NCBI RefSeq assembly: GCF_024199795.1
Contig: NZ_JANADK010000001.1
Location: 2,976,001 to 3,040,000, forward strand
Length of the DNA stretch: 64,000 nucleotides
DNA from: Bradyrhizobium sp. CCGB01
GTDB taxonomy: Bacteria; Pseudomonadota; Alphaproteobacteria; Rhizobiales; Xanthobacteraceae
Direction of reading: 5' to 3'
This document shows positions 1 to 64,000 of the stretch, piece by piece (positions within the stretch are counted from its first letter, which is position 1; every line of letters begins with the position of its first letter). The notes below the pieces were generated by a model. That model was not told the origin of the DNA, did no database searches, and saw nothing but the letters and a program-made list of their open reading frames with translations. The position numbers and the translations under genes were made by a program.

Positions 1-2631
1 GCAACGCCGGACGGCAAGGGCGCTGCGGCGATCGCGGGCGACCCCGATCATCCCGCCAATTTCGGCCGGCTGTGCTCGAAGGGCTCCGCGCTCGGCGAGA
101 CCGTCGGGCTGGAGAGCCGGCTGCTCTATCCGATGATCCGCTGCAAGGGCGTGCTGGAACGCGTCGCCTGGAGCGATGCGCTCGACCATGTGGCCCATCG
201 CATGCAGCACATCGTGGCGCGCGACGGCGCCGACGCGGTCGCGTTCTATCTGTCGGGCCAGCTCCTGACCGAGGACTATTACGTCGCCAACAAGCTGATG
301 AAGGGTTTTGTCGGCACGGCCAACGTCGACACCAATTCGCGGCTCTGCATGTCGTCCTCGGTCGCCGGTCATCGCCGCGCCTTCGGCGCGGACACCGTGC
401 CCGGCTGCTACGAGGATCTCGACCAGGCCGATCTGCTGGTGTTCGTCGGCTCGAACGCGGCTTGGTGCCATCCGGTGCTGTTCCAGCGCATGCTGAAGAA
501 CCGTGGGGAACGCGGCGCGCGGATGATCGTGATCGATCCGCGCCGTACCGACACCGCGAGCGACGTCGATCTGTTCCTCGGCCTGAAACCCGGCGCCGAC
601 ACGGCGCTGTTCTCCGGCCTGTTCGTCCATCTCGCCGACAATGGCGCGCTGGATCAGGACTACATCGCGAACAACACGTCGGGCTTCGATGACGCACTGG
701 CGCGCGCACGCAGCATCGCCGGCAGCGTCACCGCGACCGCGCTCGCCACAGGCCTCTCTGAGCAGGACGTTGCCACCTTCTTCAAGATGTTCCGCGAGAC
801 GCCTCGTGTCGTCACGCTTTATTCGCAGGGCGTCAACCAGTCGGCGCAGGGCACCGACAAGGTCAACGCGATCCTGAACTGCCATCTCGCCACGGGGCGC
901 ATCGGCAAGCCCGGCGCTTCGCCGTTCTCGCTGACCGGTCAGCCCAACGCGATGGGCGGCCGCGAGGTCGGCGGCCTTGCCAACCAGCTCGCCGCGCATA
1001 TGAACTTCACGCCGCCGGATATCGACCGTGTCAGGCGGTTCTGGAAGGCGCCGCGCATCGCCACCCATGAAGGGTTGAAGGCGGTGCAGCTGTTCGAGGC
1101 GATCAACCGCGGAGAGGTCAAGGCGCTGTGGGTGATGGGCACCAACCCGGCGGTGTCGCTGCCCGATGCGGATTTTGTCCGCGAGGCGCTGAAGAAGCTC
1201 GAGCTGTTCGTTGTTTCCGAGAACGTGCTCTCCAACGATACCGTCGAGGCGGGGCCGCATGTGCTGCTGCCCGCGCTGGCCTGGGGCGAAAAGTCGGGCA
1301 CGGTGACTAACTCCGAACGCCGCATCTCCCGCCAGCGCTCGTTCCTGCCGGCGCCGGGCGAGGCGCGGCCGGACTGGTGGATTCTCAGCGAGACCGCAAA
1401 GCGGCTCGGCTTCGGCGACAGCTTCAACTACAAATCCGCCGCCGACATTTTCCGCGAGCATGCCGCGCTTTCTGCTTTCGAGAATGACGGCAGCCGTGAC
1501 TTCGACATCGGCGCACTGACCGCGCTCTCGGACGAGGCCTTCGATGCCTTGAAGCCGGTGCAGTGGCCGACGCGAGAGGGCGCGGCGTCTGGTGAACGCT
1601 TCTTCGCGAACGGCGGCTTCTTCACCAATGACGGCAAGGGCCGCTTCGTCGCGCCGGAGGTGCCGTCGCTGCGCAGTGAGACCGGCGCCTCGCGCCCCCT
1701 GCGGCTCAACACCGGACGCATCCGCGACCAGTGGCACACCATGACGCGCACGGGCCTCAGCCAGCGGCTGGGTGCGCATCTGCCGGAACCGTTCGTCGAG
1801 ATCCATCCTGACGACGCCAGCAAATACGGCATCGTTCATGACGCCTACGCCCGCATCACCACCGATTACGGCCAATGCATCTTGAAGGTCGTTGTCAGCG
1901 ACCGCCAGCAGCGCGGCACGCTGTTCGTTCCGATCCACTGGAGCGCGATGAACGCCTCGCACGGCCGCGTCGGGGCGCTCGTGCAGTCCTTCACCGACCC
2001 GTTCTCTGGCCAGCCGGAATCGAAAGCCACGCCGGCGGCGATCGCGCCCTATGAGTACGTGTTCCGCGGCTTTGCGCTGTCGCGCAAACAGCTCGATCTG
2101 CCGCCGAACCTGCTGTGGACCCGCGTCACGGTCGCTGGCGGCTTCGGCTATCTCTTCGCCGACAATGCCGATCTGTCGCGCTGGCCGGCCTGGCTCGGCG
2201 GCGTCGCCGGTGAGGATGTCGCCGACTATCGTGACTTCGGCGGCGGCGTTTATCGCGCGGCATCGTTCGCAGGCGACCGTATCGAGACCTGCCTGTTCGT
2301 CGGCCCCGCGCATGATGCCGGCGACTGGGAGGTCGTGAAGAGCCTGTTCGTGGCCGATCATGTCACCGACGAGCAGCGCCGCATGCTGCTGTCGGGCAAG
2401 TCGACGGAGGGCGCGGCCTCGACCGGCCCCATCGTCTGCGCCTGCTTCGGCGTCGGCCGCGGCACCATCTGCGACACAATCGCAGCCGGCGCGCGCACGG
2501 CGGCCGAGATCGGCGCCAAGCTCAAGGCCGGCACCAATTGCGGCTCCTGCATCCCCGAGCTGAAGCGCCTGATCGCGACGACAGAGGTGGCGCCAGTGAA
2601 GCAGGCCAAGCTGGCGGGCGCGGCGGGGTAG
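1..2631 (+). CDS. nasA: Assimilatory nitrate reductase catalytic subunit, 5' end outside window
   Basis: Molybdopterin oxidoreductase that reduces nitrate to nitrite in the cytoplasm. The frame is open from base 1, and the first residues carry the last part of the N-terminal 4Fe-4S/Mo-bisMGD entry motif (FGRLCSKGSALGET), so the true start lies upstream of the window. Further on come the molybdopterin core (GQPNAMGGREVGG, WVMGTNPAVS) and the molydopterin dinucleotide-binding domain (LNTGRIRDQWHTMTRTG). The C-terminus adds a BFD-type [2Fe-2S] module (CACFGVGRGTI, then TNCGSCIPELKRLI), the hallmark of NasA-type rather than NapA-type enzymes. The electron partner and nitrite reductase would be expected upstream. 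The dimethyl-sulfoxide-reductase superfamily assignment is very secure; the assimilatory role rests on the C-terminal module. Confidence 0.93.
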   Translation, partial: ATPDGKGAAAIAGDPDHPANFGRLCSKGSALGETVGLESRLLYPMIRCKGVLERVAWSDALDHVAHRMQHIVARDGADAVAFYLSGQLLTEDYYVANKLMKGFVGTANVDTNSRLCMSSSVAGHRRAFGADTVPGCYEDLDQADLLVFVGSNAAWCHPVLFQRMLKNRGERGARMIVIDPRRTDTASDVDLFLGLKPGADTALFSGLFVHLADNGALDQDYIANNTSGFDDALARARSIAGSVTATALATGLSEQDVATFFKMFRETPRVVTLYSQGVNQSAQGTDKVNAILNCHLATGRIGKPGASPFSLTGQPNAMGGREVGGLANQLAAHMNFTPPDIDRVRRFWKAPRIATHEGLKAVQLFEAINRGEVKALWVMGTNPAVSLPDADFVREALKKLELFVVSENVLSNDTVEAGPHVLLPALAWGEKSGTVTNSERRISRQRSFLPAPGEARPDWWILSETAKRLGFGDSFNYKSAADIFREHAALSAFENDGSRDFDIGALTALSDEAFDALKPVQWPTREGAASGERFFANGGFFTNDGKGRFVAPEVPSLRSETGASRPLRLNTGRIRDQWHTMTRTGLSQRLGAHLPEPFVEIHPDDASKYGIVHDAYARITTDYGQCILKVVVSDRQQRGTLFVPIHWSAMNASHGRVGALVQSFTDPFSGQPESKATPAAIAPYEYVFRGFALSRKQLDLPPNLLWTRVTVAGGFGYLFADNADLSRWPAWLGGVAGEDVADYRDFGGGVYRAASFAGDRIETCLFVGPAHDAGDWEVVKSLFVADHVTDEQRRMLLSGKSTEGAASTGPIVCACFGVGRGTICDTIAAGARTAAEIGAKLKAGTNCGSCIPELKRLIATTEVAPVKQAKLAGAAG

Positions 2632-2667
2632 GCGCGACGTTCTCGGTCGTCGCCCGTATACTCCTCC

Positions 2668-2769
2668 GTCATCGCCCGGCTTGACCGGGCGATCCAGTAC
2701 GCCGAGACACCTGTGATTAGGCGGTGAGGCCGCGGCGTACTGGATTCCCCGCTTTCGCGGGGAATGACA
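2668..2769. repeat. Dispersed palindromic intergenic repeat
   Basis: Two arms, each a small hairpin (GCCCGGCTTGACCGGGC on the left, CCCCGCTTTCGCGGGG on the right), face each other. The outer parts (GTCAT...GATCCAGTACGCC and GGCGTACTGGATTCC...ATGAC) are inverted copies. It fills the gap after nasA. The architecture matches REP-like elements common between Bradyrhizobium genes; it could also act as an mRNA 3' stabiliser or terminator. Confidence 0.7.
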
Positions 2770-2863
2770 TTGAGGGTGGGGCGCCATGCCCTCCGCACCA
2801 ATCGACGTTCCCGCGATTGTGCCCTATGCTGCCGCGCTCCCCCCATCAACACCCATAACAAAA

Positions 2864-3769
2864 ATGATGTACCTGGAAACGCCGCCGCGCCTGATCGAGA
2901 CCACGGTCTTCTCCGCCATGCCCGACAAGTTCCGCCGCAAGGGCGTGCGGACCGATTGGGCCGATGCCAACCGGCCGGGTGTGCCGACCGATAGCTTCAT
3001 CGAAGGGCCGTCGTTCGACAAGGACGGCCATCTCTACATCGTCGACATTCCCTTCGGCCGCATCTTCCGCATCGCGCCGGATGGCGAGTGGTCGCTGGTG
3101 ATCGAATATGAGGGCTGGCCGAACGGATTGAAGATCGCCGCCGACGGCCGCATCCTCGTCGCCGACTACATGCACGGCATCATGGAGCTCGACGCCGGGG
3201 CAGGACGCATCAAGCCGATCCTGACCGCGCGCAATTCGGAATCCTTCCGTGGCTGCAACGACCTGCATCTTGCCTCCAACGGCGACATCTTCTTCACCGA
3301 TCAGGGCCAGACCGGCCTGCACGATCCCAGCGGGCGTGTTTATCGCCTGACGCCGAGCGGCCGGCTCGATTGCCTTGTTGACACCGGCATCAGCCCGAAC
3401 GGCCTGGTGCTCGATCCCGGTGAAACCGTGCTGTTCGTCGCGATGACGCGCGACAACGCGGTGTGGCGGCTGCCGTTCATGAAGGACGGCAGCGTGTCGA
3501 AGGTCGGCCGCTTCTGCTCGCTGTTCGGCACCAGCGGCCCCGACGGCATGACGATGGATGCGGCCGGCCGCCTGTTCGTCGGCCACGCCTCGCTCGGCCA
3601 CGTCTTCGTATTCGCACCGAACGGCGAATTGGTCGCGCGGGTCAAATCGTGCGCAGGGCCGAATTGCACCAATGTTGCGATCGGCGGCGCAAGCAAAGAT
3701 CGGCTCTATATCACGGAGTCCGCGACCGGCAGCGTGCTGGTCGCCGACGTCAGCGGATTGAACTCTTGA
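2864..3769 (+). CDS. SMP-30/gluconolactonase/LRE family protein
   Basis: Six-bladed beta-propeller hydrolase, probably opening a sugar-acid lactone. The divalent-metal ligand positions of the family are recognisable in order: Glu in FIEGPSF, Asn in GCNDLH, Asn in SPNGLVL and Asp in PDGMTMD, separated by repeated strand motifs (GRIFRIAPDGEW, GRVYRLTPSGR). The start is uncertain. The ATG at 2864 gives about 301 residues beginning MMYLETPP and leaves room for a promoter; an in-frame ATG at 2786 would add 26 residues that do not look like part of the fold. No good ribosome-binding site precedes either. The next gene follows after 46 bases in the same direction and may be co-transcribed. Substrate unknown. 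Confidence 0.82.
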   Translation: MMYLETPPRLIETTVFSAMPDKFRRKGVRTDWADANRPGVPTDSFIEGPSFDKDGHLYIVDIPFGRIFRIAPDGEWSLVIEYEGWPNGLKIAADGRILVADYMHGIMELDAGAGRIKPILTARNSESFRGCNDLHLASNGDIFFTDQGQTGLHDPSGRVYRLTPSGRLDCLVDTGISPNGLVLDPGETVLFVAMTRDNAVWRLPFMKDGSVSKVGRFCSLFGTSGPDGMTMDAAGRLFVGHASLGHVFVFAPNGELVARVKSCAGPNCTNVAIGGASKDRLYITESATGSVLVADVSGLNS

Positions 3770-3815
3770 GCTCGATGGTGGTTGCCTGGGCGAAAGAGCG
3801 AGAGCGGAGACGACC

Positions 3816-4655
3816 ATGAACACGAAACCCTTCGGCAAGACGAGCACCAGCGTTTCCGTCATCGGTCAGGGCACCTGGTATCTCGACCATGGCGACCGCA
3901 AGCGCGCGATCGCGGCGCTTCAGCGCGGGCTCGAGCTCGGCATGACCCACATCGACACCGCCGAGATGTATGGCGATGCGGAGCTCGTCATCGCCGATGC
4001 AATCGCAGGCCGCCGCGACGAGGTGTTCCTCGTCTCGAAAGTGCTGCCGAGCAACGCCTCGCGGGGCGGCACCATCACGGCCTGCGAACGCTCGCTGAAG
4101 CGGCTGAAGACCCATCGTCTCGATTGCTATCTGCTGCACTGGCGCGGGTCCTATCCGCTCGAGGACACCGTTGCCGCGTTCGAGGAGCTGGTGAAGGCCG
4201 GCAAGATCAAATCCTGGGGCGTTTCCAACTTCGACGCCGACGATCTCGACGAAATCCTCGCGGTCTCCGGTGAAGGCCGCATCGCCTGCAATCAGGTGCT
4301 CTATCATCTGAAGGAGCGCGCGATCGAGCATGCGGTGATCCCGTGGTGCGAGAAGCACGGCGTTGCGGTAGTCGCGTATTCGCCGTTCGGGCACGATGAT
4401 TTTCCGGATGCGCGCAGCAAGGGTGGTGCCGTGCTCGCGCGCATCGCGGAGGCGCGTCGTGCGACACCGCGTCAGGTCGCGCTGAGCTTTCTCACCCGTG
4501 CGACTACGGTGTTCGCGATTCCGAAGGCGTCGTCCGCGGAACATGCCGGCGAGAATGCGGCCGCGGGCGGTCTCGTGCTGACGAAAGAGGAGATTTCGGC
4601 GCTCGATGCGGCGTTTCCGCGCGGTCCGAAGCCGCGCAGTCTGCCCATGCTGTAG
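3816..4655 (+). CDS. Aldo/keto reductase
   Basis: NADPH-dependent carbonyl reductase of the (beta/alpha)8 aldo/keto reductase superfamily, 279 residues, cytosolic. The catalytic tetrad is complete: Asp47 and Tyr52 in HIDTAEMYG, Lys75 in LVSKVLP and His108 in YLLHW. The family pattern GKIKSWGVSNFDADDL follows near residue 132, and the C-terminal cofactor segment contains IPKASSAEH. A GGAG motif precedes the ATG. It sits just downstream of the SMP-30 gene, suggesting joint work on a sugar or sugar-acid derivative, but nothing in the sequence fixes the substrate. A general stress or detoxification role is equally possible. Confidence 0.9.
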   Translation: MNTKPFGKTSTSVSVIGQGTWYLDHGDRKRAIAALQRGLELGMTHIDTAEMYGDAELVIADAIAGRRDEVFLVSKVLPSNASRGGTITACERSLKRLKTHRLDCYLLHWRGSYPLEDTVAAFEELVKAGKIKSWGVSNFDADDLDEILAVSGEGRIACNQVLYHLKERAIEHAVIPWCEKHGVAVVAYSPFGHDDFPDARSKGGAVLARIAEARRATPRQVALSFLTRATTVFAIPKASSAEHAGENAAAGGLVLTKEEISALDAAFPRGPKPRSLPML

Positions 4656-4683
4656 TGCACAAAGGCCTATTATTAATGGAGTA

Positions 4684-4711
4684 TTGACGCGCGAGGACCT
4701 GAGCGCATATC
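4684..4711 (+). promoter_or_regulatory. Candidate sigma-70-type promoter for the EamA permease gene
   Basis: TTGACG and CATATC are separated by 16 bases in the 141-base gap between the aldo/keto reductase and the permease, about 90 bases before the proposed GTG start. Sequence-pattern evidence only. Confidence 0.3.
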
Positions 4712-4796
4712 GGCATCCTGTTTTCGGAAGTTGTGAAAGCGGCGCTTTTGTCGTTTTTTACGCTCGTTCCCGAATCGTATTTCCCAGGTTCCAGCC

Positions 4797-5783
4797 GTGA
4801 CACCGCCGCCCGCCGTAGCCGCAAGGCTCGACAGTATTCCCATGCCCGTGCCGGAGAAGAAGCAGGAGGCTCGCCGTGCGCCTGCGCGCGTCGATCATCC
4901 CTTCAAGGGCATCGCGCTGGTGCTACTGTCGACGATCTTCCTCGGCTGCTCCGACGTCACCGCAAAGTATCTGTCGACCAGCCTGCCGTCGATCGAGATC
5001 ACCTGGATTCGCTTCGTCACGTTCGCGCTGATGTTCACGCCGGTGATGCTGCCCGGCTCGCCGCTGCATGCGATGCGCACCGATCGCCTCGGCCTGCAGC
5101 TGATGCGCGGCGCAGCGCTGCTCGGCTCGTCGCTGTTCTTCATCACCGGCCTGCGCTTCCTCCCGATCGCGGAAGCCTCCGCTACCGGCTTCGTCTCGCC
5201 GCTGTTCGTCACCGCGCTCTCGATCATCTTCCTGAGCGAGAAGGTCGGCATGCGCCGATGGATCGCTACCGCGATTGGCCTGACGGGCGTGATGATCATC
5301 CTGCGGCCGGGCTCAAGCGCGTTTCATGCTGCCGCGTTCTTTCCGATCGTCTCGGCCTTCTGCTGGGCCGCTGCGCTGATCCTGACGCGCATGATGAGCG
5401 GACGTGAAGCCGTCCTCACCACCATGGCGTATTCCGCGCTCACGGGCGTTGCGATCCTCAGCCTGATGGTGCCGTTCGTCTGGGTGACGCCGAGCTGGAC
5501 CGCGATCGGGCTCGGCATCGTGATCGGCGTTGCCTCCACCGTCGGCCAGTGGATCATCGTGCTGGCCTATCGCTATGGCGATGCCTCGGTGCTGGCGCCG
5601 TTCTCCTACACGCAATTGCTGTGGGTCAGCATTCTGGGCTTTTTCCTGTTCGGCGAAGTGCCAGATATCTGGACCGTCACCGGCGCGGCCTTCATCGTTG
5701 CCAGCGGCCTCTACATCGCCCATCGCGAGCGCATCCGCCGCGCCCAGCTCCTGGTGCTGGAAGAGCGTTCCCCGAACCCCTGA
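4797..5783 (+). CDS. DMT superfamily (EamA) transporter
   Basis: Ten-helix inner-membrane permease of the drug/metabolite transporter superfamily, 328 residues. Two EamA halves are visible: the first from about residue 37 (GIALVLLSTIFLGCSDVTAK) to about 175, the second to about 315, each ending in the usual helix-loop patterns (ATGFVSPLFVTALSIIFLSE; FSYTQLLWVSILGFFLFGE). A hydrophilic tail of about 35 residues precedes helix 1. The proposed start is a GTG with AGG nine bases upstream; an ATG at 4842 would shorten it by 15 residues. Such proteins export amino acids, metabolites or drugs; the substrate cannot be read from sequence. It probably has its own promoter because a 141-base gap precedes it. 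Confidence 0.87.
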   Translation: MTPPPAVAARLDSIPMPVPEKKQEARRAPARVDHPFKGIALVLLSTIFLGCSDVTAKYLSTSLPSIEITWIRFVTFALMFTPVMLPGSPLHAMRTDRLGLQLMRGAALLGSSLFFITGLRFLPIAEASATGFVSPLFVTALSIIFLSEKVGMRRWIATAIGLTGVMIILRPGSSAFHAAAFFPIVSAFCWAAALILTRMMSGREAVLTTMAYSALTGVAILSLMVPFVWVTPSWTAIGLGIVIGVASTVGQWIIVLAYRYGDASVLAPFSYTQLLWVSILGFFLFGEVPDIWTVTGAAFIVASGLYIAHRERIRRAQLLVLEERSPNP

Positions 5784-5843
5784 CGCAAGTCCGCGCGTCC
5801 CGCTTCGTGCTATCAACGGCTCCAACAACACGGGAGGAGCCGG

Positions 5844-6923
5844 ATGCGCGCTGCGATTTTCAGGAACGGTGAGATTGTCGTCGACCGCATGGCCGAGCCG
5901 ACGCCCGGCAACGGCCAGGTGCTGGTCAAGACGCTCGCCTGCGGCATCTGCGGCTCCGATCTTCACGCGCGCCAGCACGCCCACCGCATGGTGGAGATGG
6001 CGAAGAAGACCGGGCGCAAGCCGATGGACCTCACCCGCGACGTCGTGTTCGGCCATGAGTTTTGCTGCGAGATCGTCGATTACGGCCCGGGCACTGCGCG
6101 CAAGCTCAAGCCGGGCACGCGCGTCTGCTCGCTGCCGGCCCTGGTGACGCCGCAGGGCATCGAGGGTATCGGCTATTCCAACGACAATATCGGCGGCTAT
6201 GCCGAGGCGATGCTGCTCAGCGAGCCGCTGCTGCTCGAAGTGCCCAACGGGCTTGCGCCGGAGCATGCCGCGCTGACCGAGCCGCTCGCCGTCGGCGTCC
6301 ACGCCGTGGCGAAGGCCAACATTAGCGGCGGCGAGGTGCCGCTCGTGATCGGCTGCGGACCGGTCGGGCTCGCGGTGATCGCCGCGCTCAGGATCAAGGG
6401 GCTGCATCCGATCGTCGCCGCCGACTATTCGCCGACGCGTCGTGCGCTCGCGGCAAAACTCGGTGCCGACATCGTGGTCGATCCCCGGGTGTCGCAGCCC
6501 TATGCGACCTGGGCCGAGCACGCGCAGATGTCGGACGCCGAGAAGGCGGCGCGGCCGCCGCTCCAGGCCATGCTGCCGGCGCTCAAGCCCGCGATCATCT
6601 TCGAATGCGTCGGCGTGCCCGGCCTGTTGCAGCAGGTGTTCGAGGGTGCGCCGCGCGATGCCCGCATCGTCGTGGTCGGCGTCTGCATGGAGACCGACCG
6701 GAGCGAGCCCATGCTCGGCATCATGAAGGAGCTCAACGTCCAGTACGTGCTGGGTTACACGCCGGATGAGTTCGCGGCCTCGCTGCGGCTGATCGCGGAA
6801 GGGCAGGTCGATGCCGCCGCGATGGTCACCGCCGAGGTCGGCATCGATGGCGTCGCCAAAGCGTTTGCCGACCTCGCCAATCCCGAGGCGCATACGAAGA
6901 TCATCGTGCAGCCGTGGAGATGA
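5844..6923 (+). CDS. Zinc-binding alcohol dehydrogenase family protein
   Basis: MDR-superfamily NAD(P)-dependent dehydrogenase, 359 residues. The catalytic-zinc site is visible as CGICGSDLH (Cys33) and GHEF (His71, Glu72). The Rossmann motif GCGPVGLAVIAALRIKG lies near residue 170. The structural-zinc lobe with four closely spaced cysteines is missing, so it belongs with the one-zinc relatives. The stretch around residues 41-66 is longer than in typical polyol dehydrogenases. A strong GGGAGGAG ribosome-binding site precedes the ATG. It follows the permease after 60 bases and could share its transcript. Substrate unknown; secondary alcohols or sugars are typical for the family. Confidence 0.87.
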   Translation: MRAAIFRNGEIVVDRMAEPTPGNGQVLVKTLACGICGSDLHARQHAHRMVEMAKKTGRKPMDLTRDVVFGHEFCCEIVDYGPGTARKLKPGTRVCSLPALVTPQGIEGIGYSNDNIGGYAEAMLLSEPLLLEVPNGLAPEHAALTEPLAVGVHAVAKANISGGEVPLVIGCGPVGLAVIAALRIKGLHPIVAADYSPTRRALAAKLGADIVVDPRVSQPYATWAEHAQMSDAEKAARPPLQAMLPALKPAIIFECVGVPGLLQQVFEGAPRDARIVVVGVCMETDRSEPMLGIMKELNVQYVLGYTPDEFAASLRLIAEGQVDAAAMVTAEVGIDGVAKAFADLANPEAHTKIIVQPWR

Positions 6924-6924
6924 C

Positions 6925-7026
6925 GGTCTCGTAGGGTGGCAAAGCGTAGCGTGCCCACCATTCTCACCACGAACGCGGAGGCATGGTGGGCACGGCGCTA
7001 CGCGCCTTTGCCCACCCTACGAGACC
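6925..7026. repeat. Inverted repeat of the GTAGGGTGGGC family
   Basis: The ends are perfect inverted copies (GGTCTCGTAGGGTGG and CCACCCTACGAGACC), with weaker internal complementarity. Two further members of the same family lie at 12719-12807 and 30149-30236. It separates the convergent dehydrogenase and ppk2 genes and may double as a bidirectional terminator. Confidence 0.75.
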
Positions 7027-7030
7027 TCCC

Positions 7031-7951
7031 TCAATATTTCGACGGCACGTGCATCTCCGCCGGAATCGGTCCGCGGTGATAGTCGGGATTTCGCACGCGC
7101 GGCGGCAGCACCACCGGCACGCGCGCGACCTCCTGGTACGGCATCTGGCTGAGCAGATGCGAGATGCAGTTGAGGCGGGCGCGCTTCTTGTCCACGGCAT
7201 CGACGATCCACCAGGGCGAGTCGGGCAGGTGGGTGTGCTCCAGCATCGTCTCCTTGGCCTTGGTGTACGCCTCCCAGCGGCTGCGGGCCTCGACGTCCAT
7301 CGGGCTCAGCTTCCACTGCTTCAAGGGGTCCTTGATGCGCATGGTGAAGCGGAACTGCTGCTCGTCGTCGGTGATCGAGAACCAGTATTTGATCAGGATG
7401 ATGCCGGAGCGGATCAGCATTCGCTCGAACTCCGGCACCGACTTGAAGAACTCCTGGTACTCCTCCTCGGAGCAGAAGCCCATCACGCGCTCGACGCCGG
7501 CGCGGTTGTACCAGCTGCGGTCGAACAGCACGATCTCGCCGCCTGCCGGCAGGTGCGACACGTAGCGCTGGAAATACCATTGCGTGCGCTCGCGCTCGCT
7601 CGGGGCGGGGAGCGCCGCGACGCGGCAGATGCGGGGATTGAGCCGCTGGGTGATGCGCTTGATGACGCCGCCCTTGCCGGCGGAGTCGCGGCCCTCGAAC
7701 AGCACCACGACCTTCTTCTTCTCGCTCTGCACCCAGTCCTGGAGCTTGACCAGCTCGCCCTGGAGCCGCAGCAATTCCCGGAAATAGAGCTTGCGATCGA
7801 CCGTCGGTCCCGGCGCATCGGTCTCATCCAGCAGCTCGTCGAGACGGGCGTCGTCGAGCTCCATTTCAAGCTCTTCGTCGAGGTCGTCGGCCATCTCCTG
7901 AAGGATGCGCTCGCGCTTGGCGGTTTCGGAGGTGCGGCTGGCGTCGGTCAT
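7031..7951 (-). CDS. ppk2: Polyphosphate kinase 2
   Basis: Class I PPK2, which uses polyphosphate to phosphorylate nucleoside diphosphates (or the reverse); cytosolic, 306 residues. The P-loop is FEGRDSAGKGG near residue 90 and the Walker B/lid segment is LFDRSWYNRAGVERVMGF near residue 145. The C-terminal part contains the typical KDPLKQWKLSPMD and SPWWIVDAVDKKRARLN blocks. The N-terminal 50 residues are very acidic (DDLDEELEMELDD), an extension found in part of the family. It is transcribed alone, convergent with the alcohol dehydrogenase and ending five bases from the palindromic repeat. Likely role: nucleotide and energy balance under stress. Confidence 0.95.
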   Translation of the reverse strand: MTDASRTSETAKRERILQEMADDLDEELEMELDDARLDELLDETDAPGPTVDRKLYFRELLRLQGELVKLQDWVQSEKKKVVVLFEGRDSAGKGGVIKRITQRLNPRICRVAALPAPSERERTQWYFQRYVSHLPAGGEIVLFDRSWYNRAGVERVMGFCSEEEYQEFFKSVPEFERMLIRSGIILIKYWFSITDDEQQFRFTMRIKDPLKQWKLSPMDVEARSRWEAYTKAKETMLEHTHLPDSPWWIVDAVDKKRARLNCISHLLSQMPYQEVARVPVVLPPRVRNPDYHRGPIPAEMHVPSKY

Positions 7952-8028
7952 GGCTACGGCTCTCGCTACGGGACAATCGTCAAATGACCATCCCCGGCGT
8001 TTGTTTCATCCATGTGACACCATCGCCG

Positions 8029-8490
8029 TCACACCGGCAGCGCGATCGAGTATTTGACCTGGCTCAGCGCAAAGCTCGACTCGATCGAGGCGATGCCGTC
8101 GAGCCGGGTCAGCTTGGTCTTCAGGAAGGTCTCGTAGGAGGCGAGGTCGGCGGCCACCACGCGCAGCAGATAGTCGCGGTTGCCGGTCATCAGATAGCAC
8201 TCCAGCACCTCGTCCCATTTCGAGATCGCGCGCGCGAAACGGTTGAGGTCCTCCTCCTTCTGCCGGGCCAGCTTGATCGAGATGAAGACGCTGACATGCA
8301 GCCCCAGCGCCTTCTGGTCGACGGTCGCGATATAGCGCGAGATGACCCCGCGCTCCTCCAGCAGCTTGACCCGGCGGTGGCAGGGCGAGACCGAGAGCCC
8401 GACCTTGTCGGCCAGTTCCTGCATGGTCAGCCGGCTGTCGTTCTGGAGCAAAGCGAGGATTTTTCGGTCGATGGCGTCGAGCTCGGGCAT
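8029..8490 (-). CDS. Lrp/AsnC family transcriptional regulator
   Basis: DNA-binding regulator with an N-terminal winged helix (LDAIDRKILALLQNDSR, then LADKVGLSVSPCHRRVKLLE) and a C-terminal RAM ligand domain (ECYLMTGNRDYLLRVVA); 153 residues. The ATG at 8490 gives the usual family start (MPELDAIDRK); the frame remains open to 8538, but those 16 extra residues do not fit the family. It is divergent from the ThDP enzyme gene, and this arrangement suggests that it controls that gene and itself, probably in response to an amino or keto acid. The function is secure at family level; the target is inferred from position. Confidence 0.9.
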   Translation of the reverse strand: MPELDAIDRKILALLQNDSRLTMQELADKVGLSVSPCHRRVKLLEERGVISRYIATVDQKALGLHVSVFISIKLARQKEEDLNRFARAISKWDEVLECYLMTGNRDYLLRVVAADLASYETFLKTKLTRLDGIASIESSFALSQVKYSIALPV

Positions 8491-8623
8491 TGGGATGGAA
8501 CCTGTATTCTGCCGGGTCATCCTGGTAAAATATCCCAATATTCGAGGGTATGGCGCGAAAAATTGAGAAGTTTGGCGCCGTCCGCAGGCGTATTATCGGG
8601 TACCTGTTTCCGGGAGCATTGCC
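8491..8623. promoter_or_regulatory. Divergent control region between the Lrp regulator and the ThDP enzyme
   Basis: This 133-base region is locally AT-rich in an otherwise GC-rich window. It holds AATAT-CCC-AATATT at 8529-8542 followed by CGAGGGTA, a weakly symmetrical stretch, and GCGAAAAATTGAG further on. AT-rich imperfect palindromes are what Lrp/AsnC proteins bind; the assignment is positional. Confidence 0.4.
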
Positions 8624-10987
8624 ATGCCCGTTGATTCCGCCCGTCTCGACACCTTGACCGCGCTGGCCCGCAAGGCGCTGTGGCTGTCGTCATGGACCAT
8701 CCACCACGCCAACCACGTCCGCCCGAACACGGATGGCCTCAAGGTCGGCGGCCACCAGGCCTCGTCCGCCTCGCTCGCGACCATCATGTCGGCGCTGTAC
8801 TTCCATGTGCTGCGGCCGGAGGATCGCGTCGCGGTGAAGCCGCATGCGAGCCCGGTGTTCCACGCCATCCAGTATCTGTTCGGCCGGCAGAGCCGCGAGA
8901 AGCTGGAGAATTTTCGCGGCTTCAAGGGCGCGCAGTCCTATCCCTCGCGCACCAAGGATGTCGACGACGTCGATTTCTCGACCGGCTCGGTCGGCCTTGG
9001 CGTCGCGCAGACGCTGTTCTCCTCGCTGGTGCAGGACTACGTCAAGGCACACGGCTGGATGAAGGATCGCCGCGAGGGGCGGATGATTGCCCTCGTCGGC
9101 GATGCCGAGATGGACGAGGGCAATATTTTCGAAGCCCTTGCAGAAGGCTGGAAGCATGGCCTGCGCAACACCTGGTGGGTGGTCGACTATAACCGTCAGT
9201 CGCTCGACGCCGTCGTGCGCGAAGGGCTCTGGGAAAAGTTCGAGACCATGTTCCGCAATTTCGGCTGGGACGTGGTGATCGTGAAATATGGCCGCCTGAT
9301 GCGCGAGGCCTTTGCCGAGCCCGGCGGCGAGGCGCTGAAGCGCTGGATCGACAATTGCCCGAACGCGCTCTATGCGGCTCTGTGCTTCCAGGGCGGCGGC
9401 GCCTTCCGCAAGCATCTACACGATGAGATCGGCGATCAGGGCCCGATCACCAAGCTGATCGACAAGCGCAGCGACGAGGAGCTGCTGGCGCTGATGTCGA
9501 ACCTCGGCGGCCACGACATGGCGAGCATGGTGGAAGCGTTCGAATCCATCGACCACGATCGCCCGGTCTGCTTCATCGCCTACACGATCAAGGGCGTCGG
9601 CCTGCCGTTCCAGGGCCACAAGGACAATCACGCCGGCCTGATGACGGTCGCGCAGATGGAGAAGTTTCGCGACAGCCAGGCCATCCGGCCTGGGCACGAA
9701 TGGGACAGATACGAGGGCCTCGCGCAATCCGCGGCCGAGCTCGACGCCTTCCTCGCGCGCGTGCCGTTCAACCAGGACGGCCGCCGGCTAACCGCGCCTG
9801 TCATCGAGGTGCCGCAGCAACTCGCGTTCAAGCCGTCGGCGCAGATGTCGACCCAGCAGGGCTTTGGCCTCGTGCTGAACGAGATCGCGCGCAGCGACAG
9901 CGAGTTGGCGAGGCGCATCGTCACGACCTCGCCCGACGTCACCGTCTCGACCAATCTCGGTCCGTGGGTGAACCGGCGCGGGCTGTTTGCGCGCGGCGAG
10001 AAGGCGGACTTATTCCGCAGCGAGAAAATTCCGTCCACGTTCAATTGGGACTTCTCGCCCAAGGGACAGCATCTCGAGCTCGGCATCGCCGAGATGAACC
10101 TGTTCATCATGCTCTCGGCGCTCGGCCTGTCGCACCAGATCAACGGCGAGCGGCTGCTGCCGGTCGGCACGCTCTACGATCCCTTCATCGAGCGCGGCCT
10201 CGATGCGCTGAACTATGCCTGTTACCAGGACGCGCGCTTCATGGTGGCGGCAACGCCATCGGGCATCACGCTCGCGCCCGAAGGCGGCGCGCATCAGTCG
10301 ATCGCAACGCCGCTGATCGGCATGGCGCAGGATGGGCTCGCCTCGTTCGAGCCGGCTTTCGTCGACGAGCTCGCCGTGATCATGGCTTGGGGCTTCGAGC
10401 ACATGCAGCGCGATCCGGGCGAGGGCGGATCGATCTATTTGCGGCTTTCGACGCGCAGCATCGAGCAGGCGCAGCGGATCATGACACCCGAGCTTGCGCA
10501 GGGCGTCACCGACGGCGCTTATTGGCTGCGCAAGCCGGGCCCGAATGCCGAGCTCGTGATCGCCTATACCGGCGCGGTCGCGCCCGAAGCGATCGAGGCG
10601 ACCGGCTTCATCGGCGAAAGCCGGCGCGACATCGGGCTGCTCGCGATCACCTCCGCGGATCGTCTCCATGCGGGCTGGACCGCCGCGCGAAAGTTGCGCC
10701 GTGACCGGCGCGGCGTGCAGCACCTCAGCCACATCGAGAAGCTGTTGGCGCCGCTGGCGCGTGACTGCGGCATCGTGACCGTGATCGACGGGCATCCGTC
10801 GGCGCTCGGCTGGCTCGGCAGTGTCCGCGGTCATCGCGTCGAGGCGCTCGGCGTCGAGCAGTTCGGCCAGACCGGCACGATCGCCGACCTCTACCGCCAC
10901 TATGGCCTCGACGCCAACGCCATCATCGATGCGGCGGAAAGCCTCACCGCGGGCGCGCCGATCGCCCATCGCAAGATGGCGGTGTAG
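8624..10987 (+). CDS. Transketolase / AceE-type ThDP-dependent enzyme
   Basis: Large thiamine-diphosphate enzyme of 787 residues with the full transketolase/homodimeric-E1 layout. The N-terminal ThDP domain has GDAEMDEGNIFEALAEG at about 162 and ends its cofactor motif in VDYNRQSLD. The pyrimidine domain lies around 430-620 (LGIAEMNLFIMLSALGLSH), and a C-terminal transketolase domain follows. The opening (KALWLSSWTIHHANH) and the spacing resemble AceE-like proteins more than sugar transketolases, so the substrate may be pyruvate or another 2-keto acid. No E2 or E3 gene is nearby. The divergent Lrp-type regulator fits control by amino or keto acids. The precise reaction is open. Confidence 0.85.
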   Translation: MPVDSARLDTLTALARKALWLSSWTIHHANHVRPNTDGLKVGGHQASSASLATIMSALYFHVLRPEDRVAVKPHASPVFHAIQYLFGRQSREKLENFRGFKGAQSYPSRTKDVDDVDFSTGSVGLGVAQTLFSSLVQDYVKAHGWMKDRREGRMIALVGDAEMDEGNIFEALAEGWKHGLRNTWWVVDYNRQSLDAVVREGLWEKFETMFRNFGWDVVIVKYGRLMREAFAEPGGEALKRWIDNCPNALYAALCFQGGGAFRKHLHDEIGDQGPITKLIDKRSDEELLALMSNLGGHDMASMVEAFESIDHDRPVCFIAYTIKGVGLPFQGHKDNHAGLMTVAQMEKFRDSQAIRPGHEWDRYEGLAQSAAELDAFLARVPFNQDGRRLTAPVIEVPQQLAFKPSAQMSTQQGFGLVLNEIARSDSELARRIVTTSPDVTVSTNLGPWVNRRGLFARGEKADLFRSEKIPSTFNWDFSPKGQHLELGIAEMNLFIMLSALGLSHQINGERLLPVGTLYDPFIERGLDALNYACYQDARFMVAATPSGITLAPEGGAHQSIATPLIGMAQDGLASFEPAFVDELAVIMAWGFEHMQRDPGEGGSIYLRLSTRSIEQAQRIMTPELAQGVTDGAYWLRKPGPNAELVIAYTGAVAPEAIEATGFIGESRRDIGLLAITSADRLHAGWTAARKLRRDRRGVQHLSHIEKLLAPLARDCGIVTVIDGHPSALGWLGSVRGHRVEALGVEQFGQTGTIADLYRHYGLDANAIIDAAESLTAGAPIAHRKMAV

Positions 10988-11005
10988 TCGGGGTAACTAC
11001 CCTGT

Positions 11006-11041
11006 CATTCCGGGCTCGCGGCTTTGCCGCGTCCCGGAATG
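11006..11041. repeat. Short hairpin repeat after the ThDP enzyme gene
   Basis: CATTCCGGG and CCCGGAATG flank an inner pair GCGGC...GCCGC, making a strong 36-base hairpin 18 bases after the stop codon. It lacks a T-run, so it looks more like a REP element or mRNA stabiliser than an intrinsic terminator. Confidence 0.6.
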
Positions 11042-11198
11042 TCGATGTTGTGCGACCTTGCCACGTTCCCGCCATCGGCTCATATAACCTCCGTCCGCCG
11101 CAACGCTGGCCCCGCATATGGCGGGTTCAATTGCCGGCGCTTTCGTGCAAGGATGCCTGCCGAAACGCCCCCACCAAGCCCCCAAGAAGAGGTTAACG

Positions 11199-12629
11199 AT
11201 GGTCAATCGCATGCAATTCTACATCGACGGCGCCTGGGTCGATCCCGCCGTCAAGAAGTCCACCGCCGTGGTCAATCCCGCGACGGAAGAGGCGATGTAC
11301 GAGGTTGCGCTGGGCTCCAAGGCTGACGTTGACAAGGCCGTCTCTGCTGCCAAGCGCGCCTTTGCAACCTTCTCCCAGACCAGCCGCGAGGAGCGCGTCG
11401 CGCTGCTCACGAAAGTCATCGAGATCTACAAGGGCCGCCTCAAGGAGATCGGCGCCGCCGTCTCCGACGAGATGGGCGCGCCGCTGCCGATGGCGGAGAA
11501 GCTCCAGGCCGGCGCCGGCCTCGGCCATCTCATGACCACGCTCGACGTGCTCAAGAACTACCACTTCGAAGAACCGGTCGGCACCGCCATGGTGCTGCGC
11601 GAGCCGATCGGCGTGGTCGGCATGATCACGCCCTGGAACTGGCCGCTCAACCAGATCGCCTGCAAGGTCGCGCCCGCGCTGGCCGCCGGCTGCACTATGA
11701 TCCTGAAGCCGTCGGAGTTCACCCCGACCTCGGCGCTGATCTTCGCGCAAATCCTCCATGAAGCTGGCGTGCCCAAGGGCGTGTTCAACCTCGTCAACGG
11801 CCTCGGCCCCGAGGTCGGCGCCGCCATGAGCGAGCACCCCGACATCGACATGATCTCGTTCACCGGCTCGACCCGCGCCGGCATCGACGTTGCCAAGCGC
11901 GCGGCGCCGACCGTGAAGCGCGTCAGCCAGGAGCTCGGCGGCAAGTCGCCGAACGTGATCCTCGAAGGCGCCGACCTCACGAAGGCGGTGACCGGCGGCG
12001 TGATGCACATGTTCAACAACTCCGGCCAGTCCTGCAACGCGCCCTCGCGCATGATCGTGCCGCTGTCGAAGATGAAGGAAGTCGCCGCGATCGCGAAGGC
12101 CGTCGCCGACAAGACCAAGGCGGGCGATCCGCGCGCCGAAGGCACCACCATCGGCCCGGTCGTCAACCGTGGCCAGTGGGACAAGATCCAGGGTCTGATC
12201 AAGAAGGGTATCGACGAGGGCGCAACGCTCGTCTCCGGCGGCCCGGGCCTGCCCGAGGGCGTCAACAAGGGCTTCTATGTCCGTCCGACCATCTTCGCCG
12301 ACGTCACGCCCGACATGACGATCGCCCGTGAAGAGATTTTCGGACCGGTGCTGACCATCATCGGCGCCAAGGACGAAGCCGATGCGGTGCAGATCGCCAA
12401 CGACACACCGTATGGCCTCGCGGGTTACGTCACGGGCGCTTCGGTCGAGGACGCCAAGCGCGTCGGTCGGCAGATCCGCGCCGGTAACGTCAACCTCCAG
12501 GGCGTGCCCAACGACCGCACCGCGCCGTTCGGCGGCTACAAGCAGTCGGGCAACGGCCGCGAGTGGGGCAAGTATGGCCTCGAGGACTTCCTCGAAGTGA
12601 AGGCCGTTGCCGGCTTCAACGCGGCGTAA
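11199..12629 (+). CDS. Aldehyde dehydrogenase family protein
   Basis: NAD(P)-dependent aldehyde dehydrogenase, 476 residues, cytosolic. The diagnostic blocks are present: TPWNWPLNQIACKVAPALA (cofactor site, with the Asn near residue 140), SFTGSTRAG, the general-base Glu in QELGGKSPN, the catalytic Cys in NNSGQSCNAPSRM and EEIFGPVL near the C-terminus. The ATG at 11199 follows AAGAGG and begins MVNRMQFYIDG, the usual family N-terminus; the frame is open to 11118, but those 27 residues are not family-like. It is monocistronic, with its own hairpin terminator. The substrate aldehyde cannot be read from the sequence. Confidence 0.93.
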   Translation: MVNRMQFYIDGAWVDPAVKKSTAVVNPATEEAMYEVALGSKADVDKAVSAAKRAFATFSQTSREERVALLTKVIEIYKGRLKEIGAAVSDEMGAPLPMAEKLQAGAGLGHLMTTLDVLKNYHFEEPVGTAMVLREPIGVVGMITPWNWPLNQIACKVAPALAAGCTMILKPSEFTPTSALIFAQILHEAGVPKGVFNLVNGLGPEVGAAMSEHPDIDMISFTGSTRAGIDVAKRAAPTVKRVSQELGGKSPNVILEGADLTKAVTGGVMHMFNNSGQSCNAPSRMIVPLSKMKEVAAIAKAVADKTKAGDPRAEGTTIGPVVNRGQWDKIQGLIKKGIDEGATLVSGGPGLPEGVNKGFYVRPTIFADVTPDMTIAREEIFGPVLTIIGAKDEADAVQIANDTPYGLAGYVTGASVEDAKRVGRQIRAGNVNLQGVPNDRTAPFGGYKQSGNGREWGKYGLEDFLEVKAVAGFNAA

Positions 12630-12650
12630 GGCTTCTTACGCGAACAAACA

Positions 12651-12683
12651 AAACGCCGGAGCGTGAACCGCTCCGGCGTTTTT
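12651..12683 (+). terminator. Intrinsic terminator of the aldehyde dehydrogenase gene
   Basis: A perfect stem AAACGCCGGAGCG / CGCTCCGGCGTTT with a five-base loop, followed by T residues, 21 bases after the stop codon. Confidence 0.9.
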
Positions 12684-12718
12684 GCTTTTGTTCAAATGTC
12701 TCGACAACGTGAGATGCC

Positions 12719-12807
12719 GTAGGGTGGGCAAAGCGAAGCGTGCCCACGTCTTCGCCCGCGACGGCGCGATGGTGGGCACGTCGCTTGCGTTCCTTTGCCC
12801 ACCCTAC
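12719..12807. repeat. Inverted repeat of the GTAGGGTGGGC family
   Basis: Starts GTAGGGTGGGCAAAGCGAAG and ends TTTGCCCACCCTAC, with internal GTGCCCACG and GGTGGGCACG also inverted. Same family as 6925-7026 and 30149-30236. It occupies the gap between the ALDH terminator and the convergent lactonase gene. Confidence 0.8.
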
Positions 12808-12829
12808 GGCGTTGTCAACGTGGCGGCGC

Positions 12830-13801
12830 CTATCCCCCCAAGGCGCCCTGCGTATTCACATACAGCGCGTAGATCGACTGGCTCGCTGCCATGAACAGGC
12901 GGTTGCGCTTGACGCCGCCGAAGCAGACATTCGCGCACCGTTCGGGCAATGCGATACGCCCGATCATGACGCCGTCAGGCGCGAACACGACGACGCCGTC
13001 GAGCTCGGGATCGCCCATGCCCCAGCCGCACCAGAGATTGCCGTCGATGTCGCAGCGCATGCCGTCCGGCGTGCCCGGACCTGCATCGATATGGACACGC
13101 TTGTTGGAGATCGTGGTGCCGTCAGGCGAGACGTCATAGGCGAGGATTTTCCGGTTCGGCACCCCGCGCGATTCCACGACGTAGAGGATCTTCTCGTCGG
13201 GCGAGAAGCACAGCCCGTTCGGACCTAGCACGCCTTCGGCGACGATGGTCGCCTCGCGCGTCACGGGATCGAGCCGATAGACGTTCGGCTCGATCTCGGG
13301 CTCGGCCTTGTAGCCCTCGTAATTGCCGAGCAGGCCGAACGTCGGGTCGGTGAACCAGATCGAGCCGTCGGACTTCACCACGACGTCGTTCGGCGAATTC
13401 AGCCGCTTGCCGCCGAAGGAATCCATCAGCACGGTGATGCTGCCGTCATACTCGGTGCGCACCACGCGGCGCCCGCCGTGCTCGCAGGTGACGAGCCGGC
13501 CCTGGCGGTCGCGCGTGTTGCCGTTGGCGAAATTGGAGGGTTTCCGGAACACGCTGACCGTGCCGGTCTCCTCCTCCCATTTGATGATGCGCTGGTTCGG
13601 GATGTCGCTGCACAAGAGATAGCGCCCGTCGCCGAACCACACTGGGCCCTCGGCCCAGCGCAGGCCGGTCGCCAGCCGCTCCACCGCCGAAAGCTTCAGC
13701 CAGTATTTTTCGAAGCGGGGATCGAGCGCATGAATGGCCGGATCGGGGTAACAGGTCGCCGGCCGCCAGCCTGGCCGCTCCTGGGACGATGCCTCATTCA
13801 T
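12830..13801 (-). CDS. SMP-30/gluconolactonase/LRE family protein
   Basis: Beta-propeller lactonase-like protein of 323 residues. Metal-site motifs in order are EGPVWF, LNSPNDVVV, GPNGLCFS and PDGMRCD, with WFTDPTFGLLG typical of gluconolactonase-like members. The ATG at 13801 (MNEASSQERPGW) is preceded by GAGAG; the open frame continues 25 residues further without family features. It is divergent from a uronate-dehydrogenase-like gene 90 bases away. Known uronate dehydrogenases release an aldarolactone, which a lactonase of this type could open, so the pair is chemically consistent. It differs clearly from the SMP-30 protein at 2864-3769, so the two probably act on different lactones. Confidence 0.88.
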   Translation of the reverse strand: MNEASSQERPGWRPATCYPDPAIHALDPRFEKYWLKLSAVERLATGLRWAEGPVWFGDGRYLLCSDIPNQRIIKWEEETGTVSVFRKPSNFANGNTRDRQGRLVTCEHGGRRVVRTEYDGSITVLMDSFGGKRLNSPNDVVVKSDGSIWFTDPTFGLLGNYEGYKAEPEIEPNVYRLDPVTREATIVAEGVLGPNGLCFSPDEKILYVVESRGVPNRKILAYDVSPDGTTISNKRVHIDAGPGTPDGMRCDIDGNLWCGWGMGDPELDGVVVFAPDGVMIGRIALPERCANVCFGGVKRNRLFMAASQSIYALYVNTQGALGG

Positions 13802-13890
13802 GTCGGTTCTCTCGTTTCGTTCCCTCTGGACAATCCTGCTATCATTAGAGACACGTGACGGCAAATCGGACACCAACGGTGAGGGACAAC

Positions 13891-14715
13891 ATGCCGCGTA
13901 TTTTGATGACGGGAGCTTCGGGCGGAATTGGCACGAGCCTGCGAAAACTGCTGCCGCCGATCTATCCTGATCTCCTGCTCTCCGACATCAAGCCGCCGGC
14001 CGATCTCGCCGCGAACGAGCAATTCAAGGCGGCGGACCTCGCCGATCTCGCGCAGTGCGAAGCAATCTGCGAGGGTGTCGACGGCATCATCCATTTCGGC
14101 GGTTATTCGGTCGAAGGCACCTGGGACCAGATCCTCCAGGCCAACATCATCGGCGGCTACAATCTGTTCGAAGCCGCCTACCGCAAGGGCGTCAAGCGCG
14201 TGGTGTTCGCCTCCTCGAACCACGCCGTCGGCTTCTATCCGCGCCACCACAAGATCGGTACCGACGTCACCCCGCGCCCGGACGGCCGCTACGGCGTCAG
14301 CAAGGTGTTCGGCGAGGCGGTCGGCGCGCTTTACGCCGACAAGCACGGGCTGAAGGTGACCTGCCTGCGCATCGGCAATTTCGGCGACATGCCGCTCGAC
14401 CAGCGCCGGCTCTCGATCTGGCTCAAGCCCGACGACCTCGTGCAGCTCTGCCGCATCGGGCTCGAACATCCCGACATCCAGTTCGAGGTGTTCTACGGCG
14501 CATCGCTGAACGAGCGCGCCTGGTGGGACAACCACCGCGCCTACGAATTCGGCTATCGCCCGACCGGCCGCGCCGAGGATTTCCGCGAGCACGCGATGGC
14601 CGAGCAGGCCAAGCTGAAGCCGGATCCGGTCGGCGATTACTTCCAGGGCGGCGCGTTCTGCAGCATGGAGTTCGACGCCGACCCGAGCCGGATCATCGAC
14701 TGGAAGAAGCGGTAG
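13891..14715 (+). CDS. NAD-dependent epimerase/dehydratase family protein, uronate dehydrogenase-like
   Basis: Extended short-chain dehydrogenase of 274 residues. The NAD-binding motif TGASGGIGTSL is at residues 7-17, the active-site pair YGVSK follows PRPDGR, and a Ser is contributed by FASSNHAVG. The block LRIGNFGDMPLDQRRLS and the WLKPDDLVQLC segment closely resemble uronate dehydrogenases, which oxidise D-glucuronate or D-galacturonate to an aldarolactone. The ATG at 13891 follows GAGGG; an upstream in-frame start at 13855 would overlap the promoter region shared with the divergent lactonase. The family is sure; the uronate substrate is likely but unproven. Confidence 0.85.
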   Translation: MPRILMTGASGGIGTSLRKLLPPIYPDLLLSDIKPPADLAANEQFKAADLADLAQCEAICEGVDGIIHFGGYSVEGTWDQILQANIIGGYNLFEAAYRKGVKRVVFASSNHAVGFYPRHHKIGTDVTPRPDGRYGVSKVFGEAVGALYADKHGLKVTCLRIGNFGDMPLDQRRLSIWLKPDDLVQLCRIGLEHPDIQFEVFYGASLNERAWWDNHRAYEFGYRPTGRAEDFREHAMAEQAKLKPDPVGDYFQGGAFCSMEFDADPSRIIDWKKR

Positions 14716-14781
14716 GCCGCCATGCGCTTCCTCGCCCCGCGTGCGGGGTGAGGAGGGCCCGCCGGCACTCGCGCCGGGAGC

Positions 14782-15609
14782 CTAGTCGAGGCCTTCGTCG
14801 GGAATGTTCAGTACGGTCCCGCAGGCCTTGCAATGCACCGCGTCGACATCATGGCGCTGCAGAGCGCAGACCGGGCAGGGGAAGCGGACCTTGGAGGGCG
14901 CGAGCAATGCCTTGGCGAGATTCAGAAAAAGAGTCACGCCGAAGATCATGATGACGACGGTGATCAGGCGTCCGACGGTGCCTGGCAAGGTGATGTCGCC
15001 GAAGCCGGTCGTGGTCAGTGCGGTGACCGTGAAGTAGAGCGCGTCGGCATAGTTGGCGATCTGGTGGTTGTGTGACCTCTGGGTCTCGTAGACAATTCCC
15101 GTCATCACGAAAATGAATACGCCGAGGTTCGCGACGGCAAAGACGACCTCCTCGTTCCGCCGGAAGAAGTGACTGTCGATCCGGAGCCGCGCCACCATCT
15201 GATAGTCGCGCAGCAGCCGCAATGTTCGAAATGCGCGCAGGAAGCCGCCGGCTTCTCCGGCGAGCGGCGCAAGGAACGAAATGATGACGACGATGTCGGT
15301 CCAGGTCGAAAGCCGCGCGAGCTCGTGCAGCGGTTGACGGCTGATGATCATTCGTGCGGCGAAGTCCGCAAGGATCAAGACACCGAACACGACATCGAGC
15401 GTCTCGATGGCCCTGTTGCGCGGCAGGAACGAGGTCGCGATGATGAACAGAACCGTGACGATATCGAGCACGAGCAAGGCGTATCGGAATCTGATGCAGC
15501 CGAAAGTGTCGCCTTCATAAAGCTGCCGGATCCTGCCCTTCAGGACCTCGAATGGCACGGAGATGGCGTCGGCCAGCCCATGTCCCTTTGTGTTGTTGCG
15601 ATAAACCAT
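14782..15609 (-). CDS. Voltage-gated potassium channel family protein with C-terminal zinc ribbon
   Basis: Six-helix inner-membrane channel subunit, 275 residues from the ATG at 15609. S4 carries regularly spaced arginines (RAFRTLRLLRDYQMVARLR, about 125-143), and the pore loop holds the selectivity filter TTTGFGD at 199-205. After S6 the chain ends in CPVC (245-248) and CKAC (260-263), a compact zinc ribbon, in place of a nucleotide-binding or RCK domain. The open frame extends 34 residues upstream of the chosen start, but that stretch is the out-of-frame reading of a gene remnant next door. Role: K+ flux; the ribbon may sense metal or redox state, which is inference. Confidence 0.87.
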   Translation of the reverse strand: MVYRNNTKGHGLADAISVPFEVLKGRIRQLYEGDTFGCIRFRYALLVLDIVTVLFIIATSFLPRNRAIETLDVVFGVLILADFAARMIISRQPLHELARLSTWTDIVVIISFLAPLAGEAGGFLRAFRTLRLLRDYQMVARLRIDSHFFRRNEEVVFAVANLGVFIFVMTGIVYETQRSHNHQIANYADALYFTVTALTTTGFGDITLPGTVGRLITVVIMIFGVTLFLNLAKALLAPSKVRFPCPVCALQRHDVDAVHCKACGTVLNIPDEGLD

Positions 15610-15620
15610 CTCCCGGCAGC

Positions 15621-15836
15621 CTAGCCCTCCGAAGGATCGAGCATCTCGCCGATCTTGTTGACGGCGACATTGATCGACATGCCGAGATAGTCGTCGGGAT
15701 CGCCGAACCACGAGCCGGCCAGCGGCACGGCCTGGCCCGGATGCCGCGCGATGGCCACCGGAATGAGATCGAAGCCGGCACTCAAGCTGTTGGTCGGATC
15801 GTAATCCAGCCAGCCGGCGCCGGGCAGCTGCTTGAT
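15621..15836 (-). pseudogene. Transglutaminase-like protein, C-terminal remnant
   Basis: About 71 codons on the minus strand encode the typical tail of bacterial transglutaminase-like cysteine peptidases: GAGWLDYDPTNS, then DLIPVAIARHPGQAVPLAG and GSWFGDPDDYLGMSINV, ending in TAG. The catalytic Cys and His regions are absent, and the frame is closed by a stop codon directly upstream at 15837-15839. No start codon or promoter serves it. It lies 11 bases before the K+ channel gene on the same strand, so a complete gene once preceded the channel and its 5' part was deleted. Confidence 0.75.
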
Positions 15837-15845
15837 CTAGATCAA
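15832..15845. promoter_or_regulatory. Perfect FNR/FixK-type operator
   Basis: TTGATCTAGATCAA is a 14-base perfect palindrome matching the TTGAT-N4-ATCAA consensus of FNR/FixK/CRP-class regulators. It lies at the break point of the transglutaminase remnant. Its centre is 88 bases upstream of the ATG at 15927, so a class II promoter (box centred at -41.5) would start near 15880 and leave a leader of about 47 bases. Confidence 0.6.
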
Positions 15846-15926
15846 CGTTGCCTCTGGGATGGTCTGGCTCTTCAAACGATCACGCGTTCCGTCAGACGCT
15901 GATGCACGAATTGGCCGAATGGAGCG

Positions 15927-16196
15927 ATGAAAATGGGTATCCTTTGGACGATCATCATCGGATTTATCGTTGGAGTGGTCGCGAAGTTCATCATGCCCGG
16001 CGACAAATCCGAGCCAAGCGGGTTCATTTTGACGACGGTTCTCGGAATAGTCGGTGCGTTCGTTGCGACCTGGCTTGGTCAGGCCGTGGGATGGTATCGG
16101 TTCGGGGAGGGGGCCGGGTTCATCGGGAGCGTGGTAGGAGCGATCATCCTTCTCTTTGTGTACGGGCTCGTCGTCGGACGCCAGAGCCGCGCTTGA
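15927..16196 (+). CDS. GlsB/YeaQ/YmgE family stress response membrane protein
   Basis: Small inner-membrane protein of 89 residues with three glycine-rich hydrophobic helices and the family signature: GFIVGVVAKFIMPG near the N-terminus, then SGFILTTVLGIVGAFVATW and GSVVGAIILLFVYGLVVG. GGAG lies six bases before the chosen ATG; the ATG two codons later is an alternative. Members of this family are induced by stress, but their biochemical role is unclear. The FNR/FixK-type box upstream suggests low-oxygen induction here. The next gene appears to start inside its stop codon (TTGA), implying translational coupling. Confidence 0.9.
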   Translation: MKMGILWTIIIGFIVGVVAKFIMPGDKSEPSGFILTTVLGIVGAFVATWLGQAVGWYRFGEGAGFIGSVVGAIILLFVYGLVVGRQSRA

Positions 16197-16618
16197 AAGT
16201 CGCCCTCCCAGTCGTTGCGGTGCTCGGGATGATCGTGTCGGGAATCGCATCAGGACCAGCGCGTGCTACAGCACTCAGCAATGCCGAAGCGACGTTCCTC
16301 GATCAGCTCGTCACCGCATCCGCGGTGCTGGAGCAACGATGCGTCGGCTACGAGGTCGACGGTGCCGGCGGCGTTCAACTCGGCGCCCGGCTTCTCGGCA
16401 GCCCCGATGCGGCGATGGCCATGATCGACGCCTATGCTGCGGCCATCAAGGCCCGCGATGGCGAGAGCTACGATCCCGGTAAATTCCGCCCCGAGGTGTC
16501 CGAGACGGCGGGCAAAACGTTCAGGCGCGTCCGGGCAGACTTGATCAAGGACCCGAAAGGGGCCTGCGCCGACTATGGCGATACCAGCGTGGACCGCGGC
16601 CTGCTGAGACGATACTAA
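16193..16618 (+). CDS. Exported protein of unknown function
   Basis: About 141 residues from a proposed TTG start overlapping the preceding stop codon. The N-terminus reads as a signal peptide: Lys2, a hydrophobic core (VVAVLGMIVSGIA) and a cleavage site after GPARA. The mature part is about 115 residues, mostly helical and charged, with two cysteines (EQRCVGY and GACADYG) that could form a disulfide in the periplasm. The start is inferred: an ATG at 16229 exists, but it would cut the signal peptide, and the same frame is open further upstream. I do not recognise the family. Coupling to the stress membrane protein suggests a common regulatory context. Confidence 0.6.
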   Translation: MKVALPVVAVLGMIVSGIASGPARATALSNAEATFLDQLVTASAVLEQRCVGYEVDGAGGVQLGARLLGSPDAAMAMIDAYAAAIKARDGESYDPGKFRPEVSETAGKTFRRVRADLIKDPKGACADYGDTSVDRGLLRRY

Positions 16619-16626
16619 ACGCCCGT

Positions 16627-16660
16627 CGTAGGATGGGTAGAGCGAAGCGAACCCCATCGC
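16627..16660. repeat. Partial member of the GTAGG(G/A)TGGG repeat family
   Basis: CGTAGGATGGGTAGAGCGAAGCGAA and the following ACCCCATCGC resemble one half of the elements at 6925, 12719 and 30149. The matching second half is missing, so it looks degenerate. Confidence 0.4.
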
Positions 16661-16701
16661 ACTTTTTCTCTGCAGTCGGATCCATCAAGAAGGGCCCGAC
16701 C

Positions 16702-17265
16702 TCATTTTGCAACGCGCGCTTCCTGTTTCCTGGTCACGTGCCAGAGCACCAGATGGTAATGCGGCACATCCACGCCGGGGTGGCCGGGGTTGAAGTAGAT
16801 GCTGACGTGGTCAACTGGCCGCGCTGACCCCGCCCCCTCCAATGACTTGTGATCGTCGATGTCCTTGTTCGGGACCATGTACACGGTCGCGATCAGGCGG
16901 TCCCTGCGATCGAAGCACAGGAATGGGCCCAGCGGCAAAGTGTCGGGTTTGACCAAGATGATGCCAAGGCCCGGAAAGAACTTCGGGAAGTTCACGAGAT
17001 CGCTGACCCGCTCGTATCCGTTTTTCGTCGCGAGCTTCAGCTGATTTGGAGGCGGACGAACGACTTTGTGCTTCCTGGGCACGTTGCTGCTTCGGTGCGG
17101 AGCTGTCCTGGTTTGCTCGACATTGTCGGCCGGTGGCGCGGCGGCCGGTGGGAGCTGCTGCGGCGCTGTTGGCCAGAAGGGAGCAAATTGGGCGGCGGGA
17201 CGCCTCACGTCGGCGATCAGGGCGAGCAGCGCAACCAGGGCTGCGCTCACCAGCGCTTTGCGCAT
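16702..17265 (-). CDS. Exported protein with C-terminal histidine-rich motif, unknown function
   Basis: 187 residues from an ATG at 17265 preceded by GGGAGG. The signal peptide runs MRKALVSAALVALLALIA to about residue 25. A Pro/Ala-rich linker (about 30-75) leads to a compact domain (LATKNGYERVSDLVNFPKFF onward) that ends in VDHVSIYFNPGHPGVDVP followed by HYHLVLWHV. This dense His/Asp cluster could bind metal. I have a weak impression of resemblance to a TTHB210-like/DUF5602-type domain but cannot confirm it. The gene lies 33 bases downstream of the TAXI-type binding protein on the same strand, so the two probably form an operon. Confidence 0.7.
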   Translation of the reverse strand: MRKALVSAALVALLALIADVRRPAAQFAPFWPTAPQQLPPAAAPPADNVEQTRTAPHRSSNVPRKHKVVRPPPNQLKLATKNGYERVSDLVNFPKFFPGLGIILVKPDTLPLGPFLCFDRRDRLIATVYMVPNKDIDDHKSLEGAGSARPVDHVSIYFNPGHPGVDVPHYHLVLWHVTRKQEARVAK

Positions 17266-17298
17266 CGACACCTCCCGAGGTTGCTTGCCAAGGTTTGA

Positions 17299-18474
17299 TC
17301 ACTTGGCCGGATTGCGCTCTCTCCAGCGCAAGAAGTCTCTGAACAACTCTTCGCGGTCTGGCGGATTGGCGGTTGGCTTTTCCTCGATGAAGCGGCCGAA
17401 CGCCTTGCGAAGCGCGGCCTCGCCACTGGATTGCTGCTGGAGCCACCGCTCTGCCGGTCGGAATCGTCGCCATCCGGGGAGCTGCGCGGCCAGGTTCACC
17501 TCGCGCCATTTGGGGTGATGTGCGTCGCCCAGAAATTCCGGAAAGCGCGAGAACAATGTCTGAACGAAGAATTCCAGCAACCGAAACCGCTCGTTTCCGC
17601 TCGGCCAGTTGTAGGCGAAGAGAGCGGATTGGATCGCGATCGTGTCGACGCTTGCTTCGGCTGCGATGATATTCGGGTAGTCCTGATGGCGAAGCGTCGA
17701 TGGCAGATAAGCTTCTTGCAGCAGCTCGCTGGAGTAGGGGATGGGCAGGAGGTGAATATCATCGAGCTGCGAGACCTGCGTCAGGAAGCTGACCGGCTTT
17801 CCTGAGACCAACAGAGCGGCGGAGAGATCTCCCTTCCTCAAACCATCCAGCGCAGCCTCCGGTCCCAAGTTCGACTCGCTGATCTTGACGCCCAGACGGT
17901 TCAACACTTCGCGGCCGAGGATGGCGCCGGCGCTGCCGTCCTCCCCGAGATTGACCCTCTTTCCCGACAGCTCCGACAGACTTCGGATCTCCGGCCGCGC
18001 GAGAAGATGGAACTCTTCGACATGAAGCGGGGCAATGTAGGTCAGCCTTCCAGAGATATCTCCGAAGGTCCTTGTCTCCCGCAGGCGATCGACCAGCACG
18101 ACAGGCGCGATCGCCACGTCAGCACCCGCCAGGGTCAGCACATCAAGGACGTTGCGGATACCGCCGTTTCCCACGATGGGCAGGATCCGCAAGGCAACCT
18201 CGCCACGAGGGCCGGTCTCTTGGCCGCTGGCGAGCGTGGTCGCGATGTCCTGAGCGATCGCGAATTCAGTGCATTGCGGCGTGCCGGTTACGAAACCCAC
18301 CGTATAGGGGTCCGCAGATCGTCCCGTTTCCTTCCTGGGGGTGACTTCCTTCCTCGGAGACGTCTTCGTGGATTCGCTCGGAGAAGCAGGCGGCCGCTTT
18401 TGTGCAAGGGAATCCTGGACCTGCCCGCCGAGCAAGGCCGCTGCAATCAGTGCGATGAACAAACCGGCCCGCAT
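17299..18474 (-). CDS. TAXI family TRAP transporter solute-binding subunit
   Basis: Periplasmic binding protein, about 391 residues from the ATG at 18474, which has GGAG just upstream and starts the signal peptide MRAGLFIALIAAALLGG. A low-complexity linker rich in Lys, Ser, Thr and Pro follows (ESTKTSPRKEVTPRKETG). The domain begins YTVGFVTGTPQCTEFAIAQD and continues with ILPIVGNGGIRNVLDVLTLA and the usual GKRVNLGEDGSAG block. The frame stays open to 18648, but that extension lacks a ribosome-binding site. No TAXI permease is adjacent, so it is an orphan receptor. The downstream exported protein may be its partner. Ligand unknown. Confidence 0.8.
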   Translation of the reverse strand: MRAGLFIALIAAALLGGQVQDSLAQKRPPASPSESTKTSPRKEVTPRKETGRSADPYTVGFVTGTPQCTEFAIAQDIATTLASGQETGPRGEVALRILPIVGNGGIRNVLDVLTLAGADVAIAPVVLVDRLRETRTFGDISGRLTYIAPLHVEEFHLLARPEIRSLSELSGKRVNLGEDGSAGAILGREVLNRLGVKISESNLGPEAALDGLRKGDLSAALLVSGKPVSFLTQVSQLDDIHLLPIPYSSELLQEAYLPSTLRHQDYPNIIAAEASVDTIAIQSALFAYNWPSGNERFRLLEFFVQTLFSRFPEFLGDAHHPKWREVNLAAQLPGWRRFRPAERWLQQQSSGEAALRKAFGRFIEEKPTANPPDREELFRDFLRWRERNPAK

Positions 18475-18628
18475 CGCTCCGCAGACCCTCAAGACCGAGG
18501 CTGAAGCTTGGCCTTCCAACGCGCCCGGGGCAGCGGCGTTCCGTGATGATGCCTGCATCAGGAGTTTGCCGACTGGCCCGATCGTCGGCTCGCGCCGCGC
18601 CGCGCCGGGGACAGGCAGGAAGGCCGAG

Positions 18629-19309
18629 CTAGCTCGCCTCGCCACCAATCCGCGCCAGATAATCCGACTTGCTGAACTGCATGTGATCCACGCACAGCTG
18701 CGCCAGCGCCCAGCTGTCGCGGCCCTTGAGCAGCTCGATCATCAGTTCGTGCTGGCGCCGCGACTGCGCGAGGCCCTCGCGGTCGGCGAGATTTTTCGCG
18801 CGCATCGGCAGCGTCAGGTTCATGTAGTCCTGGAGCGAGCGCACCAGATAGGGATTGCCGCAGGCTGCGAACAAGGCGACGTGGAAGGCGTCGTTGGCCT
18901 CGTGAATGCCGCGCAGGTCGCGGATGTCGGCCTTCGCGCAATAGTCTCGTTGTAGCGCAGTCAATTCGTCGATCAGGCCTTGCGGTGCGGGCAAGGGGAT
19001 CATCAGCGCGGCCTGCCGGGTCAGCATCTCCCGCACCTCGTAGATCTGCCGGACCTCTTCGGCCGAGTAGAACCGCACGGTGGCGCCGACGTTCTTCTCG
19101 CGGCGGACGATGCCGCGACGCTCCGCGTCCACCAGGGCCTGGCGTACGAAGTGGCGCGAGGTGCCGTAGCGCGACATCAGCGCGTCCTCGGTCAGGCGCG
19201 CGCCCGGCGGCAGGCGGCCGAAGATGATGTCCTCCTCCAGCCGCGCGACGACGTCGTCCGGGTCGTCGCGCCGGACCGGCATTGCCTCAGCGGTGCGAAT
19301 ATCGGACAT
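18629..19309 (-). CDS. GntR family transcriptional regulator, FCD domain
   Basis: 226-residue regulator. The winged helix-turn-helix spans about 18-85 (LEEDIIFGRLPPGARLTEDALMS in pieces, then SRHFVRQALVDAERRGIV). The all-helical FCD effector domain follows (YEVREMLTRQAAL; HEANDAFHVALFAACGN; RRQHELMIELLKG), with Asp and His residues that normally bind a metal and an organic acid. It is divergent from the IlvD/Edd dehydratase and TRAP genes. The intervening region has two identical inverted sites, one by each promoter, so autoregulation and control of the sugar-acid operon are likely. Confidence 0.92.
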   Translation of the reverse strand: MSDIRTAEAMPVRRDDPDDVVARLEEDIIFGRLPPGARLTEDALMSRYGTSRHFVRQALVDAERRGIVRREKNVGATVRFYSAEEVRQIYEVREMLTRQAALMIPLPAPQGLIDELTALQRDYCAKADIRDLRGIHEANDAFHVALFAACGNPYLVRSLQDYMNLTLPMRAKNLADREGLAQSRRQHELMIELLKGRDSWALAQLCVDHMQFSKSDYLARIGGEAS

Positions 19310-19361
19310 GCCCTCAGCCTCCGGCTTCGGCCGGTCAGCCCTGTGGAGCAGGGAAGGGACA

Positions 19362-19438
19362 GATTGTCAATAATTCGTGTCGCAACAGGCCCCTCAGGCC
19401 AGAAAGCGCGACAATATGGACCAATCTTATTGACAATC
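19362..19438. promoter_or_regulatory. Paired operator sites in the divergent GntR/dehydratase promoter
   Basis: GATTGTCAATAA at 19362-19373 and its exact inverse TTATTGACAATC at 19427-19438 are 53 bases apart. Each contains the odd palindrome ATTG-T-CAAT and a TTGACA that can act as the -35 of the gene facing outward. Repression of both directions by the GntR protein, perhaps through a loop, is the natural reading. Confidence 0.65.
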
Positions 19439-19478
19439 GAGGGGCAGCCTGTACCACAATGGCAACGTAAGGAGTGGC

Positions 19479-21200
19479 ATGATGACGAGTGGTTTGCGCA
19501 AGGGCCTCACGAGCTATGGCGATGCCGGCTTCTCGCTGTTCCTGCGCAAGGCGTTCATCAAGGCCATGGGCTATTCCGACGACGCGCTGGAGCGGCCGAT
19601 CGTCGGCATCACCAACACCTATAGCGACTACAATCCCTGCCACGGCAACGTCCCGCAGATCATCGAGGCCGCAAAGCGCGGCGTGATGCTGTCGGGCGCG
19701 ATGCCGTTCGTGTTTCCGACCATCTCGATCGCCGAGAGCTTTGCGCATCCGACCTCGATGTACCTGCGCAATCTGATGGCGATGGACACCGAGGAGATGA
19801 TCCGGGCCCAGCCGATGGATTCGGTGATCGTGATCGGCGGCTGCGACAAGACGCTGCCGGCGCAGGTGATGGCCGCGATCAGCGCCGACCTGCCGACCGT
19901 GGTCATTCCCGTCGGCCCCATGGTGGTCGGCCATCACAAGGGCGAGGTGCTGGGGGCCTGCACCGATTGCCGCCGTCTCTGGGGCAAGTACCGCGCCGGC
20001 GAAATGGATGATGCCGAGATCGAGGCGGTCAACGGCCGTCTCGCGCCGTCGGTCGGCACCTGCATGGTGATGGGCACGGCCTCGACCATGGCCTGCATGA
20101 TCGAAGCCATGGGCCTGTCGCTGCCGATGAGCGCCACCATCCCGGCGCCGCATGCCGAACGCTTTCGCCTGGCCGAAGCCAGCGGCCGGGTTGCCGCCGA
20201 GATGGCCAAGACCAAGGGACCGAAGCCGAGCGATCTCCTGACGCCGGCCTCGTTCAAGAACGCGCAGGTCGTGCTCCAGGCGATCGGCGGCTCGACCAAC
20301 GGCCTGATCCATCTGACCGCGATGGCGCATCGCTCGCCGCACCGGCTCGATCTCGAAGTGTTCGACCAGATCGGCCGCGAGGTGCCGGTGCTGGTCGATC
20401 TCAAGCCTTCCGGCGAACACTATATGGAGCACTTCCATCACGCGGGCGGCGTGCCCAAATTGCTGGCGCAGCTCGGCGATCTCGTCGATCTCGACGCCAG
20501 GACCATCAGCGGCCAGACGCTGCGCGATGTCGTCGCGAACGCGGAGGACGTGCCGGGCCAGGACGCGATCCGTCCGCGCGACAATCCGATCAAGAAGGAA
20601 GGCGGCCTTGCGGTCCTGCACGGCAACCTCGCGCCGCGCGGTGCCGTCATCAAGCAGTCGGCGGCGAGCCCGAAGCTGTTGAAGCACACCGGGCGCGCGG
20701 TGGTGTTCGAGTCCGTCGAGGACATGACCCTGCGGGTCGATGATCCCGAGCTCGACGTGAACTCCGACGACGTGCTGGTGCTGCGCAATGCCGGCCCCAA
20801 GGGCGCGCCCGGCATGCCCGAGGCGGGCTATCTGCCGATCCCGAAGAAGCTCGCGCGCGGCGGCACCAAGGACATGGTGCGCATTTCCGATGCGCGCATG
20901 AGCGGCACCGCGTTCGGCACCATCGTGCTTCACATCACCCCGGAATCCGCCGTCGGCGGGCCGCTGGCGCTGGTGAAGAACGGCGACATGATCAGCCTGG
21001 ACGTTGCCAGGCGCAGCATCGAGCTGCTGGTCGATGCTGCCGAGCTGGAGCGTCGGCGCGCCGCATTGAAGCCGGCCGCTGCGCCGGAGGAGGCGCGGCG
21101 CGGCTACGCCTGGCTGTTCAACGAGACCATCATGCAGGCCGACGAGGGCTGCGACTTCGATTTCATGCAGAGGACTGGCAAGACGACTGGGAAGGGTTGA
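19479..21200 (+). CDS. IlvD/Edd family dehydratase, sugar-acid type
   Basis: Iron-sulfur dehydratase converting a 2,3-dihydroxy acid to a 2-keto-3-deoxy acid; 573 residues. Probable cluster ligands are Cys54 (NPCHGN), Cys122 (GGCDKT) and Cys195 (VGTCMVMGTAS). The C-terminal half has IGGSTNGLIHL and ISDARMSGTAFGTI, and the tail EGCDFDFM is typical of L-arabinonate/xylonate/sugar-acid dehydratases rather than of IlvD for branched-chain synthesis. The control region, GntR neighbour and TRAP importer downstream all point to catabolism of an imported sugar acid. The exact acid is not determined. Confidence 0.9.
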   Translation: MMTSGLRKGLTSYGDAGFSLFLRKAFIKAMGYSDDALERPIVGITNTYSDYNPCHGNVPQIIEAAKRGVMLSGAMPFVFPTISIAESFAHPTSMYLRNLMAMDTEEMIRAQPMDSVIVIGGCDKTLPAQVMAAISADLPTVVIPVGPMVVGHHKGEVLGACTDCRRLWGKYRAGEMDDAEIEAVNGRLAPSVGTCMVMGTASTMACMIEAMGLSLPMSATIPAPHAERFRLAEASGRVAAEMAKTKGPKPSDLLTPASFKNAQVVLQAIGGSTNGLIHLTAMAHRSPHRLDLEVFDQIGREVPVLVDLKPSGEHYMEHFHHAGGVPKLLAQLGDLVDLDARTISGQTLRDVVANAEDVPGQDAIRPRDNPIKKEGGLAVLHGNLAPRGAVIKQSAASPKLLKHTGRAVVFESVEDMTLRVDDPELDVNSDDVLVLRNAGPKGAPGMPEAGYLPIPKKLARGGTKDMVRISDARMSGTAFGTIVLHITPESAVGGPLALVKNGDMISLDVARRSIELLVDAAELERRRAALKPAAAPEEARRGYAWLFNETIMQADEGCDFDFMQRTGKTTGKG

Positions 21201-21261
21201 TCGACCACTCGATCGAGCGCTCAGACCGCTAAAGCGGCGGGCGATAAAACAGGGGGAGACG

Positions 21262-22257
21262 ATGATTGCACGATCCATGCGTGGGTTGGCGGCTGCGGCC
21301 GCCATGCTTTTCGTCACTGGGGCCGGGGCGCAGGAGGTGAAGCATTATCGCTTCGCCTATGACCAGCCACGCAACACCGGCTACTCGATCGCGGGCGACC
21401 TCTTTGCCGACAAGCTCAAGGAATTGAGCAAAGGCACCATGATCATCGACCAGTATCCGGGCGCGCAGCTCGGTCAGGAGCCGCAGGTGCTCCAGCTCGT
21501 GAAGGCCGGCGACATCGAATTCGCGATCATCTCCTCGGCCAACACCGCGACGATCTCGCCGCAGGCCGGCGTGATGTCGCTGCACTATCTGTTCCGCGAC
21601 GAGAACCACGTGATCAAGGGGCTGGCCGATCCCCGCGTGTTCGAAGCGCTCAAGACCATGATCGACGAGACAACGCAGGGCCTGCACGTCATCGCGACGG
21701 GTTCGCAGGGCGTGCGCCACATGTACTCCAAGAAGGAGATCCACAATGTCGGCGACATCAAGGGGCTGAAGATCCGCGTCCAGGCGACCGCGACCGAGGA
21801 CACCATGTTCCCGGCCTACGGCGCCCAGACCGTGCATATGCCGTTCGGCAGCGTCTACACGAGCTTGCAAACCGGCGTGGTCGACGTCGCCGAGAACAGC
21901 ATCAACGTCTACCTCGTCAACAAGCACTACGAGGTCGCGCCGGTCCTCAACATCACCGAGCACGAGGCCAACAACGCGTTGGTGTTCGTCTCCGACAAGC
22001 TCTGGCAGAGCCTGTCGGCCGAGCAGAAGCAGTGGGTGCAGACCGCGGCCAACGAGGTCAGCACGAAGGAGCCCGCGAAGGCGTTCGACCTCGAGCGCAC
22101 GGCGGCCGAGAAGCTGAAGAAGATGGGCGTCAAGGTCGTCGATAACGTCGACAAGAAGAGCTTCACGGCGGTCGCCGATCCCTATCTCGACAAGCTCGCC
22201 AAGGAGCTCGGCCCGCATGCCGAGAAGATCAAGAATTTGATCCGGTCGGTCAACTAG
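21262..22257 (+). CDS. dctP: TRAP transporter substrate-binding protein, DctP family
   Basis: Periplasmic receptor of a tripartite ATP-independent transporter, 331 residues, with signal peptide MIARSMRGLAAAAAMLFVTG and cleavage after GAGA. The family motifs GYSIAGDLFADKLKELSKGT, QYPGAQLGQEPQVLQLV and LKIRVQATATEDTMF (containing the conserved carboxylate-binding Arg) are evident. GGGGGAGA precedes the ATG. It lies 61 bases after the dehydratase and before the membrane subunits, so it likely feeds the same sugar acid into the cell. Confidence 0.92.
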   Translation: MIARSMRGLAAAAAMLFVTGAGAQEVKHYRFAYDQPRNTGYSIAGDLFADKLKELSKGTMIIDQYPGAQLGQEPQVLQLVKAGDIEFAIISSANTATISPQAGVMSLHYLFRDENHVIKGLADPRVFEALKTMIDETTQGLHVIATGSQGVRHMYSKKEIHNVGDIKGLKIRVQATATEDTMFPAYGAQTVHMPFGSVYTSLQTGVVDVAENSINVYLVNKHYEVAPVLNITEHEANNALVFVSDKLWQSLSAEQKQWVQTAANEVSTKEPAKAFDLERTAAEKLKKMGVKVVDNVDKKSFTAVADPYLDKLAKELGPHAEKIKNLIRSVN

Positions 22258-22263
22258 GGGGCT

Positions 22264-22387
22264 TGCGGCCATCCTTCGAGACGCCCGCCTCCGGCGGGCC
22301 CTCAGGATGAGGTCGCGTGTTGCGGCGAGATCTTAGACCCTCATGGTGAGGAGCCCGCCAAGGCGGGCGTCTCGAACCATGCAGGCC
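22264..22387. repeat. Dispersed intergenic repeat between dctP and dctQ
   Basis: Contains CATCCTTCGAGACGCCCGCC, CCTCAGGATGAGG, CCTCATGGTGAGGAG and GGCGGGCGTCTCGAA, arranged as interlocking inverted pairs. A related element lies at 62231-62371. Its position inside an operon suggests that it may tune the ratio of receptor to permease mRNA. Confidence 0.7.
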
Positions 22388-22448
22388 GAGCACGATCGGC
22401 AGCTTCCAGCTGTCACATCCGATAGCTCCGGGACGACGGGGGGAGTTG

Positions 22449-23027
22449 ATGGCCATCGCCGATAAACTGCTCGTTCAGCGTCAGCGCCACCTCAAATGGC
22501 GCTGGCTCGACTGGCTCGAGCTTGCGCTGATGATCCTCTGCGGCGTGCTCTGCTTCGGCTTCTCGCTGTCGGTGACCGCCGACATCGTCACCCGCACCAT
22601 CGGCCATCCCTGGCTGTGGCTTCAGGAAGTCACCTCGACGCTGTTCATCTATGCGATCTTCGTCGGGACCGCGGCCGCGACCCGGCGCAACGATCATCTT
22701 TACCTCACGGCGATCTCCGAGGCGATGCACGGCACGCCGCGCCTGATCGTCGAGGTGATCATTCGCCTCGTCGTGCTCGGCGTCGCCTTCGGCCTGGTCT
22801 GGTACGGCTATCAGAACTATCTCCGCGGCTTCGGCAGTTTCCGCCTGCCGTCGGGCACCCCGATCGCCTCGCTCTACGCGATCATCCCGCTGTCGGGCGT
22901 GCTGATCGGCCTGTTCACCATCGAGCAGCTCGTCAACGGCTTGCGCAACGGCTTTGACCATCCCGAGCCGCCCGAGGAGGACGGGGCGCCCGTCATCACC
23001 GAGGCACAGATGAGGGCGCAGCCGTGA
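22449..23027 (+). CDS. dctQ: TRAP transporter small permease, DctQ family
   Basis: Four-helix inner-membrane subunit of 192 residues. Characteristic segments are WLDWLELALMILCGVLCFGF (helix 1), WLWLQEVTSTLFIYAIFVG with the conserved Trp-x-x-E signature, RRNDHLYL, and a fourth helix around IIPLSGVLIGLFTIEQLVNG. A run of G residues with GGAG precedes the ATG at 22449. Its stop codon overlaps the GTG start of the large permease (GTGA), as is usual for dctQ-dctM pairs. A repeat in the gap separates it from dctP, but all three parts of the transporter are present in order. Confidence 0.93.
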   Translation: MAIADKLLVQRQRHLKWRWLDWLELALMILCGVLCFGFSLSVTADIVTRTIGHPWLWLQEVTSTLFIYAIFVGTAAATRRNDHLYLTAISEAMHGTPRLIVEVIIRLVVLGVAFGLVWYGYQNYLRGFGSFRLPSGTPIASLYAIIPLSGVLIGLFTIEQLVNGLRNGFDHPEPPEEDGAPVITEAQMRAQP

Positions 23028-24364
23028 GCGCACCGATTGTCCTGGCGTTGATGTCGATCTGCTTCCTGTCGTTCGGCTATCTCGGCGTGCCCGTGCCGTT
23101 CTCGCTGATGGCCGGCGTCTTCATCGGTGCGCTCCTGTCCGACGTGTCGCTGGCCGCGATCATCCAGAAGATCTTCGACGGCGTGGACTCCGAAGCGCTG
23201 CTGGCGATTCCGTTCTTCCTGCTGGTCGGCGAGCTCATGAGCTCGGCCAATGTGGTGGTGCGGATCGCGAACCTGTCGGTGTCGCTGGTCGGGCACATCA
23301 GGGGCGGGCTGTCGCAGGTCGTCGTCGTCTTCAGCATGTTCTTCTCGGAAATGTCGGGCTCGACCACCGCCGACGTCGCCGTGATGAGCCGCGCGCTGGG
23401 CGGCCCGATGAAGCGCGAGGGCTATGAGCCCGCCTTCATCGCGGCGATCATCGCATCGGCCTCGACCATTGCGGCGCTGGTGCCGCCGAGCATCACGGCG
23501 GTGGTCTACGGCGCGGTCGGCAACGTCTCGATCGCCGGCCTGTTCATGGCGGGTGTCGTGCCGGGCCTGATGATCGGCTTCGGCCTGATGATCTACTGCT
23601 ACTTCTTCGGCCCCTCCGGCCTGCGCAAGCCGCGCGCGCCGCTGCGGCAGGTGGCGTTCGCCGCGGGCGATGCCGCCCTGCCGTTGATGATCCCGGTGAT
23701 CCTGCTCGGCGGCATCCTCACCGGCTGGTTCACGCCGACGGAAGCCGGCGTCGTTGCCGTGGTCTGGATCATCCTCGTGGTCATCCCCGCGCTCAATCGC
23801 GGGCACATCAAAAAGATCCCCTACGATTTCTGTCTCGCCGGCCTAATCTTCTCGCTGCCGCTGATCACCATCGGCGCCGCCAACGCCTTCGGCTGGATGC
23901 TCGCTTATCTGCGCGGCGCGACCTATATCGCCGAGTGGATCACCTCGATCGCCGGCAACGATCCGCATCTGATCATGCTGCTGATGGTGCTGCTGTTCAC
24001 CGTGGTCGGTGACTTCATCGAGCCGGTGCCGACCATCATCATCTTCATGCCGCTGGTCAACGCGCTGACGGAGGCCGGCGACATCAACGCCGTGCATATG
24101 GGCGTGGTGCTGATCGCCACGCTCGCCTTCGGTCTGATCACGCCGCCTTACGGTCTCGTGCTGCTGATGGCCTCGAAGTTCGTCGGGATCAGTTTTGCCA
24201 AGGCCCTGCGCGCCGCATTGCCGATCTATGTGGTGTTCCTGGCCACGATCGCGTTCGCGATCTACTTCCCGAGCGTGGTGCTGTGGCTGCCGCAGAAAGT
24301 GCTGCCGGAATCGGTCGGGTGCTTCAAGTCGCCGGCGGGGACAGGTTACATCTGTCCCAAGTGA
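23024..24364 (+). CDS. dctM: TRAP transporter large permease, DctM family
   Basis: Twelve-helix symporter subunit, 446 residues, translationally coupled to dctQ through GTGA. Diagnostic stretches include IPFFLLVGELMSSANVVVRI, FSEMSGSTTADVAVMSRALG, the SASTIAALVPPSITAVVYG block and GLITPPYGLVLLMASKFVG. It carries the Na+-coupled substrate across the inner membrane with DctP and DctQ. The last 20 or so residues (GCFKSPAGTGYICPK) are more polar than usual and run into a short degenerate tandem repeat, so the C-terminus may have been altered. It is convergent with the phosphatase gene. Confidence 0.94.
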   Translation: MSAPIVLALMSICFLSFGYLGVPVPFSLMAGVFIGALLSDVSLAAIIQKIFDGVDSEALLAIPFFLLVGELMSSANVVVRIANLSVSLVGHIRGGLSQVVVVFSMFFSEMSGSTTADVAVMSRALGGPMKREGYEPAFIAAIIASASTIAALVPPSITAVVYGAVGNVSIAGLFMAGVVPGLMIGFGLMIYCYFFGPSGLRKPRAPLRQVAFAAGDAALPLMIPVILLGGILTGWFTPTEAGVVAVVWIILVVIPALNRGHIKKIPYDFCLAGLIFSLPLITIGAANAFGWMLAYLRGATYIAEWITSIAGNDPHLIMLLMVLLFTVVGDFIEPVPTIIIFMPLVNALTEAGDINAVHMGVVLIATLAFGLITPPYGLVLLMASKFVGISFAKALRAALPIYVVFLATIAFAIYFPSVVLWLPQKVLPESVGCFKSPAGTGYICPK

Positions 24365-24402
24365 ATGCCCAAGTGACCGTCCCAAATGACGGTCCTAAGT
24401 GA
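24354..24402. repeat. Degenerate tandem repeat of about 12 bases
   Basis: Four consecutive units related to GTCCCAAGTGAC (GTCCCAAGTGAAT, GCCCAAGTGACC, GTCCCAAATGAC, GGTCCTAAGTGAC) span the end of dctM and the end of the convergent phosphatase gene. Confidence 0.55.
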
Positions 24403-24976
24403 CGAGTTGCTCCACGCGCCAATGCGCTGCTTCGCGGACATAGCGAAACGGCGTGCCGTGGCTGTTCTTGAAGTAGCTGCCGCTGAGCGCCTTCGCGATA
24501 CCCTGCATCACCGCGTCGTGGCAGACGAACAGGAAGCGGTCGCCGGGATGCCGGTCGAGCCACGATGAGACGCAGCGCAGGGAACGTTCGGTCATGGCGT
24601 CCCAGTTCTCGCCGTCGGCGGGCAGGATCGAGACGAGGCCCGTCGCCGAATTGACGCCGTGCTTGATCATGAGGTCGCGGACGGGAAGGCCCTCGAAGCT
24701 TCCGAAATCGAACTCGATGATGCCGTCGTCGATCGTGAGCGGCACCGAGATCGCGTCCGCGATGATCTCGGCCGTTCGCGCCGCGCGCACCAGCGGGCTT
24801 GCGACGATGCGGCTGATACCAGCACCGCGCAGCATGTTCGCGGCCTCCTGCGCTTGCCGCAGACCGTCCTCGTTCAGCGGGTTGTCCGTGCGCCCCTGGA
24901 AGCGCCCTTCGCGATTCCAGTCGGTCGCACCGTGACGCAGGCCGCAGAACGAGCGCGACGGCGCCGGCGCGCTCAC
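24395..24976 (-). CDS. Histidine phosphatase family protein
   Basis: 193-residue phosphoglycerate-mutase-like phosphatase. The phosphohistidine motif LRHGATDWN lies near residue 13 and is followed by GRFQGRTDNPLNEDGLRQA. The second catalytic His is in FLFVCHDAVMQG, and the ESTxR-like region appears as IIEFDFGSFEGLP. The proposed start is a GTG overlapping the stop codon of the upstream enoyl-CoA hydratase gene (GTGA). An open frame further upstream is antisense-like and not family-related. The substrate is unknown; the family includes sugar phosphatases and cobalamin-pathway phosphatases. Coupling to the hydratase gene is the only context. Confidence 0.87.
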   Translation of the reverse strand: MSAPAPSRSFCGLRHGATDWNREGRFQGRTDNPLNEDGLRQAQEAANMLRGAGISRIVASPLVRAARTAEIIADAISVPLTIDDGIIEFDFGSFEGLPVRDLMIKHGVNSATGLVSILPADGENWDAMTERSLRCVSSWLDRHPGDRFLFVCHDAVMQGIAKALSGSYFKNSHGTPFRYVREAAHWRVEQLVT

Positions 24977-25767
24977 TTGCCCTTGCTCGTGAATTTCTTC
25001 ACGGCGACGCGGAAATCCTCCGTGTTCATCGCCATGATGATCTTGTGCTCCTCGGCATCGAGCTGCTGCTTCACCGGCGTGGTGGCAGCCTGATAGACCA
25101 GCGACTTGGTGCCGGCGATCGCCGCCGGCGGGTTCTGCGCCAGGCGCTCGGCGAGTTTTCGCGTGGCCGCCTTCAACTCGGCGGCCGGAACGGTCTTGGC
25201 GACGAGGCCCCATTCATAGGCCTGCTGCGCGGTAAAATTATCCTCGGACAGGAAGATCTGGAGCGCACGTCGCGATCCGACCGTGCCGACGATCCCGACC
25301 GTCGAGCCGCCGTCCGGCGACACCCCGATCTTGGCATAGGCCGGCGTGAATTTGGCATCGTCGGCAGCGATGCAGAGATCGGTGACGAAGGCGAGGCCCA
25401 TGCCGGCGCCGGCCGCCGAGCCGTGCACGCTGGACAGCGAAATCTTCGGCATGCGCCGGATGATCTCGATGAAGGCGTGATAGTGCTTCAGCAGCTCGCC
25501 GACGACCGGCGTCACCGTGTTGGCTTCGGCCGCAGCGCCAATCGTCTGCAGATCGCCGCCGGCCGAGAAGGCGCGGCCTTCACCTTCGAGCACCACGACC
25601 CTGATGTCGTCGGCGCCCTCGATATAGGCCGCGAGCTGTTCGAGCTTCTGCGCGATCCCAAGGTTGATCGAGTTGAACGCGGCGGGGCGGTTGAGCGTGA
25701 TGGTTGCGATCGGGCCGTCGATCCGCAGCAACGCGGGATCATCGGGTTTGGAGACGGGAGCTGGCAT
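24973..25767 (-). CDS. Enoyl-CoA hydratase/isomerase family protein
   Basis: Crotonase-fold enzyme of about 265 residues from the ATG at 25767 (MPAPVSKPDDPALLRIDG), with GGGGA upstream; an ATG at 25785 is also possible. The oxyanion-hole segments are AFSAGGDLQTIG and VHGSAAGAGMGLAF. The region corresponding to the catalytic glutamates reads YAKIGVSPDGG, with Asp where many hydratases have Glu, so the activity may be isomerase or another crotonase reaction. It ends in KKFTSKGK. Probable role in fatty-acid or aromatic CoA-thioester breakdown. It forms a two-gene operon with the phosphatase. Confidence 0.87.
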   Translation of the reverse strand: MPAPVSKPDDPALLRIDGPIATITLNRPAAFNSINLGIAQKLEQLAAYIEGADDIRVVVLEGEGRAFSAGGDLQTIGAAAEANTVTPVVGELLKHYHAFIEIIRRMPKISLSSVHGSAAGAGMGLAFVTDLCIAADDAKFTPAYAKIGVSPDGGSTVGIVGTVGSRRALQIFLSEDNFTAQQAYEWGLVAKTVPAAELKAATRKLAERLAQNPPAAIAGTKSLVYQAATTPVKQQLDAEEHKIIMAMNTEDFRVAVKKFTSKGK

Positions 25768-25972
25768 TCTGGAAATCCCCGGCATGAGGTCGTTTCCGCA
25801 ACTAAATCGCAGATGGGCAGGGGTGACAATCCCCGGCGGCCAGTGCCCCGCATGCCGCTCTTGCGCAAGCCGAAACGATAGGCTCAAATGGGGCTGCCTT
25901 TGTTTAGGGACGGACACGAGCGCCGGCTCCTCCTAGGCCAGCAAAGCCAAAATCAGCGAGAGAGGAGACGAC

Positions 25973-26014
25973 ATGGGTTACGCTCGTGTCTCCGGAAATG
26001 GGCTGTTCCAATGA
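25973..26014 (+). other. 13-codon leader frame coupled to the flavoprotein gene
   Basis: A strong ribosome-binding site (GAGAGAGGAGA) precedes an ATG that opens MGYARVSGNGLFQ and stops at TGA, overlapping the ATG of the flavoprotein gene by four bases (ATGA). The flavoprotein ATG has no good ribosome-binding site of its own, so translation through this leader may deliver ribosomes to it. No run of a single amino acid or hairpin suggests classical attenuation. Confidence 0.5.
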
Positions 26015-27231
26015 CGGACGGTCCGGTGATCATTGTCGGGGCCGGCCATGGCGGCTACCAGGTCGCGGCATCCCTGCGCCAGGCGGGCTTTTCCGATCGC
26101 ATCTGCCTGATCAACGACGAGGCGCATCTGCCCTATCAGCGGCCGCCGCTGTCCAAGGGCTATATCAAGGGCTCGGCCGGGCCGGATAGCCTGATGTTCC
26201 GGCCGGAGAAATTCTACCAGGACCAGACAATCGAGCTGATCGCGGGCCGCGTGGTGTCGATCGACCGCGCCGGGCGCAAGGTGCATCTCGCATCTGGCGA
26301 GACGCTGCCCTACGGCCACCTCGTGCTGGCAACGGGTGCGCGGAATCGGTTGCTCGATCTGCCCAACGCCAATCTGCCGGATGTGAAATATCTGCGCATC
26401 CTCGACGACAGCGAGGCTTTGCGAAAGATCATAGCCTCGAAGACGCGCGTCGTGGTGATCGGTGCCGGCTTCATCGGTCTCGAATTCGCGGCCACCGCGC
26501 GGATCAAGGGGCTCGAGGTCGACGTGCTCGAACTCGCCCCGCGCGTGATGGCGCGCGCGGTGACGGCGGAGGTCTCGGAGTATTTTCAGGCGCGGCATCG
26601 CGAGGCCGGCATCCGCATTCATCTCGGTGTGCAGGCAACCTCGATCGAGGCCGAGGGCAGCAAGGTCACCGGCGTCTCCTTGAGCGATGGAAGGCATCTG
26701 CCGGCCGACCTCGTCGTGGTCGGTGTCGGCGTGTTGCCGAACATCGAGCTGGCGGCGGAGGCGGGGCTTCCGGTCGCCGCCGGCATCATCGTCGACGAAT
26801 ATCTCTCGACGTCCGATCCTGACATCTCTGCGATCGGTGACTGCGCGCTGTTCGCCAGTCCGCGCTTCGGCGGATCGCAGCGGCTGGAATCGGTGCAGAA
26901 CGCCACCGATCACGCCCGCTGCCTCGCGGCGCGGCTGACCGGCGACCGCAAGGCCTACGACAGCCATCCCTGGTTCTGGAGCGACCAGGGCGACGACAAG
27001 CTCCAGATGGCGGGGCTGACCACCGGCTACGACCGCGTCGTGCTGCGCGGCGATCCCGCGAAGAAAGCGTTCTCGGCGTTCTGCTACAAGGGCGACAGGC
27101 TGCTCGGCATCGAGTCGGTCAACCGTGCCGGCGACCACATGTTCGGCCGCCGCCTGTTCGGCATGGAACGCTCGATCACGCCGGAGCAGGCGGCGGATGA
27201 AGGCTTCGACCTGAAGAGCGCGCTGGCGTGA
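26011..27231 (+). CDS. FAD-dependent oxidoreductase, ferredoxin reductase-like
   Basis: 406-residue two-dinucleotide-binding flavoprotein of the rubredoxin/ferredoxin reductase group that serves oxygenase systems. The FAD motif is VIIVGAGHGGYQVAASLR at about 6, the NAD motif is VVVIGAGFIGLEFAATAR near 150, and the second FAD motif is ISAIGDCALFASP near 270. LPYQRPPLSKGYIKG and the reductase C-terminal domain (WFWSDQGDDKLQMAGL) are typical. The start at 26011 overlaps a 13-codon leader frame. No ferredoxin or oxygenase gene is adjacent, so its electron acceptor must be elsewhere; the cytochrome P450 at 49414-50634 in this window is one candidate. Confidence 0.9.
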   Translation: MTDGPVIIVGAGHGGYQVAASLRQAGFSDRICLINDEAHLPYQRPPLSKGYIKGSAGPDSLMFRPEKFYQDQTIELIAGRVVSIDRAGRKVHLASGETLPYGHLVLATGARNRLLDLPNANLPDVKYLRILDDSEALRKIIASKTRVVVIGAGFIGLEFAATARIKGLEVDVLELAPRVMARAVTAEVSEYFQARHREAGIRIHLGVQATSIEAEGSKVTGVSLSDGRHLPADLVVVGVGVLPNIELAAEAGLPVAAGIIVDEYLSTSDPDISAIGDCALFASPRFGGSQRLESVQNATDHARCLAARLTGDRKAYDSHPWFWSDQGDDKLQMAGLTTGYDRVVLRGDPAKKAFSAFCYKGDRLLGIESVNRAGDHMFGRRLFGMERSITPEQAADEGFDLKSALA

Positions 27232-28146
27232 TCAACTGGCCTTGACGACCGCGGCGACTTCCGCGGCCGTCGGCATCGACGGCCCGGCGCCCATGCGCTG
27301 CACGCTGATCGATGCGGCGGCGTTGGCGAAGGCGAGGGCCGTGCGCAATTGCACACCCTCGGCCAGCTGCGAGGCGAGCGCGCCGACGAAGCAATCGCCG
27401 GCGCCTGTGGTGTCGACCGCCTTCACCGCGCGCCCGGGCACTGCGAATTCCTCGCGGCCGGCGAGCGCGAGCACGCCCCGCTTGCCGAGCGTGATGCAGA
27501 TGGTCTGGTCCGCGCGCGCCTGAAGTTTTCGCGCGACGGCGATGATTGTTGCGGCCTTGTCGCTGTCCGAGAGCTCCACGCCTGCGAGGAAGCCGAGCTC
27601 GGTCTCGTTCAGCACGAGGATGTCGACGAGCGCGAGCAGCTCGCCGGACATCTTTTGCGCCGGCGCCGGGTTCAGGAGCGTCGTTGCGCCGGTGCTACGG
27701 GCGCGCTGGAAGAACGCGGCAATGGTCGGCAGCGGGATCTCGAACTGGCTGACGGCGACGTCGCCCTTCGCCAGCGGGACGTCCGCGACGTCGTCGGCGC
27801 TGACCAGCGCGTTGCTGCCGGGGATGACGACGATGGTGTTGTCGGAGGCCGCGACCGTGATGATGGCTGTGCCGCTGTGCGTGTCGGCGTCGCGAACGGA
27901 GCCGAGGTCGATGCCCTGGGCGCCGAGGAACGTCCGCAACTCGGCCCCGAACGAATCCTTGCCCAGCCGGCCGATCAGCGTGGTCTTCACGCCGAGCCTG
28001 GACGACGCGACCGCCTGGTTCGCGCCCTTGCCGCCCGGAAAATACAGCACCTGCTTGCCCGCGACGGTCTCGCCGACCCTTGGATGGCGATCGGCGGTCG
28101 CCACCACATCCATGTTGATGCTGCCGGCGATGTACACGCGCCCCAT
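27232..28146 (-). CDS. rbsK: Ribokinase
   Basis: PfkB-family sugar kinase of 304 residues, phosphorylating ribose at O5. It begins with YIAGSINMDVVATADRHP, continues with the GGKGANQAVASSRLG signature, NPAPAQ and the conserved NETELGFL, and ends with the anion hole and catalytic Asp in VDTTGAGDCFVGALASQLA. All ribokinase landmarks are present. Its stop codon abuts that of the convergent flavoprotein gene (TGA|TCA) with no spacer. A second PfkB kinase lies 19 bases upstream on the same strand, so they are co-transcribed. Ribokinase itself is likely, though close relatives act on other pentoses or nucleosides. Confidence 0.88.
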   Translation of the reverse strand: MGRVYIAGSINMDVVATADRHPRVGETVAGKQVLYFPGGKGANQAVASSRLGVKTTLIGRLGKDSFGAELRTFLGAQGIDLGSVRDADTHSGTAIITVAASDNTIVVIPGSNALVSADDVADVPLAKGDVAVSQFEIPLPTIAAFFQRARSTGATTLLNPAPAQKMSGELLALVDILVLNETELGFLAGVELSDSDKAATIIAVARKLQARADQTICITLGKRGVLALAGREEFAVPGRAVKAVDTTGAGDCFVGALASQLAEGVQLRTALAFANAAASISVQRMGAGPSMPTAAEVAAVVKAS

Positions 28147-28165
28147 GATATGACCTTACAAAATC

Positions 28166-29059
28166 CTAGACCCTGACTTCGAACTCGTGCCTGACTTTGG
28201 CGATGTCCACAAGGGTCGGCAGGCCGGCCTCGTTGCCGAGCCGCTGGATCTTGAAGGTCGAGGCGGCGCGGGCGAAATCAAAGTGCTCGCGCCAGCTTTT
28301 GCCGGGATGGGCGAGGTAGGAATAGACATAGGCGCCGTGGAAGACGTCGCCGGCGCCGTTGGTGTCGATCACGCGCTCGCGCGGGATCGGCATCGCCGGC
28401 ATGGTCTCGACCGTACCTGTCTCGTTGTACCAGAGCAGACCCTTCTCACCCATGGTGACGCCGCCGATCTTGCAGCCGCGGCTCTTGAGGTAATCGAGCA
28501 TCTTCTCCGGCGTCAGGTCCATCTGCTCGCACAACCGTTCGGCGACGATGGCGACGTCGATGAATGCGAGCAGCTCATGCGTGTTGGTGCGCAGGCCGCC
28601 GCCGTCGAGCGAGGTCAAAATGCCGGCCTCGCGGCAGACCTTGGCATAGTGGATCGCGGCATCGGGCTGGTGGCCGTCGATGTGCAGCGCGCGGCAGCCG
28701 CCGAGGTTGAGCATCGGGAACGGATGGATGTGCTCGTCGTCGCGGCAGCGGACGATGGCGCGCTTGCCGTCCTTGGGCATGATGAAGGACAGCGAGGACT
28801 GGTTCACCTTCCGCCCGTGCAGCGAGATCGCGTATTTCGCGCACATGTCCTGGAACATCCGCCCCAGCCAGTCATTGGCCGCCGTGGCGATCAGATCGGG
28901 CACGATGCCGAGCTTGGCGCAGCAGAACGCGGCCGTCACCGCGTTGCCGCCGAAGGAGACCGCGTAGTTCGTCGCCACGTGTTTCTCGTCGCCGGTCGGC
29001 ATGTGGTCGGTGATGAAGACGACGTCGATATAGGTCTGTCCGATAAAGAGGGCCTGCAT
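28166..29059 (-). CDS. PfkB family carbohydrate kinase
   Basis: 297-residue kinase of the same superfamily as the downstream ribokinase but clearly a different subfamily. It shows FIGQTYIDVVFITDHMP, VSFGGNAVTAAFCCAKLG in place of the GGKGAN motif, and the catalytic block VIDTNGAGDVFHGAYVYSYL. The substrate pocket residues differ, so it probably phosphorylates another sugar or nucleoside. It is the first gene of a two-gene operon with rbsK. The 207 bases upstream, before the divergent VOC gene, must hold promoters for both directions; no clear motif was found there. Confidence 0.87.
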   Translation of the reverse strand: MQALFIGQTYIDVVFITDHMPTGDEKHVATNYAVSFGGNAVTAAFCCAKLGIVPDLIATAANDWLGRMFQDMCAKYAISLHGRKVNQSSLSFIMPKDGKRAIVRCRDDEHIHPFPMLNLGGCRALHIDGHQPDAAIHYAKVCREAGILTSLDGGGLRTNTHELLAFIDVAIVAERLCEQMDLTPEKMLDYLKSRGCKIGGVTMGEKGLLWYNETGTVETMPAMPIPRERVIDTNGAGDVFHGAYVYSYLAHPGKSWREHFDFARAASTFKIQRLGNEAGLPTLVDIAKVRHEFEVRV

Positions 29060-29266
29060 TGGTTGTCCGTGATGCGCTGGGTGGTCCCGGCCGGCGGGAT
29101 TTACTCTAACACCGGTTCCGCTCTGGGGACGCTGAAATTATTCGCAAAACTGCCGCCAGAGCGCTTGAGGTCGGCAGGGGGCCGGAATACGACCATCACC
29201 GGCCCATGCCAAGCCCGGACAAACGCCGTCTCTCGGAATATGGTTCCGGGCCGATCAGAAGGGGAA

Positions 29267-30118
29267 ATGATGATCACCGGCCTCGATCACATCGTCGTTC
29301 TGGTGAGCGATATCGATGCGGCCAAGGCAGCGTATCAGACACTGCTCGCCCGCGCGCCCGCCTGGCAGAATTCCGGCGAGGGCGCCGACCGCGTGCTGTT
29401 CACGCTCCAGAACATGACGATCGAGCTGATGGCGCCGAGCGGCTTCAATGTTGCCGCGGACCGGATCCGCGCGCTGCTCGACGACCGCGAGGGCGTGCTC
29501 GCCAGCCTGTGCTTTCGTGTCGCAGACATGGGCAAGATGCACCGGCGGCTGGAGCGGGTCGCCTTGAAGCCGGATCCCATTGCCGAGGTCGAAAGCAGCG
29601 ACGCCGGGAGCGGCGCGGTCCTGCACTGGCGGCGCACCCGTGCCGCGACCGAACTGACGCGTGGCGTGCGGATGTTCTTCCTCGAGCTCGCCGAGGAGCG
29701 GCCGCTGTCGGCTGCGACCGACATCGCGCCGATCGACGGGCTCGACCACGTCGTGGTGACGACCGAGGATTCCGACCGTGCCGCCGCGCTCTATGGCGCC
29801 CGGCTCGGGCTTGATCTCGCGCTCGACCGTTCGCACCAGGATTGGGGCCAGCTGATGTTCTTCCGCTGCGGCGACCTCATCGTCGAAGTGGTGCGCCGCC
29901 CCGTGGCTGGCGGCGACATCATGCATGACCGGCTCTGGGGCCTGAGCTGGCGGGTGGCCGACATCGACGCCACGCGCGCCCGCCTGATCGCCGGCGGCCT
30001 CGACGTCACCGAGGTGCGCAACGGCCGCAAGCCGGGCACGCGGATCATGACGGTGCGGAACGGCACCTGCGGCATCCAGACCGTGCTGCTGGAGCGCTCG
30101 CCGAAGCCGGTGGATTAA
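29267..30118 (+). CDS. VOC family protein with two glyoxalase-like domains
   Basis: 283 residues. Two vicinal-oxygen-chelate halves are seen: the first starts GLDHIVVLVSDIDAAKAAYQ, the second starts GLDHVVVTTEDSDRAAALYG near residue 165 and contains QLMFFRCGDLIVEVV. The two GLDH histidines and the Glu of LIVEVV are candidate metal ligands. GAAGGGG precedes tandem ATG codons, the first at 29267. The frame is open far upstream (to 28187), but only by running antisense through the PfkB gene. Function could be dioxygenase, glyoxalase or a binding protein; neighbours do not decide. Confidence 0.83.
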   Translation: MMITGLDHIVVLVSDIDAAKAAYQTLLARAPAWQNSGEGADRVLFTLQNMTIELMAPSGFNVAADRIRALLDDREGVLASLCFRVADMGKMHRRLERVALKPDPIAEVESSDAGSGAVLHWRRTRAATELTRGVRMFFLELAEERPLSAATDIAPIDGLDHVVVTTEDSDRAAALYGARLGLDLALDRSHQDWGQLMFFRCGDLIVEVVRRPVAGGDIMHDRLWGLSWRVADIDATRARLIAGGLDVTEVRNGRKPGTRIMTVRNGTCGIQTVLLERSPKPVD

Positions 30119-30148
30119 GAGCGCCGTTCTTCCCTCTAGAAGACCCCT

Positions 30149-30236
30149 GTAGGGTGGGCAAAGGCGCGCTTGCGCCGTGCCCACGTCTTCTAACAAGTCT
30201 CCAACACGTGGGCACGCTTCGCTTTGCCCACCCTAC
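30149..30236. repeat. Inverted repeat of the GTAGGGTGGGC family
   Basis: GTAGGGTGGGCAAAGGCGCG opens and TTCGCTTTGCCCACCCTAC closes the element, with internal GTGCCCACG and CGTGGGCAC also inverted. It is the third full copy in the window and lies after the VOC gene. Confidence 0.8.
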
Positions 30237-30259
30237 GAAACTGTCTCCGCGCCGGCAGT

Positions 30260-30295
30260 CTGGATTGCTTCGTCGCTTCGCTCCTCGCAATGACG
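30260..30295. repeat. Short repeat of the GGATTGCTTCG...CGCAATGACG type
   Basis: CTGGATTGCTTCGTCGCTTC followed by GCTCCTCGCAATGACG has the form of a very common rhizobial intergenic element. It directly follows the GTAGGGTGGGC copy, making a composite repeat. Only one copy of this type was noticed in the window. Confidence 0.45.
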
Positions 30296-30320
30296 GCGGG
30301 AGCGTGGTACATGGCATACC

Positions 30321-31052
30321 GTGAGCACCCAGCGAGCAACCGGTTTGGCGAAGGCAAAGCGAACTCTGAAATGGCAGCGCGACCCCGAAGGGATGCGGCT
30401 GCGCATTCTCGAAGCCGCCAAGCAGGAGTTCTCGGCCCATGGCCTCGCCGGCGCGCGTGTCGACCGCATCGCGGCCAAGGCCGGCGCCAACAAGCGCATG
30501 CTCTACTACCACGTGGGCAACAAGGACGAGCTTTATCTCGCGGTGCTCGAAGGTGCCTATGACAAGATCCGCAGCGAGGAGCGGGGGCTCGACCTCGAAC
30601 ATCTCGATCCGCCCGAGGCGATCCGCCGGCTGATCGAGTTCACCTGGAGCTACTTCCTGCGCAATCCCGAATTCCTGTCGCTGCTCCAGACCGAGAACCT
30701 CGCGCGCGCCAAGCATTTGAAGAAATCGACCAAGGTCAAGTCGATGCACTCGCCCTTCGTCGAGATGATCCGCACCGTGGTGCGGCGCGGCGTCGACAGC
30801 GGCGACTTCCAGGTCGCCGTCGATCCGGTGCAGCTCTACATCTCGATCGCGGGGCTCTGCTTCTTCTATCTCTCCAATTCGGCCACGTTGAGCGTGATCT
30901 TCGGTCGCGATCTGCTCGCCAGGGACGCCAAGGACGAGCGGCTGGCGCACATGGTCGGCCTCGTGCTGGCCGCGCTGACGGGGCAGTCGGTGGCGCTGTT
31001 CGAGATTGCGAAGACCCCGAAGTCGCGCACTGCGGTGGCGCAGACGGTTTAG
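30321..31052 (+). CDS. TetR/AcrR family transcriptional regulator
   Basis: 243 residues from a GTG start; an ATG at 30393 would remove 24 residues. The helix-turn-helix covers about 27-75: RLRILEAAKQEFSAHGLAG, DRIAAKAGANKRMLYYHVGN and KDELYLAVLE. The remaining helical domain is ligand-binding and includes FLRNPEFLSLLQTENL. It precedes, in the same direction, the seven-gene transport and catabolic operon starting at 31348, from which it is separated by a palindromic repeat and a promoter-like sequence. It is the likely regulator of that operon; the ligand would then be the imported compound or a derivative. Confidence 0.88.
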   Translation: MSTQRATGLAKAKRTLKWQRDPEGMRLRILEAAKQEFSAHGLAGARVDRIAAKAGANKRMLYYHVGNKDELYLAVLEGAYDKIRSEERGLDLEHLDPPEAIRRLIEFTWSYFLRNPEFLSLLQTENLARAKHLKKSTKVKSMHSPFVEMIRTVVRRGVDSGDFQVAVDPVQLYISIAGLCFFYLSNSATLSVIFGRDLLARDAKDERLAHMVGLVLAALTGQSVALFEIAKTPKSRTAVAQTV

Positions 31053-31071
31053 CGCGCGCTATCTCCCCATC

Positions 31072-31199
31072 GTCGTCCTGGCGAACGCCAGGACCCATAC
31101 CGCGTGATCTATCGATTTGGCCGCGGTGCTAATCCCGGACGACCAGCCTTCGCCAAACCCCTCCCTGGGGTAGTGGGTCCTGGCGTTCGCCAGGACGAC
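31072..31199. repeat. Long-armed inverted repeat between TetR and ABC operon
   Basis: Each arm is itself a hairpin: GTCGTCCTGGCGAACGCCAG at 31072 and CTGGCGTTCGCCAGGACGAC ending at 31199 are inverse copies, extended inward by ACCC and GGGT. The interior is about 78 bases. REP-like, probably also ending TetR transcription. Confidence 0.7.
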
Positions 31200-31283
31200 A
31201 CCGATTGTGTGGGACGGGTGTGCATTCCATCACAATCCTCCATTGAGCCCCGGAACCGGCACAAAACGTCACAGGGAAAGCTC

Positions 31284-31311
31284 TGGACAGTATTTATCCA
31301 ACGAGTTAATT
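31284..31311 (+). promoter_or_regulatory. Candidate promoter of the sugar ABC/catabolic operon
   Basis: TGGACA and TTAATT are spaced by 16 bases, about 37 bases before the GTG start of the permease gene. The region is locally AT-rich (TATTTATCCAACGAG between the boxes). Confidence 0.4.
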
Positions 31312-31347
31312 TCTCCTCCGAACGAAGAAGAATGCCGGGAGTGAGAC

Positions 31348-32157
31348 GTGGCTGAATTGAAGCCGCAAAGTGCGGTGTCCAAGATACTGAACGCGGCCTG
31401 GGTGCGGCCGTTTCTGTTCCTGGTGTTCATCGTCGTTGCCTGGGATCTCGCGATCCGCCTGTTCAAAATTCCCGCCTATCAGATTCCGTCGCCGGGCGAT
31501 GTTCTCGCCGTGCTGCGCACCGAATGGCCCGAGCTGCTGCGCCAGTCCTGGCCGACCACTTATGCGACCGTCTGCGGCTTCCTGCTGTCGGCGCTGTTCG
31601 GCATTCCCGTCGCGATGCTGATCGCGGGGTCGAAGACGGTGGAGAGCTACGTCTATCCGCTGCTGGTGTTCTCGCAGTCCGTGCCGAAGATCGCGATCGC
31701 GCCGCTGTTCGTGGTCTGGTTCGGCTTCGGCATCATCCCAAAGGTGATTTCGGCGTTCCTGCTCGGCTTCTTTCCCGTCGTCGTGTCCGCCGTGCAGGGC
31801 TTCAAGTCCGTCGACCCTGACATGGTCGATCTCGCCCGCGCCATGCAGGGCAGCCGCTTCCAGGTGTTTCGCGCGGTGAACCTGCCGCATGCGCTGCCGG
31901 CGATCTTCTCTGGCCTCAAAGTGTCCGTGACGCTCGCCGTGGTCGGCGCCGTCGTCGGCGAGTTCGTCGGCTCCAATTCCGGCATCGGCTACGTGATGCA
32001 GCGTTCGATCGGCACGTTCGACCTGCCGACGATGTTCGCAGCGCTCGTCATCCTCGCGCTGCTCGGCGTGATCCTGTTCTGGATCGTCGACCGGATCGAG
32101 AAGCTGATCATTCCCTGGCATGTCAGCCAGCGCGAAGACGTGATTTTTGCCTCTTAA
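31348..32157 (+). CDS. ABC transporter permease, SsuC/TauC-like
   Basis: Inner-membrane permease of a nitrate/sulfonate/taurine-type importer, 269 residues from a GTG with GGGAG upstream. It has six hydrophobic segments, and the EAA coupling loop is visible as DLARAMQGSRFQVFRAVNLP. Early residues YQIPSPGDVLAVL are typical of the family. It is the first gene of an operon continuing with a periplasmic receptor and an ATPase, so the importer is complete with one permease type that would dimerise. Downstream enzymes suggest that it imports a sugar-like or polyhydroxy compound rather than a sulfonate. Confidence 0.92.
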   Translation: MAELKPQSAVSKILNAAWVRPFLFLVFIVVAWDLAIRLFKIPAYQIPSPGDVLAVLRTEWPELLRQSWPTTYATVCGFLLSALFGIPVAMLIAGSKTVESYVYPLLVFSQSVPKIAIAPLFVVWFGFGIIPKVISAFLLGFFPVVVSAVQGFKSVDPDMVDLARAMQGSRFQVFRAVNLPHALPAIFSGLKVSVTLAVVGAVVGEFVGSNSGIGYVMQRSIGTFDLPTMFAALVILALLGVILFWIVDRIEKLIIPWHVSQREDVIFAS

Positions 32158-32209
32158 CTTAAGCAACGGCCATCAACGGCCGAAACATAACGACAAAGGG
32201 AGAGTGACG

Positions 32210-33202
32210 ATGAAGCGGTGGATAGGGGCTGTCTCGACGGCGTTGATGGTGTTCGCGGCCATGCCGGCGCAGGCAGCCGACAAGGTCGTGCTGATGCTGA
32301 ACTGGTACGTCTATGGCGAGCACGCGCCGTTCTATTATGGCAAGGCCAAGGGCATCTATGCCGCCGAGGGCATCGATCTCGAGATCCAGGAAGGCCGCGG
32401 CTCGGCTGCGACCACGCAGGCTGTCGCCGCCAAGACCGCGGACTTCGGCTATGTCGACGTTCCCACCATGATGCGCGCCGCGATCAAGGGCGCGCCCGTG
32501 GTTGCGACCGGCGTGCTGCTCCAGACCAGCCCGATGTCCGCGATGGGTTTTGCCGACAAGAACATCAAGAAGCCCGAAGACATCAAGGGCAAGACGGTGG
32601 CGATCACGCCGGCGGATTCCATGACCCAGATCTGGCCGCTGTTCCTGAAGAAGACCGGCCTGAAGGAGAGCGACTTCCAGACTGTTGCCGGCGACGGCCA
32701 GACCAAGCTCAACGCGGTCATCAACGGCCAGGCTGACCTGCTGCTCGGCTACGTCATGGACCAGTCGATGAAGATCAAGGACGCGACCGGCAAGGACGTG
32801 TTCCCGATCAAGTTCGCCGACTACGGCATCAACATGGTCTCCTCGGGCATCATCGCCAACTCCGACTATGTGAAGGCCAATGCCGACCTCGTCCGCCGCT
32901 TCATGTCAGCGACGACCAAGGCGGTCGAGGCCGCCGAGAAGGAGCCGAAGGCGGCGGCGCAGTCAATCCTCGATGCCAACCCCAAGGGCGGCAAGATCGA
33001 TACGCTGACGCAGGGCTTTGAGCTGACCATTCCGCTCTACCGGACCGCGGAGACCAAGACCAAGCGGCCGTTCCAGGTCACCGACCAGAACATGACCGAC
33101 TCGGTCAATCTGATGGTCGAATATGGCGGCCTCGACGCCAAGGCCAAGGAGAACCCGAAAGCCTTCTATACCAACGACTACCTCCCGAAGAGTGGCTCGT
33201 GA
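32210..33202 (+). CDS. ABC transporter substrate-binding protein, NMT1/THI5-like
   Basis: 330-residue periplasmic receptor; signal peptide MKRWIGAVSTALMVFAAMP with cleavage after AQA. The mature protein starts ADKVVLMLNWYVYGEHAPFY, the hallmark of NMT1/SsuA-like receptors, with VAAKTADFGYVDVPTMMRA and GKTVAITPADSMTQIWP further on. The ATG at 32210 has GGGAGAG upstream. Its stop overlaps the GTG of the ATPase gene. The receptor probably binds an amphiphilic or pyrimidine- or sugar-like molecule; family knowledge does not decide. Confidence 0.92.
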   Translation: MKRWIGAVSTALMVFAAMPAQAADKVVLMLNWYVYGEHAPFYYGKAKGIYAAEGIDLEIQEGRGSAATTQAVAAKTADFGYVDVPTMMRAAIKGAPVVATGVLLQTSPMSAMGFADKNIKKPEDIKGKTVAITPADSMTQIWPLFLKKTGLKESDFQTVAGDGQTKLNAVINGQADLLLGYVMDQSMKIKDATGKDVFPIKFADYGINMVSSGIIANSDYVKANADLVRRFMSATTKAVEAAEKEPKAAAQSILDANPKGGKIDTLTQGFELTIPLYRTAETKTKRPFQVTDQNMTDSVNLMVEYGGLDAKAKENPKAFYTNDYLPKSGS

Positions 33203-34047
33203 AACCAGCGGCGATCGTGAGTGACACCGTGCAGCCGGCCGCGCATCTGAGACTGGTGAGCGACCGGGCGGCGGGCGATGCGTCGGGCATAAAACTGTCC
33301 GGCGTATCGAAGACCTACCGGACGCGCGACGGCGACGTGCCGTCGCTGCGTCCGCTCGACTTCCACATCAACGATGGCGAGTTCTTCGTCGTCGTTGGCC
33401 CGTCCGGCTGCGGCAAGTCCACGCTGCTCAAGCTGATCTCGGGATTGCTGCCGCCGACCACGGGCGAGGTGCTGGTCGAGGGCGAGAAGGTGACGAAGCC
33501 GCATGGCAATGTCGGCATCGTCTTCCAGAACGCGCTGCTGCTGCCATGGCGGAACATCCTTTCCAATGTGATGTTGCCGATCGACATGAAGCGTCTGCCG
33601 CGGCAGGAATATCTCGATCGCGCCAAGGCGCTCTTGAGGTTGGTCGGGCTCGAAGGGTTCGAGAAGAAGCTGCCCTGGCAGCTCTCCGGCGGCATGCAGC
33701 AGCGCGCCTCGATCTGCCGCGCCCTGGTGCACGATCCCAGGATCATGCTGATGGACGAGCCGTTCGGCGCACTCGATGCGTTGACGCGCGAGCGCATGAA
33801 TGTCGAGCTGATGCGGATCCAGCGCGAGACCAGGAAGACGGTTCTGCTGATCACGCATTCGATTCCGGAAGCCGTGTTCCTCGCCGACCGTGTGCTGGTC
33901 ATGACCGAGCGGCCCGGTGCGATTGCGGCGATCTACGACGTGCCGCTGCCGCGCCCGCGCTCGCTCGACGTGATGGCCGACCCTGTCTTCACCGAGCTCG
34001 TGCAACGCATCCGCAAGCATTTCTTCTCGCAAGGTGCATTGGACTGA
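33199..34047 (+). CDS. ABC transporter ATP-binding protein
   Basis: 282-residue nucleotide-binding subunit coupled to the receptor gene by GTGA. Walker A is VGPSGCGKSTLLKL, the Q-loop VFQNALLLPWR, the signature LSGGMQQRASICRAL, Walker B IMLMDEPFGALD, and the H-loop LLITHSIPEAV. An unusual N-terminal extension of about 35 residues (to about IKLSGVSKTY) precedes the domain. It energises the permease at 31348. Closest in style to SsuB/TauB-type ATPases. Confidence 0.94.
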   Translation: MKPAAIVSDTVQPAAHLRLVSDRAAGDASGIKLSGVSKTYRTRDGDVPSLRPLDFHINDGEFFVVVGPSGCGKSTLLKLISGLLPPTTGEVLVEGEKVTKPHGNVGIVFQNALLLPWRNILSNVMLPIDMKRLPRQEYLDRAKALLRLVGLEGFEKKLPWQLSGGMQQRASICRALVHDPRIMLMDEPFGALDALTRERMNVELMRIQRETRKTVLLITHSIPEAVFLADRVLVMTERPGAIAAIYDVPLPRPRSLDVMADPVFTELVQRIRKHFFSQGALD

Positions 34048-34051
34048 AATC

Positions 34052-35449
34052 ATGGCGCCGCGCCTGAAGCTGCGAGACATCGCATTCTTCGAACGACCGA
34101 CGCAGTTCGCGCGGCCGTTTCGCTTCGGCGCGATCACGATCAACGCGACGCCGCAGCTGTTCGTGCGGGTCGAGATCGAGGTCGAGGGCAGGGGCGTTGC
34201 GGTCGGCGCCAGCGCCGAGCTGCTGGTACCCAAATGGTTCGACAAGCGGCCGGAGCTGTCGCCGGCGCAGACGGTCGATGGCCTGCGACGATCGCTTCAG
34301 ATCGCGCGCGGGCTGTATCTCGCGCAGACCGGTTTTCGCCCCGCGTTTGGATTGCATGCGTCGTGCATCGGCGCCCAGATCAAAGCGTGCGCTGAGCAAA
34401 GTATTCCGCCGCTTGCCGCGGGCTACGGTTCGGCGGAAATCGACAAGGCGATCCTCGATGCGCTCCTGCGCGCGGTCGACACGAATTTTTTCAACGGAAT
34501 GGCGGATAACATCGCGGGGATCGATGGGCGCATGACGCTCGATCTGACTGGCGCTGACATCACGGGGTTTCTGAAGGAACGAACGCCCTTGCCTCGCGTC
34601 GCCATCCGCCACACGGTCGGCCTCGATGACGAGATAGAGGGCGAGGGTGGCGTGGCAGACGTGCGCGAAAACGCCGGCGCGCGCTATTTCAAGCTCAAGC
34701 TGTCCGGCAATCCGGAGGGAGATGCAGCGCGCCTGGTACGTATTGGCAAGGAGTTCGATACGCTCGACCATGACTACAGGGTCTCGCTCGACGCCAACGA
34801 ACAATACGCTGACCTCGCCGCGTTGCGCGTGCTGATCGATCGCCTTGATCACGACGCGGCGCTGCGGCCGATCGCGGCCAGGCTGCTCTATATCGAACAG
34901 CCGATGCCGCGCGACATCACTCGGGAGACCGCGCTCGGTCCGCTCGCTACACGCGACTTCATCATCGACGAGGCCGATGATTCCTATGATGCATTTCTGG
35001 CGATGAGGCCGCTCGGCTATCGCGGCATCTCCTCAAAGTCCTGCAAGGGTCTCTACAAATCGATCATTAACGCGGTCCGCGCAGCTCAATGGACCTCCGG
35101 TGCCGAAACCTTTTTCGTGACCGGCGAGGACCTCACGTGTCAGGCCGGCCTTGCCGTGCAGCAGGATCTCGCGCTCGGTGCCTTCATCGGCGTCACCCAC
35201 GCCGAGCGCAACGGCCATCACTACGTCGACGGCTTCGGCGACACGCCGGCCGCTGAAGCGCAGGCCTTCGCGGCCGCGCATCCCGATCTCTATGCCGATG
35301 CCGGGCAGGGCATCCGGCTCTCCATTCACGACGGCGATCTCCTGACGGGGTCGCTCAACGCAACGGGCTTTGCGACGTCGGTCCATCCGGACTGGTCGGC
35401 GCTCTCCCCGCTCGAACAGCCAAAATCACTTCAGGAGCAATTGGCATGA
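34052..35449 (+). CDS. Enolase superfamily (mandelate racemase/MLE-like) protein
   Basis: 465 residues from the ATG at 34052. The C-terminal barrel shows superfamily chemistry residues: the KxK pair Lys214/Lys216 (YFKLKLSG), a first metal Asp at 247 (SLDANEQY), a second acidic ligand in YIEQPMPRD near 280, and a third in FIIDEADDSY near 305. GISSKSCKGLYKSI follows, where a base-carrying Lys often sits. The N-terminal domain is longer than usual. It probably abstracts an alpha proton from a carboxylate, such as a sugar-acid dehydration or epimerisation. It follows the ABC ATPase by four bases and overlaps the next gene by four. Confidence 0.75.
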   Translation: MAPRLKLRDIAFFERPTQFARPFRFGAITINATPQLFVRVEIEVEGRGVAVGASAELLVPKWFDKRPELSPAQTVDGLRRSLQIARGLYLAQTGFRPAFGLHASCIGAQIKACAEQSIPPLAAGYGSAEIDKAILDALLRAVDTNFFNGMADNIAGIDGRMTLDLTGADITGFLKERTPLPRVAIRHTVGLDDEIEGEGGVADVRENAGARYFKLKLSGNPEGDAARLVRIGKEFDTLDHDYRVSLDANEQYADLAALRVLIDRLDHDAALRPIAARLLYIEQPMPRDITRETALGPLATRDFIIDEADDSYDAFLAMRPLGYRGISSKSCKGLYKSIINAVRAAQWTSGAETFFVTGEDLTCQAGLAVQQDLALGAFIGVTHAERNGHHYVDGFGDTPAAEAQAFAAAHPDLYADAGQGIRLSIHDGDLLTGSLNATGFATSVHPDWSALSPLEQPKSLQEQLA

Positions 35450-36597
35450 CCACCCAACGCCTCGGCCTCATCATGAACGGCGTCACCGGCCGCATGGGGC
35501 TCAACCAGCATCTGATCCGCTCGATCGTCGCGATCCGCGAGCAGGGCGGCGTCCGCTTGAAGAACGGCGACCGCATCATGCCCGATCCGATCCTGGTCGG
35601 CCGCAGCGCCGACAAGGTGGAGGCGCTCGCCAAGCGCTACAACATCACGCGCTGGACCACCGACCTCGATGCGGCGCTCGCCGACAAGAACGACACCATG
35701 TTCTTCGACGCCGCGACCACGCAGGCGCGGCCCGGTCTGCTGACCCAGGCCATCAACGCCGGAAAGCACGTCTATTGCGAGAAGCCGATCGCGACGAACT
35801 TCGAGGAGGCCCTCGAAGTCGTCAAGCTCGCCAATGCCAAGGGCGTCAAGCATGGTACGGTGCAGGACAAACTGTTCCTGCCCGGCCTGAAGAAGATCGC
35901 CTTCCTGCGCGATTCCGGCTTCTTCGGCCGCATCCTCTCGGTGCGCGGCGAGTTCGGCTATTGGGTGTTCGAAGGCGGCTGGCAGGAGGCGCAGCGCCCG
36001 TCCTGGAACTACCGCGACGAGGACGGCGGTGGCATCATCCTCGACATGGTCTGCCACTGGCGCTACGTGCTCGACAACCTCTTCGGCAACGTCCAGAGCG
36101 TGGTCTGCATCGGCAACACCGACATCCCCGAGCGCTTCGACGAACAGGGCAAGAAGTACAAGGCGACCGCGGATGATTCCGCCTACGCGACCTTCCAGCT
36201 CGAGGGCGGCGTCATCGCGCACATCAACATGTCCTGGGTGACGCGCGTCTATCGCGACGACCTCGTCACTTTCCAGGTCGACGGCACGCATGGCTCGGCC
36301 GTCGCGGGCCTCACCGACTGCATGATCCAGGCGCGGCAGGCTACGCCCCGTCCGGTCTGGAATCCCGACGAGAAGCGGCTGCACGATTTCTACGGCGACT
36401 GGCAGAAGCTGCCTGACAATGTCAGCTACGACAACGGCTTCAAGGAGCAGTGGGAGATGTTCATCCGCCACGTCTACGAGGATGCGCCCTACAAGTTCAC
36501 GCTGCTCGAAGGCGCCAAGGGCGTTCAGCTCGCCGAATGCGCGCTGAAGAGCTGGAAGGAACGGCGCTGGATCGACGTCGCCCCGATCAAGGCCTGA
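35446..36597 (+). CDS. Gfo/Idh/MocA family oxidoreductase
   Basis: 383-residue NAD(P)-dependent dehydrogenase acting on sugars, inositols or their phosphates. The N-terminal nucleotide motif reads IMNGVTGRMGLNQHL, and the family EKP motif (YCEKPIATNFEEALEV) lies near 110. The catalytic Asp/His region shows GGIILDMVCHWRYVLDN. The start codon overlaps the stop of the previous gene (ATGA). Its place between an enolase-superfamily enzyme and a DUF993 protein suggests that it oxidises a hydroxyl of the imported compound, enabling later cleavage. Confidence 0.92.
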   Translation: MTTQRLGLIMNGVTGRMGLNQHLIRSIVAIREQGGVRLKNGDRIMPDPILVGRSADKVEALAKRYNITRWTTDLDAALADKNDTMFFDAATTQARPGLLTQAINAGKHVYCEKPIATNFEEALEVVKLANAKGVKHGTVQDKLFLPGLKKIAFLRDSGFFGRILSVRGEFGYWVFEGGWQEAQRPSWNYRDEDGGGIILDMVCHWRYVLDNLFGNVQSVVCIGNTDIPERFDEQGKKYKATADDSAYATFQLEGGVIAHINMSWVTRVYRDDLVTFQVDGTHGSAVAGLTDCMIQARQATPRPVWNPDEKRLHDFYGDWQKLPDNVSYDNGFKEQWEMFIRHVYEDAPYKFTLLEGAKGVQLAECALKSWKERRWIDVAPIKA

Positions 36598-36607
36598 GGA
36601 GGGACCC

Positions 36608-37798
36608 ATGAACAAGCCCGTCCAGCCGATGTCGTCGTTGTCGCTCAAGCTGCCGAAGGCCGACCGGTCGATCGAGACCTACCGGCTCGCGGCCTCGCGC
36701 ACGTTCCCCGCAAAGCTCGAGGGGCCGCTGAACCGCATCGCCTTCTCGGCCGTGCACACGGTGGTCGATCCCTTCGCGGACAACGATCCCTGGCTGTCGG
36801 CTGCCGTCGACTGGGACAAGACCATCGCCTTTCGCGAGCACGTCTGGGATCTCGGCCTCGGCGTTGCCGAAGCCATGGACACCGCCCAGCGCGGCATGGG
36901 GCTGGACTGGCCGACCTCGCTGGAGCTGATCACGCGTTCGGTCGGCGCCGCCAAGCGCCGCAACGCGCTGGTGTTCTCCGGTGCCGGTACCGACCATCTC
37001 GCGGTCGAGGATGCGAAGAGCCTCGACGACGTGATCCGCGCCTATGAGGAGCAGATCTCGGCGGTCGAGAAGGTCGGCGGCCGCATCATCCTGATGGCGT
37101 CGCGCGCGCTCGCAAAACTCGGCCGCAATGCCGACGACTACGCGAAGGTTTATGACCGTGTGCTGTCGCAGGTCCGCGAGCCCGTGATCATCCACTGGCT
37201 CGGCGACATGTTCGACCCGGCGCTGACGGGATATTGGGGCACGAAAGACCTCGACAAGGCGATGGATACCGCGGTGGCCATCATCAACGGCAACGCTGCC
37301 AAGGTCGACGGCGTCAAGGTCTCGCTGCTCGACAAGCAGCGCGAGATCGACATGCGCCGCCGCCTCGACAAGCGCATCAAGATGTATACCGGTGACGATT
37401 TCAATTATGCGGAGTTGATTGCCGGTGACAGCGAAGGCTTTTCGCATGCGCTGCTCGGCATCTTCGATGCCATTGCGCCTGCGGCGTCCTACGCGCTGTC
37501 GCGGCTGGCGGCCGGCGACGAGGCTGGCTTCCACGACGTGCTGGGGCCGACGGTGCCGCTGTCGCGGCACATCTTCAAGGCGCCGACGCGGTTCTACAAG
37601 ACCGGCGTCGTGTTCATGGCGTATCTCAACGGCCATCAGGATCATTTCACCATGGTCGGCGGTCAGGAAAGCACGCGCTCCACGCTGCATCTGGCCGAGC
37701 TGTTCCGTCTGGCCGACAAGGCCGGCCTGCTTGCCAACCCTGAACTCGCGACGCAGCGGATGAAGACCGTGCTCGCCACCCACGGTATCGAATCCTGA
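36608..37798 (+). CDS. Dihydrodipicolinate synthase-like protein (DUF993)
   Basis: 396-residue protein that I recognise as the DUF993 group, distantly related to dihydrodipicolinate synthase/N-acetylneuraminate lyase aldolases. Segments include FSAVHTVVDPFADNDPWLS, EHVWDLGLGVAEAMDTAQRG, VIIHWLGDMFDPALTGYWG and DGVKVSLLDKQREIDMRRRL, whose Lys in VKVSLL sits where the Schiff-base Lys is expected. A retro-aldol cleavage of a keto sugar acid would fit the operon; the family has no firm activity that I can cite. It lies ten bases after the dehydrogenase and overlaps the next start by one base. Confidence 0.85.
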   Translation: MNKPVQPMSSLSLKLPKADRSIETYRLAASRTFPAKLEGPLNRIAFSAVHTVVDPFADNDPWLSAAVDWDKTIAFREHVWDLGLGVAEAMDTAQRGMGLDWPTSLELITRSVGAAKRRNALVFSGAGTDHLAVEDAKSLDDVIRAYEEQISAVEKVGGRIILMASRALAKLGRNADDYAKVYDRVLSQVREPVIIHWLGDMFDPALTGYWGTKDLDKAMDTAVAIINGNAAKVDGVKVSLLDKQREIDMRRRLDKRIKMYTGDDFNYAELIAGDSEGFSHALLGIFDAIAPAASYALSRLAAGDEAGFHDVLGPTVPLSRHIFKAPTRFYKTGVVFMAYLNGHQDHFTMVGGQESTRSTLHLAELFRLADKAGLLANPELATQRMKTVLATHGIES

Positions 37799-38661
37799 TG
37801 CGCGATTTTTCGTCCGACCATCGCTGGCTGTCGCTGAACACGGCGACGGTCCGCAAGCAGGGGGACCTGGTAGAGATCATCGATGCCTGCGCGAAGCACG
37901 GCATCCGCGCCATCGATCCCTGGCGGGATCAGGTCGCTTCCGTCGGTCTCGATCGCGCGGCGCGTGCGGTGCGCGATGCCGGCCTCGATCTCTCAGGCTA
38001 TTGCCGTGGCGGCATGTTCACCTCGGACGCGTCGCGCCGCACCGAAGTGCGCGATGACAATCGCCGCTGCGTCGATGAAGCCAAGGCGCTGGGCGCACCC
38101 TGCATCGTTCTCGTCGTCGGCGGCCTGCCGCAATATTCGCGGCCGGGCAGCGCGGCGTCGAAGGATATCGTGGCGGCGCGCGGGCAGGTCGAGGAAGCTC
38201 TCGCCGACATGCTCGATTACGCCAGGCAGGCAAAGCTGCCGCTGGCGATCGAGCCGCTGCATCCGGCCTATGCGGCCGACCGCGCCTGCGTGAACACCAC
38301 AAAGCAGGCGCTCGACATCTGCGACCGGCTCGATCCTGATCGCAGCGGCATGCTGGGCGTCGCGCTCGACGTCTATCACATCTGGTGGGATCCGGAGCTG
38401 ATGGGCCAGATCACGCGGGCCGGCAAGGATCGCCTGCTCGCGTTCCACGTCTGCGACTGGCTGGTGCCGACCAGGGACATCCTCAACGACCGCGGCATGA
38501 TGGGCGACGGCGTCATCGACATCAAATCCGCGCGCGCAGCCGTCGAGGCGGAGGGCTTTGCCGGCTATTCCGAGATCGAGATCTTCTCGAATGACTGGTG
38601 GGGCAAGCCGATGGATGAGGTGCTGCGCACCTGCATCGAGCGGCACAGGACGGTGGTGTAG
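37798..38661 (+). CDS. Sugar phosphate isomerase/epimerase family protein
   Basis: 287-residue TIM barrel of the xylose-isomerase-like AP-endonuclease-2 fold. Metal-binding positions appear as Glu in AIEPLHP, Asp and His in ALDVYHIWWDPEL, His in FHVCDWLVP and Glu in EIEIFSNDWWG. The start shares one base with the previous stop (TGATG). Last gene of the operon. Its final 21 bases and downstream sequence occur a second time at 45841, marking a duplication break point. The reaction is probably ketose/aldose or keto-acid isomerisation of the operon's substrate. Confidence 0.9.
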   Translation: MRDFSSDHRWLSLNTATVRKQGDLVEIIDACAKHGIRAIDPWRDQVASVGLDRAARAVRDAGLDLSGYCRGGMFTSDASRRTEVRDDNRRCVDEAKALGAPCIVLVVGGLPQYSRPGSAASKDIVAARGQVEEALADMLDYARQAKLPLAIEPLHPAYAADRACVNTTKQALDICDRLDPDRSGMLGVALDVYHIWWDPELMGQITRAGKDRLLAFHVCDWLVPTRDILNDRGMMGDGVIDIKSARAAVEAEGFAGYSEIEIFSNDWWGKPMDEVLRTCIERHRTVV

Positions 38662-38775
38662 CTCCCACGCGCGTTGCCTCACGGGCTTGCGAATTGTTTC
38701 GGCGTGTCGAAGCGCGCCTTCTGCTCGCTCCTTGGCGTGGCATAGAACTCGTCCAGGTTCGGCCAACTCGGCGGT
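38641..38775. repeat. Copy 1 of a duplicated boundary segment
   Basis: The sequence starting CGGCACAGGACGGTGGTGTA recurs at 45841, exactly 7200 bases on, and the match continues with scattered mismatches and a one-base indel through TGGCATAGAACTCGTCCAG to about 38775. It covers the 3' tip of the isomerase gene and the 3' end of a second LTXXQ-type gene. The two copies flank the cyclase/PAP2/protease cargo as direct repeats. Confidence 0.85.
38679..38775 (-). pseudogene. C-terminal fragment of an LTXXQ-type protein
   Basis: On the minus strand this encodes LDEFYATPRSEQKARFDTP and a final SP before TGA, closely matching the end of the intact protein at 45880-47874 ([19 protein letters not shown]). 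Upstream, the reading continues into unrelated sequence, so all but about 30 codons of the gene are missing. The remaining 330 bases up to the cyclase gene show no recognisable gene. Confidence 0.75.
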
Positions 38776-39111
38776 TGTGATGGGCCTGATGCTCTACCCC
38801 CGCTTTCGGCAGCAGAATGGACTTGGTCGGACTTGCTGCCGGCTCGACCTGATCCCGAATGACCCGAGGCGGACGTTGGCATTTCTGTCGGGTGACGCCG
38901 GCTTTTGGGACGCGGAGGGACGTCAAGTCTGGTTTGAGGACCACCTCGTGGTTCGGCGCTCCGTGTCGCAAGATACTGGCGGACAACGGGACGCAAGCCA
39001 TCTGCTCAATGATGGTCGCGCGGGTCAACCAAATGTTGTAAGGTTCAACGATCGCGCGTCACTGCTCGGAAGGTGTCCGGGTACTTGGTCCCTTAGCATG
39101 ACAAGGTGCGC

Positions 39112-40911
39112 ATGAATCAGGCTGAGCAAGCGACAGAGGCGCCGTCCATCGCACCGTCGATGATTACGAGGCGGCTTGCTGCCATCGCCTTTGCCGATGT
39201 CGCCGGCTTTTCCCGGCTCATGGGTCTGAAGGACGTTGATACCGTCATGCGCTGGAAGGCGTTGCGGACCGAGATTATGGAGCCTCACATGGCTCGCCAC
39301 GGTGGACGGATCGCCGAGATTGCGGGCGACGCCGTGCTGGTCGAATTCCCGAGCGTCGTGAATGCGGTGCGTTGGGCGACCGACGTTCAGCGTGTTCAGG
39401 AGCGCATTGTCGGCGACAAGGATCCATTCGCGCTGCATCTTCGCATTGGCATCAACGTCGACGACATCATTGACGAAGATGGAATATTGCAGGGTGACGG
39501 CGTCAACGTTGCGTCTCGCATCCACCAGGCCGCGCAGCCCGGCCAGATAGTCGTCACGGCGGCAGTCCGCGACTACGTCATCAATCGACTGCCACTGACA
39601 TTTCATCACCTCGGCGCGCCTGTGATGAAAAATATCATGCGAACCGTTCATGTCTATTCCGTCGAGTGGACCGAGGGAGACGGAGACCGCCAGATCGCGC
39701 AGCCATACCTGCAATGGGCGTCGAGGCCGACGCTCGCCGTGCTGCCGTTCCGGACGATCGGCGGTACAGACGACGACAGCTATTATGGTGAGGGGATCAC
39801 GGACTCGATCATTACCGGACTCTCCAGAAATCGGTCGCTTTACGTCATCGCGCGCAATTCTACCCTTCGTTATAGCGCCGGCGGAAAAGACCTGCGACAG
39901 ATCGCCAGTGAGCTCGATGTTCGTTACCTGCTCGACGGCAGCGTGCAACGCCAGGGCACGCGATTGAGGATCAACACGGAGCTGACCGACATTTTGGGGA
40001 ATGTCTCGATCTGGGCCCAACGGTACGAGGGGTCCACCGACGACCTGTTTGAATTTCAGGATCGCATTGCCTCAAGCATACTGTCCTCGATCGAGCCGCG
40101 CGTTCGTGCAGTCGAGATGGCTCGCGTCGCTGACCGCCCGACCGAGAGTTTGGATGCATTCCACTGCGTCCTCCGCGCGATGTCGCTTCTGTATCTCCTC
40201 ACCGAAGAAAGCCACCGGGAAGCGGGTCAACTCCTGGAACGGGCGATCGTGCTCGATCCGTCCTATGCTCAGGCCCATGCCTACCTTGCGTGGTGGCTGA
40301 ACTTCCAGTTTGGCGAAGGTTGGTCGCTGGACCCGGACCGCGACCGGGCGCGCGCCCTCATCGTGTCGCGGCGCGCCATCGAACTCGACCCCGACGATCC
40401 GTTTGCGCTGGCTGTGGCCGGGCACATCCTCTCCTTCATGGGAAAATCACCGGGAGAAGCGATGGAGCTTTTTGGGCGGGCGCTGGCCCTCAACGAGAAC
40501 TTGGCGTTCGCATGGGGTTTGAGCGCCTTGACGCTCGCCTATTTGGGGCGGCCCGACGAAGCGCTGGAGCGATTGCAGAACGTATGGCGTCTTAATCCCT
40601 TTGATCCCTTGAACTTCTATTTTTGGATCGTGGCGGGAATTGCCGAGTTCGTCGCTGGGCGGTACGATGAAGCGATCGTTTACCTGAACAGGTCACGGCG
40701 GGCGAATCTACTTTTCCGTCCCTGCATACGAACTCTGGCCGCCGCGCTTGCCCTTTCGGGTGACGAAGCTGGAGCTGAATTGGCGGCTCGACAGCTTCTC
40801 GAAATTGAACCTTCGTTTAGAGTCTCAACTTTCGTTTCCTGGTATCCGCTGCGGAAGGATGATCTGGATCGTTTGGCGAAGGGATTGCGCGCCGCGGGGT
40901 TACCGGAATAG
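39112..40911 (+). CDS. Class III adenylate/guanylate cyclase with TPR repeats
   Basis: 599 residues from the ATG at 39112 (a GTG two codons upstream is possible). The N-terminal cyclase domain spans about 18-190: AAIAFADVAGFSRLMGLKD (first metal Asp), IAEIAGDAVLVEFPSVV (second Asp) and GDGVNVASRIHQAAQPGQIV. A FlgO/TolB-like segment follows (TLAVLPFRTIGGTDDDSYYG to YLLDGSVQR), then at least four TPRs from about 370 onward (LLERAIVLDPSYAQAHAYLA; SRRAIELDPDDPFALAVAGH). There is no membrane helix. This cyclase-FlgO-TPR layout is frequent in Bradyrhizobium. First gene of the insert between the duplicated segments; likely makes cAMP, possibly controlled by TPR partners. Confidence 0.9.
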   Translation: MNQAEQATEAPSIAPSMITRRLAAIAFADVAGFSRLMGLKDVDTVMRWKALRTEIMEPHMARHGGRIAEIAGDAVLVEFPSVVNAVRWATDVQRVQERIVGDKDPFALHLRIGINVDDIIDEDGILQGDGVNVASRIHQAAQPGQIVVTAAVRDYVINRLPLTFHHLGAPVMKNIMRTVHVYSVEWTEGDGDRQIAQPYLQWASRPTLAVLPFRTIGGTDDDSYYGEGITDSIITGLSRNRSLYVIARNSTLRYSAGGKDLRQIASELDVRYLLDGSVQRQGTRLRINTELTDILGNVSIWAQRYEGSTDDLFEFQDRIASSILSSIEPRVRAVEMARVADRPTESLDAFHCVLRAMSLLYLLTEESHREAGQLLERAIVLDPSYAQAHAYLAWWLNFQFGEGWSLDPDRDRARALIVSRRAIELDPDDPFALAVAGHILSFMGKSPGEAMELFGRALALNENLAFAWGLSALTLAYLGRPDEALERLQNVWRLNPFDPLNFYFWIVAGIAEFVAGRYDEAIVYLNRSRRANLLFRPCIRTLAAALALSGDEAGAELAARQLLEIEPSFRVSTFVSWYPLRKDDLDRLAKGLRAAGLPE

Positions 40912-40946
40912 CCGCATATAAATTTCAAGCGTCAGGGAGGCTTGCC

Positions 40947-42575
40947 ATGGGAGCTGGTGCTGGAGCGGGGGCAGGTGCTGGAGCGGGCGCAGGTGCTGGA
41001 GCGGGCGCAGGTGCCGGAGCGGGCGCAGGTGCCGGAGCGGGGGCAGGTGCTGGAGCGGGCGCAGGTGCCGGAGCGGGCGCAGGTGCCGGAGCGGGTGCAG
41101 GTGCTGGAGCGGGTGCAGGTGCAGGAGCCGGAGCGGGTGCAGGAGCCGGTGCAGGCGCGGGAGCCGGTGCGGCGTACAGTGCCGAAGCGGGGCCGGGCAC
41201 GGGACGCAGTTTTTACGCAACCCCGTGGGACCTGGGCTTTCGACCTTGGGCACTCGACTTCACTCCAGATGACGCTGGGAATCCGCCGTATCCGTGGGCG
41301 GAAGTCGTAAATCCCTATCAGGTCGACGCCGCAACCGGGCAGGATGCGTTCCTCGAATGGACGACCGATGATTGGGACCCGGCATTGCGGTTCTGGACGC
41401 TTCCATACGACCGTTATCTCACGCAATGGCTGACGGCAGTCGATCCCTCTCGACCGTCAATCATGGTGGCGCGGGAATTCGGCGGCCAGAGAGATCAATG
41501 GCAATTCGGTCGGGCTGAGCTGCTGGCGATGAGCTGGCTCGAGGGCCTCGATTTGGCGTGGCAACCCGATCCCCGGTCGAATCCTCTGGATCCCAACCCG
41601 TACGGCACTGCCACAGGTCCCGGGTGGATTGCGGCGAAGGCTGCGGCCTTTAGCTCGATCCTTGGCGAAATCGAACAACTGCAAATGTTGATGCAGGACG
41701 ATCGCGATCGCTATATGGCCGAAATCATCGAGCAGGCGGATGGCAGCGCCGGCTACATTACCGCCTTCATCGATACGAGTGAATCACGGCGCCCGTGGAC
41801 AATGGAGCTCATCAATTGCGGGTACGCGATAGGTAACGTCGCATATTTTTATTACAAGCAGCAATTCAGGCGCGTTCGCCCATCGACGTTATGCCCGGGG
41901 CTGGCGCCTCCGTTCGGTCCGCCCGCCCATCCGTCGTTTATCAGCGGGCATTCCTTCATCGGTCATTTCATCGCGCTTCTGCTCCTGGAAATACCGGCGC
42001 TTCGCCAGCGCTACGGCATGTTCGCCGCTCCATACGACGGAAAGCTGGGCAAGGTGGTCGACCGCTATCCGGCCGTGACGATATCCCTCGCCAACCCCGC
42101 TGTCGTCACCTTGAGCGCGTTGACGGCGCACGGTCTGAGCCCCGACGATCCGATCAATTTTGAGCCTCTTCCCGGCGGCCAGCCGCTTCCCGCGCCGCTC
42201 GTCGTCGGAACAACCTATTACGTATTGGCCCCCGGCTTGACCGCCAATAGCTTCGAAATTGGCGCTGTGCGCGGCGGCGTCCCGATCAACACCGGGCCTG
42301 CGGGGCCGGCTGTGGCGGCCTTGCTACCCTTGGCAAACCCTTTGATGGGGCGCGGCGAACTCACATCGCCGCTGCTTTGGCTTGCCGGGCGTATCGCCAA
42401 GAACCGCGAACGTCTCGGCGTCCACTATGCTTCCGACTCGGCTGGAAGTCGTCACATCGCAGCCGGTATTTGGCGAGCGCTGCTGCACGACAGCACGCCG
42501 AGCCGCATTCATTGTCCAACGCTCCGCTCGGTGCTCGCCCACGCAACCGCCGAGTGGCCGACCAAGTGGCCCTGA
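40947..42575 (+). CDS. PAP2/vanadium haloperoxidase-type protein with N-terminal Gly-Ala tract and inserted beta module
   Basis: 542 residues; ATG preceded by GGGAGG. Residues 2-76 are almost pure Gly-Ala alternation. The acid-phosphatase/haloperoxidase active site is complete: Lys304...Arg311-Pro (KQQFRRVRP), PSFISGHS at 329-336 (His335), and Arg487...His493...Asp497 (RERLGVHYASD). The Ser-Gly-His to Arg distance is about 150 residues, longer than in PAP2 proteins I know, because a beta-type module at about 376-455 interrupts it (LTAHGLSPDDPINF, VGTTYYVLAPGLTANSFEIG). That module resembles repeats of phage tail and surface proteins. No signal peptide. Vanadate-dependent halogenation or phosphatase activity are both possible. 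36 bases after the cyclase gene. Confidence 0.85.
   Translation: MGAGAGAGAGAGAGAGAGAGAGAGAGAGAGAGAGAGAGAGAGAGAGAGAGAGAGAGAGAGAGAGAGAGAGAGAGAAYSAEAGPGTGRSFYATPWDLGFRPWALDFTPDDAGNPPYPWAEVVNPYQVDAATGQDAFLEWTTDDWDPALRFWTLPYDRYLTQWLTAVDPSRPSIMVAREFGGQRDQWQFGRAELLAMSWLEGLDLAWQPDPRSNPLDPNPYGTATGPGWIAAKAAAFSSILGEIEQLQMLMQDDRDRYMAEIIEQADGSAGYITAFIDTSESRRPWTMELINCGYAIGNVAYFYYKQQFRRVRPSTLCPGLAPPFGPPAHPSFISGHSFIGHFIALLLLEIPALRQRYGMFAAPYDGKLGKVVDRYPAVTISLANPAVVTLSALTAHGLSPDDPINFEPLPGGQPLPAPLVVGTTYYVLAPGLTANSFEIGAVRGGVPINTGPAGPAVAALLPLANPLMGRGELTSPLLWLAGRIAKNRERLGVHYASDSAGSRHIAAGIWRALLHDSTPSRIHCPTLRSVLAHATAEWPTKWP
40948..41174 (+). repeat. 18-base minisatellite encoding the Gly-Ala tract
   Basis: At least eight consecutive units of the form CAGGTGCYGGAGCGGGNG run from 40972 to 41115, with degenerate 6- and 18-base variants on both sides. 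Variation is nearly all at third codon positions, so Gly-Ala is kept while the DNA drifts. Other frames also stay open through the tract, a by-product of its 6-base periodicity. Confidence 0.9.
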
Positions 42576-42642
42576 CCGGGCCTTGTCCCTTTTGCTCGGC
42601 CGACCTGAACAACGAAACGCACGCCATAGCATCGGGCTGCCG

Positions 42643-45495
42643 CTAGGGGCCGCCAACGACGATGAGACCGAGATTGTTGTCATTGGGTACGAGGTCAATG
42701 AGGTCCGTGGGCAGTTGGCTGCACGGGAATGACGTCGTTGGATCAGTGTTGGCAGCGTCGTCGCCGCAGGTTGCGATAGCCAGCACCAGATAGCGGGTGC
42801 CGGATGACGGTGGGTTGAACGTGAAATCAAATTCGACAGGCGGCGCACCGGGGGCAATGGTTTGGCCGGGGCTTGGTGACGGGGTGCACGGTGTCCACGG
42901 CGTTGACCCTGGTGAAGTATCATTCCATTTCGGCGGACTGCCACTGGGCCATGCGTGCCACCAAACGCTGACTTCAACATTCGTTGCCTGTTGACCGCCG
43001 CGGTTTCCGACCCTCACGGTAATATTGCCGCCCGACACGACGATCGCGCTTTGGTCGGCTTGCCACAAGGGCGGAGCACCTGAACCGGACTGGTTGGGAT
43101 CCCAATCGAGCGAGACCGGATTGTAGCTGCCCGGCCCATACGCGATATCGCCGTAGGGCGAGGCTTCCGAAAGTGGCCGCCGGTCCAGAATGTAGACGTC
43201 GACCGGCGGTGGAAGGCCTGGCGCGTTGGTGATCGTTCCGGCAATGGCATACAGGCCCTGGACTTCGAACGCCCAGCGAATGACCTTGTGCACACAGCCG
43301 CCAACCCTGTGGAACGAGAACGATTTGGTGTTGCTGGCGGTGTACGGAGGTGGAGGAAAGGTCACCGTAATGTTGACGTCCCAGGGAATGGGGCTGATGT
43401 CGGCGTCGATCAGCGCGGAGACGAGCTGATCCGGCTCGTTGGCCAACACGGTGATCGATGTCGGCAGAATCTGAATCCCCCTCATGATGAGGTAGACGGA
43501 ATAGAGCGAAGCCGACTCGCGGGCGGATTGGTCAGGCTGGTTTTGCGTTCCCACCGCCTTCGTGTCGCCGCCGATAGCGCGGTACAGCCGGAACAGCGAC
43601 GACGAGAGGATCTGCTCGGTCCAGTAACCCTTGCGGCGGGGCGGCGTTGAATCGGGCACCTGGGACATCGCATAGTGCAACGAGCCGCCCCAGCTCCATC
43701 CATGCGACACGCATCGGTCGTGGCGACGCGGCGCAAACACCCACGGGAATGTCGCGCCGCGCCAATTGCCGTCTCCCGCCAATTGCGATTGCGGGTCCGA
43801 GACGATCGCTGCGAGCGCGTCTCCGGCGCTGTGGGCGAAGCGGAATTCCAGCTCACCGACCGAGCACATCAAAAGCACATGCCCGATCTCGTGCCAGATC
43901 CAGCGCGCGTCGGCCGCGATGCCAAGCGGCTCCGCTTGCGAGCGGTTGGTTCCGTCCCATGGCTTGCGCGCCCGGGTCGAAAGGTTGGCCAGCGCCAAAT
44001 GCAGTTGCAGGATCGGACGATCGCCGAGCGGGGTCGGTCCGACGTAGTCGACCGGCCAGCCCTCCGGAAGAACACGTGCATTGACTGTCTGGCCGTCCTT
44101 GCCGGGGCCTGGCCTCACCCCGGAGCGATAAAAGACCTTGAGCGGCAGGCTGGCGATCCGAAAGTACGAAAGCGCATCAATTCCATACGCATCGAGCCGC
44201 TGGAAGAATTGCCTGACATTGTTGTAGGCGCTGATTGCCGCGAAGTCGTTCGATCGAACGAGAGGCGCGGACGTGCCGGGCAGATCGACCGTCTTCGGAT
44301 CTCCCGGGCTAGGGGGAGGGGGAGGACCGTCGGCAAGAACAAATCCGGGGCAAACCACCACCCTTTCATCTTCGATGAATCCTGGTGGTAGTGGAAGGGT
44401 CGTCGGCGGGTAGATCAACGGATCCGCCTGATGCGCGGTGATTTCCTCATAGTCGCGATAGTGCTCGAGTGCTTCTTCGCTGCGTGTCGGACGCCGTTTG
44501 CGAAGATCAGTCGGCGGCTCCTGCGACGCAGGATCAAGCGGAAACACCCACGCGTGTCCAGGCGTCACCGCGTCGGCGACGAGCTCAACCTTGCTGACAA
44601 GAGCCCCAGCTTCTTTCGGCGTCCCGAAGAACACGAACGAATACGGCGTAGCCTTGGTTCGGCCGCCATCCGTCTCGGGCTTGCTCGCGGCTTGCCACTG
44701 GACACTCGGTGTTCCGTCCGGTGTTCCGTCGGATGCGGTGGCGATCCGGACGCCTCGAATGGAGACGGATTGATTTTTCAAGCCAAGCTGCTCGGACATC
44801 TCGGCCTTGACCCGAGAAAGCGAGGCCGTTCTGAAGATCGGTGCGAACTCGTTTTTCTTTACCAAATTGAATACTTTGACGGTGCTGTAAGGGCCGAACG
44901 GAAGTGACGCGGTCATTCCGGTGATGCGTATTTCGTATTCTCCGTTTACCGGCCGCGCATGCGCAACCACGCGGATGCCGAACCCGGAGCCCAGGAAATG
45001 GCCGCGTGGTGGACTGTCGGGGTCGGCATCGGGGGCGGGGTCGAGGTCGGGAATCCACTCGGAAGCCACCAGAATCACGGTCTGATCGACAAGAGCGCCT
45101 GCGTGCGACTTGGGCTCAACTCGGAACGACACGAACGGGTTGCCGGCATCGTCGCCGTCCGGATCCGCAGGAGGCCAGCCAAGTGGCAGCCACCGGATGA
45201 AGCCCGAACCGCGCTTGAAGAACTCCCTCGAGTCGGTTGTGAACACTGCCGGCAGATCGATTGGCGGATCGATATCGTCGTTGCTCGCTACCGCTTCGAG
45301 GTATTCATTTCCCACGCGCTGCATATTGGAATCATCAATTGCGGGGACGGTAACGAGAAACGGAGCCGTTGGATGACGCAGCAAGATAGAGGTCGGTGTG
45401 TTGTCCGCGTCGCCCCAGCGCTCGCTCCAGAGCGCATATTTGCTGGGATGCCACTCCGGTGAATCGCCCGGTCCGCGAGCAACTTCATCTGCCAT
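42643..45495 (-). CDS. Large putative zinc metallopeptidase with C-terminal CARDB-like domain
   Basis: 950 residues; ATG preceded by AGGAGG, no signal peptide. Zincin motif HEIGH lies at 535-539 within IWHEIGHVLLMCSVGELEF, and AHSAGDALAAIVSDP about 18 residues later offers a further His and Asp. FPWVFAPRRHDRCVSHGWSW follows, a conserved-looking block. From about 810 an Ig-like CARDB-type domain is suggested by IVVSGGNITVRVGNRGGQQA and NVEVSVWWHAW. The first 400 residues have proline-rich linkers and no domain that I recognise. Convergent with the PAP2 gene, 67 bases apart. Protease function is inferred from the motif; it could instead be an inactive adhesin-like relative. Confidence 0.8.
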   Translation of the reverse strand: MADEVARGPGDSPEWHPSKYALWSERWGDADNTPTSILLRHPTAPFLVTVPAIDDSNMQRVGNEYLEAVASNDDIDPPIDLPAVFTTDSREFFKRGSGFIRWLPLGWPPADPDGDDAGNPFVSFRVEPKSHAGALVDQTVILVASEWIPDLDPAPDADPDSPPRGHFLGSGFGIRVVAHARPVNGEYEIRITGMTASLPFGPYSTVKVFNLVKKNEFAPIFRTASLSRVKAEMSEQLGLKNQSVSIRGVRIATASDGTPDGTPSVQWQAASKPETDGGRTKATPYSFVFFGTPKEAGALVSKVELVADAVTPGHAWVFPLDPASQEPPTDLRKRRPTRSEEALEHYRDYEEITAHQADPLIYPPTTLPLPPGFIEDERVVVCPGFVLADGPPPPPSPGDPKTVDLPGTSAPLVRSNDFAAISAYNNVRQFFQRLDAYGIDALSYFRIASLPLKVFYRSGVRPGPGKDGQTVNARVLPEGWPVDYVGPTPLGDRPILQLHLALANLSTRARKPWDGTNRSQAEPLGIAADARWIWHEIGHVLLMCSVGELEFRFAHSAGDALAAIVSDPQSQLAGDGNWRGATFPWVFAPRRHDRCVSHGWSWGGSLHYAMSQVPDSTPPRRKGYWTEQILSSSLFRLYRAIGGDTKAVGTQNQPDQSARESASLYSVYLIMRGIQILPTSITVLANEPDQLVSALIDADISPIPWDVNITVTFPPPPYTASNTKSFSFHRVGGCVHKVIRWAFEVQGLYAIAGTITNAPGLPPPVDVYILDRRPLSEASPYGDIAYGPGSYNPVSLDWDPNQSGSGAPPLWQADQSAIVVSGGNITVRVGNRGGQQATNVEVSVWWHAWPSGSPPKWNDTSPGSTPWTPCTPSPSPGQTIAPGAPPVEFDFTFNPPSSGTRYLVLAIATCGDDAANTDPTTSFPCSQLPTDLIDLVPNDNNLGLIVVGGP

Positions 45496-45645
45496 CTGCC
45501 ACCCCTCCTGCTTGAGGCGTCCGTCACCCTGTGACGGCGCTCAATGGTGTGTGCACTTGCGCCTGGCGTCGTTGTCGATGAATTCTACTCCATGCCGGCA
45601 TCTCACGATAGCCGGTCCAGCAGGTATGGCCTCGTCAGGTGGCGG

Positions 45646-45837
45646 ACTGGTTCGTTGTTGGCCGCGGCCGGCATTGCGATCCTCCGGCGGAGGCAACCTC
45701 AAGAGAAATCCTGCGTCAGGGTCGTGGCGAACTGCTCCAGCGCCCAGTCGACCTGGTCGCTGGTGATCACCAGCGGCGGGGCGATGCGGATCGTGCGCTC
45801 ATGGGTATCCTTGGCGAGGATGCCCTTGCCCTGGAGC
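45646..45837. repeat. Partial copy of the rocD 3' region
   Basis: TGGTTCGTTGTTGGCCGCGG and the following 170 bases match 47929-48120 with a few mismatches, including the gap after the LTXXQ gene and the last 46 codons of rocD. The match ends at CCCTGGAGC, after which three bases lead into the sugar isomerase duplicate at 45841. This is the fused junction of a tandem duplication. Bases 45496-45645 upstream show nothing recognisable. Confidence 0.88.
45699..45837 (-). pseudogene. Ornithine aminotransferase C-terminal fragment
   Basis: Minus-strand reading gives [37 protein letters not shown] and a final TQDFS before TGA, almost identical to the end of the intact rocD at 47982. There is no start, no active-site lysine and no preceding sequence of the gene, so it is non-functional. 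Confidence 0.88.
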
Positions 45838-45840
45838 ACG

Positions 45841-45980
45841 CGGCACAGGACGGTGGTGTAGCTCCCACGCGCGCTGCCCTTACGGGCTTGCGATCTGTTG
45901 CAGCGTGTTGAAGCGAGCCTTCTGTTCGCTGCTCAGCGTGGCATAGAACTCGTCCAGGGCGGGTTCGACCAGCTTGGCGG
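45841..45980. repeat. Copy 2 of the duplicated boundary segment
   Basis: Direct repeat of 38641-38775. It begins with the last 21 bases of the isomerase gene and runs into the 3' end of the intact LTXXQ gene. Together with 38641-38775 it brackets about 7.1 kb. Confidence 0.85.
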
Positions 45981-47874
45981 CGGTCAGCATCGCCTCGAGC
46001 CGGTGCTGCATCGCCTCCAGCCGTCCCACCGGCGTCAGCGGCACATCATTCGGACAGGCGGCCTGCAGGTCTCCAACGCCCTTCGCCGTCGCTTCGCCGA
46101 GGCGATCGAGCGCTTCCTTCTGCTTGCCTGCGGGATGCAGCACAGTCTCGATCCTCTGGATCGGCAACTGGGTCAGGCTGGACTTCGGATCGCCGCAGCC
46201 CTCGGCGCTGACTTCCTGCGGCTGCGGCGAGCGGTCGCCGACATTGGGGCCGAGCGCGTTGAAGCGGGCCTGTTGCTCGTCATTGAGCGAGTTGTAGAAA
46301 CTCTCCAGTGCCGGTCGCACGATCTTGACGGCTTCCAGCGTCGCGCTGACGCGGTTCATCATCGCGCGCAAGCGGCCGGGCGGAGTCAGTGCATAAGTCT
46401 CGGCGCAGGAGTCCTTGAACACACCGGCAGCATTGGCCGCCGCGGTCTTCAGCTCGTCGAGCAGGGTACGTTGCTCTGGCGTCGGCCGCACTGCTAGCGT
46501 GATATCGGCAAGCGGCCAGGCGGTCACGCCCTTGTCCGGTGTGCTGCACAATTGCTGGAGCGTCTGCGGGCTCACGCTGGCACGTTGGCGCGCGCGGTAG
46601 CTGCCGCCGGCTTGCGGATAGTCATAGGAGTTGGTGCTGGCATAGGCCGCATAGGGGCTGTCACCACCCCAGAACACGGTGTCGACGAAATCGTCATAGG
46701 CGTACGCCCAATAGCCGGGCTCGTAAGCATAGGACCAGAACGTGTAGTTGAAGATGTCGGAGTAGGCGTAAGGCCAGAACACGGGCCCAAGCCAAGCCAC
46801 GAAAGCCGCACGATGGCGGTGACGCCAGGCCTGGCGGGGAGACCAGCCGCTCTGGCGGGCGACGAGGGCCGCCTGGGTTTGCGAATTGGCCTGCTCTCGG
46901 AAGCGTGCCGCGAACCGCCCGCGCTCGGCAGCCTGCGCGGCGGCCGCGATGGTCGAGGCGCGCTCGGCCGGAGCCTGGAGTCCGAGCCGCTGCTGGCGAG
47001 CCAGGTCAAGTTGCTGGGCGCGCTGCTCGCGACCAAGCAAGCGGTTCTGCGTCTGGAGCATCCGTTGCTGCTCGCGTTGCGCCCGCGCGCCTTCCACCTT
47101 TTGCGACTGCAGTTGCTGCACGCGCTGCTGCAGGCGATCGATGCGGGTCTGGCGCTCCGTCGTCTGGCGGGACAGCATCTCGCGCTGCCGCTGCTGCACC
47201 ATCTGCCGGCGCTGGTCGACGTGCTGCTCGCGCTGTTGGACACGCTGCTCCCGCTCAAGCAGGTGGCTCTGCGACTGCAGCAATCGCTGCTGCTGGTGTT
47301 GCGCCCTTGCGCCCTCTGGCTTTTGCGACTGCAATTGCTGTACGCGCTGCTGCAAGCGGTCGATGCGGCCTTGGCGTTCCGCGGATTGGCGCGAAAGCGT
47401 CTCGCGTGGCCGTTCCGGCCCCACGCTTGCGGTGGGCGGTGCGCTGGGGCGCGCGGGGGCGGCGATATGCGGCGTCGGCCGCGGGGCCATGGCCGGACGT
47501 TGCGGCGCTGCCGGCGCCCGATGAATTTCAGGCCGCGGTGCCGCAACGTGCGGGGCAGCCCGCGGTGGCGGCGCAGCGATATGGGGGGCCGGACGCGGCG
47601 GCGGTGAGGCCATGCGGGGCGCCGGATGTGGCGCCATGGCCGGTCGCTGCGACATGGCAGGTGGATGGAATGCCGGCGCGGCGGGCCGCGCCATGGCTGG
47701 CGGCGCCGCCGGGCGGGCCATAGCAGGTGGTGCTGCAGGCCGCGCTGCCGGCGCTGGCCCTGGTGGTCCACCCCTTCCGTGTCCTGGCGGTCCCTGGGCG
47801 AACGTGCCGACGCTCGCTCCCAGCATCGAGACACCAACCAAAACAGCCGTCAGGCAAACGCCACGCGGAAGCAT
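45880..47874 (-). CDS. Exported LTXXQ (Spy/CpxP-like) repeat protein
   Basis: 664 residues from the ATG at 47874 (GGGAG and AGGA upstream). Signal peptide: [19 protein letters not shown] with cleavage near TFAQ. Next comes a Pro/Ala/Met-rich region with MARPAAPPA repeats, then two 74-residue Gln/Arg-rich coiled-coil repeats ([16 protein letters not shown] occurs twice), an aromatic patch ([19 protein letters not shown]), and two C-terminal LTXXQ-like domains ([36 protein letters not shown]) each ending near F(Y)xxLxxEQxARFN. Probably a periplasmic chaperone or envelope-stress protein. A fragment of a second copy remains at 38679. Confidence 0.85.
47000..47403 (-). repeat. Tandem coding duplication inside the LTXXQ gene
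   Basis: Two units offset by 222 bases (74 codons), each starting with E-T/M-LSRQ and containing [20 protein letters not shown] and EGARAQ. They encode the coiled-coil part of the protein. Confidence 0.8.
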
Positions 47875-47981
47875 GATCCTAGCTCCCAGCTCGTAATCGC
47901 CCACGATTTTTCAACGCACGGGTCGCGCAATGGTTCGTTGTGGGCAGCGGCTGGCATTGCGATCTTCCGACGCAGGTAGCC

Positions 47982-49196
47982 TCAAGACAGGTCCTGCGTC
48001 AGGGTCGTGGCGAACTGCTCCAGCGCCCAGTCGACCTGGTCGCTGGTGATCACCAGCGGCGGAGCGATGCGGATCGTGTGCTCATGAGTATCCTTGGCGA
48101 GGATGCCCTTGCCCTGGAGCGCCTCGCAGTAGCGGCGGGCGCGGCCGGCCTCGGGATGCAGTTCGACCGCCAGCATCAAGCCCCGCCCGCGCACTTCGCG
48201 GATGGTGTTGGCGCGGATGTCTTTCAAGCCTTGCAGGAAGCGTGCGCCCTGCATGGCTGCATTCTCGATCATGCCTTCCTCGACCAGCACACGCATCGCG
48301 GCGCGCGCCACCGCGCAGGCGAGCGGGTTGCCGCCGAAGGTCGAGCCATGCTGCCCGGGTCTCAATGTCCCGAGCACTTCGTTGTTCGAGAGCACGGCCG
48401 ACACGGGATAGAAGCCGCCGGACAAGGCCTTGCCAAGCAGCGTCACGTCCGCCTCGATTCCCTCGTGCTGTTCGGCAAGCAGCTTGCCGGTGCGGCCGAG
48501 CCCGGTCTGGATCTCGTCGAGCACCAGCATCACGTTGTTGGCGGTGCAGAGCTCCCGCACCTTCGGGAAATAACCGGATGGAGGAATGATGACACCGGCT
48601 TCGCCCTGGATCGGCTCGACAAGGAAGGCGACGGTGTTCGGCGTGATCGCCTCTTCCAGCGCCGCAACGTCGCCGAACGGGATGATCTTGAAGCCCGGCG
48701 CGAACGGTCCGAAGTGCGTGCGTGTCTCAGGGTCGGTTGAAAAGCCGACGATGCCCAGCGTGCGTCCATGGAAATTGTTGGCGCAGACGATGATCTCGGC
48801 CTGGCCGTCCGGCACGCCCTTCACCTCATAGCCCCATTTGCGTACCGACTTGATCGCGCTTTCGACCGCCTCGGCGCCGCTGTTCATCGGCAGCACCTTG
48901 TGGGAGCCGGTCAGCGCCGCGATCTCTTCGTAGAACTGGGCGAGCTGGTCGTTGTGGAAGGCGCGCGAGGTGAGCGTCAGCCTGTGCGCTTGTTCCACCA
49001 TCGCCGCCAGGATCTTGGGGTGGCAGTGGCCCTGGCTGACCGCCGAATAGGCGGAGAGGCAATCGAGATAACGGTTGCCTTCGGTATCCCAGACCCAGAC
49101 ACCTTCGCCGCGCGACAGGACGACCCCGATCGGCTCGTAATTTTTGGTGCCCAGGCGTGCTTCTGTTGCGAGGAAATCAATGACCGAGGAGCTCAT
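47982..49196 (-). CDS. rocD: Ornithine--oxo-acid transaminase
   Basis: PLP-dependent class III aminotransferase converting ornithine and 2-oxoglutarate to glutamate semialdehyde and glutamate; about 404 residues. Landmarks: [39 protein letters not shown] (cofactor site), [30 protein letters not shown] with the PLP-binding Asp, and the Schiff-base Lys in [16 protein letters not shown]. The ATG at 49196 has GGGAG eight bases upstream; a GTG three codons earlier is also possible. Its last 46 codons recur as a fragment at 45699. Likely role: arginine/ornithine catabolism. Confidence 0.95.
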
Positions 49197-49413
49197 CTTC
49201 GCCACTCCCGTGCTGTGCGCGCCGGTGTCAGTCGACTACATTGGCCGCGCTTGGATTGATCTGGGTATCAGTCTGCCCCCTTGGAAGCCTTCATGCGCCC
49301 GATCGCCCGATTTGCTCTGGATGTCAGATGGTTCTGCGGAACCAGAGGGCATCATTCGCCAATCCGCCCTCTACTGTGCATGGGGTTGTTTTCGACATTT
49401 TTGTTTCGAGGCC

Positions 49414-50634
49414 TCATCCGATCGCGCAGGGCACGCTCAAAAAGCCGCGGAACCGCACCCGTCCGCCGCGCACCGGCTGGCCGGTGACTGCATAGTTCGG
49501 GAAGCGCGCCAGAAAGCGCGAGATCGCAATGGCGCCTTCGAGCCGCGCCAGCGCCATGCCGGCGCATTGATGCGCGCCGGTGGCGAAGGCGAGATGCCGG
49601 TTTGGCGTGCGTGCGACGTCGAAGCTTTCAGGGTCCGGAAACTGCGCGGGATCGCGGTTGGCCGCACCGATGCACAGCGTCACCGACGTGCCGGCCTCGA
49701 GCATGACGCCGCCGAGCTCGACGCGCTCGGTGGTCATGCGATTGCCGAGCTGGTTCGAGCTCTCGTAGCGCAGCATCTCCTCGACGGCGGTCTTGATCAT
49801 GTCGGGGTTGTCGATCAGCCGCTGCTTCTGGTCCGGGTTCCGGTGCAGCGCGACGAGGCCGTTGCCGATCAGGTTCGTCGTGGTCTCGTGGCCGGCATTA
49901 AGCAGAAAGATGCAGTTGTGCAGCAGCTCCTTCTCGGTCAGCCGCTCGCCATTCTCCTCACCCTGGATCAGGCGCGTCAGCACGTCGCGCTCGGGATTGC
50001 CCGGCTTCTCGCGCCGGCGCGCGACGAGCGTCGAGAGATAGGCGAGGAAGTCCGTCACAGCCTTGTTGCCGCGCGCAGCCACGTCGGGTGACACCACGGG
50101 CTCGAGCGCACCGAGGATCGCCAGTGACCAGTCGCGCAGCGGCTCACGCTCGTCATGGGGCACGTCGAGCAGATTGCCGATCACCTCGATGGGGATCGAT
50201 GCGGCGAAGTCGTCGATCAGCTCGCAATGGCCCTTGGCGGCGATGGCGTCGAGCAGGCCGTCGACCAGCTTGACGATATCAGGCTCCATCCCCGCGATCG
50301 CGCGTGGCGACAGCGCACCCATGATCAGGCGGCGCACGCGGGTGTGGGCCGGCGGGTCGTTGAAGACGAGGCTCGTGGTGTGGTGCTCGTAGAGCGGGGT
50401 ATCGCCGTATTTCGGCGCGAACTCGCGCTTCTTGTCCGAGCTGAAGGACTTCGTGTTCTTGTAGGTCGTGACGAGATCGTCATAGCGGGTCAGGAACACG
50501 GTGCCGTTCGGCAGGCGCTTGACCGGCTCGTTCTCCCGCAGTGCACGATAAGTCGGGTAGGGATCGTAGTAGAATTCGCGCGTCAGCTTCTCCAGATCGA
50601 AATCGGCCGCCAGTTTTTTCGCATCTGCGTTCAT
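49414..50634 (-). CDS. Cytochrome P450
   Basis: Soluble bacterial P450 of about 406 residues. The I-helix oxygen motif is LLNAGHETTTN, the ExxR pair is in VEEMLRYESSNQ, and the heme loop FATGAHQCAGMALARLEG carries Cys357. FNDPPAHTRVRRLI and the IPIEVIGNLLDVP segment are typical of CYP107/CYP153-like soluble forms, though I do not assign a CYP family. The ATG at 50634 (MNADAKK) is chosen; the open frame goes 21 codons further to a GTG. It is divergent from a two-subunit ThDP enzyme. Redox partners are not adjacent; the flavoprotein at 26011 may serve. Confidence 0.93.
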   Translation of the reverse strand: MNADAKKLAADFDLEKLTREFYYDPYPTYRALRENEPVKRLPNGTVFLTRYDDLVTTYKNTKSFSSDKKREFAPKYGDTPLYEHHTTSLVFNDPPAHTRVRRLIMGALSPRAIAGMEPDIVKLVDGLLDAIAAKGHCELIDDFAASIPIEVIGNLLDVPHDEREPLRDWSLAILGALEPVVSPDVAARGNKAVTDFLAYLSTLVARRREKPGNPERDVLTRLIQGEENGERLTEKELLHNCIFLLNAGHETTTNLIGNGLVALHRNPDQKQRLIDNPDMIKTAVEEMLRYESSNQLGNRMTTERVELGGVMLEAGTSVTLCIGAANRDPAQFPDPESFDVARTPNRHLAFATGAHQCAGMALARLEGAIAISRFLARFPNYAVTGQPVRGGRVRFRGFLSVPCAIG

Positions 50635-50741
50635 GCCGCCATACTCGCCGGTTGAAACCGATATGCTGTTTTCGCTCTTTCGAGCAGCTTGGATCACCGT
50701 CTACAGTCGTGCCGTGATTTGCAAGCCGACCGGACAGGAAA

Positions 50742-51284
50742 ATGCACGCCCGCGCTGACGCTGCCGACACGGCCCCGAATTGGCCCGACGATATTTTCGC
50801 GACATTGCAACGCTTCGACGTTCGGCAGGTGCCTTACGTGCCCGACGCCGGCCATTCGAAGCTGATCCAGCGCGTGCTGGGCTCCTCTACGATGCGCGGC
50901 ATTCCGCTGACGACGGAGGAGGAGGGCGTGGCGCTTCTGGCCGGGGCCTGGATCGGCGGCCAGCGCGGCGTCTTGCTGATGCAATCGAGCGGCGTCGGCA
51001 ATTGCATCAACATGCTGTCGCTGATCCCGATCCTGCGCTTTCCGTTCCTCACGCTCGTGACCATGCGGGGCGAGTGGGGCGAGTTCAATCCATGGCAGGT
51101 GCCGATGGGGTCGACCACGCAGGGCGTGTTCGAGCTCTCGGGCGTCCAGGTGCTGCGCGCGTCCAACGCGGCCGAGGTGCCGGCCGTGCTGGAGGCGGCC
51201 GCAGCCCAGGCCTACAACGCGCTCACGCCCACCGCCGTCCTGCTGTCGCAGCGCCTGATCGGCGCCAAGGTTTTCACCAAATGA
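50742..51284 (+). CDS. ThDP-binding protein, sulfopyruvate decarboxylase alpha-like subunit
   Basis: 180-residue pyrimidine-binding half of a split thiamine-diphosphate enzyme. VPYVPDAGHSKLIQ opens the domain, and the conserved cofactor-activating Glu lies in LTTEEEGVALLAGAWIGG, followed by VLLMQSSGVGNCINML. TMRGEWGEFNPWQVPMG resembles ComD/phosphonopyruvate decarboxylase relatives. Its stop overlaps the start of the beta subunit (ATGA), so the pair is made in equal amounts. The true substrate is a 2-keto acid, unknown here; the divergent P450 suggests a shared degradative pathway. Confidence 0.85.
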   Translation: MHARADAADTAPNWPDDIFATLQRFDVRQVPYVPDAGHSKLIQRVLGSSTMRGIPLTTEEEGVALLAGAWIGGQRGVLLMQSSGVGNCINMLSLIPILRFPFLTLVTMRGEWGEFNPWQVPMGSTTQGVFELSGVQVLRASNAAEVPAVLEAAAAQAYNALTPTAVLLSQRLIGAKVFTK

Positions 51285-51871
51285 GCAAGGCCAATCTCCT
51301 CGACCGCCGCCAGGTGGTGTCCACCCTGCTTGCGAACCGCAAGGACGTCGTCGCGATCGGCGGCCTCGGGGCCTCCACCAACGACATGTGCGCCGCCGGC
51401 GATCACGCCCGCAACTTCTACCTCTGGGGCGGCATGGGCGGGGCGGCGATGATCGGGCTTGGCCTGGCGCTGGCGCAGCCAAAGCTGCCGGTGCTGGTCA
51501 TCACCGGCGACGGCGAGATGCTGATGGGCATGGGCAGCCTTGCCACCATCGGCCTGCAGAAGCCGTCCAACCTCTCGATCGTGGTGCTCGACAACGAGGC
51601 CTATGGCGAGACCGGTGGCCAGACCAGCCACACCTCCGCGGCGGCCGACCTCGTCGGCGTCGCCAGGGCCTGCGGCATCCAGGACAGCCAGTCGATCTCG
51701 ACCATGGCCGAGGTGGAGGCCTTCGCCAAAACCGTCCACGACGTCTCGGCCGGGCCGCGTTTTGCCAATGTGAAGATCGACAGCGCCAATCTGGAGCGGA
51801 TCCTGCCCACCCGGGACGGAACTTACATCGTCAACCGGATCCGCGGCGACCTCGGCTTCCAACCCATCTAG
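51281..51871 (+). CDS. ThDP-binding enzyme, sulfopyruvate decarboxylase beta-like subunit
   Basis: 196-residue pyrophosphate-binding half. The ThDP/Mg motif is VITGDGEMLMGMGSLATI with the closing Asn in VLDNEAYGETGG, and NFYLWGGMGGAAMIGLGLAL precedes it. With the alpha subunit it would form an active site at the interface. It starts with ATG in the overlap ATGA. Fusing the two chains would give a normal single-chain decarboxylase, so no domain is missing. Confidence 0.88.
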   Translation: MSKANLLDRRQVVSTLLANRKDVVAIGGLGASTNDMCAAGDHARNFYLWGGMGGAAMIGLGLALAQPKLPVLVITGDGEMLMGMGSLATIGLQKPSNLSIVVLDNEAYGETGGQTSHTSAAADLVGVARACGIQDSQSISTMAEVEAFAKTVHDVSAGPRFANVKIDSANLERILPTRDGTYIVNRIRGDLGFQPI

Positions 51872-51971
51872 GTCAACGATTCCCTGACGTCTCACCCTGC
51901 TCGCGGACCGTGTAGCGGAGCCAATTTCCACTGAAATTACAACCCACTTAGGTTGCGATGCAGCATATTGC

Positions 51972-52002
51972 TTGACTTTTGCGTGGGTGAGTGCTTACTC
52001 AC
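51972..52002 (+). promoter_or_regulatory. Promoter and palindromic operator of the TetR-RND operon
   Basis: TTGACT at 51972-51977 is followed after 18 bases by TACTCA. The perfect palindrome GTGAGT-GCTT-ACTCAC at 51987-52002 covers spacer and -10, the classic position for TetR repression. If transcription starts near 52008, the ATG at 52007 would be nearly leaderless and the ATG at 52022 would be favoured. Confidence 0.65.
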
Positions 52003-52006
52003 TAAC

Positions 52007-52708
52007 ATGAGCTCATTGCGTATGACGAGCGACCTGAGGCGTCAGTTGATCCTCGGTGCCGCGAAACGCTGCTTCGCCCGACACGGCTATACCGGCACCA
52101 CGACCAAGAGCGTGGCGGCCGCCGCTGCCATTTCCGAGGCGCTGCTGTTCAAGCATTTCCCGTCCAAGGCGGCGCTGTACGCGGAGATCCTCAGCGACGA
52201 ATGCGAAGCCGATCCGGCACTGACGGACCTGCTCGAGCGGGAGCCCTCGACGGCCACGCTGGTCGAGTTGATCCGCGGCATGGTCGAGCATTTCCTCGAG
52301 ATCGCCGACGGTCCCGATCAGGAAGAGGCCCAGCGCCTGCGACTGATGGCCACGAGCCATTTGGATGATGGTGAATTCGCTCGTTTGCTATATGCCAAGA
52401 TCGAGAAGCTGATCGGGGCGGTCTTCCTCGCCTCGCTCGAGCGTGCGGTGGCCGCCGGGGACGCGCGGCCATTCAGCGGCGATCCACTCAACCTGTTCTG
52501 GTTTGCGCATCACACCGTGATGACGGCTGCGCTGACCAGGCTGCCGGCCACGCCTTGTCTCGCTTACGGCAAGGCGAGCGACCTGGAGCGGCAGCTGTGT
52601 GAGTTTCTCCTGAGGGGTATCGGACTTAACGACGCCGCAATTGCTTCGCATTTGGGCCGCGATCAGGCCGCGGATGCGGGCAAGACGGCGATTGCAGAAA
52701 GTGCATGA
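52007..52708 (+). CDS. TetR/AcrR family regulator of the efflux operon
   Basis: About 233 residues; ATG at 52007 or 52022. The helix-turn-helix is LGAAKRCFARHGYTGTTTKS, then AAAAAISEALLFKHFPSKAALYAEIL. The C-terminal half is a helical ligand domain ending in LGRDQAADAGKTAIAESA. Directly precedes, without a gap, an MFP and an RND pump gene, so it is most likely their local repressor, acting at the palindrome immediately upstream of its own start. Inducers would be pump substrates. Confidence 0.9.
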   Translation: MSSLRMTSDLRRQLILGAAKRCFARHGYTGTTTKSVAAAAAISEALLFKHFPSKAALYAEILSDECEADPALTDLLEREPSTATLVELIRGMVEHFLEIADGPDQEEAQRLRLMATSHLDDGEFARLLYAKIEKLIGAVFLASLERAVAAGDARPFSGDPLNLFWFAHHTVMTAALTRLPATPCLAYGKASDLERQLCEFLLRGIGLNDAAIASHLGRDQAADAGKTAIAESA

Positions 52709-52709
52709 C

Positions 52710-53903
52710 ATGAACATCGTAGCCGAACACAAGATTTCGGGCGAACCGATCGACAACAAGGCTCCCAAGCGTCCGGTCAGGCCGGTGCTGTGGTTCATCA
52801 TCGTCGGCACGCTTTTGGGCGTGCTCGTCGGTGGGCTCGTCTGGTTCAATTATTTCCGTGGCCAGATGATCAAGCAGTTCTTCGCGAACAACAAGCCGCC
52901 GCCGACCTTGGTCAGCGCGGCCGAGGCGAAGTCCGAGGTGGTGCCGAACCTGCTCACCGCGGTCGGCGGGCTCTTCGCCGTGCATCAGGTCGACGTCAGC
53001 GCCGACGTCAATGGCCGCGTCACCGAGATCAAGTTCGAGCCGGGTACGCATGTCGAGGCGGGTACGCCGCTGGTGCAGCTGTTCGACATGCCGGAGCAGG
53101 GCGACCTCGCCAACTACAAGGCGCAGTCAACTGTCGCGCAGCTTTCGCTCGATCGCGCCAAGCAACTGGCATCGCGCCAGTTCGGTCCGCAGGCGACCGT
53201 CGACACCGCGCAGGCCGCCTACGACCAGGCGCTGGCCGGCATCGCCAAGACCGAGGCGCTGATCTCGCAGAAGCTGGTGCGCGCGCCGTTCTCCGGCGAT
53301 CTCGGCGTCCGCAAGGTCGAGGTCGGCCAGTATCTGACGGCCGGCACGGCGATCGTGTCGCTGACTGATCTGTCGGAGCTGTGGGCCAACTTCACCGTGA
53401 CGGAAAAGGACTCGGGCAACCTCAAGGTCGGTCAGGTCGTCCGGCTGAAGGTCGACGCCTATCCGGGCCGCGTCTTCGAGGGCAAGATCACCACGATCGA
53501 GCCGCAGATCGCCACCGATACCCGCAACATCCGCGTGCAGGCGACGGTCGCTAATCCGGAAAAGATCCTGAAGCCCGGTATGTTCGTGACCACGACGGTG
53601 GTGCTGCCGGACAAGCCGGCGGTGATCACCGTGCCCGAGACAGCGGTCGACTACACGCTGTACGGCGACTCCGTGTTCGTGATCACCGAGAAGAAGGAAG
53701 AGGACGGCAAGACCAGCCTGAGCGCGGTGCGCACCTTCGTGCAGACCGGCAACCGGATCGACGGTCGTGCCGAAATCGTCAAGGGCCTGAAGGCGGGCGA
53801 CAAGGTCGTCGCCGTCGGCCAGCTCAAGCTGCAATCGGGCTCGGCGGTGTCGATTTCGACCGACCCGGCGCCGCCGATTCCGGCGCAACCGCCGCGATAC
53901 TGA
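52710..53903 (+). CDS. RND efflux periplasmic adaptor (membrane fusion protein)
   Basis: 397 residues from the ATG at 52710, two bases after the regulator. One N-terminal membrane anchor (VLWFIIVGTLLGVLVGGLVW) and no lipoprotein Cys. Lipoyl halves are seen at VDVSADVNGRVTEIKFEPG and VRAPFSGDLGVRKVEVGQYL, a short helical hairpin between them, then the beta-barrel (LWANFTVTEKDSG) and the membrane-proximal part (VPETAVDYTLYGDSVFVI). Connects the RND pump below to an outer-membrane channel, which is not encoded here and must be supplied from elsewhere. Confidence 0.93.
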   Translation: MNIVAEHKISGEPIDNKAPKRPVRPVLWFIIVGTLLGVLVGGLVWFNYFRGQMIKQFFANNKPPPTLVSAAEAKSEVVPNLLTAVGGLFAVHQVDVSADVNGRVTEIKFEPGTHVEAGTPLVQLFDMPEQGDLANYKAQSTVAQLSLDRAKQLASRQFGPQATVDTAQAAYDQALAGIAKTEALISQKLVRAPFSGDLGVRKVEVGQYLTAGTAIVSLTDLSELWANFTVTEKDSGNLKVGQVVRLKVDAYPGRVFEGKITTIEPQIATDTRNIRVQATVANPEKILKPGMFVTTTVVLPDKPAVITVPETAVDYTLYGDSVFVITEKKEEDGKTSLSAVRTFVQTGNRIDGRAEIVKGLKAGDKVVAVGQLKLQSGSAVSISTDPAPPIPAQPPRY

Positions 53904-53979
53904 CGCCGCACACGTCGCAGCATGATCCGGCACGGCCGGGTCATGCGCTTTGCAAGTCAACGAAATCGAGATCGCCGCG

Positions 53980-56900
53980 ATGCGCTTTACTGATATTTTC
54001 ATCAAACGACCGGTCTTGTCGGTCGTCGTCAGCCTGCTGATCCTTCTGATCGGCCTGCGCGCGGCGACGACGCTGCCGATCCGGCAATATCCAAAACTGT
54101 CGAACACGGTCATCAACATCACGACCGTCTATCCCGGCGCGTCCGCCGACCTGATTCAGGGCTTCATCACGACGCCGATCGAGCAGGCGGTCGCCTCCGC
54201 TGAGGGCGTCGATTACATGACCTCGTCCTCGGTGCTCGGCACCTCGACGATCCAAGTCTACATCAAACTGAATTTCGATCCGAACCAGGCGCTCACCGAG
54301 GTGCTCGCCAAGACGAATTCGGTCAAATATCTCATCCCGAAGGAATCGAACGATCCGATCGTCACGAAAACCACCGGCCAGACCACGGCCGTAATGTATC
54401 TCGGTTTTTCGTCTGACGAATTGTCGGGCTCGGCGATCTCGGACTACCTGACGCGTGTGGTGCAGCCGGTGCTGTCGACTGTTGATGGTGTCGCCTCCGC
54501 CGACATCCTCGGCGCCCAGAATTTTGCGATGAGGCTGTGGCTCGATCCGGTGAAGATGGCCGGCCGCAATGTGTCGCCGGCCGATGTCGCCGCGGCGATC
54601 GCCGCCAACAACTTCCAGTCCGCGGCAGGCCAGACCAAGGGCTATCTGATCGTCTCGAACATCGCGACGAACACGGGCCTGACCGACGTCAACCAGTTCA
54701 AGAAGATGATCGTCAAGGCCAAGGACGGCGGCTTCGTCCGGATGGAGGACATCGCGTCGGTCGAGCTGGCCGCGCAGACCACGGATGCGAGTGTGGCCTT
54801 CAACGGCGAGCACGCGATCTTCATCGGCGTGCAGGCGACCCCGCAAGGCAACCCGCTGACTCTGGTGAAGGGCGTGCGCGCGCTGTTCCCGGAGCTCGAG
54901 CGCAACCTGCCGCCGTCAATGAAGATGAAGGTCGCCTACGATTCGACCAAGTTCATCCAATCCTCGATCGATGAGGTCGAGAAGACGCTGGGCGAAGCCA
55001 TCATCATCGTCATCGTGGTGATTTTCCTGTTCCTGGCCTCGTTCCGCTCCGTCATCATTCCGGTTGTCACGATTCCGTTGTCGATGATCGGGGTCTGCAC
55101 GCTGATGCTGATGCTGGGATTCAGCTTCAACCTGCTGACGCTGCTGGCCATGGTGCTCGCGATCGGACTTGTGGTCGACGACGCGATCGTTGTGGTGGAG
55201 AACATTCACCGCCATCTGGAGGAGGGCAAGACACCGGTGCAGGCGTCGCTGGAAGGCGCGCGCGAAATCGTCGGTCCCGTCATCTCGATGACGATCACGC
55301 TCGCCGCCGTGTATGCTCCGATCGGCTTCCTCGGCGGTCTCACCGGCTCGCTGTTCCGCGAATTCGCTTTCACCCTTGCGGGCTCCGTGATCGTGTCCGG
55401 CGTCATCGCGCTGACGCTGTCGCCGATGATGTGCTCGGTGCTGCTGAAGAATACGGAGGAGGGCCGGTTCGCAAAGCTGGTGAACAGGGTATTCGGCGCC
55501 ATGACGCGCTGGTACGGCCGCAGGCTCGACCGCTCGCTCGACTACAAGGCGATCACCGGCCTGTTCGCGGTGACGATCCTCGGGCTCGTCGGCTTCCTGT
55601 ACATGCATACGTCGAAGGAACTGGCGCCTGAGGAAGATCAGGGCATCGTGTTCGCGGTGACCAAGGCGCCGAAATACGCCAACATCGACTACGTCGATTT
55701 CTACGGTGACAAGCTCGACAAGGAATTCCAGAAATTCGCTGAAACTGACCTGCGTTTCGTGCTGAACGGCATTAACGGGCCGCAGGGCGGTATCGCCGGT
55801 ATGCTGCTGAAGCCGTGGGACGAACGGAAGCGTTCTTCGATCGCGCTGAAGCCGCTGGTCCAGGCCGAGCTTTCCAAGATCGAGGGTGTTCAGGCCTTTG
55901 CGTTCAATCTGCCGCCGCTGCCGGGTGGGCCGGGCGGCCTGCCGGTGCAGATGGTGATCAACTCGACCGCGGGCTTCCAGGCTGTCTACGAGCAGATGGA
56001 GAAGCTGAAGGACGCCGCGCGCAAGAGCGGCATGTTCATCGTGTCCGACAGTGACCTCGCCTACAACCAGCCCACTGTCACGGTGAAGATCGATCGCACC
56101 AAGGCCCAGGACCTCGGCGTGAATATGCAGAACGTCGGCAGCGCGTTGGCAGTGCTGCTCGGCGGCAACTACATCAACCGCTTCAATCTGGAGGGGCGTT
56201 CCTACCAGGTGATCCCGCAGGTGCCGCGTGGCCAGAGGCTCTCACCGGAATCGCTCGGCGGCTACTATGTGACGACCAACACCGGTCAGCAGCTTCCGCT
56301 GTCGACAGTGGTGTCGGTCGAAACCAGGACCGATCCGAATTCGCTGACCCACTATAATCAGCTGAACTCGGCGACGTTCTCGGCGGTGCCGATGCCCGGC
56401 GTGACTGTCGGTGCGGCGGTGGACTTCCTCGAAGGCGAGGCCAAGAAGCTGCCGCAGGGCTTCACCCACGACTATCTGGCGGATAGCCGGCAGTACGTGC
56501 AGGAAGGCAACCAACTTGCGATCACTTTCGGCTTTGCGCTGATCATCATCTTCCTGGTTCTGGCCGCGCAGTTCGAGAGCTTGCGCGACCCGCTGGTGAT
56601 CATGATCTCGGTGCCGATGGCGATCGTCGGCGCTCTGATCCCGCTGTTCTTCGGCGTGGCGACCATGAACATCTACACCCAGGTCGGCCTGCTGACGCTG
56701 GTCGGGCTGATCACCAAGCACGGCATCCTGATGGTGGAGTTCGCCAACGAACTCCAGATCAACGAACGGCTCGACCGTCGCTCGGCCATCGAAATGTCGG
56801 CCCGTATTCGTCTGCGGCCGATCCTGATGACCACGGCCGCGATGGTGACGGGCCTGATCCCGCTGCTGACCGCGACCGGCGCAGGCGCTGCCAGCCGTTT

Positions 56901-57075
56901 CTCGATCGGCCTCGTGGTCGTCGCCGGCATGTCGATCGGCACGCTGTTCACGCTGTTCGTGCTGCCGGCAGTCTATGTGGTGCTGGCGACCGACCATCGC
57001 GCGGCGGCCGATTCCGAGCGGAACAAGGAGGTCAACGATCTCGACCTCAATTCCAAGGCGCTGCGACCGACCTGA
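53980..57075 (+). CDS. RND family efflux permease
   Basis: 1031 residues from the ATG at 53980 (MRFTDIFIKRPVLSVVV, the standard RND opening); a TTG ten codons upstream is less likely. Proton-relay residues are in helix 4 (AIGLVVDDAIVVVENIHRHL). Helix 1 is followed by LPIRQYPKLSNTVINI, and the porter-loop FSAVPMPGVTVG and the second-half GLITKHGILMVEFANELQ confirm a full-length HAE1-type pump, close to the MexF/MuxB/MexK style. Exports drugs or endogenous hydrophobic compounds. Ends 20 bases before an intrinsic terminator. Confidence 0.95.
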   Translation: MRFTDIFIKRPVLSVVVSLLILLIGLRAATTLPIRQYPKLSNTVINITTVYPGASADLIQGFITTPIEQAVASAEGVDYMTSSSVLGTSTIQVYIKLNFDPNQALTEVLAKTNSVKYLIPKESNDPIVTKTTGQTTAVMYLGFSSDELSGSAISDYLTRVVQPVLSTVDGVASADILGAQNFAMRLWLDPVKMAGRNVSPADVAAAIAANNFQSAAGQTKGYLIVSNIATNTGLTDVNQFKKMIVKAKDGGFVRMEDIASVELAAQTTDASVAFNGEHAIFIGVQATPQGNPLTLVKGVRALFPELERNLPPSMKMKVAYDSTKFIQSSIDEVEKTLGEAIIIVIVVIFLFLASFRSVIIPVVTIPLSMIGVCTLMLMLGFSFNLLTLLAMVLAIGLVVDDAIVVVENIHRHLEEGKTPVQASLEGAREIVGPVISMTITLAAVYAPIGFLGGLTGSLFREFAFTLAGSVIVSGVIALTLSPMMCSVLLKNTEEGRFAKLVNRVFGAMTRWYGRRLDRSLDYKAITGLFAVTILGLVGFLYMHTSKELAPEEDQGIVFAVTKAPKYANIDYVDFYGDKLDKEFQKFAETDLRFVLNGINGPQGGIAGMLLKPWDERKRSSIALKPLVQAELSKIEGVQAFAFNLPPLPGGPGGLPVQMVINSTAGFQAVYEQMEKLKDAARKSGMFIVSDSDLAYNQPTVTVKIDRTKAQDLGVNMQNVGSALAVLLGGNYINRFNLEGRSYQVIPQVPRGQRLSPESLGGYYVTTNTGQQLPLSTVVSVETRTDPNSLTHYNQLNSATFSAVPMPGVTVGAAVDFLEGEAKKLPQGFTHDYLADSRQYVQEGNQLAITFGFALIIIFLVLAAQFESLRDPLVIMISVPMAIVGALIPLFFGVATMNIYTQVGLLTLVGLITKHGILMVEFANELQINERLDRRSAIEMSARIRLRPILMTTAAMVTGLIPLLTATGAGAASRFSIGLVVVAGMSIGTLFTLFVLPAVYVVLATDHRAAADSERNKEVNDLDLNSKALRPT

Positions 57076-57095
57076 GGCGGAAACAATCGGACAAG

Positions 57096-57131
57096 AAGGG
57101 CGGCAGCGGCCAATCCGTTGCCGCCCTTTTT
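57096..57131 (+). terminator. Intrinsic terminator of the RND efflux operon
   Basis: AAGGGCGGCAGCGG and CCGTTGCCGCCCTT pair with one G-T wobble around a five-base loop, followed by a T-run, 20 bases after the stop codon. Confidence 0.9.
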
Positions 57132-57239
57132 ATTTGCCCGGTTATTTGCCCGGGCACCCACGGGCGCCGTTAAGCCCAGGGCGAGGCTTTCCCGCGCTGA
57201 GAAGAGACAAGGTCCGGCCTTCTTGCTAGGTTTGGCGGG

Positions 57240-59840
57240 ATGAGCATCTCCCTCCACCCAGACACCCCGCAAGCCAGGACGCTGCCGAGCGCGGCCGCGG
57301 CTGGCGCTGTGCCCGGTGAGGCGGCGGGGCGGGGGATCCGGATCCGGCTTTTCACCAAATATGTCGCGCTGTTCGTGGCCGTCGTCGCCATCGCGCTGCT
57401 GGCCAACGGCCTGTTCGAGGTCTTCTTTTATTATCGCGAGCACAAGGCCGCGCTGATCCGGGTCCAGCACGAGCAGGCCGAGGCGGCGGCGGACAAGATC
57501 GGCCAGTTCGTCAAGGAGATCGAGAGCCAGCTCGGCTGGACCACGCAGCTGCCCTGGTCGGCGGGCTCGATCGAGCAGCGCCGGTTCGACGCGCTGCGGC
57601 TGCTGCGCCAGGTGCCCGCGATTACCGAGCTCGCCCAGGTCGATGCGACCGGCAAGGAGCGCCTGCGGGTCTCACGGCTGGCGATGGACGCGATCGACAG
57701 CGGGATCGACCTGTCGGACGATCCGAAGTTCACCGAGGCGGTCGCGCACAAGGTCTATTATGGGCCGGTCTATTTCCGCAGGGAGTCCGAGCCCTACATG
57801 ACGCTGGCGCAGGCCGGCGCGCGCAAGGATGCCGGTGTCAGCATCGCGGAGGTCAATCTCAAGCTGATCTGGGACGTCGTGTCCCAGATCAAGGTCGGGC
57901 AGCACGGACACGCTTACGTGGTCGGTCCGGAGGGGCGGCTGATCGCGCATCCCGACATCAGCTTGGTCCTGCGCAACACCGACATGTCCGGCCTCGCGCA
58001 GGTGCGTGCCGCGCTCGCTGGTGGCACCATGCCGGACTCCTTGCAGGAGGCGACCAATATCCAGGGCAAGAAGGTTCTGACGGCATCCGCTCCGATCGCG
58101 CCGCTCGGCTGGACCATGTTCGTTGAGCTGCCGGTTGAGGAGGCCTATGCGGCGCTCTATGCGTCGTTGGAGCGGCTTGCAGTCGTGCTGCTTGCCGCTT
58201 CCATCTTCGCGGTACTCGCCGGCATGTTTCTCGCGCGCCGCATGGTCGGCCCCATACAGGCGCTGCGCAGCGGCGCCGAGCGGATCGGCGGCGGCGACCT
58301 CTCCCAGCGCATTTCGATCAAAACCGGCGACGAGCTCGAAGGGCTCGCCGATCAGTTCAACGACATGGGCGCGCGGCTGCAGGAATCCTATGCCGATTTG
58401 GAAAAGAAGGTCGAGCAGCGTACGGCGGAATTGAGCGAGTCTTTGCAACAGCAGACGGCGACCTCGGAGGTCCTGGAGACCATCAGCTCGTCCGCGGGCG
58501 AACTACAGCCGGTCTTCAACAAGATGTTGGAGAATGCAACGCGGGTCTGCGGCGCGAGCTTCGGCGTCATGGATCTCTGGGATGGAGCGCGATACGCTCT
58601 GGTATCGGACTACAATCTGCCCCCGCAATTTGCGGCTACGCGACAGCAACATGGCGGGATGCTTGCTCCGCATCCCGAAAGCGGCCTTGCCGAGGTCGCC
58701 AGAACGCATCAGGTTGCCCACGTTCTCGATGTCCGTGAAGCCGCCGCCTATCGTGCCGGAGCCGAGATGGCGGTCTTGCTTGCCGACGTTGGAGGCGCCC
58801 GCACGACGCTCATGGTCCCGCTATTGCGGGACGACGAGCTGGTCGGCGTGATAACCATCTTCCGTCGGGAGGTTCGCGCATTCACCGACAAGCAAATCGC
58901 GCTTGTAGAGAATTTTGCCAACCAGGCGGTCATTGCCATTGAGAACGCGCGACTGCTCAAGCAGCTTCGCGAACGCACCAGCGAGCTTTCTCAATCCCTC
59001 GACGATTTGCGCGCCGCCCAGGGCCGCCTGATCCAGACCGAGAAGCTCGCTTCGCTCGGCCAGCTCACGGCGGGCATCGCGCACGAGATCAAGAACCCGC
59101 TCAACTTCGTCAACAATTTCTCCTCGGTGTCGACGGAGCTGATCGACGAGCTCAACGAGGCTCTGCAATCGGCATCGCTCGACGGCAAGACGAGGGAGGC
59201 GGTCGACGAGCTGACCGGCATGCTCAAGGGCAATCTGGAGAAAGTCGTGCAGCATGGCAAGCGCGCCGACTCCATCGTCAGGAACATGCTGCTGCATTCG
59301 CGCGAGGGCTCCGGCGAGCACCGCCCCAGCGACATCAACGCGATCGTCGAGGAGAGCCTCAATCTCGCCTATCACGGCGCGCGTGCCGAACGGCCCGCCT
59401 TCAACGTCACGCTCGAGCGCGACTTCGACCCCGCCGCGGGCATGGTCGACATCTATCCGCAAGAGATCACGCGCGTCCTCCTCAACCTGATCTCGAACGG
59501 CTTCTATGCATCGGGCAAGCGCAAGGAGAGCGCTGCGGGCGGGTTCGAGCCGACCTTGCGAGCGGCAACGAAAGATCTCGGCGGCCAGATCGAGATCCGG
59601 ATCCGCGATAATGGCACCGGAATTCCGCCAGACGTGAAGGAGAAGATGTTCAATCCCTTCTTCACCACCAAGCCGGCCGGCGAGGGTACCGGCCTCGGGC
59701 TTTCCATGAGCCATGACATCGTCGTGAAGCAGCATGGCGGCACGATCGACGTGAACAGCACACCCGGTGTATTCACCGAGTTCATCATCACCCTGCCGCG
59801 CGTGATGGCGGCAGGCAGTACTCCCGGAGGCAAGAGTTGA
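57240..59840 (+). CDS. Membrane sensor histidine kinase (dCache-HAMP-GAF-HisKA-HATPase)
   Basis: 866 residues. Helix 1 at about 40-60 ([20 protein letters not shown]), a periplasmic dCache-like sensor to about 300 ([20 protein letters not shown]), helix 2 near 310-330, HAMP ([20 protein letters not shown]), a coiled coil ([20 protein letters not shown]) and a GAF domain (about 425-575). The H-box [18 protein letters not shown] has phospho-acceptor His615. ATPase boxes: [31 protein letters not shown] and [14 protein letters not shown]. Its stop overlaps the TTG start of a receiver protein, so the cognate regulators are the next two genes. Confidence 0.94.
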
Positions 59841-60226
59841 ACGTTTACATCCTGGTCGTCGATGACGAGCCCGACGTCGAGGCGCTGTTCCGGCAGCAGT
59901 TCCGGCGCGATTTGCGCGCCGGCCGCTTCCAGATGGAATTTGCGGCGTCGGCGCCCGATGCGCTCAAACTTGCCTCCGAGGTGCGCGATCCCTCGTTGAT
60001 CCTGATCCTGTCCGACATCAACATGCCCGGCATGAGCGGGCTCGACATGCTGCCCAAGGTGCGCGCCGAGCATCCGGACGTTCCGGTCATCATGATCACG
60101 GCCTATGGCGATGCCGAGACGCGCCGGAAGGCGATCGAGCGCGGCGCCATCGGGCTCCTCACCAAGCCGATCGATTTTGCGCTGCTGCGGCAGGAGATCG
60201 ACACGAGGCTCGAGCAGGCCGCATGA
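59837..60226 (+). CDS. Single-domain response regulator
   Basis: 129-residue receiver without output domain. Acidic pocket VVDDEPD (Asp9/Asp10), phospho-acceptor Asp60 in [15 protein letters not shown], Thr in [14 protein letters not shown] and Lys in [14 protein letters not shown] start in the overlap TTGA with the kinase gene, and ATGA overlap with the receiver-cyclase gene. May act as a phosphate sink or shuttle between kinase and cyclase. Confidence 0.92.
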
Positions 60227-61473
60227 CTTCGACCATCCTCTTCGTCGACGACGAGCCGGACCTCGAGGCGCTGATCCTGCAGAAGTTCCGCAGGCAGATC
60301 CGCGACGGGCTCATCGACATCATGTTCGCGCGCGACGGCCTCGAGGCGCTGCAGTCCCTCGAGCAGAATCCGCATGTCGACATGGTGGTCTCCGACATCA
60401 ACATGCCGCGCATGGATGGGCTGTCGCTGCTCGCGAAGCTCCAGGAGGCCGAGGACAAGAAGTCGACCATCATCGTCTCGGCCTATGGCGACATGAGCAA
60501 CATCCGCACCGCCATGAACCGCGGCGCGTTCGACTTCCTCACCAAGCCGATCGACTTCGCCGATCTGGAGGCCACGATCCAGAAGACCATCCGCCACATC
60601 GAGATGCTGCGCGAAGTGCGGCGGCGTCAGATGGAGGCGGAGCGGGCCCATGCCGCGCTGTCGCGTCATTTCTCGCCCGAGCTCGCCAAGCGTCTGGCGG
60701 CAAGCGGTGAGCGAGAGGGGATCGAGGTGCAGTGGCGCGATGTCGCCACCATCTTTACCGACATCACCGGCTTCACCTCGCTGGTCGAGAGCGCGCCGCC
60801 CGAGACGCTGGGCGAGCTGCTCAACGAATATGTCGGCGGGATGACCGAGGTCGTCTTCGCGCATGAGGGGACGGTCGCCAAGATCATCGGCGATGCGATC
60901 CAGGTGCTGTTCAACGCGCCCGGCGATCAGCCTGATTACGCGACGCGCGCCGTCGCCTGCGCCCATGATCTCGATGCCTGGGCGCAGGACTTTCGCGCGC
61001 GCCAGCTGGCCAAGGGCGTGAATTTCGGCGCCACCCGCATCGGTATTCATGCCGGGCCGGCGCTGGTCGGCAATTTCGGCGGCAACCGCTTCTTCGACTA
61101 CACCGCGTATGGCGACTCCATCAACATCGCGGCGCGGCTTGAAGCCGCCAACAAGCATCTGGGAACGCGCATCTGCGTCAGTGCCAGCGTCGCCAAGGCG
61201 GCTGAACATTTTCAGGGCCGCCCCGTGGGCGATCTCATGCTGCGCGGACGCAGCGAGCCGCTGCGCGCGTTCGAGCCGCTGCCGCAGGCCAGATTCGAAG
61301 CGCCGGAAACGGCGCTGTATTCCGAGGCTTTTGCCAAGATGGAAGCCGGCGACGTCGCGGCCATGCCCGCCTTTGCCGCGCTGGTCGGGATGCACGCCGA
61401 CGATTCGCTCGCCAGCTTTCACCTGAAGCGCCTGCTCAACGGCGCCAAGGGTATCCGCATGCAACTGGAATAG
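60223..61473 (+). CDS. Response regulator with class III adenylate cyclase output
   Basis: 416 residues. Receiver 1-125: LFVDDEPDLE, Asp58 in VVSDINMPRMDGLSLL, SAYGDMSNIRTAMN and FLTKPIDF. After a helical linker (MEAERAHAALSRHFSPELAK), the cyclase domain (about 165-360) has FTDITGFTSLVES and IGDAIQVLFNAPGDQPDYAT with both metal Asp residues, then FDYTAYGDSINIAARLEAAN. Phosphorylation by the upstream kinase would set cAMP output. Second cyclase in this window, unrelated in architecture to the one at 39112. Confidence 0.94.
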   Translation: MTSTILFVDDEPDLEALILQKFRRQIRDGLIDIMFARDGLEALQSLEQNPHVDMVVSDINMPRMDGLSLLAKLQEAEDKKSTIIVSAYGDMSNIRTAMNRGAFDFLTKPIDFADLEATIQKTIRHIEMLREVRRRQMEAERAHAALSRHFSPELAKRLAASGEREGIEVQWRDVATIFTDITGFTSLVESAPPETLGELLNEYVGGMTEVVFAHEGTVAKIIGDAIQVLFNAPGDQPDYATRAVACAHDLDAWAQDFRARQLAKGVNFGATRIGIHAGPALVGNFGGNRFFDYTAYGDSINIAARLEAANKHLGTRICVSASVAKAAEHFQGRPVGDLMLRGRSEPLRAFEPLPQARFEAPETALYSEAFAKMEAGDVAAMPAFAALVGMHADDSLASFHLKRLLNGAKGIRMQLE

Positions 61474-61482
61474 GGGTTCGAC

Positions 61483-62229
61483 ATGGTCAGTGACTTCTCC
61501 GCCGGCAATTATCGTTTCATTCCGTCCGTGTTCCAGTATTCGGCCGGCGCTGCCGCGGACGACGGCTATGAGATCGAGCGCGTTCGGTTCGACCGCCTGG
61601 TGCCGCTCGCCGAAGGGTTTGCGCTGGCCGCGAAATACATCCAGGAAGCAGGCCGGCCGTTGACAGCCTTCTGCGCCTGCGAGCTGCGCTCACCGGCAGC
61701 CTTCAGCGAGGAAGGCTTTCGCGCGTTCAACCTGCATTACGTGAAGACGCTGTCCGAATGGGGCATCTTCGACGGCACCACCAATCCGGTGGCGCGCAGC
61801 AATGTCTGTCCGGAGATCGACCCGCCGTCCGAGCCGTCGTTCTATGCCTTCTCCTTCACGCGTCCGTCGACGTCGAAGGCGCCAAGCTTCGTGATCGCCG
61901 GCGGCGCCGAGGCGCGCGAGGGCAGCGGGACCTATGTCGAGCGCACCGTGCGCTACCGCGACCTCAGTCCGGAGGGCCTTCGCGAGAAGGTGCGCTTCAC
62001 CACCACGTCGCAGATGGAAAGCCGGATGACGGCGTTCGGCTTCGGCTGGAAGGACACGACCGGCGTGCAGGCCTATTCCGTGCACGATTTCCACCACGCG
62101 CTGGTCGACGAGCTTGTTCGCCGTGGCGCGTTGCGGTCCGGCCTGACCTGGCATTTCGCCCGCCCGCCCGTGGTCGATCTCGAATACGAAATGGATTGCC
62201 GTCGCGTGATGCGCGAGACCGTGATCTGA
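61483..62229 (+). CDS. CnbZ-like protein (2-aminomuconate deaminase family)
   Basis: 248 residues. The opening NYRFIPSVFQYSAGAAADDG, then RPLTAFCACELRSPAAFSEE and NPVARSNVCPEIDPPSEPSF match, as far as I recall, the CnbZ group, named for a 2-amino-5-chloromuconate deaminase of chloronitrobenzene degradation. No other aromatic-degradation gene surrounds it; it follows the receiver-cyclase gene by nine bases and may be co-transcribed with the signalling operon. The real function in this organism is probably a different imine or enamine deamination (RidA-like chemistry). Alternative: an uncharacterised enzyme sharing only the fold. Confidence 0.65.
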   Translation: MVSDFSAGNYRFIPSVFQYSAGAAADDGYEIERVRFDRLVPLAEGFALAAKYIQEAGRPLTAFCACELRSPAAFSEEGFRAFNLHYVKTLSEWGIFDGTTNPVARSNVCPEIDPPSEPSFYAFSFTRPSTSKAPSFVIAGGAEAREGSGTYVERTVRYRDLSPEGLREKVRFTTTSQMESRMTAFGFGWKDTTGVQAYSVHDFHHALVDELVRRGALRSGLTWHFARPPVVDLEYEMDCRRVMRETVI

Positions 62230-62230
62230 A

Positions 62231-62371
62231 GTCCTCATCCTGAGGAGCGGCCGTCAGGCCGCGTCTCGAAGGATGGCCGCGGGCGAGATCCGGGCCTTCG
62301 TGGTTCTCCCGGCGATGCGAAGCATCGTCCGGAGACGGGCGTGAGGACGCGCTCCTCACCATGAGGAATGT
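62231..62371. repeat. Dispersed intergenic repeat related to 22264-22387
   Basis: GTCCTCATCCTGAGGAGCGG, GCGTCTCGAAGGATGGCCGC and CCTCACCATGAGGAATG recur in rearranged order relative to the element between dctP and dctQ. The gap lies between convergent genes, and the repeat fills it. Confidence 0.7.
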
Positions 62372-63256
62372 CTAGCGTTGGCGCGGATCGAGCGCGTCGC
62401 GCAGGCCGTCGCCGAGCAGGTTCAGCGACAGCACCACGAGAAAGATCGCAAGCCCCGGCCAGATCGCCATCCACGGCGCCTGGGTCAGGAAGCGTTGCGC
62501 CGCGTTGAGCATGCTGCCCCAGGACGGCGCGGGTGGTTGCTGACCGAGGCCGAGAAAGGACAGCGCCGCTTCGGCAATGATGGCGGCGGCGATCGACAGC
62601 GTGGCCTGCACCAGCAACGCCGGCAAAATGTTCGGCAGGATGTGCGAGAACGCGATCCGCCACGGCGGATTGCCGAGCGCGCGCGCGGCCTCGACATAGT
62701 CTTCGGCCTTGACGCTCAACACCTGCCCGCGCGTCAGTCGAATGAAGATCGGCGTTGCCGAGATGCCGATCGCGATCATGGCGTTGCCGAGGCTGGGCCC
62801 GAGGAACGCCGCCAGCGCGATCGCCAGGATCAGGAACGGGCAGGCCAACATCGCATCGGTGATCCGGCTGATCAGGGTATCGGTGAAACCGCCGCGATAG
62901 CCGGCGAGCAGGCCGAGCGGCACGCCGATGCCGAGCGCGATCGCAACCGAGATGAGGCCTGCGAGCAGCGACGCACGCGCGCCGTAGACGACGCGGCTGA
63001 GGATGTCGCGACCGAGCTCGTCGGTGCCGAGCCAGTGCGCGGCCGTGGGCGGCTTGCGCACCAGGCTCCAGCTCGTCGCAATGGGGTCGTAGGGCACGAT
63101 CAGCGGGGCGAGGACTGCAAGCGCGATGAACATCATGATCACGACCAGGCCGAACACCGCCGCCTTGCGCTTGAACAGCCGCCGGCGCGCGCGCCGTGCC
63201 GGACTATCCAATTCGTAGGCTTGCGTAACGGGACCAGGCAGCGCGGCGTCGGTCAT
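62372..63256 (-). CDS. Dipeptide/oligopeptide-type ABC transporter permease (DppC-like)
   Basis: 294 residues from the ATG at 63256. After a cytosolic tail (ARRARRRLFKRKAAVFGL) come helix 1 and the N-terminal OppC domain, then HWLGTDELGRDILSRVVYG, the DppC signature. The EAA loop is DYVEAARALGNPPWRIAFSH, and ALSFLGLGQQPPAPSWGSML is conserved at the C-terminus. It heterodimerises with the DppB-like permease encoded four bases upstream. The binding protein and ATPases are outside the window. Substrates of such systems include peptides, glutathione and nickel. Confidence 0.93.
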   Translation of the reverse strand: MTDAALPGPVTQAYELDSPARRARRRLFKRKAAVFGLVVIMMFIALAVLAPLIVPYDPIATSWSLVRKPPTAAHWLGTDELGRDILSRVVYGARASLLAGLISVAIALGIGVPLGLLAGYRGGFTDTLISRITDAMLACPFLILAIALAAFLGPSLGNAMIAIGISATPIFIRLTRGQVLSVKAEDYVEAARALGNPPWRIAFSHILPNILPALLVQATLSIAAAIIAEAALSFLGLGQQPPAPSWGSMLNAAQRFLTQAPWMAIWPGLAIFLVVLSLNLLGDGLRDALDPRQR

Positions 63257-63260
63257 GGAT

Positions 63261-64000
63261 CTAGCCCCGCAGCCGCGGATTGACGAGGATATAGGCAATG
63301 TCGGCAACGAGGTTGAGCGTGATGTAGACCGTGGCCGTCACCAGCACCACGCCCTGCACCACGGCGTAGTCGCGGTTGAACACGGCGTCCACGATCAGCT
63401 TGCCGAATCCGGGAATGGAGAAGATCTGTTCGGTGAGCACCGCGCCCGACAACAGCGTGCCGAGCTCGAGTGCGCCGAGCGTGATGATGGGCGTCAGCGC
63501 GTTGCGCATGGCGTGCTTGAGGATCACCGAGCGCTCGGAGAGTCCCTTGGCGCGCGCGGTGCGGACATAGTCGCTCTCCAGCACCTGGAGCATGGCACTG
63601 CGGGTATGCCGCATCAGGATCGCGGAAATCGCGTTGCCGAGCACGAAGGCGGGCATGATGGTGGCAGCCAGGCTCGCCCGCCAGTTCTCGGTGAGCGGCA
63701 CATAGCCGGAGGCGGGGAGCCAGCCGAGCTCGATGGAGAACAGGAAGATCAGCATGATCCCGAGCCAGAAATTCGGCGTCGAGATACCCCATAGCGCGAA
63801 GAAATTGGCGCCGTAATCCCAGGCCGAGCCTTTCTTCACGGCCGCGACGATGCCGGCGGGGATGCCGATCAGGAACGCGATGATGATCGCCATGGAGCCG
63901 AGCTGCAGCGTCACCGGCAGCTTCTGTGCAATCAGCTCGCGCACCGGCATCTTGTTGCGCAGCGATTCGCCGAAATCGCCCGACAGCACACCCTTGATCC
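63261..64000 (-). CDS. Dipeptide/oligopeptide-type ABC transporter permease (DppB-like), 5' end outside window
   Basis: The frame is open to the right edge (beginning IKGVLSGDFGESLRNKMPVR), so the first part of the gene, with helix 1, is missing. Visible: LPVTLQLGSMAIIIAFLIGI, the FALWGISTPNFWLGIMLIFL region, GWLPASGYVP, and the EAA loop DYVRTARAKGLSERSVILKH, all standard in DppB. Ends four bases before the dppC-like gene. The upstream genes of the operon probably include the periplasmic peptide-binding protein. Confidence 0.92.
   Translation of the reverse strand, partial: IKGVLSGDFGESLRNKMPVRELIAQKLPVTLQLGSMAIIIAFLIGIPAGIVAAVKKGSAWDYGANFFALWGISTPNFWLGIMLIFLFSIELGWLPASGYVPLTENWRASLAATIMPAFVLGNAISAILMRHTRSAMLQVLESDYVRTARAKGLSERSVILKHAMRNALTPIITLGALELGTLLSGAVLTEQIFSIPGFGKLIVDAVFNRDYAVVQGVVLVTATVYITLNLVADIAYILVNPRLRG

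Follow-up and report, generated by a model that had tools for sequence, protein, structure and literature searches.

Within the PAP2 superfamily, the described enzymes nearest to the one considered here are class A non-specific acid phosphatases (PhoC/PhoN; PDB 7f17, 1d2t, 2akc) and vanadium-dependent haloperoxidases (PDB 1qi9, 1qhb). Short-period repeats are known from silk fibroin and other structural repeat proteins, and fungal Kex2-processed repeat proteins carry repeats that are cut by a subtilase. As for gene neighbourhoods, regulated conflict systems have been described whose neighbourhoods bring cNMP cyclases and peptidases together and exchange domains among each other (Kaur et al. 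2020, PMC7159879).

We analysed a stretch of 64,000 nucleotides (the window) from Bradyrhizobium sp. CCGB01, whose genome around the window is a single contig of 9.3 Mb. A gene in the window, encoding a PAP2-like protein with a long Gly-Ala tract at its N-terminus, belongs to a three-gene bacterial system that is apparently undescribed. Searches of an open-access library gave no description of the cassette or its tags. The gene was compared with its counterparts in 91 loci, which consisted of the window, L007, L009, 28 neighbourhoods and 60 more places in Bradyrhizobium, sampled as every second one from another 119.

The Gly-Ala-tagged enzyme gene and its inserted module

The features of the gene are as follows.

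40947..42575, + strand: gene of the repeat-tagged PAP2 enzyme, 542 aa (Pfam PAP2 E 3.2e-4, under the curated cut-off)
40935..40940, + strand: Shine-Dalgarno-like GGGAGG, 6 nt 5' of the ATG
40950..41171, + strand: (Gly-Ala)37 tag, residues 2-75, read from the sequence
41856..41882, + strand: motif 1, K304-x6-R311-P, with K and R kept in 91/91 loci
41943..41951, + strand: motif 2, S333-G334-H335, with H kept in 91/91 loci, S in 74/91 and G in 79/91
42063..42332, + strand: inserted phage-tail-fibre-like module, about residues 373-462, delimited by alignment, presence or absence in relatives and phage matches of a relative's module
42405..42437, + strand: motif 3, R487-x5-H493-x3-D497, with R, H and D kept in 91/91 loci

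The 542-aa translation of the + strand frame 40947-42575 agreed with the initial annotation, and the protein consists of Met, (Gly-Ala)37 and 467 further residues. The silk-like N-terminus had been placed at residues 2-76, which is correct within one residue: the alternation is unbroken over residues 2-75 (74 codons), and residue 76 is an extra Ala. At the DNA level, the tract is an 18-bp tandem of 11.6 copies with 91% match. Exact tandems of at least 12 residues (units of 1-5) in the N-terminal region were found in 3 of the 443 other ORFs called in 32 of the loci, one of the three being antisense to a tag and another a run of X; such rarity argues against a tag formed by chance.

The in-frame starts of the window ORF are the ATG at residue 1 and, as the next one, a TTG at residue 147. 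Between the tract and this TTG lie W26, G36, P48, Y49, W63 and W68 (numbered in the 467-aa part), which are invariant in 16 aligned proteins. GGGAGG is also found ahead of the ATG in four further genomes (L007/L026, L008/L025, L027 and L028) and is replaced by AGGAG in three others (L009, L011 and L012). Close homologues were found in 7 of 265 Bradyrhizobium genomes, including that of the window, and in Variovorax; three named loci with close relatives belong to Bradyrhizobium (two) and Variovorax (one). All of these close homologues have the GA tract, 58-74 codons long, with eight distinct tracts among ten rows. In the eight tracts, third codon positions are mixed, with 31-47 departures per tract from the 6-base consensus, and the peptide is unbroken. 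The zero variation at codon positions 1-2 arises by construction, because the tracts were located by their repeat pattern; what is informative is the length of the runs with mixed third positions. Because there is no other in-frame start ahead of the conserved residues, third positions are mixed and the tract recurs in 7 Bradyrhizobium genomes and Variovorax, the predicted tract is very probably translated.

Among the 120 matches listed of 189 database relatives, no long GA run was present (the longest was 10 residues). Several of these entries begin well behind the tract: P0002, P0004, P0007 and P0015, all GA-type relatives, begin at or near residue 147. The absence of GA-type tags from the listed relatives is a practical blind spot.

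The active-site residues K304, R311, SGH 333-335, R487 and H493, described before as intact, are all in place, and D497 is present too. The window protein thus contains the pattern of the PAP2/acid phosphatase superfamily, K-x6-RP ... (P)SGH ... R-x5-H-x3-D; the spacing in motif 1 is longer in some of the 91 loci. Its Pfam PAP2 score was under the curated cut-off (20.9 vs 27.2 bits); the insert splits the match, which stops before the extra part. Relatives L013-L018 exceeded the cut-off. In NCBIfam, no family was found for the window protein, and 8 relatives gave far-below-cut-off matches or none. When the family profile was compared with PDB, it matched the class A acid phosphatase 7f17 with E 1.8e-18 and the vanadium bromoperoxidase 1qi9 with E 5.5e-9. 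Of the proposal of a vanadium-haloperoxidase/PAP2 protein, the PAP2 fold with complete motifs was upheld and the haloperoxidase identity was not, the profile being nearer to 7f17 than to 1qi9. The predicted enzyme is PAP2/acid-phosphatase-like with the catalytic K, R, H, R, H and D kept, and its PAP2 chemistry is probably that of a phosphatase.

About 150 residues had been noted between the SGH and Arg motifs; we measured 154. The spacing was compared in 121 proteins, namely the query and 120 matches listed of 189, of which 102 were classed and 19 remained unclassed by motif search. Among these listed matches, the SGH-to-Arg distance was 61-104 residues with no module in 45/102 classed proteins, 147-175 residues with one module in 51/102 and 227-252 residues with two modules in 6/102. 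As 45 of the 102 classed relatives are without it, the extra part is an insertion at a single site, made up of one module or two, each some 85-90 residues long. The earlier proposal that a module had been inserted in the catalytic domain is borne out by these relatives. In the wider family, just four of the 91 loci have a module: the spacing, counted from the His, is more than 73 residues in the window, L075, L079 and L007, which all belong to the GA type, and in no other locus. Among the GA-type loci, there is no module in L009, L011, L012 and L028, one in the window and L008, and two, judged by length, in L007 and L027.

The likeness to a repeat of phage tail fibres, also suggested earlier, was seen in relatives of the window protein. 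In a tblastn search, 20 phage records matched a relative's module, among them a tail protein of a Rhizobium phage (E 4e-14) and a tail fiber of a Bradyrhizobium phage (2e-11). Compared with PHROG, relatives' modules matched phrog_7765 (2e-4) and, with E-values of 0.007-0.009, a tail-fibre family; Pfam E1_FCCH matched L007 under the cut-off (5.5e-6). When the window's module was searched by itself, neither PHROG nor Pfam gave a match; it does align, at 37-73% identity, with the modules of its relatives, through which the likeness holds for this copy. From these comparisons, part of the GA clade is seen to have gained one or two phage-tail-fibre-like modules between predicted active-site motifs.

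Regulator and peptidase neighbours

The neighbours of the enzyme gene in the window are the following.

39106..40911, + strand: regulator of 601 aa that opens the cassette, with TPR repeats and a putative nucleotide cyclase domain of class III (weakly matched in Pfam)
42643..45495, - strand: candidate partner peptidase, zincin-like, 950 aa, convergent with the PAP2 gene
43879..43893, - strand: HEIGH motif of the zincin-like partner, residues 535-539, with invariant alignment columns H535, E536 and H539

To score the neighbours, we used profiles built from some of the first neighbourhoods, the 60 systematic loci not being seeds; the enzyme search profile (A2) was built from the domain sequence after removal of the tags. 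Two partial places with the weakest matches (G219 and G200) were excluded from the genus sample, as was any second fragment of the same gene. A TPR-regulator match was found near the PAP2 gene in 91/91 loci (upstream on the same strand in 88, on the opposite strand in 3), the largest gap between the open frames of regulator and enzyme being 703 bases. A match to one of five peptidase profiles was found within 3 kb in 91/91 loci, downstream of the enzyme in 88; in the other three (L054, L065 and L066) an S8a gene lies beyond the regulator. Both neighbours were present in 60/60 loci outside the profile seeds. An N-terminal tag, scored as an exact run of at least 12 residues, was found in 89/91 loci; of the two remaining, L060 has a GL run of 11, and L137 has poly-Gly in the neighbouring frame. 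None of the 5 PhoC-like outgroup loci showed a tag, regulator or peptidase match, and none of the 6 other PAP2 loci in the window's genome has cassette neighbours (a control for neighbours only).

The window regulator matched Pfam TPR_2 (5e-10) and, under its cut-off, Guanylate_cyc (4.8e-4). Of nine regulators typed, six have class III cyclase front ends (L131 weakly), one BTAD and one Trans_reg_C, and that of L068 matched no family. Near the enzyme there is thus a predicted TPR regulator whose front end is either a class III cyclase or a DNA-binding part. PADLOC 2.0.0, run on 8 cassette proteins, returned no system model; the one weak match was that of the window regulator to PycC (6e-4), and no effector model was found among the 8 proteins, so that the pair of cyclase and effector that makes up Pycsar was not recovered.

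The peptidases of the 91 loci were of type S8b in 29, G1/Peptidase_A4 in 26, zincin-like in 16, S8a in 13 and C70 in 7. Pfam confirmed Peptidase_A4 in 3/3, Peptidase_S8 in 5/5 and Peptidase_C70 in 1/1 of the proteins tested. Catalytic motifs were present in all aligned S8a (13), C70 (7) and zincin-like (16) proteins and in the 22 aligned of the 29 S8b proteins, L141 being broken behind its Ser motif. In the G1 peptidases, searched by regular expression only, NWSG and W[IV]G.DG were found in 26/26 and the Glu motif in 24/26 (L122 and L123 unmatched). The window's zincin-like partner had no Pfam or NCBIfam match, and a PDB profile search gave nothing credible; HE[IF][GC]H, a HExxH zinc site, and AHS[AP]GD are present in 16/16 aligned zincin-like homologues. 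Based on these matches, a candidate peptidase of one of several families is present in the enzyme's cluster, usually directly downstream.

The enzyme family was found in 116 of 265 Bradyrhizobium genomes, in 27 of 398 sampled Pseudomonadota genomes (5 of the 27 being PhoC-like) and in 16 of 385 genomes of an Alphaproteobacteria sample, PhoC-like ones counted in. The Pseudomonadota sample gave 30 places, of which 18 were newly examined, 11 were already covered and one (G178) was left out. All 13 of the new places with a profile score of at least 95 carry a tag. In 12 of the 13, a regulator match lies within 150 bases of the enzyme, on the opposite strand in L202 and L203; in L205 it is weak and lies 1.8 kb downstream on the opposite strand. 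An S8b match was found in 11 of the 13, and in L204 and L206 the next gene resembles another S8 protease by eye. The 5 places scoring 83 or less showed no tag, regulator or peptidase match.

Enzyme matches were also found in 28 plasmid records, of which 12 were examined. Tag, regulator and S8b matches occur together on plasmids of Phaeobacter (six), Microvirga, Paracoccus, Rhizobium CB3060, Paraburkholderia phymatum STM815 and Terrarubrum; a Bosea record contains enzyme fragments only. Five Phaeobacter plasmid annotations independently give winged helix - PAP2 - S8 peptidase, and that of the Paracoccus plasmid gives regulator, PAP2 and S8 peptidase; in the Microvirga and Terrarubrum records both enzyme neighbours are annotated as hypothetical. 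In 32 neighbourhoods, the families common to nine or more were the regulator, PAP2, the zincin-like family, S8b and an ABC-transporter family (11 loci). The database entries of the close relatives P0054, P0100 and P0121 are without a tag; these are entries only, which do not include the upstream DNA, and untagged members are possible.

Repeat tags and the possible working of the cassette

The Gly-Ala tract is no one-off; it is one of dozens of N-terminal repeat tags in the family, which is beyond what one window could show. Distant PAP2 relatives in Bradyrhizobium, Alphaproteobacteria and other Pseudomonadota have other short repeats at the N-terminus, and 42 repeat units of 1-5 residues were counted, GA among them. 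The units are GA, GL and GM; TGN, AGN, GGY, TSN and TGD; GGGE, GGGD and poly-G; DF, DAR, DGM, ADG, GGNWF, GGGWQ and GGSWQ; GGA, SGA, GGT, GGM, GGF, SSD, SGV, GSF, NSF, NAE, NAD, SGGA, TAM, TGV, AGV, GNQ, AGR, QTQ, SGD, SGE, GGL, TAQ and GGH; and NK. The tags thus span from silk-like to charged (DAR, AGR, NK, NAE), the charged ones not being obvious assemblers, a point against self-association. In 19 non-GA tracts, which were found by pattern, third positions are likewise mixed, with exchanges between CGN and AGR for Arg and between TCN and AGY for Ser. L228 is cut by a contig end ahead of its tag.

The predicted enzyme thus starts with a short-period peptide repeat. In some secreted outgroup acid phosphatases, judged by eye, the place of the tag is occupied by a signal-peptide-like start; inspection of cassette N-termini, likewise by eye, revealed no signal peptide. 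In a crude hydropathy scan, values above 1.6 were found in 10/91 PAP2 proteins, 3/91 regulators and 10/91 peptidases.

The period of the repeat follows the clades. It is three residues in 26/26 loci of the G1 clade and 29/29 of the S8b clade, two in 16/16 of the zincin-like clade (with a run of only 11 in L060) and four in 6/7 of the C70 clade, poly-Gly being found in L137 and L218. The S8a clade is mixed, with a period of two in one locus, three in three loci and five in nine. An exception to period three beside S8b is L195, in which SGGA, of four residues, stands beside an S8b peptidase. A tree of 75 enzyme domains, obtained by a quick search and with several long branches, had 5 changes of peptidase type (the least possible being 4) and 5 changes of period. 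With 5 changes each on this tree, period and peptidase partner are old and co-inherited, through about five events, whereas the letters of the tags change often inside clades. The link between period and peptidase, resting on some five clade-level events, is indistinguishable from shared descent.

Tag letters turn over within clades. Across six Phaeobacter plasmids, the NSF array has 5-7 units and differs by whole units, with the peptide unit kept. In 22/22 genomes in which two or three cassettes were examined, each cassette has its own tag; this is expected anyway, as most co-resident cassettes come from different clades. Only four co-resident pairs, those of G063, G152, G242 and G970, belong to a single clade, and their tags differ too. 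Some tags are imperfect: L060 mixes GL, GN and GS, and TGN-type relatives mix NTG, NTD, NDG and NEG. A perfect self-match is therefore not essential.

For the conserved cassette we tentatively favour, at somewhat less than even chances, a joint action in the cytoplasm under control of the regulator. In this proposal, the regulator would switch on the enzyme and the peptidase, and the three proteins would act together. The repeat tail would associate with others of its kind and so bring the enzyme together in an assembly. Its given repeat period would count and the identity of its residues would not; since repetition with a given period would be what matters, the letters would be free to change if the units change together. 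The peptidase might free, trim or remove the assembled enzyme, or share a target with it, and in the GA clade the inserted module may add a binding surface near the active site. A bolder form of the idea, which we regard as doubtful, is a self-recognition code: the enzyme would be addressed by a tail fixed only in its repeat period, with letters that are free and replaced as a set and a peptidase family that goes with the period. Either like tails or the peptidase would read it, control lying with the regulator, of cyclase/TPR or of DNA-binding/TPR type, and its letters would drift or be replaced as a set, perhaps keeping co-resident systems apart.

Alternatively, the tag may be a cleavage substrate or pro-segment of the neighbouring peptidase, in which identical sites in a row would ensure removal; cutting would release or activate the enzyme, and each peptidase family would dictate the period. 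We consider this unlikely, though it would account for the peptidase in the cluster in all 91 loci, with catalytic motifs in the aligned ones, for the sorting of period by peptidase family, and for the zincin-like clade, in which the residues after Gly are mainly Ala, Leu and Met, all of which thermolysin-type zincins would accept. However, tags beside S8b peptidases span small, aromatic, acidic, basic and Gln-rich letters (GGA, GSF, NAE, SGD, AGR, GNQ, QTQ), a spread hard to match by the specificity of one fold, and the crude net charge of S8b peptidases showed no trend between acidic and neutral tags (3 vs 26), the acidic ones being too few for a firm comparison. It is the wide variation of letters beside one peptidase family that leads us, tentatively, to prefer self-association over a peptidase substrate. 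Compatible with the self-associating tail, and slightly less probable than a cleavage substrate, would be an abortive-infection or conflict system, in which the regulator would sense invasion or stress and the peptidase and phosphatase would be the effectors. A fixed core beside varying effector-like peptidases, the patchy occurrence of the enzyme family in Bradyrhizobium genomes and plasmid records, and the combination of cyclase and peptidase in the conflict systems outlined in the cited part of PMC7159879 would all suit such a role, whereas the PADLOC search of 8 proteins gave only the weak PycC match, and partner types track old clades, with no free exchange.

Export is a further explanation, which we hold to be improbable: as a non-Sec export or targeting signal, disordered N-termini, whose sequence would be arbitrary, would route the enzyme, and perhaps the peptidase, outside, to a host or into an injection structure. 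The tag is located where the outgroup acid phosphatases L210, L211 and L047 have signal-peptide-like starts (by eye), and Peptidase C70 is named for a plant pathogen's protease. Yet no secretion apparatus was evident among the families common to nine or more of the 32 neighbourhoods, a short-period N-terminal tag was present on 0/91 peptidases, and disorder by itself needs no repeats. By far the least probable is a tract that is merely a neutral DNA minisatellite or a GC-rich misreading, with a protein that begins at the TTG. The 18-bp tandem and the database entries that begin at or near residue 147 are what one would expect of it; against it are the intact peptide with mixed third positions over 58-74 codons in eight tracts, and likewise in 19 tracts of other letters, the conserved residues between tract and TTG, and the Shine-Dalgarno-like sequence, which is kept.

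A repeat of nearly arbitrary letters on the enzyme of a conserved trio is hard to fit to known protein signals, which need particular residues. If the tail works by self-similarity, the family would be a natural source of different tags, several dozen in number, that associate with themselves or are addressed by a peptidase. Should the trio serve in stress response or defence, it would be a new system of that kind.

Comparison with known systems

Class A non-specific acid phosphatases are the family's best profile matches and have the three active-site motifs in common with it. Compared to them, the enzymes described here have, as judged by eye, a repeat tag in place of the signal-peptide-like start, are larger (467 aa outside the tag in the window protein) and are encoded beside a regulator and a peptidase, and in part of one clade they contain an inserted module. 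With vanadium-dependent haloperoxidases they share the superfamily, but the match is weaker; a haloperoxidase with a repeat tag or a cassette was not found in the open-access literature searched. The inserted module of relatives matches phage tail-fibre repeat modules (Pfam E1_FCCH-like; PHROG phrog_9370 and phrog_7765), whereas in our enzyme the module sits between two active-site motifs. Unlike in silk and the fungal repeat proteins, the repeat here forms a short tail attached to an enzyme, and its letters are not fixed. The conflict systems that combine cyclases and peptidases are, in the part of PMC7159879 drawn on, centred on vWA/MoxR or GTPase parts, and a PAP2 enzyme or repeat tag does not occur among them there. 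The protein families of the cassette are known, except for the zincin-like one; their arrangement, the rules of the tags and the change of partner appear to be new.

Flanks of the window cassette

In the window, the following two features lie on either side of the cassette of regulator, PAP2 enzyme and peptidase:

38679-38996, minus strand, short ORF
45880-47904, minus strand, LTXXQ-family protein

At its end, the short ORF carries a stretch, NLDEFYATPRSEQKARFDTPKQFASP, that is similar to the C-terminus of this LTXXQ-family protein. It is perhaps a remnant copy of the protein, which is encoded at the opposite flank.

Variation and decay among cassettes of other genomes

In six S8b cassettes (L068, L072, L164, L202, L203 and L239), the regulator and the enzyme are encoded on opposite strands. 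The tags in these cassettes are NAE, NAD, SSD, GNQ, AGR and TAQ, each of which includes polar or charged residues. In the GGGE-type locus L052, a 204-aa ORF (3957-4568) immediately follows the C70 peptidase gene and is possibly a fourth gene of this type.

At the C70-type locus L137 (5600-6100), tag and enzyme do not share one open frame, because the poly-Gly tag is encoded in a neighbouring one; this points to a broken gene or a sequencing error. On the plasmid of Phaeobacter inhibens M647 (L237), the enzyme ORF is shortened and the S8 peptidase is split into two pieces, whereas the other five Phaeobacter plasmids read showed neither change. L237 is a decaying cassette.

N-terminus and modules in relatives of the enzyme

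P0097, a divergent homologue without the insert, has a (GV/GS/GA)n N-terminus (residues 1-80), in which Gly is kept at each second position and the partner residue is mixed. In the two-module GA-type proteins L007, P0007 and P0008, the copies seem nested, with two front halves followed by two back halves; in contrast, P0018 and P0049 contain two whole modules in tandem.
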